15,437 nucleotides of DNA from Zymomonas sp. (GTDB lineage Bacteria; Pseudomonadota; Alphaproteobacteria; Sphingomonadales; Sphingomonadaceae). The position numbers and the translations under genes are program-made. The notes under the pieces were generated by a model, which did not search any database, was not told the origin of the DNA, and was given only the letters and a program-made list of their open reading frames with translations. This document shows positions 1-15,437 of this stretch, piece by piece; the stretch's first letter is position 1, and every line of letters starts with the position of its first letter. Location of the stretch: positions 1 to 15,437 of the forward strand of contig NZ_JAIWON010000111.1 of NCBI RefSeq assembly GCF_020216885.1. Reading direction: 5' to 3'.

Positions 1-83
1 GCTCAATGGCTCGGCTCAATGGCTCGGCTCAATGGCTCGGCTCAATGGCTCGGCTCAATGGCTCGGCTCAATGGCTCGGCTCG
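1..83. repeat. 13-bp tandem repeat, six full copies plus a partial one
   Basis: The unit GCTCAATGGCTCG is repeated six times without change at 1-78, then breaks off as GCTCG at 79-83. The array touches the window edge, so the copy number is a minimum. Thirteen is not a multiple of three, so reading frames shift between copies; an open frame across it (MARLNGSAQWLGS...) is a consequence of the repeat and not a gene. Perfect identity between copies suggests recent slippage expansion. Confidence 0.95.
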
Positions 84-104
84 CCGCCTAATCCACATGA
101 GGAG

Positions 105-140
105 AAATAGCCAATATATTTTTGAGTATATTGGTTATTT
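105..140 (+). terminator. AT-rich hairpin, possible rightward terminator
   Basis: The arms at 105-118 and 127-140 pair over 14 positions with one G-U (core CCAATATA / TATATTGG) around an 8-nt loop. On the plus strand the 3' arm runs into TTTTCTTC, which fits an intrinsic terminator for a gene left of the window. The low GC of the stem makes this uncertain. Confidence 0.45.
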
Positions 141-155
141 TCTTCAAAAAGAAAA

Positions 156-192
156 AACGCTATCAAAGAGGACACGGCTTTTTGATAGCGTT
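156..192 (-). terminator. 12-bp perfect hairpin, terminator reading leftwards
   Basis: AACGCTATCAAA at 156-167 is perfectly complementary to TTTGATAGCGTT at 181-192 with a 13-nt loop. Read on the minus strand the stem is followed by TTTTTTCTTTTT, a good U-tract, so the natural reading is an intrinsic terminator for leftward transcription. It sits just upstream of the CRISPR leader and could separate the array from the DNA to its left. Confidence 0.6.
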
Positions 193-199
193 AAGAATA

Positions 200-359
200 G
201 CTTCGGTTTATTTTGAACCCTTTTTTGACCCTCTTTTTTAGAGTCCTCAAAAAATTATTTAAAATCAATATGTTACATATAGGGCTATTTTTTAGGGTTA
301 TTTTGCTATTTTAGCAGGATATCCCTTTATTTTAGGGGTAATTTTATCAACAACCTCTA
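200..359 (+). promoter_or_regulatory. CRISPR leader, AT-rich
   Basis: The 160 bp before the first repeat are strongly AT-rich and contain repeated T-rich tracts ending in TTTTAGGG (around 289-297 and 330-337). The position is that of a leader: the array's intact repeats begin here and its degenerate repeat lies at the far end. In type I systems the leader carries the crRNA promoter and directs spacer insertion at the first repeat. No clear -35/-10 pair could be picked out of the AT-rich sequence. Confidence 0.7.
263..275 (+). promoter_or_regulatory. IHF-binding site in the CRISPR leader
   Basis: AATCAATATGTTA matches the IHF consensus WATCAANNNNTTR at every defined position. It lies 85 bp before the first repeat. 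IHF bends leader DNA during spacer acquisition in type I-E and I-F systems, so the site is plausible by place as well as by sequence. A weaker partial match (TATCAACAACCTC, 345-357) directly abuts the first repeat. Binding is inferred. Confidence 0.5.
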
Positions 360-812
360 GTTCACTGCCGCACAGGCAGCTTAGAAAATTTGGAAGATAG
401 CCTTTCTTGCATAACGCTTATGTTCACTGCCGCACAGGCAGCTTAGAAAGAGATTTTATTGGTCATCCTTTCGGTTCGCCAGTTCACTGCCGCACAGGCA
501 GCTTAGAAAAATTTAGCTAAGGCCAACGGGATTAAGCGGCCTGTTCACTGCCGCACAGGCAGCTTAGAAATTTTGAGGATCAGGCTTCTTGTATGCTCAA
601 TATGTTCACTGCCGCACAGGCAGCTTAGAAAGTGCCGTAAGCCGGAAATTGTCCACCCTTATCGTTCACTGCCGCACAGGCAGCTTAGAAATTTGCGATT
701 GCCGTTCTCATCAACCATCCCGATGTTCACTGCCGCACAGGCAGCTTAGAAAAGTAGCCGTTAAACTTGATAACCGGCCTCCAGGTTCACTGCCGCACAG
801 GCAGCATCAAAT
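360..812 (+). CRISPR. Type I-F CRISPR array, 8 repeats and 7 spacers
   Basis: The 28-bp repeats begin at 360, 422, 482, 543, 604, 664, 725 and 785. Spacers are 34, 32, 33, 33, 32, 33 and 32 nt long. The repeat begins GTTCACTGCCGCACAGGCAG and ends CTTAGAAA; its inner palindrome CTGCC-GCACA-GGCAG is the hairpin that Cas6f (Csy4) cuts behind in type I-F, leaving the 8-nt CTTAGAAA handle. Seven repeats are identical. The last (785-812) keeps the first 21 bases and then diverges to ATCAAAT, marking the leader-distal end and fixing the direction as left to right. No cas gene lies in the window, so the array depends on a cas operon elsewhere. I recognised no spacer target. Confidence 0.97.
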
Positions 813-939
813 CATCAAAAACTATTCCAATCACTGCCTTACGCCCGATAATTCACATAAAATCATTTAAAAACAAATACTTAATAAAAATTCTCAGATC
901 ACAACCTTCAAATATTATACATTTTTTCAAAGATTTAGG

Positions 940-968
940 TTGACGAAAGCCAAAAATCCGCGCATTTG
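940..968 (+). promoter_or_regulatory. Possible promoter of tRNA-Cys
   Basis: TTGACG (940-945) is a good -35 box. A weak -10 candidate, CATTTG, follows after 17 bp (963-968), placing initiation a few bases before the tRNA. The -10 is poor, so this rests mainly on the -35 and the position. Confidence 0.35.
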
Positions 969-978
969 CGCTTGAGGT

Positions 979-1052
979 GGCTCGATGGCGGAGTGGTTAC
1001 GCAGAGGACTGCAAATCCTTGCACGCCGGTTCGATTCCGGCTCGGGCCTCCA
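979..1052 (+). tRNA. tRNA-Cys (anticodon GCA)
   Basis: A 74-nt cloverleaf can be drawn. The acceptor stem is GGCTCGA (979-985) with TCGGGCC (1042-1048), including one G-U pair. The anticodon stem is GAGGA/TCCTT around the loop CTGCAAA, with anticodon GCA at 1011-1013. The T arm is GCCGG-TTCGATT-CCGGC. The discriminator is T1049, which corresponds to U73, an identity element of tRNA-Cys, and CCA is encoded at 1050-1052. An open frame overlapping it on the same strand is the usual artefact of translating a tRNA. Confidence 0.96.
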
Positions 1053-1492
1053 GATTTCCTTTTATAACTATGGTCAATTCTGTCAGACCGTCTTACTTTT
1101 TCTCAAAAATATATGCTGTAACTTGCTGTTTTTTAATAGTTTCGGCTGAATGTCTCTTTTCCAGAAATAATACACCGCCAAACATCTTCCTAAATAAAAT
1201 CAAAATCTGATAAAAATCATTCTAAAAATCAGCCCATGCACGCCTTTATGATCGAAAGAATAAACCGCAAAAATCGTCGCTGATAAATTCATACCGTAAA
1301 TAGTCTCGCCATTTTTCCAGCCCAAGACCTTCGCAGGCAACAATTTCGCTCCATAAAAACGGCTCTTCACCATTCTACCCTTCTTGAAAAACCGTTATCC
1401 TTGATGTTTTTTCTATCCCACGCCCGCGCTTCGATCGCCCTCTTTTGATCTAGACGCAAAACCGCTATATTGCGCCTTCACAGACTGGCGAT
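1053..1492. other. Intergenic stretch, no convincing gene
   Basis: This 440-bp stretch between tRNA-Cys and the ybaK region has no long open frame. On the minus strand, 1246-1374 reads as 42 protein-like codons (beginning NGEEPFLWSEIVACEG after a stop and ending FFRS) without a start codon, and an overlapping 57-codon ATG frame spans 1373-1200. Either may be the remnant of a lost gene. A promoter-like pair lies near the right end. Confidence 0.5.
1445..1471 (+). promoter_or_regulatory. Possible promoter upstream of ybaK
   Basis: TTGATC (1445-1450) and TATATT (1466-1471) resemble -35 and -10 boxes with a short 15-bp spacer. Initiation near 1478 would transcribe the small ORF at 1493 and then the deacylase gene. 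Confidence 0.35.
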
Positions 1493-1594
1493 ATGGCCAA
1501 AACAGAACTGCCAAGCCATCCGTCTGTTCACGATTTCTCGATTTTCACTTCAGCTCTTTTCGATCAAAAGAGAACAGGGTATTTGAAAACATGA
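1493..1594 (+). CDS. Possible 33-aa small ORF coupled to ybaK
   Basis: An ATG at 1493 opens 33 codons (beginning MAKTELPSHPSVHDF, ending GYLKT). Its TGA stop overlaps the start codon of the deacylase gene in an ATGA arrangement. That 4-nt overlap is the geometry of translational coupling. The deacylase start has only a weak ribosome site of its own (AACAGGG about 11 bases upstream), which fits dependence on upstream translation. The ORF itself also lacks a clear Shine-Dalgarno. I do not recognise the peptide; it could be a leader peptide, a small protein or chance. Confidence 0.3.
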   Translation: MAKTELPSHPSVHDFSIFTSALFDQKRTGYLKT

Positions 1595-2064
1595 CTAAGA
1601 AAACACGCGGAACGGCTTTTCTTGAAAAAGCAGGGATTGCTTTTACCGTTCATCCCTATGACTACGATCCCAAGGCACCAGCCGCTGGCTTACAGGCCGC
1701 TGAAGCCCTCCAGCAGCCCGCCGAGATTGTCTATAAAACTCTGATGACCGAAGTCGATGGCAAGCCGGTTTGCGTCGTAGTGCAAGTCAATCATGAAGTC
1801 TCGATGAAAAAATTAGCCGCCGCCGCAGGGGGAAAATCAGCCAATATGATTAAGCCTGTCGATGCAGAACGGATGACCGGCTATCACGTTGGTGGGATCA
1901 GCCCTTTCGGCCAGAAAAAGCGCGTTCCGGTTATTTTTGACGAATCCGCTTTTCAGGCTGAAAAGATCTTTATCAATGGCGGTCAGCGTGGGGTATTAGT
2001 CGCCCTTGCACCCGAAGATGCCCGTCGCGCTGTTGAGGGTAAAATCGCATCGGTCGCCAATTAA
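1591..2064 (+). CDS. ybaK: YbaK/EbsC-type Cys-tRNA deacylase
   Basis: The 157-aa protein is full length for the YbaK branch of the ProX/YbaK editing family (E. coli YbaK is about 159 aa). These cytosolic enzymes act in trans to hydrolyse Cys-tRNA(Pro), correcting mischarging by prolyl-tRNA synthetase, and can also act on Cys-tRNA(Cys). Visible family features are the lysine in VYKTL (K49, equivalent to the functionally important lysine of the Haemophilus protein), the core PVCVVVQVNHEVSMKKLA (59-76), and the signature GGISPFGQKK (101-110). The start is ATG 1591, overlapping the stop of a small ORF. A hairpin follows the stop, so the gene probably ends its own transcript. The tRNA-Cys gene lies about 540 bp upstream; the functional echo may be coincidence. 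Confidence 0.9.
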   Translation: MTKKTRGTAFLEKAGIAFTVHPYDYDPKAPAAGLQAAEALQQPAEIVYKTLMTEVDGKPVCVVVQVNHEVSMKKLAAAAGGKSANMIKPVDAERMTGYHVGGISPFGQKKRVPVIFDESAFQAEKIFINGGQRGVLVALAPEDARRAVEGKIASVAN

Positions 2065-2079
2065 CCTTTCTTCCCAATG

Positions 2080-2122
2080 GCCATAAATAAGGAAAGAGAC
2101 GAACCCTTTTCTTATTTATGGC
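2080..2122 (+). terminator. Strong hairpin terminating ybaK
   Basis: GCCATAAATAAG (2080-2091) pairs perfectly with CTTATTTATGGC (2111-2122). The stem extends inward through GAAAG/CTTTT (one G-U) to about 17 bp, leaving a 9-nt loop. It begins 15 bases after the deacylase stop and is followed by the T-rich stretch TTCTTTTATTTTT. It overlaps the first codons of the longest frame of the next gene, which argues for a downstream start there. Confidence 0.65.
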
Positions 2123-2187
2123 AAATTCTTTTATTTTTGACTGATCTGCCCTTGCAGAAAAGGACAAGCCTTGCTCAAAGATGCCGC

Positions 2188-3660
2188 ATGACTGTGATGA
2201 TCGACATGGGGAAAGATTCCAAAGGGCAAGTTGTCCCGATGGATCTCGAAGAATTGCTGGCAACAAGATTGTTGGTTCAGGGTAATTCCGGTTCCGGTAA
2301 ATCCCATTTATTGAGGCGGATGCTCGAAAAAAGCGCCCGTTTTGTGCAACAGATTGTCATTGATCCCGAAGGCGACTTTGTTACCTTGGCGGAACGCTTT
2401 CCTCATGTCGCGGTCGAAGCTGCGGCTTACAATGAATCCGAAATTCGGGTTTTGGCGCAAAGAATTCGCGAACATCGCGTTTCCGTGGTGCTCAATCTTG
2501 AAGGGCTGGATGTCGATAATCAGATGAAATGTGCCGCATGGTTTCTTGCGACATTATTTGATGCCCCGCGCGACCACTGGTATCCCGCGATTGTCGTTGT
2601 GGATGAAGCCCAAATCTTTGCCCCAGCCCAAGCAGGAGAGGTCTCGGACGAAGCGCGCCGCCTATCTCTCGCAGCCATGACCAATTTGATGTGCCGTGGC
2701 CGGAAAAGAGGCCTTGCCGGTGTCATTGCGACCCAACGTCTGGCTAAATTAGCCAAGAATGTCGCCGCCGAAGCCTCAAATTTTCTCATGGGGCGTACTT
2801 TTCTTGACATCGACATGGCACGCGCAGCCGATTTGCTCGGTATGGACAGACGGCAAGCTGAAAGCATCCGCGACCTTGAACGGGGGCATTTTCTAGCCTT
2901 AGGGCCGGCTTTATGCCGTCGCCCTGTTGCGGTCAAAATCGGGGAAGTCGAGACTAAAAGCCGGACAGGCGGATTCAAATTGATGCCGCTCCCCGACAGC
3001 AAAAATAGTAATCCCGAAGCGCTGCTCTTCTCCGAACCGGAAGAACCCGCTTTACCTTTAGCTTCTCCTGAACCCCCTCCACCGCCTTCGTCCAGCCAAT
3101 TGATGGAATTGCTGCAAAAGGAAAAGGAAGAAGAGGCGAAAATAGCCGAGGCAGAAGCCGCCGAAAATCCGGTCGATAATAGCCAGAAAGAAGCGCTGAT
3201 TGATGCTCTTCTTTCCAGTATCGTCGAAGAAGAAGAAAACGCTTACCGTCAGGCCAATTTGCTCTATCCCGAATTTACGATTGGTTGCCGGATGCACGGC
3301 CTATCCACACCGCCTTTGGATTTAACAGCCTTCACCAAAAGGCTGACGATTGCCAAAGCAGGGCTTAGCAATGACGATTTACAGGATGAATTGTGGCAAC
3401 CTGCGCTCAAGGCAGCCAGCATTCTTGAAGAAGATATACAGGCGGTGTTTTTGTTCTTGGCAAAAAGTGCAAAAGAAAATGCCCCCTGCCCCGATGATGA
3501 GATGATTGCCCGTATTTACGGCACACGCTCGGCTGGACGTGCCAGACGGCTAATCGGCTATATGGAAAATCAGGGTATTATCGCTATCAGAACTGATTTC
3601 GGCGGACGGCGCAGCATTACACTTCCGGCTTTAGGCTGGACGACCAGCACAGCCGCCTGA
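2188..3660 (+). CDS. HerA/FtsK-like P-loop ATPase with C-terminal winged-helix-like region
   Basis: This is a soluble ATPase of about 490 aa from the HerA/DUF87 side of the FtsK-HerA superfamily, whose members act as DNA translocases or helicases; substrate unknown. In numbering from ATG 2188, Walker A is GNSGSGKS (32-39), Walker B is VVVDEAQ with D139 and E140, the motif CRGRKRG follows at about 169-175, and ATQR at about 181-184 fits sensor 1. An acidic, proline-rich linker (about 274-353, with a PEPPPPPSSS run) leads to a C-terminal region (about 433-483, DEMIARIYGTRSAGRARR...) that reads like a winged helix. The frame is open from 2077, but those 37 codons lie in the terminator hairpin and read unlike the family; conserved sequence begins near MTVMIDMG. 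The ribosome site at 2188 is weak, and ATG 2197 is an alternative. Confidence 0.75.
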   Translation: MTVMIDMGKDSKGQVVPMDLEELLATRLLVQGNSGSGKSHLLRRMLEKSARFVQQIVIDPEGDFVTLAERFPHVAVEAAAYNESEIRVLAQRIREHRVSVVLNLEGLDVDNQMKCAAWFLATLFDAPRDHWYPAIVVVDEAQIFAPAQAGEVSDEARRLSLAAMTNLMCRGRKRGLAGVIATQRLAKLAKNVAAEASNFLMGRTFLDIDMARAADLLGMDRRQAESIRDLERGHFLALGPALCRRPVAVKIGEVETKSRTGGFKLMPLPDSKNSNPEALLFSEPEEPALPLASPEPPPPPSSSQLMELLQKEKEEEAKIAEAEAAENPVDNSQKEALIDALLSSIVEEEENAYRQANLLYPEFTIGCRMHGLSTPPLDLTAFTKRLTIAKAGLSNDDLQDELWQPALKAASILEEDIQAVFLFLAKSAKENAPCPDDEMIARIYGTRSAGRARRLIGYMENQGIIAIRTDFGGRRSITLPALGWTTSTAA

Positions 3661-3670
3661 CATCAATGAC

Positions 3671-3703
3671 AAGGGCAGATGGCTTTATCTCAATTCTGCC
3701 CTT
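3671..3703 (+). terminator. Hairpin after the HerA-like ATPase gene
   Basis: AAGGGCAGA (3671-3679) pairs with TCTGCCCTT (3695-3703) over 9 bp, starting 11 bases after the stop codon. There is no immediate U-tract (TTCACATAAACAG follows), so it may be a weak terminator or a 3'-end stabilising hairpin. Confidence 0.5.
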
Positions 3704-3827
3704 TCACATAAACAGCAATTTGTTTTTTCAAATACAGACGACTGCCCCTTGCACAAAAAAATCTCTCTGGCCTATCCTATCGCCTCGGTGCAGATATAAG
3801 TTCGCATCATGCCGCCGATATTGATCC

Positions 3828-3843
3828 TGTTCCACGTGAAACA
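3828..3843. other. parS centromere site 1
   Basis: TGTTCCACGTGAAACA is an exact match to the canonical 16-bp chromosomal parS sequence bound by ParB (Bacillus subtilis consensus; its reverse complement is the form usual in alphaproteobacteria). It lies in the intergenic space between the convergent ATPase gene and the hypothetical gene, beside a terminator. ParB loads here, spreads, and works with ParA and SMC in origin segregation. An exact 16-mer by chance is very unlikely, and a second copy lies 2,156 bp away. Confidence 0.9.
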
Positions 3844-3866
3844 ACAGGACTGGCAATATTCAATAA

Positions 3867-3900
3867 AAAAGGCACTCTCTTAAAAAAGAAAGTGCCTTTT
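3867..3900 (-). terminator. Intrinsic terminator of the hypothetical gene
   Basis: AAAAGGCACTCTCTT (3867-3881) pairs with AAGAAAGTGCCTTTT (3886-3900) with one mismatch around a tight A-rich loop. On the minus strand the stem ends in TTTTTTATTG, a proper U-tract, 17 bases past the stop of the minus-strand gene. The plus-strand tail CCTTTT suggests it may also work rightwards. Confidence 0.8.
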
Positions 3901-3917
3901 CCCCTGTTTATTAAAAA

Positions 3918-4250
3918 TCAATTCTCGCGGAAATATTCCAACAGCTCTTCTTTAAAATCAGGCATTTTGCTGGAAAGCATTTCTTTCAACTGGTCATGTT
4001 TGATATCGCTATGAACAAGACGGTTATGCGATATGTCATAAAGGGCGCGTCCAGATTCACCTTTAAAGACTAAAGGAATCTCGGCAATTACTGCGCCGCT
4101 ATCTTCGTATAAAAAGATATGCTCAAGAGCATTTGCAGGTTTGACTGACAGCTGATCTGGGTCATCGACCATATAATTCATATGATCCATAATCTCGGCG
4201 GCCATACGGTGCCTTATTCCAGCAGACACTTCCAGTTTTTTATGGGACAT
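3918..4250 (-). CDS. Hypothetical protein, about 110 aa
   Basis: I do not recognise this family. The frame opens at GTG 4259, but ATG 4250 (MSHKKLEVSAG) has AAAGG eight bases upstream and is the more likely start; GTG 4259 also has GGAAAG at a workable distance. The protein is soluble and charged, without signal peptide or membrane segment. It has a central strand-like part (EHIFLYEDSGAVIAEIPLVFKG) and an acidic amphipathic C-terminus (MPDFKEELLEYFREN). It is downstream of rarA on the same strand, separated by a highly structured leader with a small ORF, and has its own terminator. It lies between the two parS sites. Reading-frame quality, ribosome site and terminator make it likely to be real. 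Confidence 0.7.
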   Translation of the reverse strand: MSHKKLEVSAGIRHRMAAEIMDHMNYMVDDPDQLSVKPANALEHIFLYEDSGAVIAEIPLVFKGESGRALYDISHNRLVHSDIKHDQLKEMLSSKMPDFKEELLEYFREN

Positions 4251-4278
4251 AACAAGCACCTTTACTCTTTCCGCCTTT

Positions 4279-4378
4279 TGCCATCATTTTACTCGGCAAA
4301 AGGGGGCTTTATGAAAGGTAATACGTTAATTCAGGCCTTTTTGTTCCCATAAAGCCCAATCCCGATAAAATGATCGCA
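4279..4378 (-). promoter_or_regulatory. Nested inverted repeat in the leader of the hypothetical gene
   Basis: The outer arms TGCCATCATTTTACTCGG (4279-4296) and CCGATAAAATGATCGCA (4362-4378) pair with one mismatch and one bulge. Inside are GGGCTTTATG (4304-4313) with CATAAAGCCC (4348-4357), a perfect 10 bp, and AAAGG (4314-4318) with CCTTT (4336-4340). A competing hairpin, CCTTTTGCC (4274-4282) with GGCAAAAGG (4295-4303), cannot form together with the outer stem because both need 4279-4282 and 4295-4296. On the minus-strand RNA this lies just before the ribosome site of the downstream gene. Mutually exclusive folds in that place suggest an attenuator or translational switch. It resembles no riboswitch class I know. 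A decayed mobile inverted repeat is the alternative. Confidence 0.5.
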
Positions 4379-4404
4379 GTAAATGCGGTTTCAAAATCCG
4401 GCAT
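4309..4404 (-). CDS. Possible 31-aa small ORF in the rarA 3' leader region
   Basis: ATG at 4404 opens 31 codons (beginning MPDFETAFTAIILSG, ending ELTYYLS) and stops at TAA 4311-4309. AAGG nine bases upstream is a fair ribosome site. It starts about 34 bases after the rarA stop. The codons run through the 5' arm of the outer and inner stems of the nested inverted repeat and stop inside the inner 3' arm, so translation would open that structure. That is the geometry of a leader peptide controlling the next gene. No homologue is recognised. Confidence 0.35.
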   Translation of the reverse strand: MPDFETAFTAIILSGLGFMGTKRPELTYYLS

Positions 4405-4438
4405 AAATTCTTGCCTTGCCCAATATTTTTACCCGCTT

Positions 4439-5788
4439 TTACTTACCGTTAGGCTTTCCTTTTTTTCTTTCCTGTCGCAAATGCGCCCAAAAAGCTAACC
4501 TCTCCGTGATATGCTTTTCATAACCCCGTATATTCGGTTGATAGAGCGTCACAGGCGGCAAATTCTCCGGCCAATAATTATCACCTGAAAAAGCATCGGG
4601 CATATCATGGTCATAGTGATACCCCTCACCATAGCCCTGCTGTTTCATCATCTCGGTTGGCGCATTAAGGATATTGGACGGTGGCAAGACAGAGCCGCTT
4701 TCGCGCGCCAAGGCCATCGCCTGATTATAAGCCTTATAGATCGCGTTGGATTTGGGGGCTGTCGCGACATAGACACAGGCTTGAGCAATCGCTAACTCGC
4801 CTTCCGGCGAACCTAAAAGCTGATAAGTCTCTTTAGCCGCAATACATTGCTCCATAGCCCGAGGATCAGCCAAGCCGACTTCCTCATTGGCCATACGCGT
4901 TATACGACGCAACAAATAAAGCGGGTCTTCACCAGCAACCAGCATCCGCGACAAATAATAAAGCGCGGCCTGCGGGTCAGACCCCCTTACTGATTTATGT
5001 AATGCCGATATCAGATTATAATGACCATCCCGATCTTTGTCATAAATCGCCATCCTTTTTTGAAGGATTTGCGCCAATTCTGACACTGACAAAGCGTTTT
5101 CTAGCTTCATCGACAAGAGAATTTCGGCCTGATTTAACAGAAACCGCCCATCTCCATCAGCAGAAGCGATTAAGGCTTTTCGGGCATCATCATCTACAGG
5201 CAAAAGCTGCCCAGAAACCGTCTCGGCTCTTTCCAGCAACAAGCCCAAGGCCTCTTCACCCAGACGGTTCAACGTCACCACTTGGGCGCGGGATAACAAA
5301 GCCGCATTCAAAGCGAAAGACGGGTTTTCCGTTGTCGCCCCTACCAAGACAAAAGTGCCATTCTCGATATAGGGTAAAAAGCTATCCTGTTGCCCTTTAT
5401 TGAAACGATGAATTTCATCAATAAAGAGTAATGTCGCCTTCCCCATCTCCCGATAGGTTATAGCATTTTGAAAAATCTTTTTCAGATCAGCAACACCTGA
5501 AAAAATGGCCGATACCATTTCAAATCGCATTCCGACCGATTCAGCCAAAAGCTGGGCGATACTCGTTTTTCCGGTTCCGGGCGGGCCCCACAAGATCAGA
5601 GAGGATAACCGACCTGCTGCCACCATTCGGCCAATGATACCGTTTTCTCCGGTGACATGCGCCTGCCCGATGACATCAGATAGATGCTTAGGACGCAAAA
5701 TATCCGCTAAAGGCCGATTTTCAGGCACAGGCCGATTTTCATTTTCGGTAAAAACAGCCTGCTCTACAGAATTGAATAAATCATCCAT
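4439..5788 (-). CDS. rarA: Replication-associated recombination protein A (RarA/MgsA), AAA+ ATPase
   Basis: The 449-aa protein is the usual length for RarA, a homotetrameric AAA+ ATPase related to clamp loaders that works with single-strand-binding protein at stalled forks and is conserved up to Mgs1/WRNIP1. Visible are RPKHLSDVIGQ (32-42), Walker A GPPGTGKT (68-75), Walker B LLFIDEIHRFN (120-130), sensor 1 GATTENPSF, the arginine-finger context ALLSRAQV, and the C-terminal tetramerisation region ending in the family block GYGEGYHYDHDMPDAFSGDNYWPENL-type sequence near 383-408. The start is ATG 5788; upstream GGTGG lies too close for a normal ribosome site, so initiation looks weak. It lies between two parS sites. 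The gene appears intact. Confidence 0.95.
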   Translation of the reverse strand: MDDLFNSVEQAVFTENENRPVPENRPLADILRPKHLSDVIGQAHVTGENGIIGRMVAAGRLSSLILWGPPGTGKTSIAQLLAESVGMRFEMVSAIFSGVADLKKIFQNAITYREMGKATLLFIDEIHRFNKGQQDSFLPYIENGTFVLVGATTENPSFALNAALLSRAQVVTLNRLGEEALGLLLERAETVSGQLLPVDDDARKALIASADGDGRFLLNQAEILLSMKLENALSVSELAQILQKRMAIYDKDRDGHYNLISALHKSVRGSDPQAALYYLSRMLVAGEDPLYLLRRITRMANEEVGLADPRAMEQCIAAKETYQLLGSPEGELAIAQACVYVATAPKSNAIYKAYNQAMALARESGSVLPPSNILNAPTEMMKQQGYGEGYHYDHDMPDAFSGDNYWPENLPPVTLYQPNIRGYEKHITERLAFWAHLRQERKKGKPNGK

Positions 5789-5955
5789 CCACCAATCATA
5801 CAGGGTGAATGCCCTTTTTGGCTATCTTTAGACAGATTCTTTACAATAAAATCTCTTTCGAAATTGATCGGGTTATACTCACGACTTCCCGATGTAATTT
5901 CACTCTGAATAGCCGCCTCAAACCGCAATCACCTCAAACCCACATAAACAAAAAA

Positions 5956-5981
5956 GGCAGCGCTCTAATAGAAACGCTGCC
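5956..5981 (-). terminator. Intrinsic terminator of the dihydroorotate-dehydrogenase-like gene
   Basis: GGCAGCG (5956-5962) pairs with CGCTGCC (5975-5981). On the minus strand the stem is followed by TTTTTTGTTT, a good U-tract. It is the first strong terminator after the minus-strand gene ending at 6053. A weaker upstream hairpin (AAAAGGG 5999-6005 with CCCTTTT 6033-6039) lies between them. Confidence 0.75.
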
Positions 5982-5983
5982 CT

Positions 5984-5999
5984 TGTTCCACGTGAAACA
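5984..5999. other. parS centromere site 2
   Basis: This is a second exact TGTTCCACGTGAAACA in the same orientation as the site at 3828. It lies in the intergenic space between rarA and the flavoprotein gene and touches the terminator hairpin at 5956-5981. Two exact copies within 2.2 kb match the clustered parS sites found near bacterial origins and give ParB two loading points on either side of rarA. Confidence 0.9.
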
Positions 6000-6052
6000 A
6001 AAGGGAGCAAACATCACATAACGCCAAGTCTGCCCTTTTAATTTCAGCTCAT

Positions 6053-7120
6053 TTAAGCCAAAAACTTCTTCGTTTCTTCTGCCAAATGCGGATTCCACAT
6101 AGACCCTGTTGCAGTCATCACAGCATTGGCACCCGCCTCGATATAGGCCTTATAATGTTCAGGCTTGTTCATGCCACCAACACCCACGATGGCATAATCG
6201 AGTGATTTTTCTTCACGAAAAGCCGCCAAACGCTGCACCATTTCCAATCCAGCCCAACGGATAGCATCACCACAAACCCCGCCTTCGGGACGGGTTGAGG
6301 ATAAAGCAGGTTGTCCTTTTTCATCCAGAGGCCGCGCACTCAACGTATTGATTGTGCTAAATCCACTTACCAGATGACCTACTTTTGAAACCAAATCTTC
6401 CAGCTTGGTATTATCTTTGAAATAAGCGGTTTTAATCAATAAAGGCCGATCCGGCACAGCCGTCTTGATTGCTTCAACAATCTTCTGAACGGCCAGCGTA
6501 TCAAAGCAAAGCAAGCTATTCACGCCTTCATTGGGACAGCTCAAATTCGCTTCCAAAACGGGTGCACCCGTTTCAGCCACCATGCGAGCAGCCAAGGCGT
6601 AATCTTCTTCAATCTTGCCCTTGCCGCGCGTGCCTTGGAAACTACCGATCATTACCTGACGATCCGAAGCCGCGTTAACCGCTTCGGCCATATCCGGCTG
6701 CCAAATATCAGGATTAAAGGAAGGCACCCCGAAAGAATTGGTAATCGATAAAGGCTGAGTATAACGGGTATCGGCCAAAACCGCTTCACAATCGGCACTC
6801 AGCCCCCCTTCGGGGTGAATGGCAAGAACATTCGGCAAGGGATGACTTTTATGTTCCTGTGTTCTGACAGTTTTGTAAACGCATAGATCAAAACCGGCAT
6901 GAAAAGCCGCCTTGATATAACGACTATTCAACAAAGGGCCTGCTGGGATACCCAAAGGCAGATCAACCGAACACCCAAGGAAAGAAACCGGCTTTTTCAC
7001 CGAAACCGCAAAAGAAGGATCGGGCTTTTCAACAATATCTGCGAAATAGCCGAAAGGGCCTTCCTTATAGTTATCTTCATAACTCAATTCAGGATTGTAA
7101 TATGGAATTTCGGTTTTCAT
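6053..7120 (-). CDS. Dihydroorotate-dehydrogenase-like FMN flavoprotein
   Basis: The 355-aa protein has the TIM-barrel pattern of the dihydroorotate dehydrogenase superfamily: GIPAGPLLNSRYIKAA (58-72, phosphate/FMN entry), YKTVRT (82-87), NLSCPN (192-197), LLIKTA (227-232), VGVGG (312-316) and the C-terminal phosphate-binding YIEAGANAVMTATG. C195 in NLSCPN is where class 1 enzymes have their catalytic cysteine; class 2 (PyrD of most proteobacteria) has serine. ATG 7120 is chosen because GGGAGG lies seven bases upstream; the frame extends to 7171 without support. Whether it oxidises dihydroorotate or another substrate cannot be settled here, as a divergent N-terminal 50 residues sets it apart from typical PyrD. 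It probably has its own promoter. Confidence 0.7.
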   Translation of the reverse strand: MKTEIPYYNPELSYEDNYKEGPFGYFADIVEKPDPSFAVSVKKPVSFLGCSVDLPLGIPAGPLLNSRYIKAAFHAGFDLCVYKTVRTQEHKSHPLPNVLAIHPEGGLSADCEAVLADTRYTQPLSITNSFGVPSFNPDIWQPDMAEAVNAASDRQVMIGSFQGTRGKGKIEEDYALAARMVAETGAPVLEANLSCPNEGVNSLLCFDTLAVQKIVEAIKTAVPDRPLLIKTAYFKDNTKLEDLVSKVGHLVSGFSTINTLSARPLDEKGQPALSSTRPEGGVCGDAIRWAGLEMVQRLAAFREEKSLDYAIVGVGGMNKPEHYKAYIEAGANAVMTATGSMWNPHLAEETKKFLA

Positions 7121-7202
7121 GCTCTGGCCTCCCAAATGATTCCCGAGAGGAATACAGAAATATCCTTTCATCAGGAAACAAGTTTTTTAAGATAATCGCC
7201 CA

Positions 7203-7232
7203 ATATAACCGGATTTAAGATTTCTCAGGTAA
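7203..7232 (-). promoter_or_regulatory. Possible promoter of the flavoprotein gene
   Basis: On the minus strand TTACCT (7232-7227) and TTATAT (7208-7203) form a -35/-10-like pair with an 18-bp spacer, about 80 bases before the ribosome site of the flavoprotein gene. Confidence 0.35.
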
Positions 7233-7266
7233 TATTTATATCGCAGCAGAAGCCGCAAATAAAATC

Positions 7267-8433
7267 TCAAACCTCTTTTGCCGGAATCTTTAAAAAACGT
7301 AACCACAACCATCCAGCTAAAGCGGATAAGAGAGAACCCATCAATATTCCGTATTTGGCCGGAACAAGAAAATCCGAACCAGCAAAGGCCAATTCTGCAA
7401 TAAATAAACTAATCGTAAAACCGATACCGCATAACAAGGATAATCCGAACAACATCCGCAAGGAGGTTCCCTTAGGCAGGGTCGCAATCTTTAGTCGAGT
7501 TGCTATTATAGTAGCGCCAAAAACCCCTATTGGCTTTCCCAAAAGCAAGCCCAACGCAACACCCAAAGAAACTGGAGCCAGCAAGACATTAAAGGACATA
7601 GATGACAGCGGCATTCCCATGCTCACAAAACCGAATAAAGGCAGAATAAGCCATGTCACCCAAGGCTGGATATGTCGCTTTCCTCGCTCTAAAGGAGAGG
7701 CTTTTTCTGGATGATCCGCAATTGAAGGAAGGGAAAGACCTGTTATCACACCGGCTATGGTAGGATGAAGGCCAGAAATCAATAAAGCCAACCATAAGAC
7801 AACGCCAGCAGAAGCATAGACCCATAAATTCTGGACAGCTTTTTTATTCAGCCCAATCATCACAGCAGTGATGAAACCCGCTGATAAAAGGGCATATCCA
7901 TTCAAATGGGAAGCATAAAAAAGAGCAATAACGACAATGCCTAATAGGTCATCGAAAATAGCCAAAGCCATTAACCAAACCTTGGCACCTTCAGAAACAT
8001 GGCGTCCTAACGCTATAATAATAGGTAATGTAAAGGCAGCATCCGTTGCGATCGGGATTGCCCAGCCACGGCTTACTTCTAAATGACCGGATGTAATAAG
8101 CCCATATAGGTAAGCGGGAATCACCATTCCCCCTAAAGCTGAAATGAGGGGCAAGATAACCCGCCGGAAAGAAGCTAGATGCCCAGAAATAATTTCTTCT
8201 TTTATCTCTGCGATAACGACAAAAAAGAAAAGCGACATCGGCGCAATAGAAATAAATTCTGCCAAATTAGGGCTATCATCCAAAACCGAAAATGGCATTT
8301 TCAGATGAAGCAACTTAAAATAACTTTCGGACAGAAAAGAGTTGGATAAAAGTAATCCAAGAAGGGCTGACAAGAGCAGGATGATAGCTCTGCCAGAGGA
8401 GCCTAAAAAAAATCTACGAACAGAAAACCACAT
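7267..8433 (-). CDS. nhaA: Na+/H+ antiporter NhaA
   Basis: The 388-aa inner-membrane protein matches NhaA in length (E. coli 388) and in repeated hydrophobic segments. NhaA expels sodium in exchange for about two protons, controlling internal pH and salt. The ion-binding residues are visible: D131 in IPIATDAAF (E. coli D133), the pair D161-D162 in LAIFDDLLGI (D163/D164), and K300 in LLGKPIG (K300). The discontinuous helix region HPTIAGVITG and the late motif LCGIGFTISLFIAELAF are conserved. The cytoplasmic entry reads AEIKEE where E. coli has GLEVKRE, keeping the glutamate. The start is ATG 8433, with AAGG about 7 bases and AGGA about 3 bases upstream. No regulator gene (nhaR) is beside it. 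Confidence 0.96.
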   Translation of the reverse strand: MWFSVRRFFLGSSGRAIILLLSALLGLLLSNSFLSESYFKLLHLKMPFSVLDDSPNLAEFISIAPMSLFFFVVIAEIKEEIISGHLASFRRVILPLISALGGMVIPAYLYGLITSGHLEVSRGWAIPIATDAAFTLPIIIALGRHVSEGAKVWLMALAIFDDLLGIVVIALFYASHLNGYALLSAGFITAVMIGLNKKAVQNLWVYASAGVVLWLALLISGLHPTIAGVITGLSLPSIADHPEKASPLERGKRHIQPWVTWLILPLFGFVSMGMPLSSMSFNVLLAPVSLGVALGLLLGKPIGVFGATIIATRLKIATLPKGTSLRMLFGLSLLCGIGFTISLFIAELAFAGSDFLVPAKYGILMGSLLSALAGWLWLRFLKIPAKEV

Positions 8434-8535
8434 ATCCTGCCTTATTGGTAAAGCGTATAGCTAAAAATCAAACCAAGCTATTTTATAATGTCGCCCTCTT
8501 TTTTGATATAAAAACCGCCTCTTTCATGGATACAG

Positions 8536-8557
8536 AAAAGGGGAGCCAAAGCCCCCC
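8536..8557 (-). terminator. Intrinsic terminator of hcp
   Basis: On the minus strand GGGGGGC (8557-8551) pairs with GCTCCCC (8546-8540), one G-U, around the loop TTTG, followed by TTTTC. It lies 35 bases after the hcp stop and is the most GC-rich hairpin in the window. Confidence 0.8.
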
Positions 8558-8591
8558 TTCCCCGTATAATAAATTGAACTCTTTGAATCTA

Positions 8592-10229
8592 TCAGGCGGC
8601 TTTAGCAGCCAAGATTTCCTGTAAATCCTCTTCGGCAGAATTACCGATCGGTTTAATATCGAAATTATCGACCAGAATTTTCAGCATATTCGGCGTAATA
8701 AAGGCGGGAAGCGTCGGGCCCAAGCGGATGCCTTTCACGCCCAGATGCAACAAAGCCAACAACACACAGACAGCCTTCTGCTCATACCAAGACAAAACAA
8801 GCGATAAAGGCAGACTATTCACATCGGTATCGAAAGCCTCAGCCAAAGCCAAAGCAACCCGAATAGCGGAATAGCTATCATTGCACTGCCCCATATCGAG
8901 CAAGCGTGGCAGATCACCAATTTTACCAAGATCCAGATCGGTGACACGGAATTTACCGCAACCCAATGTCAAAATAACCCAGTCTTTTGGAGCCTTCTCG
9001 GCAATATCGGTAAAATAATGTCGACCGCTTTTGATGCCATCACAGCCACCGACCAGCATGAAATGCTTAATATCGCCTTTTTTAATCGCCGATATAACGA
9101 CATCTGCGGAATCCAGAACGGCATGATGGCCAAAACCTGCGATATGGGAGCGTCCCTCCTGATCTTCGGTAAAGCCTTCACTCTCCAGCGCCGCTTCAAT
9201 CACCTTTGAAAAGTCACGATCAGGCAGATGGGTCAACCCCGGCCAACCGACCAGATCACGGGTAAAAACGCGACCGGCATATTCTTTTCTCGGCTCCATC
9301 AGACAGTTGGTTGTCATGACGATCGGGCCCGGAAAATTAACAAATTCCTGACGCTGACGCATCCATGCACCGCCATAATGGCCAGCAAGATGCGGATATT
9401 TATTCAATTCAGGATAACCATGGGCAGGCAACATTTCGCCATGGGTATAGACTTTAATGCCGGTATCTTTGGTCTGCTCCAAAAGCGCTTTCATATCAAG
9501 GAGGTCATGCCCCGATACCAAAATCGCTTTTCCTTTTGACGGACTCATCTTTACATTGGTTGGCACTGGATGACCAAAAGAAGAGGTATTAGCCTTATCA
9601 AGCAAAGCCAGCGTCTTATAAGAGGCTTCACCACACCGCATCACAACCGCTAACAAAGCTTGGATATCAAGGCTGTGATCGGTCAGAGCGGCCATGCCTT
9701 CCAACAGGAAGTTATCGACATCGGGATCACGATAATCCAAAACCGCTGCGTGATGAGCATAGGCGGCCATGCCTTTCATGCCATAGGTCAAAAGTTCCTG
9801 AAGACCGGTAACGTCGATACCAAGCGCTTTCTGACGACTCGCAATGCCATAGGACTCCCCTTGCTTAACAAGCGTTTCACGATCACGTGAAAAATCAAGC
9901 GTTGCAGCCAGAGGAAGCTCGACATCTTCAGGCAATTTGGCTTTCAGCGCATCGCGAAAGTCAACCAGATGATAAAGGGCTTTGGTCAAAACATCGGCAT
10001 CGAAATTGACATTCGTCACTGTCGAGAACAAGGCCTGAATGACCAGCGAAGCGGCTTCTTTTCGCTCTGCCTCACAGCTATCCGGCAAATTCTTGGCGAC
10101 ATAGGAAAGACCAGCCGATGCAAAAATCATCAGATCCTGAATGGCCGCGACTTCAGGGGTTTTGGTGCAAACACCCCGAATGACGCAGCCGGTGCCGCTG
10201 TGTGTCTGTTCACACTGAAAACATAGCAT
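8592..10229 (-). CDS. hcp: Hybrid cluster protein (hydroxylamine / NO reductase), class I
   Basis: The 545-aa cytosolic iron-sulfur protein is complete. Hcp reduces hydroxylamine in vitro and is an NO reductase and S-nitrosylation-linked protein in E. coli. The N-terminal cysteines C3, C6, C15 and C21 have the CX2CX8CX5C spacing of the [4Fe-4S] class I proteins of anaerobes, not the longer spacing of the enterobacterial [2Fe-2S] type. The hybrid-cluster ligands are recognisable in order: H in VSGHDL, E in THGEML, C in TTNCLMEP, C in VGGCDG, C in LTLGCGK, C in MGQCND, and E and K in WYEQKAV. The start is ATG 10229 with GAAGAGG eight bases upstream. It follows an Rrf2 regulator gene by 66 bp and probably shares its transcript. 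No hcr reductase gene is adjacent, so the electron donor is unknown. Confidence 0.96.
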   Translation of the reverse strand: MLCFQCEQTHSGTGCVIRGVCTKTPEVAAIQDLMIFASAGLSYVAKNLPDSCEAERKEAASLVIQALFSTVTNVNFDADVLTKALYHLVDFRDALKAKLPEDVELPLAATLDFSRDRETLVKQGESYGIASRQKALGIDVTGLQELLTYGMKGMAAYAHHAAVLDYRDPDVDNFLLEGMAALTDHSLDIQALLAVVMRCGEASYKTLALLDKANTSSFGHPVPTNVKMSPSKGKAILVSGHDLLDMKALLEQTKDTGIKVYTHGEMLPAHGYPELNKYPHLAGHYGGAWMRQRQEFVNFPGPIVMTTNCLMEPRKEYAGRVFTRDLVGWPGLTHLPDRDFSKVIEAALESEGFTEDQEGRSHIAGFGHHAVLDSADVVISAIKKGDIKHFMLVGGCDGIKSGRHYFTDIAEKAPKDWVILTLGCGKFRVTDLDLGKIGDLPRLLDMGQCNDSYSAIRVALALAEAFDTDVNSLPLSLVLSWYEQKAVCVLLALLHLGVKGIRLGPTLPAFITPNMLKILVDNFDIKPIGNSAEEDLQEILAAKAA

Positions 10230-10295
10230 GACATTAACCTCTTCGTAACCTACCCATCAATGCAGAAAAGATTCTGAGGTCAGGAAAACGGATCT

Positions 10296-10733
10296 TCAGC
10301 CTTCTTCAGAGCGGAATTTCCAACCGGCTTCGGTAAAGTGTTTGGCCTTATCCAAGGTCATATTTTCCAATTGCTTGACAATAACCGGACGGGTTTTCAG
10401 CCAAAAGCTGTGCATTGGGCAAGGATGCTCATTGGAACATCCAGGCAAACCCAAAAAACAACCACAGCCCCAATCTTTCCCATCAATCGCCTTTACGATC
10501 TCCAAAAGAGAAATTGTCTCCGGCGGACGATTCAAACGCAAACCACCATTTTGGCCTCGCTTGGCTGTAATCAGTCCGGCTTCTTGCAAGCGACCTAAAA
10601 TCTTCGTCAGATAAGGGCGTGGAATATTCGCTTTTTCGGCAATGTCGCGCGCCATGGTGAGCTTTTCACCCTCTGCATGAATAGCAGACAGTGCAAGAAC
10701 AGCATAACCGGTTGATTGCGAAATTGAGAGCAT
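10296..10733 (-). CDS. Rrf2-family Fe-S transcriptional regulator
   Basis: The 145-aa protein has the Rrf2 layout: an N-terminal winged helix (MLSISQSTGYAVLAL..., recognition-helix region about 26-50), the wing RGQNGGLRL (59-67), and a cysteine cluster C90, C92, C99, C105. C92-X6-C99-X5-C105 is close to the CX4-6CX5C ligand sets of NsrR and IscR, followed by PCPMHSFW as in many Rrf2 proteins. By analogy it binds an Fe-S cluster that senses NO or redox state. It lies directly upstream of hcp, so control of hcp and of itself is the simplest model. ATG 10733 is preferred (AAGGA ten bases upstream) over GTG 10772, whose extra residues do not resemble the family. It cannot be named NsrR with certainty. 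Confidence 0.85.
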   Translation of the reverse strand: MLSISQSTGYAVLALSAIHAEGEKLTMARDIAEKANIPRPYLTKILGRLQEAGLITAKRGQNGGLRLNRPPETISLLEIVKAIDGKDWGCGCFLGLPGCSNEHPCPMHSFWLKTRPVIVKQLENMTLDKAKHFTEAGWKFRSEEG

Positions 10734-10773
10734 AAAACGCTGATTCCTTATCGACAAAAAGACTTTTACCACA

Positions 10774-10823
10774 AAGTTTACAAAAAGGTAAAGTTTAAAT
10801 TTTACCCAAAGGTAATATTTAAA
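10774..10823 (-). promoter_or_regulatory. Operator-like repeats before the Rrf2-hcp operon
   Basis: GGTAAA (10787-10792) and TTTACC (10801-10806) are inverted around an 8-bp centre containing TTTAAA, giving a 20-bp near-perfect palindrome. GGTAATATTTAAA (10811-10823) repeats the left half-site 24 bp further on, and TTTTACC (10774-10780) repeats the right half on the other side. The cluster lies 40-90 bp before the regulator's start codon, where an autoregulatory site would be. Binding by the Rrf2 protein is inferred. Confidence 0.5.
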
Positions 10824-10931
10824 AGAAAGAGCCTTCTTAATTATTTTCTTTCACTCAAGAAGAATGAAAAATACAAAAAAAGGCAATATAAAAAAATAAA
10901 TTACTCAATATGATAATAAAATCAAAATCTC

Positions 10932-11768
10932 CTATTGGGTTCGGCTGTAATTGATTTCATCAAAAACCATCGACTCCAGCGAAGCCAGCAAGGCCGCCGA
11001 CCGACGCGGCAAAGCAACCTCCCCTAAATGCGTGACCTGACTGATCAGACGCAAACTATTGGTTAAGAAGATGTCATCTGCCTCTAACAGCTCTTCATAG
11101 CCAATAGAGCGCTCTTCAACCGGAATATCGCAAGATTTTGCAAAACGCAGAATATTGGCGCGCATAATACCCGCCAAAATACCATCACTGACCGGCGGGG
11201 TAATCAAACGCCCGTCGCGGATCATGAAAAGATTGGCGGTGCTACTACAGGCAACATGTCCTGCGGTATTTAAAAAAAGCGCATCATCAAAAGACTTCTG
11301 ACGCGCTTCTGTCACCGCCATAATCGCATCAAGATAATTCAGCGTTTTAATCCGCGACGTGACAGAGCTTTCATTCCGTCGAAGTGGCGTCAAGACAAGC
11401 CGTATCTCAGGACAAAATATTGTCGCTGCTATCGGGGAAGCTGAAACAATAACATTAGGCTTGGCTTCGGGACTAAAAGCCATTCCTCTTGGGCCCACAC
11501 CCCCTGTCACGGTGATCCTTATTACACCCAAAGGCAGATTTTTTGCCGCCTTCTCCATCATCTCGCTTAAAAAAGACGCAGCCACCGGCAAAGACAAAGC
11601 CGCACAGCTTTTCATCAATTTTTCAAGATGCGCTTCCCGATAGACGACCTTATCAGCGACAACCAAGGCGGTATCGAAAACACCATATCCCAGTAATAAC
11701 CCTTTATCATTCAGGTTAAATGCGGCAACAGCCTCATTGGCTAATACACCGTTCAGCCATATCGGCAT
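10932..11768 (-). CDS. pabC: Aminodeoxychorismate lyase, class IV PLP enzyme (PabC)
   Basis: The 278-aa protein is a fold-type IV PLP enzyme, the family shared by PabC, branched-chain aminotransferase and D-amino acid aminotransferase. The PLP lysine is K141 in SRIKTLNYLDAIMA; DDALFLNTAGHVACSSTANLF and the glycine-rich GILAGIMRANIL are the later family blocks. Sequence alone does not separate the three activities well, but the position after pabB and pabA strongly favours PabC, which splits 4-amino-4-deoxychorismate into p-aminobenzoate and pyruvate. ATG 11768 is preferred because GGAGGAA stands seven bases upstream, the best ribosome site in the window; it lies inside the end of pabA, giving a 35-nt overlap. 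The frame is open to 11789 without support. Confidence 0.85.
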   Translation of the reverse strand: MPIWLNGVLANEAVAAFNLNDKGLLLGYGVFDTALVVADKVVYREAHLEKLMKSCAALSLPVAASFLSEMMEKAAKNLPLGVIRITVTGGVGPRGMAFSPEAKPNVIVSASPIAATIFCPEIRLVLTPLRRNESSVTSRIKTLNYLDAIMAVTEARQKSFDDALFLNTAGHVACSSTANLFMIRDGRLITPPVSDGILAGIMRANILRFAKSCDIPVEERSIGYEELLEADDIFLTNSLRLISQVTHLGEVALPRRSAALLASLESMVFDEINYSRTQ

Positions 11769-12345
11769 AGAAGGCTTCCTCCAAATCAAAAAAGCGCGCT
11801 AAAATCGCATCGCCATATTCGGTCAAAACCGATTCAGGATGAAACTGGATACCATAGGTCGGATGACTTTTATGCGATAAAGCCATGATCTCGCCTTCCG
11901 GTGATACCGCATCAACCGTCAAATACTGTTCCATCGCTTCGGTTTTCTGGATAATCAGCGAATTATAGCGTGCCGCCTTAAAAGGATTGGGAATATCTTT
12001 AAACAGTCTTTTCCCGACATGACTGATTTCCACGGCGCGCCCGTGAAGCGGATAGCTGGCACGGGCAATCATACCACCAAAGGCAACACCAATGGCTTGA
12101 TGGCCAAGACAGACTCCTAAAATAGGTATTTTCCCAGAAAATTGCCGCAAAACATCCAAAGAGATACCCGCTTCTTCCGGTGAGCAAGGCCCAGGGGAAA
12201 GGATAATCGCTTTTGGGGACATCACCTTGATCTCTTCAAGGGTGATTTTATCATGGCGGAACAAGCTGACTTTCCGGCCAAGTCTTTCACAATAGCGCGC
12301 CAGATTAACAACAAAAGAGTCGTAATTATCAATCATCAAAAGCAT
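11734..12345 (-). CDS. pabA: Aminodeoxychorismate synthase glutaminase subunit (PabA/TrpG type)
   Basis: This 203-aa class I glutamine amidotransferase supplies ammonia to PabB. Numbered from ATG 12345, it shows the N-terminal MIDNYDSFV (4-12), the oxyanion block LSPGPCSPEEAG (49-60), the nucleophile C79 in GVCLGHQ (77-83), and the remaining triad residues H169 and E171 in GIQFHPES. The same subunit type serves anthranilate synthase, and one protein can serve both; lying between pabB and pabC points to folate. ATG 12345 is chosen because GAGG stands eight bases upstream and the family begins MxLMIDNYDSF; the frame extends to 12399 but overlaps pabB. The gap after pabB is 16 bp, and the last 35 bases overlap pabC. 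Confidence 0.9.
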   Translation of the reverse strand: MLLMIDNYDSFVVNLARYCERLGRKVSLFRHDKITLEEIKVMSPKAIILSPGPCSPEEAGISLDVLRQFSGKIPILGVCLGHQAIGVAFGGMIARASYPLHGRAVEISHVGKRLFKDIPNPFKAARYNSLIIQKTEAMEQYLTVDAVSPEGEIMALSHKSHPTYGIQFHPESVLTEYGDAILARFFDLEEAFYADMAERCISQ

Positions 12346-12361
12346 CAGACATTCCTCACCC

Positions 12362-13825
12362 TCAAGCCATTTCAGAAACCGACGTGCCAAAACTTTCAAA
12401 GATTTTTGCAGCTTTGGTCAGGGTCTCGACATATTCCGCTTCGGGATCGGAAAGTAGGGTAATCCCGCCCCCGACTTGAAAGACGGCTTTGTTTTTACTC
12501 AAGGTGACGGTTCTGATCGCAATGTTGAAATCGAGATTACCACCAAAATCAATATACCCGATCGACCCGCAATAAACGCCACGTGCCAATTGTTCGATTT
12601 CTGCAATGATTTCCATCGCCCGAATTTTAGGCGCGCCTGTAATCGACCCACCGGGGAAGCAGGCTTTTAAAAGATCAATGGAAGAATTTTCAGGCCGTAA
12701 TTTTCCGGTGACCACGGATACCAAATGATGCACACCGGCATAGCTTTCCAAGCGGCATAAATCAGTCACTTCAACAGAATCCGCCGTTGACACCCGTGAC
12801 ACGTCATTCCGCAATAGATCGACAATCATAATATTTTCAGCGCGGTCTTTTTCGGAATGAAGCAATTCTTCGGCGGCGACTCTATCTTTCTCAATATCCG
12901 GCGACCGGCGGGCAGTCCCTTTAATCGGACGGGTTTCAATTTGATTATCCTGCAACAGGACAAAACGTTCCGGCGAAGCCGACGCAATAACCTGATCACC
13001 AAAGGCAAGATATGCCCCAAAGGTCGCAGGATTAACATGACGTAACTGACGATAAAAAGGCCAAGTCTGGAAATCATCAGGCAATTTGGCTGAAAAACTC
13101 TGAGCGATATTCGCCTGATAGATATCGCCTTTTCGAATATATTCCCGAACCGTTTCAATCGCCTGACAATAACGCTCTTTCGTGAAATTCGACTGCCAAT
13201 TTAATGAAAGCCTATTGGGTTTTTCATCCAAAGATGCCTTTTTAGAAGGCATAGAAAGCCAGTCAGAAAATTGTGCCAAACGGGCTTTGGCTCGGCTTTC
13301 TTTTTTGTCGGGTTGAGTTTCAGGATAACCAGAAGAGCAAAGGTAACTCTCACCCGTCACATGGTCAAAAGCTAAAACAACATCGTAAAAGCAAAAATTG
13401 ATATCGGCGGCTTTATCTTCTGTTTCAGGATAGCCCTTGATGACTTCAAGGCATCGGCCATAGTCATAGCCGACATAACCAATACATCCGCCTTGGAAAG
13501 GAAAACGCCGTTCAATTTTTTCATCAAAAGCGAATTGCGACAGATGCCGTTTTAAAAGCTCTAAAGGATCACCCTTTTCAGGGACAGAATTCCAATAAGC
13601 TTGGTCACCACAAACCGTCAGTCTCGCAAAAGGATCAACCGCGATATAAGAATATCGCCCTAATTTATCCTGATGCATCGCACTATCAAGAAAAGCAAAA
13701 TACGGTCGGGAAGAAAGGATGTTCGCTGCGACCAACGGGTCTTTAAGATCAATTTTTTGTAGCCACATTGCTTTACCGATCTGAAATTTATCAGGATTGC
13801 TGATAGTCGGGCGGAAGACTTCCAT
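12362..13825 (-). CDS. pabB: Aminodeoxychorismate synthase component I (PabB)
   Basis: The 487-aa protein is a chorismate-utilising enzyme that aminates chorismate to 4-amino-4-deoxychorismate with ammonia from PabA. PIKGTARR (300-307) carries K302, the lysine that forms a covalent intermediate in PabB and separates it from anthranilate synthase (TrpE has PIAGT-type sequence). Further blocks are KGDIYQANIAQSF (232-244), SPERFV, ENIMIVDLLRNDVSRV (330-345), FPGGSITGAPKIRAMEII (390-407) and the C-terminal GGGIT. The N-terminal PYFAFLDSA (41-49) is the equivalent of the tryptophan-pocket strand. The start is uncertain: ATG 13825 gives the full frame, ATG 13768 (MWLQKIDLKDP) is possible; neither has a strong ribosome site. 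It is first in the pabB-pabA-pabC operon. Confidence 0.92.
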   Translation of the reverse strand: MEVFRPTISNPDKFQIGKAMWLQKIDLKDPLVAANILSSRPYFAFLDSAMHQDKLGRYSYIAVDPFARLTVCGDQAYWNSVPEKGDPLELLKRHLSQFAFDEKIERRFPFQGGCIGYVGYDYGRCLEVIKGYPETEDKAADINFCFYDVVLAFDHVTGESYLCSSGYPETQPDKKESRAKARLAQFSDWLSMPSKKASLDEKPNRLSLNWQSNFTKERYCQAIETVREYIRKGDIYQANIAQSFSAKLPDDFQTWPFYRQLRHVNPATFGAYLAFGDQVIASASPERFVLLQDNQIETRPIKGTARRSPDIEKDRVAAEELLHSEKDRAENIMIVDLLRNDVSRVSTADSVEVTDLCRLESYAGVHHLVSVVTGKLRPENSSIDLLKACFPGGSITGAPKIRAMEIIAEIEQLARGVYCGSIGYIDFGGNLDFNIAIRTVTLSKNKAVFQVGGGITLLSDPEAEYVETLTKAAKIFESFGTSVSEMA

Positions 13826-14270
13826 CCGGCAACGAAGAATAGCCTGATTATATTATCCCTTATGCGGCAATACGCCACCTAAAATACTGGCAAGTATAAA
13901 GAAAAGAAGCGGCTTTGGATATAATTTCCGACAATCAGAGCAAAGACTTAAATTTTAAAAAAAATAATAAAACTCAAAACGGTAAAATAATATTACAAAA
14001 AAAGAATTGCCAGAAATCAGGCTAGAAACCGCCTTTGCAAGATTTTCCCCAAAACATAAATATCAGCCGCTATTTTCAAATGATCTTTCTAGGCAATTGC
14101 TCCAAAAATGGACATCATTTCATAGTCGGGACATTGATAATAAAGAAGATCCATATTTTTGATTGAAAATAATATTATATTGATATAAATTTACCAAAAA
14201 CAAAAGATATAAAAAATTTAACACTAAAAACACTCTGTAGCATCCCATAAACAAAGGGAAGTCTATATCC
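13826..14270. other. AT-rich divergent intergenic region
   Basis: This 445-bp gap separates pabB (leftward) from the small membrane protein gene (rightward), so it should contain promoters for both. On the minus strand TATACT at 13898-13893 is a -10 candidate for pabB without a clear -35. On the plus strand TTGATT or TTGAAA near 14160 followed by TATAAA near 14184 may drive the membrane protein gene. The middle is very AT-rich and has no coding frame or strong hairpin. Confidence 0.5.
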
Positions 14271-14567
14271 ATGCTGGTAAGAAAAAACAAAACAAGACCC
14301 AAAATGATATGGCTATGTTTTTTCCCTATCGTGATAAGCTTGGTGCCTTTATTTATAAAATCATCGCCAAGTTTTTGGTCAGCTCAATTTCTGATAGTAA
14401 TCGCTCTTACTTGGCTACATATCGCCGTTCTATTTCACTTCAACTATTTTAAAAAAGGCTTCACTACCGTCCGGCAGAATCTCTTCCTCAGTTTTTTCTC
14501 TACAGCCATCGCCATGACAGCCATTATTGCCACGATTAAATATATTGCGATAAGCCTGATGTCCTGA
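14271..14567 (+). CDS. Small three-TM membrane protein, unknown function
   Basis: The 98-aa frame starts at ATG 14271, with AAGGGAAG nine bases upstream. After a basic N-terminus (MLVRKNKTRPK) three hydrophobic segments follow, at about 12-29 (MIWLCFFPIVIS...), 35-56 (FWSAQFLIVIALTW...) and 71-94 (LFLSFFSTAIAM...). The loop FKKGFTTVRQN lies between the second and third. By the positive-inside rule the N-terminus and this loop are probably cytoplasmic. I recognise no family. The surroundings are AT-rich, and no neighbour suggests a role. The ribosome site and clear membrane pattern favour a real gene. Confidence 0.6.
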   Translation: MLVRKNKTRPKMIWLCFFPIVISLVPLFIKSSPSFWSAQFLIVIALTWLHIAVLFHFNYFKKGFTTVRQNLFLSFFSTAIAMTAIIATIKYIAISLMS

Positions 14568-14631
14568 TGACAACGGAAAACGGGCAAAAATAAGAGGAGG
14601 ATAAAAGCATAAAAAGAATAAACTCTGAGAA

Positions 14632-14652
14632 CTGACACATAAAAAATGTCAG
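14632..14652. terminator. Short hairpin between convergent small genes
   Basis: CTGACA (14632-14637) pairs with TGTCAG (14647-14652) over six bases. It lies between the convergent membrane protein and PepSY-like genes, where a shared terminator is expected. The flanking tails (AATAAAAAC on plus, TTCTCAG on minus) are not good U-tracts, so the call is weak. Confidence 0.35.
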
Positions 14653-14662
14653 AATAAAAACA

Positions 14663-15022
14663 TTATCGTTTGAAGTTGCCTCGATAGGTCTCGGCCTCAC
14701 CTTCACCATTATCGGAATCGGTGCGATTCAAAACTTCACCACTCTGACCATCAACATCGACCCAAATAACCGTATTATTGCGGATAAATTTCAGACGATA
14801 AATGGTATTATCATGCAATTCGGGGCCCAAATAACGACACCCAGCCATGCGAGGCAGAATCTTCTCCTCGATTTGATGCAAAGACAATATCTGGCCGTTA
14901 CGGATAGCTGCCAGTGCGACATCCCGATCTCTTCTTTGCTGCGCTGTCGCCGGAGATAAAATCACACCACCGGAAAGAACAGCCCACAAGCAAAAAACTG
15001 CGGCAGATTTCATTTTAAGCAT
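14663..15022 (-). CDS. Small exported PepSY-like protein
   Basis: The 119-aa protein begins with a signal peptide: basic MLKMK, hydrophobic core AAVFCLWAVLSGGVIL, and ATA-QQ giving likely cleavage after A27. The mature part follows the PepSY pattern: DVALAAIRNGQILSLHQIEEKILPRM, then YLGPELHDNTIYRLKFI, then VIWVDVDGQSGEVLNRTD. PepSY domains are small periplasmic modules, some thought to inhibit peptidases or to sense. The tail is acidic, then basic (GEGEAETYRGNFKR). One cysteine (C62) remains in the mature protein. ATG 15022 has GAAG close upstream; ATG 15013 is an equal alternative. Confidence 0.75.
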   Translation of the reverse strand: MLKMKSAAVFCLWAVLSGGVILSPATAQQRRDRDVALAAIRNGQILSLHQIEEKILPRMAGCRYLGPELHDNTIYRLKFIRNNTVIWVDVDGQSGEVLNRTDSDNGEGEAETYRGNFKR

Positions 15023-15208
15023 TCTTCTTCAATAAAGGAGCGGTTTTGAATAAGGAATGAATAATTGCCTGATCAATTCCGCCTATCGAATAGCGGTAAA
15101 TGTTTAGCATTTTCTATCTATCTTTAAACAAGACAAAGAAAATATCCGTTAAAACAAGTCTTCATCAAAGGATGACGGCAAGCGTTTTTCCCTTTATAGA
15201 AACAGGCT

Positions 15209-15437
15209 ATGGCTCCACCTTTACTCTCTTTTGAAAATCTCGGTGTTAATCAAGGCACCGGATATCTTTTCCGTCATCTTGATATCAATATTCAGCCCCG
15301 CGACCGGCTGGCACTGATTGGCCGGAACGGAGCCGGTAAATCACCTCTGTTGAAATTACTCGCAGGGACAATCGAACCGGATGAAGGACGACGCAGCATC
15401 CAGCCAGGGCTGAAACTGGTCTTACTGGAACAGGCAC
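15209..15437 (+). CDS. ABC-F family ATPase (Uup-like), 5' part only
   Basis: The first 76 codons of an ABC ATPase run off the window edge. It starts at ATG 15209 (MAPPLLSFENLGVN) with a weak upstream AACAGG. The opening resembles the soluble, translation-linked ABC-F proteins: LSFENLGV, then LDINIQPRDRLALIGRNGAGKS, then LLKLLAGTIEPDEGRRSIQPGLKLVLLEQ. No membrane domain is expected; ABC-F proteins carry two ATPase domains on one chain and act at the ribosome. MAPPLLSF... is typical of Uup-like members, but EttA or another subgroup cannot be excluded from this fragment. The Walker A is GRNGAGKSPL (38-47), with proline at position 46 where nearly all ABC proteins have threonine. Confidence 0.8.
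   Translation, partial: MAPPLLSFENLGVNQGTGYLFRHLDINIQPRDRLALIGRNGAGKSPLLKLLAGTIEPDEGRRSIQPGLKLVLLEQA

Follow-up and report, generated by a model that had tools for sequence, protein, structure and literature searches.

Why should the rarA gene of a Zymomonas strain be bracketed by two identical 16-bp sequences that resemble parS, the site recognised by chromosomal ParB? They occur in a stretch of 15,437 nt, referred to here as the window, which forms contig 128 of a draft genome (G000; 1.92 Mb in 184 contigs). A motif scan of the window confirmed two exact copies of TGTTCCACGTGAAACA on the + strand, at 3828-3843 (site 1) and 5984-5999 (site 2), as an initial annotation of the sequence had claimed, and both are intergenic, as it had also stated. 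Site 1 falls between the convergent ends of a HerA-like ATPase gene (DUF87 / FtsK-type P-loop; 2077-3660, + strand, stop at 3660) and a 113-aa ORF (3918-4259, - strand, ending at 3918). Site 2 lies between the start, at 5788, of rarA (MgsA-type AAA+ ATPase; 4439-5788, - strand) and the end, at 6053, of a DHO_dh-family gene (6053-7171, - strand). The sites are spaced 2.16 kb apart, and the gene map bears out the description of the enclosed DNA as rarA together with an ORF of unknown function. This 113-aa ORF had no Pfam or NCBIfam match and found two matches in a protein search, one of them named Zymomonas mobilis; it appears to be narrow-range. The two sites were also said to share an orientation, which is literally true, but because TGTTCCACGTGAAACA is a palindrome apart from two positions, shared orientation carries little information.

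Shuffling and base composition both upheld the view that two such copies are more than chance would produce. With up to three mismatches allowed, four strand-wise matches were found in the window, compared with a mean of 0.10 and a maximum of two in shuffled sequences, and none of 200 shuffles reached four. The number of exact copies expected from base composition is 8e-6 in the window and 0.001 in the whole 1.92-Mb genome. Both sites agree exactly with the near-palindromic 16-mer TGTTNCACGTGNAACA by which parS was recognised, and the 12-bp core TTYCACGTGRAA is, within the window, confined to these two places.

A genome-wide search for the 16-mer, which the initial annotation had proposed as a check, showed that the sequence is not scattered. 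There are three exact copies and no others with up to two mismatches (a reversed control gave one match). The third exact copy is on contig 111, directly upstream of mnmG. A fourth, weaker site, TATTTCACGTGAAACG, two mismatches from TGTTTCACGTGAAACA, is found at position 1188 of contig 92, where it precedes an rsmG-parA-parB locus that begins at 1241. All other matches to TGTTTCACGTGAAACA have three mismatches, and the forward total is nine, compared with six for the reversed control. The genome therefore contains two pairs of parS sites, the canonical pair at mnmG and rsmG-parAB and the pair around rarA.

The proteins that would act on these sites are encoded together on contig 92, and ParB has a single match in the genome, above the family cut-off. 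When this ParB was aligned with Caulobacter ParB (6t1f), R and G were found at the places of R173 and G201, and the specificity positions 173, 179, 184 and 201 read R, L, D and G, compared with R, T, A and G in Caulobacter (counted by hand on the alignment). The strain accordingly encodes ParA and a ParB whose recognition residues are of the parS type. R173 and G201 are described in a passage of PMC7383237 as absolutely conserved across ParB orthologs. Eight further ParB proteins from diverse species are mentioned as tested in a part of PMC7053999, and a Zymomonas ParB may be included among them.

Palindromes containing CACGTG are common recognition cores, and their frequency could suggest that the 16-mers serve some other regulator of that type. 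They might equally be taken for mere parts of terminators, as both adjoin terminator-like hairpins. The hairpins had been noted in the initial annotation and were recovered by folding: one lies to the right of site 1, at about 3867-3902 (z -7.0, 0/200 shuffles), and the other, which resembles an intrinsic terminator, lies downstream of the DHO_dh-family gene on the - strand at 5984-5953 and abuts site 2 (z -4.5 for the surrounding 71-nt fold). However, at site 2 the terminator stem overlaps the 16-mer by no more than one base, and at site 1 not at all; all 16 positions fit parS, and the identical 16-mer upstream of mnmG stands where parS is found in relatives from the family. Use of the sites by a different CACGTG-binding protein is conceivable in principle, but we consider it extremely improbable that they are explained by such a protein or by termination. 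Judged from their sequence, the 16-mers are very probably parS.

To follow the sites within the genus we compared four Zymomonas genomes, G000 and the near-complete chromosomes G002, G003 and G004. Coordinates given for G003 are those of G001, the genome behind the AN0101 locus; Z. mobilis AN0101 was the closest named relative found, with a RarA 85% identical. In G002, TGTTTCACGTGAAACA is present at 833,113 and 835,273 around rarA, and the mnmG/rsmG sites are at 1,393,542 and 1,395,576. In G003 the corresponding positions are 218,373 and 220,580 around rarA, and 108,947 and 110,981 at rsmG/mnmG. G004, the most distant by RarA (74% identical), has weaker sites at 1,369,187 and 1,371,219 at mnmG/rsmG and a single rarA-side site at 1,243,616, 46 bp after herA. 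There a 558-aa ORF separates the herA-side site from rarA, the 113-aa ORF was not found near rarA, and no site was found upstream of rarA. Thus site 1 is present in all four genomes and site 2 in three (G000, G002 and G003), so that the two sites are not strictly conserved together. Of the neighbours of site 1, herA is the most constant, adjoining it in 4/4 genomes. In G002, G003 and G004 the counterpart of the fourth site has mnmG on one side and the matching portion of rsmG on the other, and by our own reading of the printed stretches it forms part of the rsmG frame.

The core TTYCACGTGRAA is common to all 15 sites (4, 4, 4 and 3 per genome). In the stretches sampled it is confined to the four named sites in G002 (860 kb) and G003 (610 kb), and in G004 (460 kb) it occurs at the three named sites and at one other position, 217,721. 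Conservation of the rarA-flanking sites was compared with that of their flanks in G000, G002 and G003, using the core as a hand-set anchor since site 1 of G003 was wrongly placed in the MAFFT alignment. Between G000 and G003 the flanks are 66% and 68% identical and the core 14/16 at each site (pooled binomial p 0.007); between G002 and G003 the values are 64% and 66% for the flanks and 15/16 at each site for the core (p 0.0002). For G000 and G002, with flanks of 77% and 85% and a core of 15/16, the core is not clearly better kept than its surroundings. In the comparisons with G003, then, the sites occupy the same place and their cores have outlasted flanks that are 64-68% identical. A sequence at 1,245,526 in G004, inside the 3′ end of rarA and four mismatches from TGTTTCACGTGAAACA, was set aside, there being four such sites in that 60 kb.

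The wider distribution was examined in 79 Sphingomonadaceae genomes from 78 genera, two of them Zymomonas and 77 from outside the genus. Sites within one mismatch of TGTTNCACGTGNAACA were present in 79/79, and the reversed control gave one or two matches in 12/79. Among the matches listed, 29 of 30 loci have mnmG, rsmG, parA or parB within about 3 kb, the exception being L109, which has none of them. All 79 genomes contain rarA. For 68 of the 77 non-Zymomonas genomes we inspected the DNA around it, over about 1.5 kb per side in 28 and up to about 5 kb per side in 40, less at contig ends. Near rarA in these 68 genomes, at up to two mismatches, we found no site whose CACGTG core was intact; near-sites in L248 (one mismatch) and L232 (two mismatches) have a broken CACGTG core and were taken as chance. 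Within this sample the rarA pair was thus seen only in Zymomonas, as far as such sequence matches can tell. For other genera, our view of remote parS sites is confined to the genomes listed. On contig C54 of G014, parS-like sites at 73,068 and 171,748 lie about 45 and 51 kb from the main cluster at 118,244-120,716, so that this genome may be another example of remote parS.

The set of genes that surrounds rarA in the window was likewise not seen elsewhere, because herA, the 113-aa ORF and the DHO_dh gene had no match in the 68 non-Zymomonas rarA loci (28 of which span only about 1.5 kb per side). As a separate observation, the DHO_dh-family gene matches G004 at 1,376,533-1,377,583, about 3 kb from the parB match; in that genome, then, it belongs to the par region, whereas in the window it adjoins rarA.

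These distributions bear on the idea that the sites were recruited to couple ParB to rarA expression or to the function of RarA at replication forks. Site 2 is upstream of rarA, where a promoter would be expected, and rarA lies between the sites in three of the four Zymomonas genomes. In G004, however, the herA-side site is retained although the 558-aa ORF intervenes and the upstream site was not found, and parS was absent near rarA in all 68 non-Zymomonas genomes inspected. A passage of PMC7022226 points the same way: in B. subtilis, where Spo0J occupies 10 parS sequences and the DNA around them, the data cited there suggest that expression is little affected. A regulatory coupling of this kind is in our view unlikely. 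Since parS is lacking near rarA in those 68 genomes and another ORF intervenes in G004, no special role of rarA is indicated, and its position between the sites is most likely incidental.

The initial annotation had described the region as a chromosomal centromere near the origin, and the position of the sites was accordingly measured against a predicted oriC. Clusters of DnaA boxes were sought with the DnaA-box consensus, allowing up to one mismatch. A cluster of 10-12 boxes in about 240-260 bp was found upstream of hemE in G002, G003 and G004 (at 119,860-120,102 in G003), and contig C157 of G000 starts inside the same hemE-linked cluster, with nine boxes left. The Caulobacter origin is also hemE-linked. 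The oriC of two Z. mobilis strains in a passage of PMC8365228, predicted and unvalidated, is based on a DnaA-site cluster together with skew. The dnaA gene is located away from the hemE-linked cluster. In G003, DnaA was matched at 1,462,871-1,464,270 as two pieces with separate open frames, reflecting a frameshift, a sequence error or a real split.

Distances from the DnaA-box cluster to the mnmG/rsmG sites are 8.9 and 10.9 kb (G003), 12.4 and 14.4 kb (G002), and 9.1 and 11.1 kb (G004). The rarA sites are 98.3 and 100.5 kb from it in G003 (about 5% of the chromosome), and the herA-side site of G004 is at 116.3 kb (5.8%). In the G002 assembly the rarA pair is 546 and 548 kb from the cluster, 27% of the chromosome and outside the usual origin domain.

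The discrepancy in G002 coincides with a 443-kb segment (about 0.911-1.354 Mb), which separates two blocks that are adjacent in G003 near oriC. Near both ends of the segment lie copies of an insertion sequence of about 850 bp, at 912,468-913,317 and 1,353,411-1,354,260, which run in the same direction and are 100% identical. The GC skew of the larger part of the segment is opposite in sign to that expected for its arm. The segment may have moved recently, or may be a misassembly. As G000 is in 184 contigs, its own distance has to be inferred. The nearer block junction is arranged on contig 109 as it is in G002, apart from an insert of about 4.3 kb, and contig 130 joins the G002 block end at 910,847 to 1,354,317-1,355,608, with 184 bp between and without the 443-kb segment. 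The rarA pair of G000 would accordingly lie about 102 kb from oriC, inserts uncounted, if the last stretch matches G002.

Could the rarA pair nevertheless be the primary, origin-marking centromere? Its sites are exact, and it lies about 75 kb from the point in G002, at about 0.91 Mb, where cumulative GC skew is lowest. That minimum, however, coincides with the edge of the 443-kb segment, which is placed differently in G003, and GC skew alone was rejected as an origin finder since it is misleading in G002. In G003, skew, taken from sampled stretches as in G002, is clearly positive from about 100 kb to 1.0 Mb and near zero or mixed from 1.15 Mb on and in the first 80 kb. Against a primary role, moreover, the DnaA-box cluster is 9-14 kb from the mnmG/parAB pair in all three near-complete chromosomes, contig C157 starts inside that cluster, and parS is at mnmG-parAB in all but one of the family loci among the matches listed. 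With both the cluster and parAB located elsewhere, the rarA pair lies beside neither the predicted oriC nor parAB, and we rejected this reading as very unlikely; the pair is secondary rather than primary. Of the initial description, the identification as parS very probably stands. 'Near the origin' holds only loosely, because in G003 and G004 the rarA and herA sites are 98-116 kb from the cluster, or about 5-6% of the chromosome, and it is the mnmG/rsmG-parAB pair that flanks the predicted oriC.

We therefore consider it highly likely that the two 16-mers are genuine chromosomal parS sites and form a second, putative ParB loading pair in addition to the oriC pair, found only in Zymomonas in our sample. 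According to this reading, the genome would offer ParB four loading sites, two in the canonical pair marking oriC and two in the rarA pair on one arm. Chromosomal ParB would bind the rarA-flanking sites, close on CTP and slide outward, so that rarA and the small ORF, in the intervening 2.1 kb, would be covered together with a few kilobases beyond. Such coverage, which the initial annotation had also foreseen, would be expected because ParB of Caulobacter occupies some 10 kb surrounding its sites, according to a passage of PMC5815017. ParA and SMC might in this way gain a second handle on the origin region in segregation, about 100 kb out on one arm.

The rarA pair is of a known kind and otherwise a matter of ordinary chromosome biology. 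It shares the 16-mer type of the Sphingomonadaceae/Caulobacter mnmG-rsmG-parAB arrangement, a cluster that Zymomonas also has, 9-14 kb from its DnaA boxes; in Caulobacter the parS cluster is about 8 kb from ori (PMC5815017). Unlike that arrangement, the window pair is outside the par region, about 100 kb away in G003 and by inference here, and was not seen near rarA in the 68 non-Zymomonas genomes inspected. It resembles the secondary, oriC-distal parS sites of P. aeruginosa and B. subtilis, where extra copies beyond the origin cluster are served by one ParB. For B. subtilis, origin-distal parS sites reportedly figure in the title of a paper. PMC4368675 gives ten putative parS for P. aeruginosa, four of them close to oriC, and PMC7022226 gives 10 parS sequences for B. 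subtilis. The Zymomonas pair differs from these in that its members are separated by 2.16 kb and enclose a single gene plus a small ORF, in belonging to a 2-Mb alphaproteobacterium reported to be polyploid, and in being known here from sequence. The type species of the genus is a biofuel producer, and its polyploidy is reported in a passage of PMC8365228. Among the papers listed we recognised none on Zymomonas parS and saw no ParB binding data for the sites described here; the 2007 parS survey (Livny et al.), in which Zymomonas sites may already appear, lay outside the search.

An experimental counterpart is the second parS cluster inserted in Caulobacter, which, in a passage of PMC5815017, was tolerated most within about 500 kb surrounding ori and disfavoured mid-arm. 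The positions in G003 (about 5% of the chromosome) and G004 (5.8%), about 100 kb from oriC, fall in this zone, as would that of G000. Unlike the inserted clusters, the Zymomonas pair is natural, and its mid-arm location in the G002 assembly, 27% of the chromosome from oriC, would not fit. Four parS sites can now be named in a Zymomonas genome, two of which make up a natural second cluster in an alphaproteobacterium and so allow the tolerated positions of additional centromeres to be tested in a natural setting; if the G002 assembly is correct, a living lineage carries a mid-arm parS pair. It is conceivable, though on balance doubtful, that a second, functional centromere has arisen in Zymomonas, in the form of an arm-located loading pair that was kept through the splits of the genus and is tolerated mid-arm in G002. 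If so, it would break the permissive-zone pattern of Caulobacter, and polyploidy might allow that.

Two further features were noted near the left end of the window. A tandem 13-bp repeat, GCTCAATGGCTCG, is present in several exact copies at the start of the contig (1-91), and may explain why the contig ends there. At 360-806 there is a CRISPR-like array, resembling type I-F, with eight repeat copies beginning GTTCACTGCCGCACAGGCAGC at a spacing of 60-62, the last of which diverges at its 3′ end.
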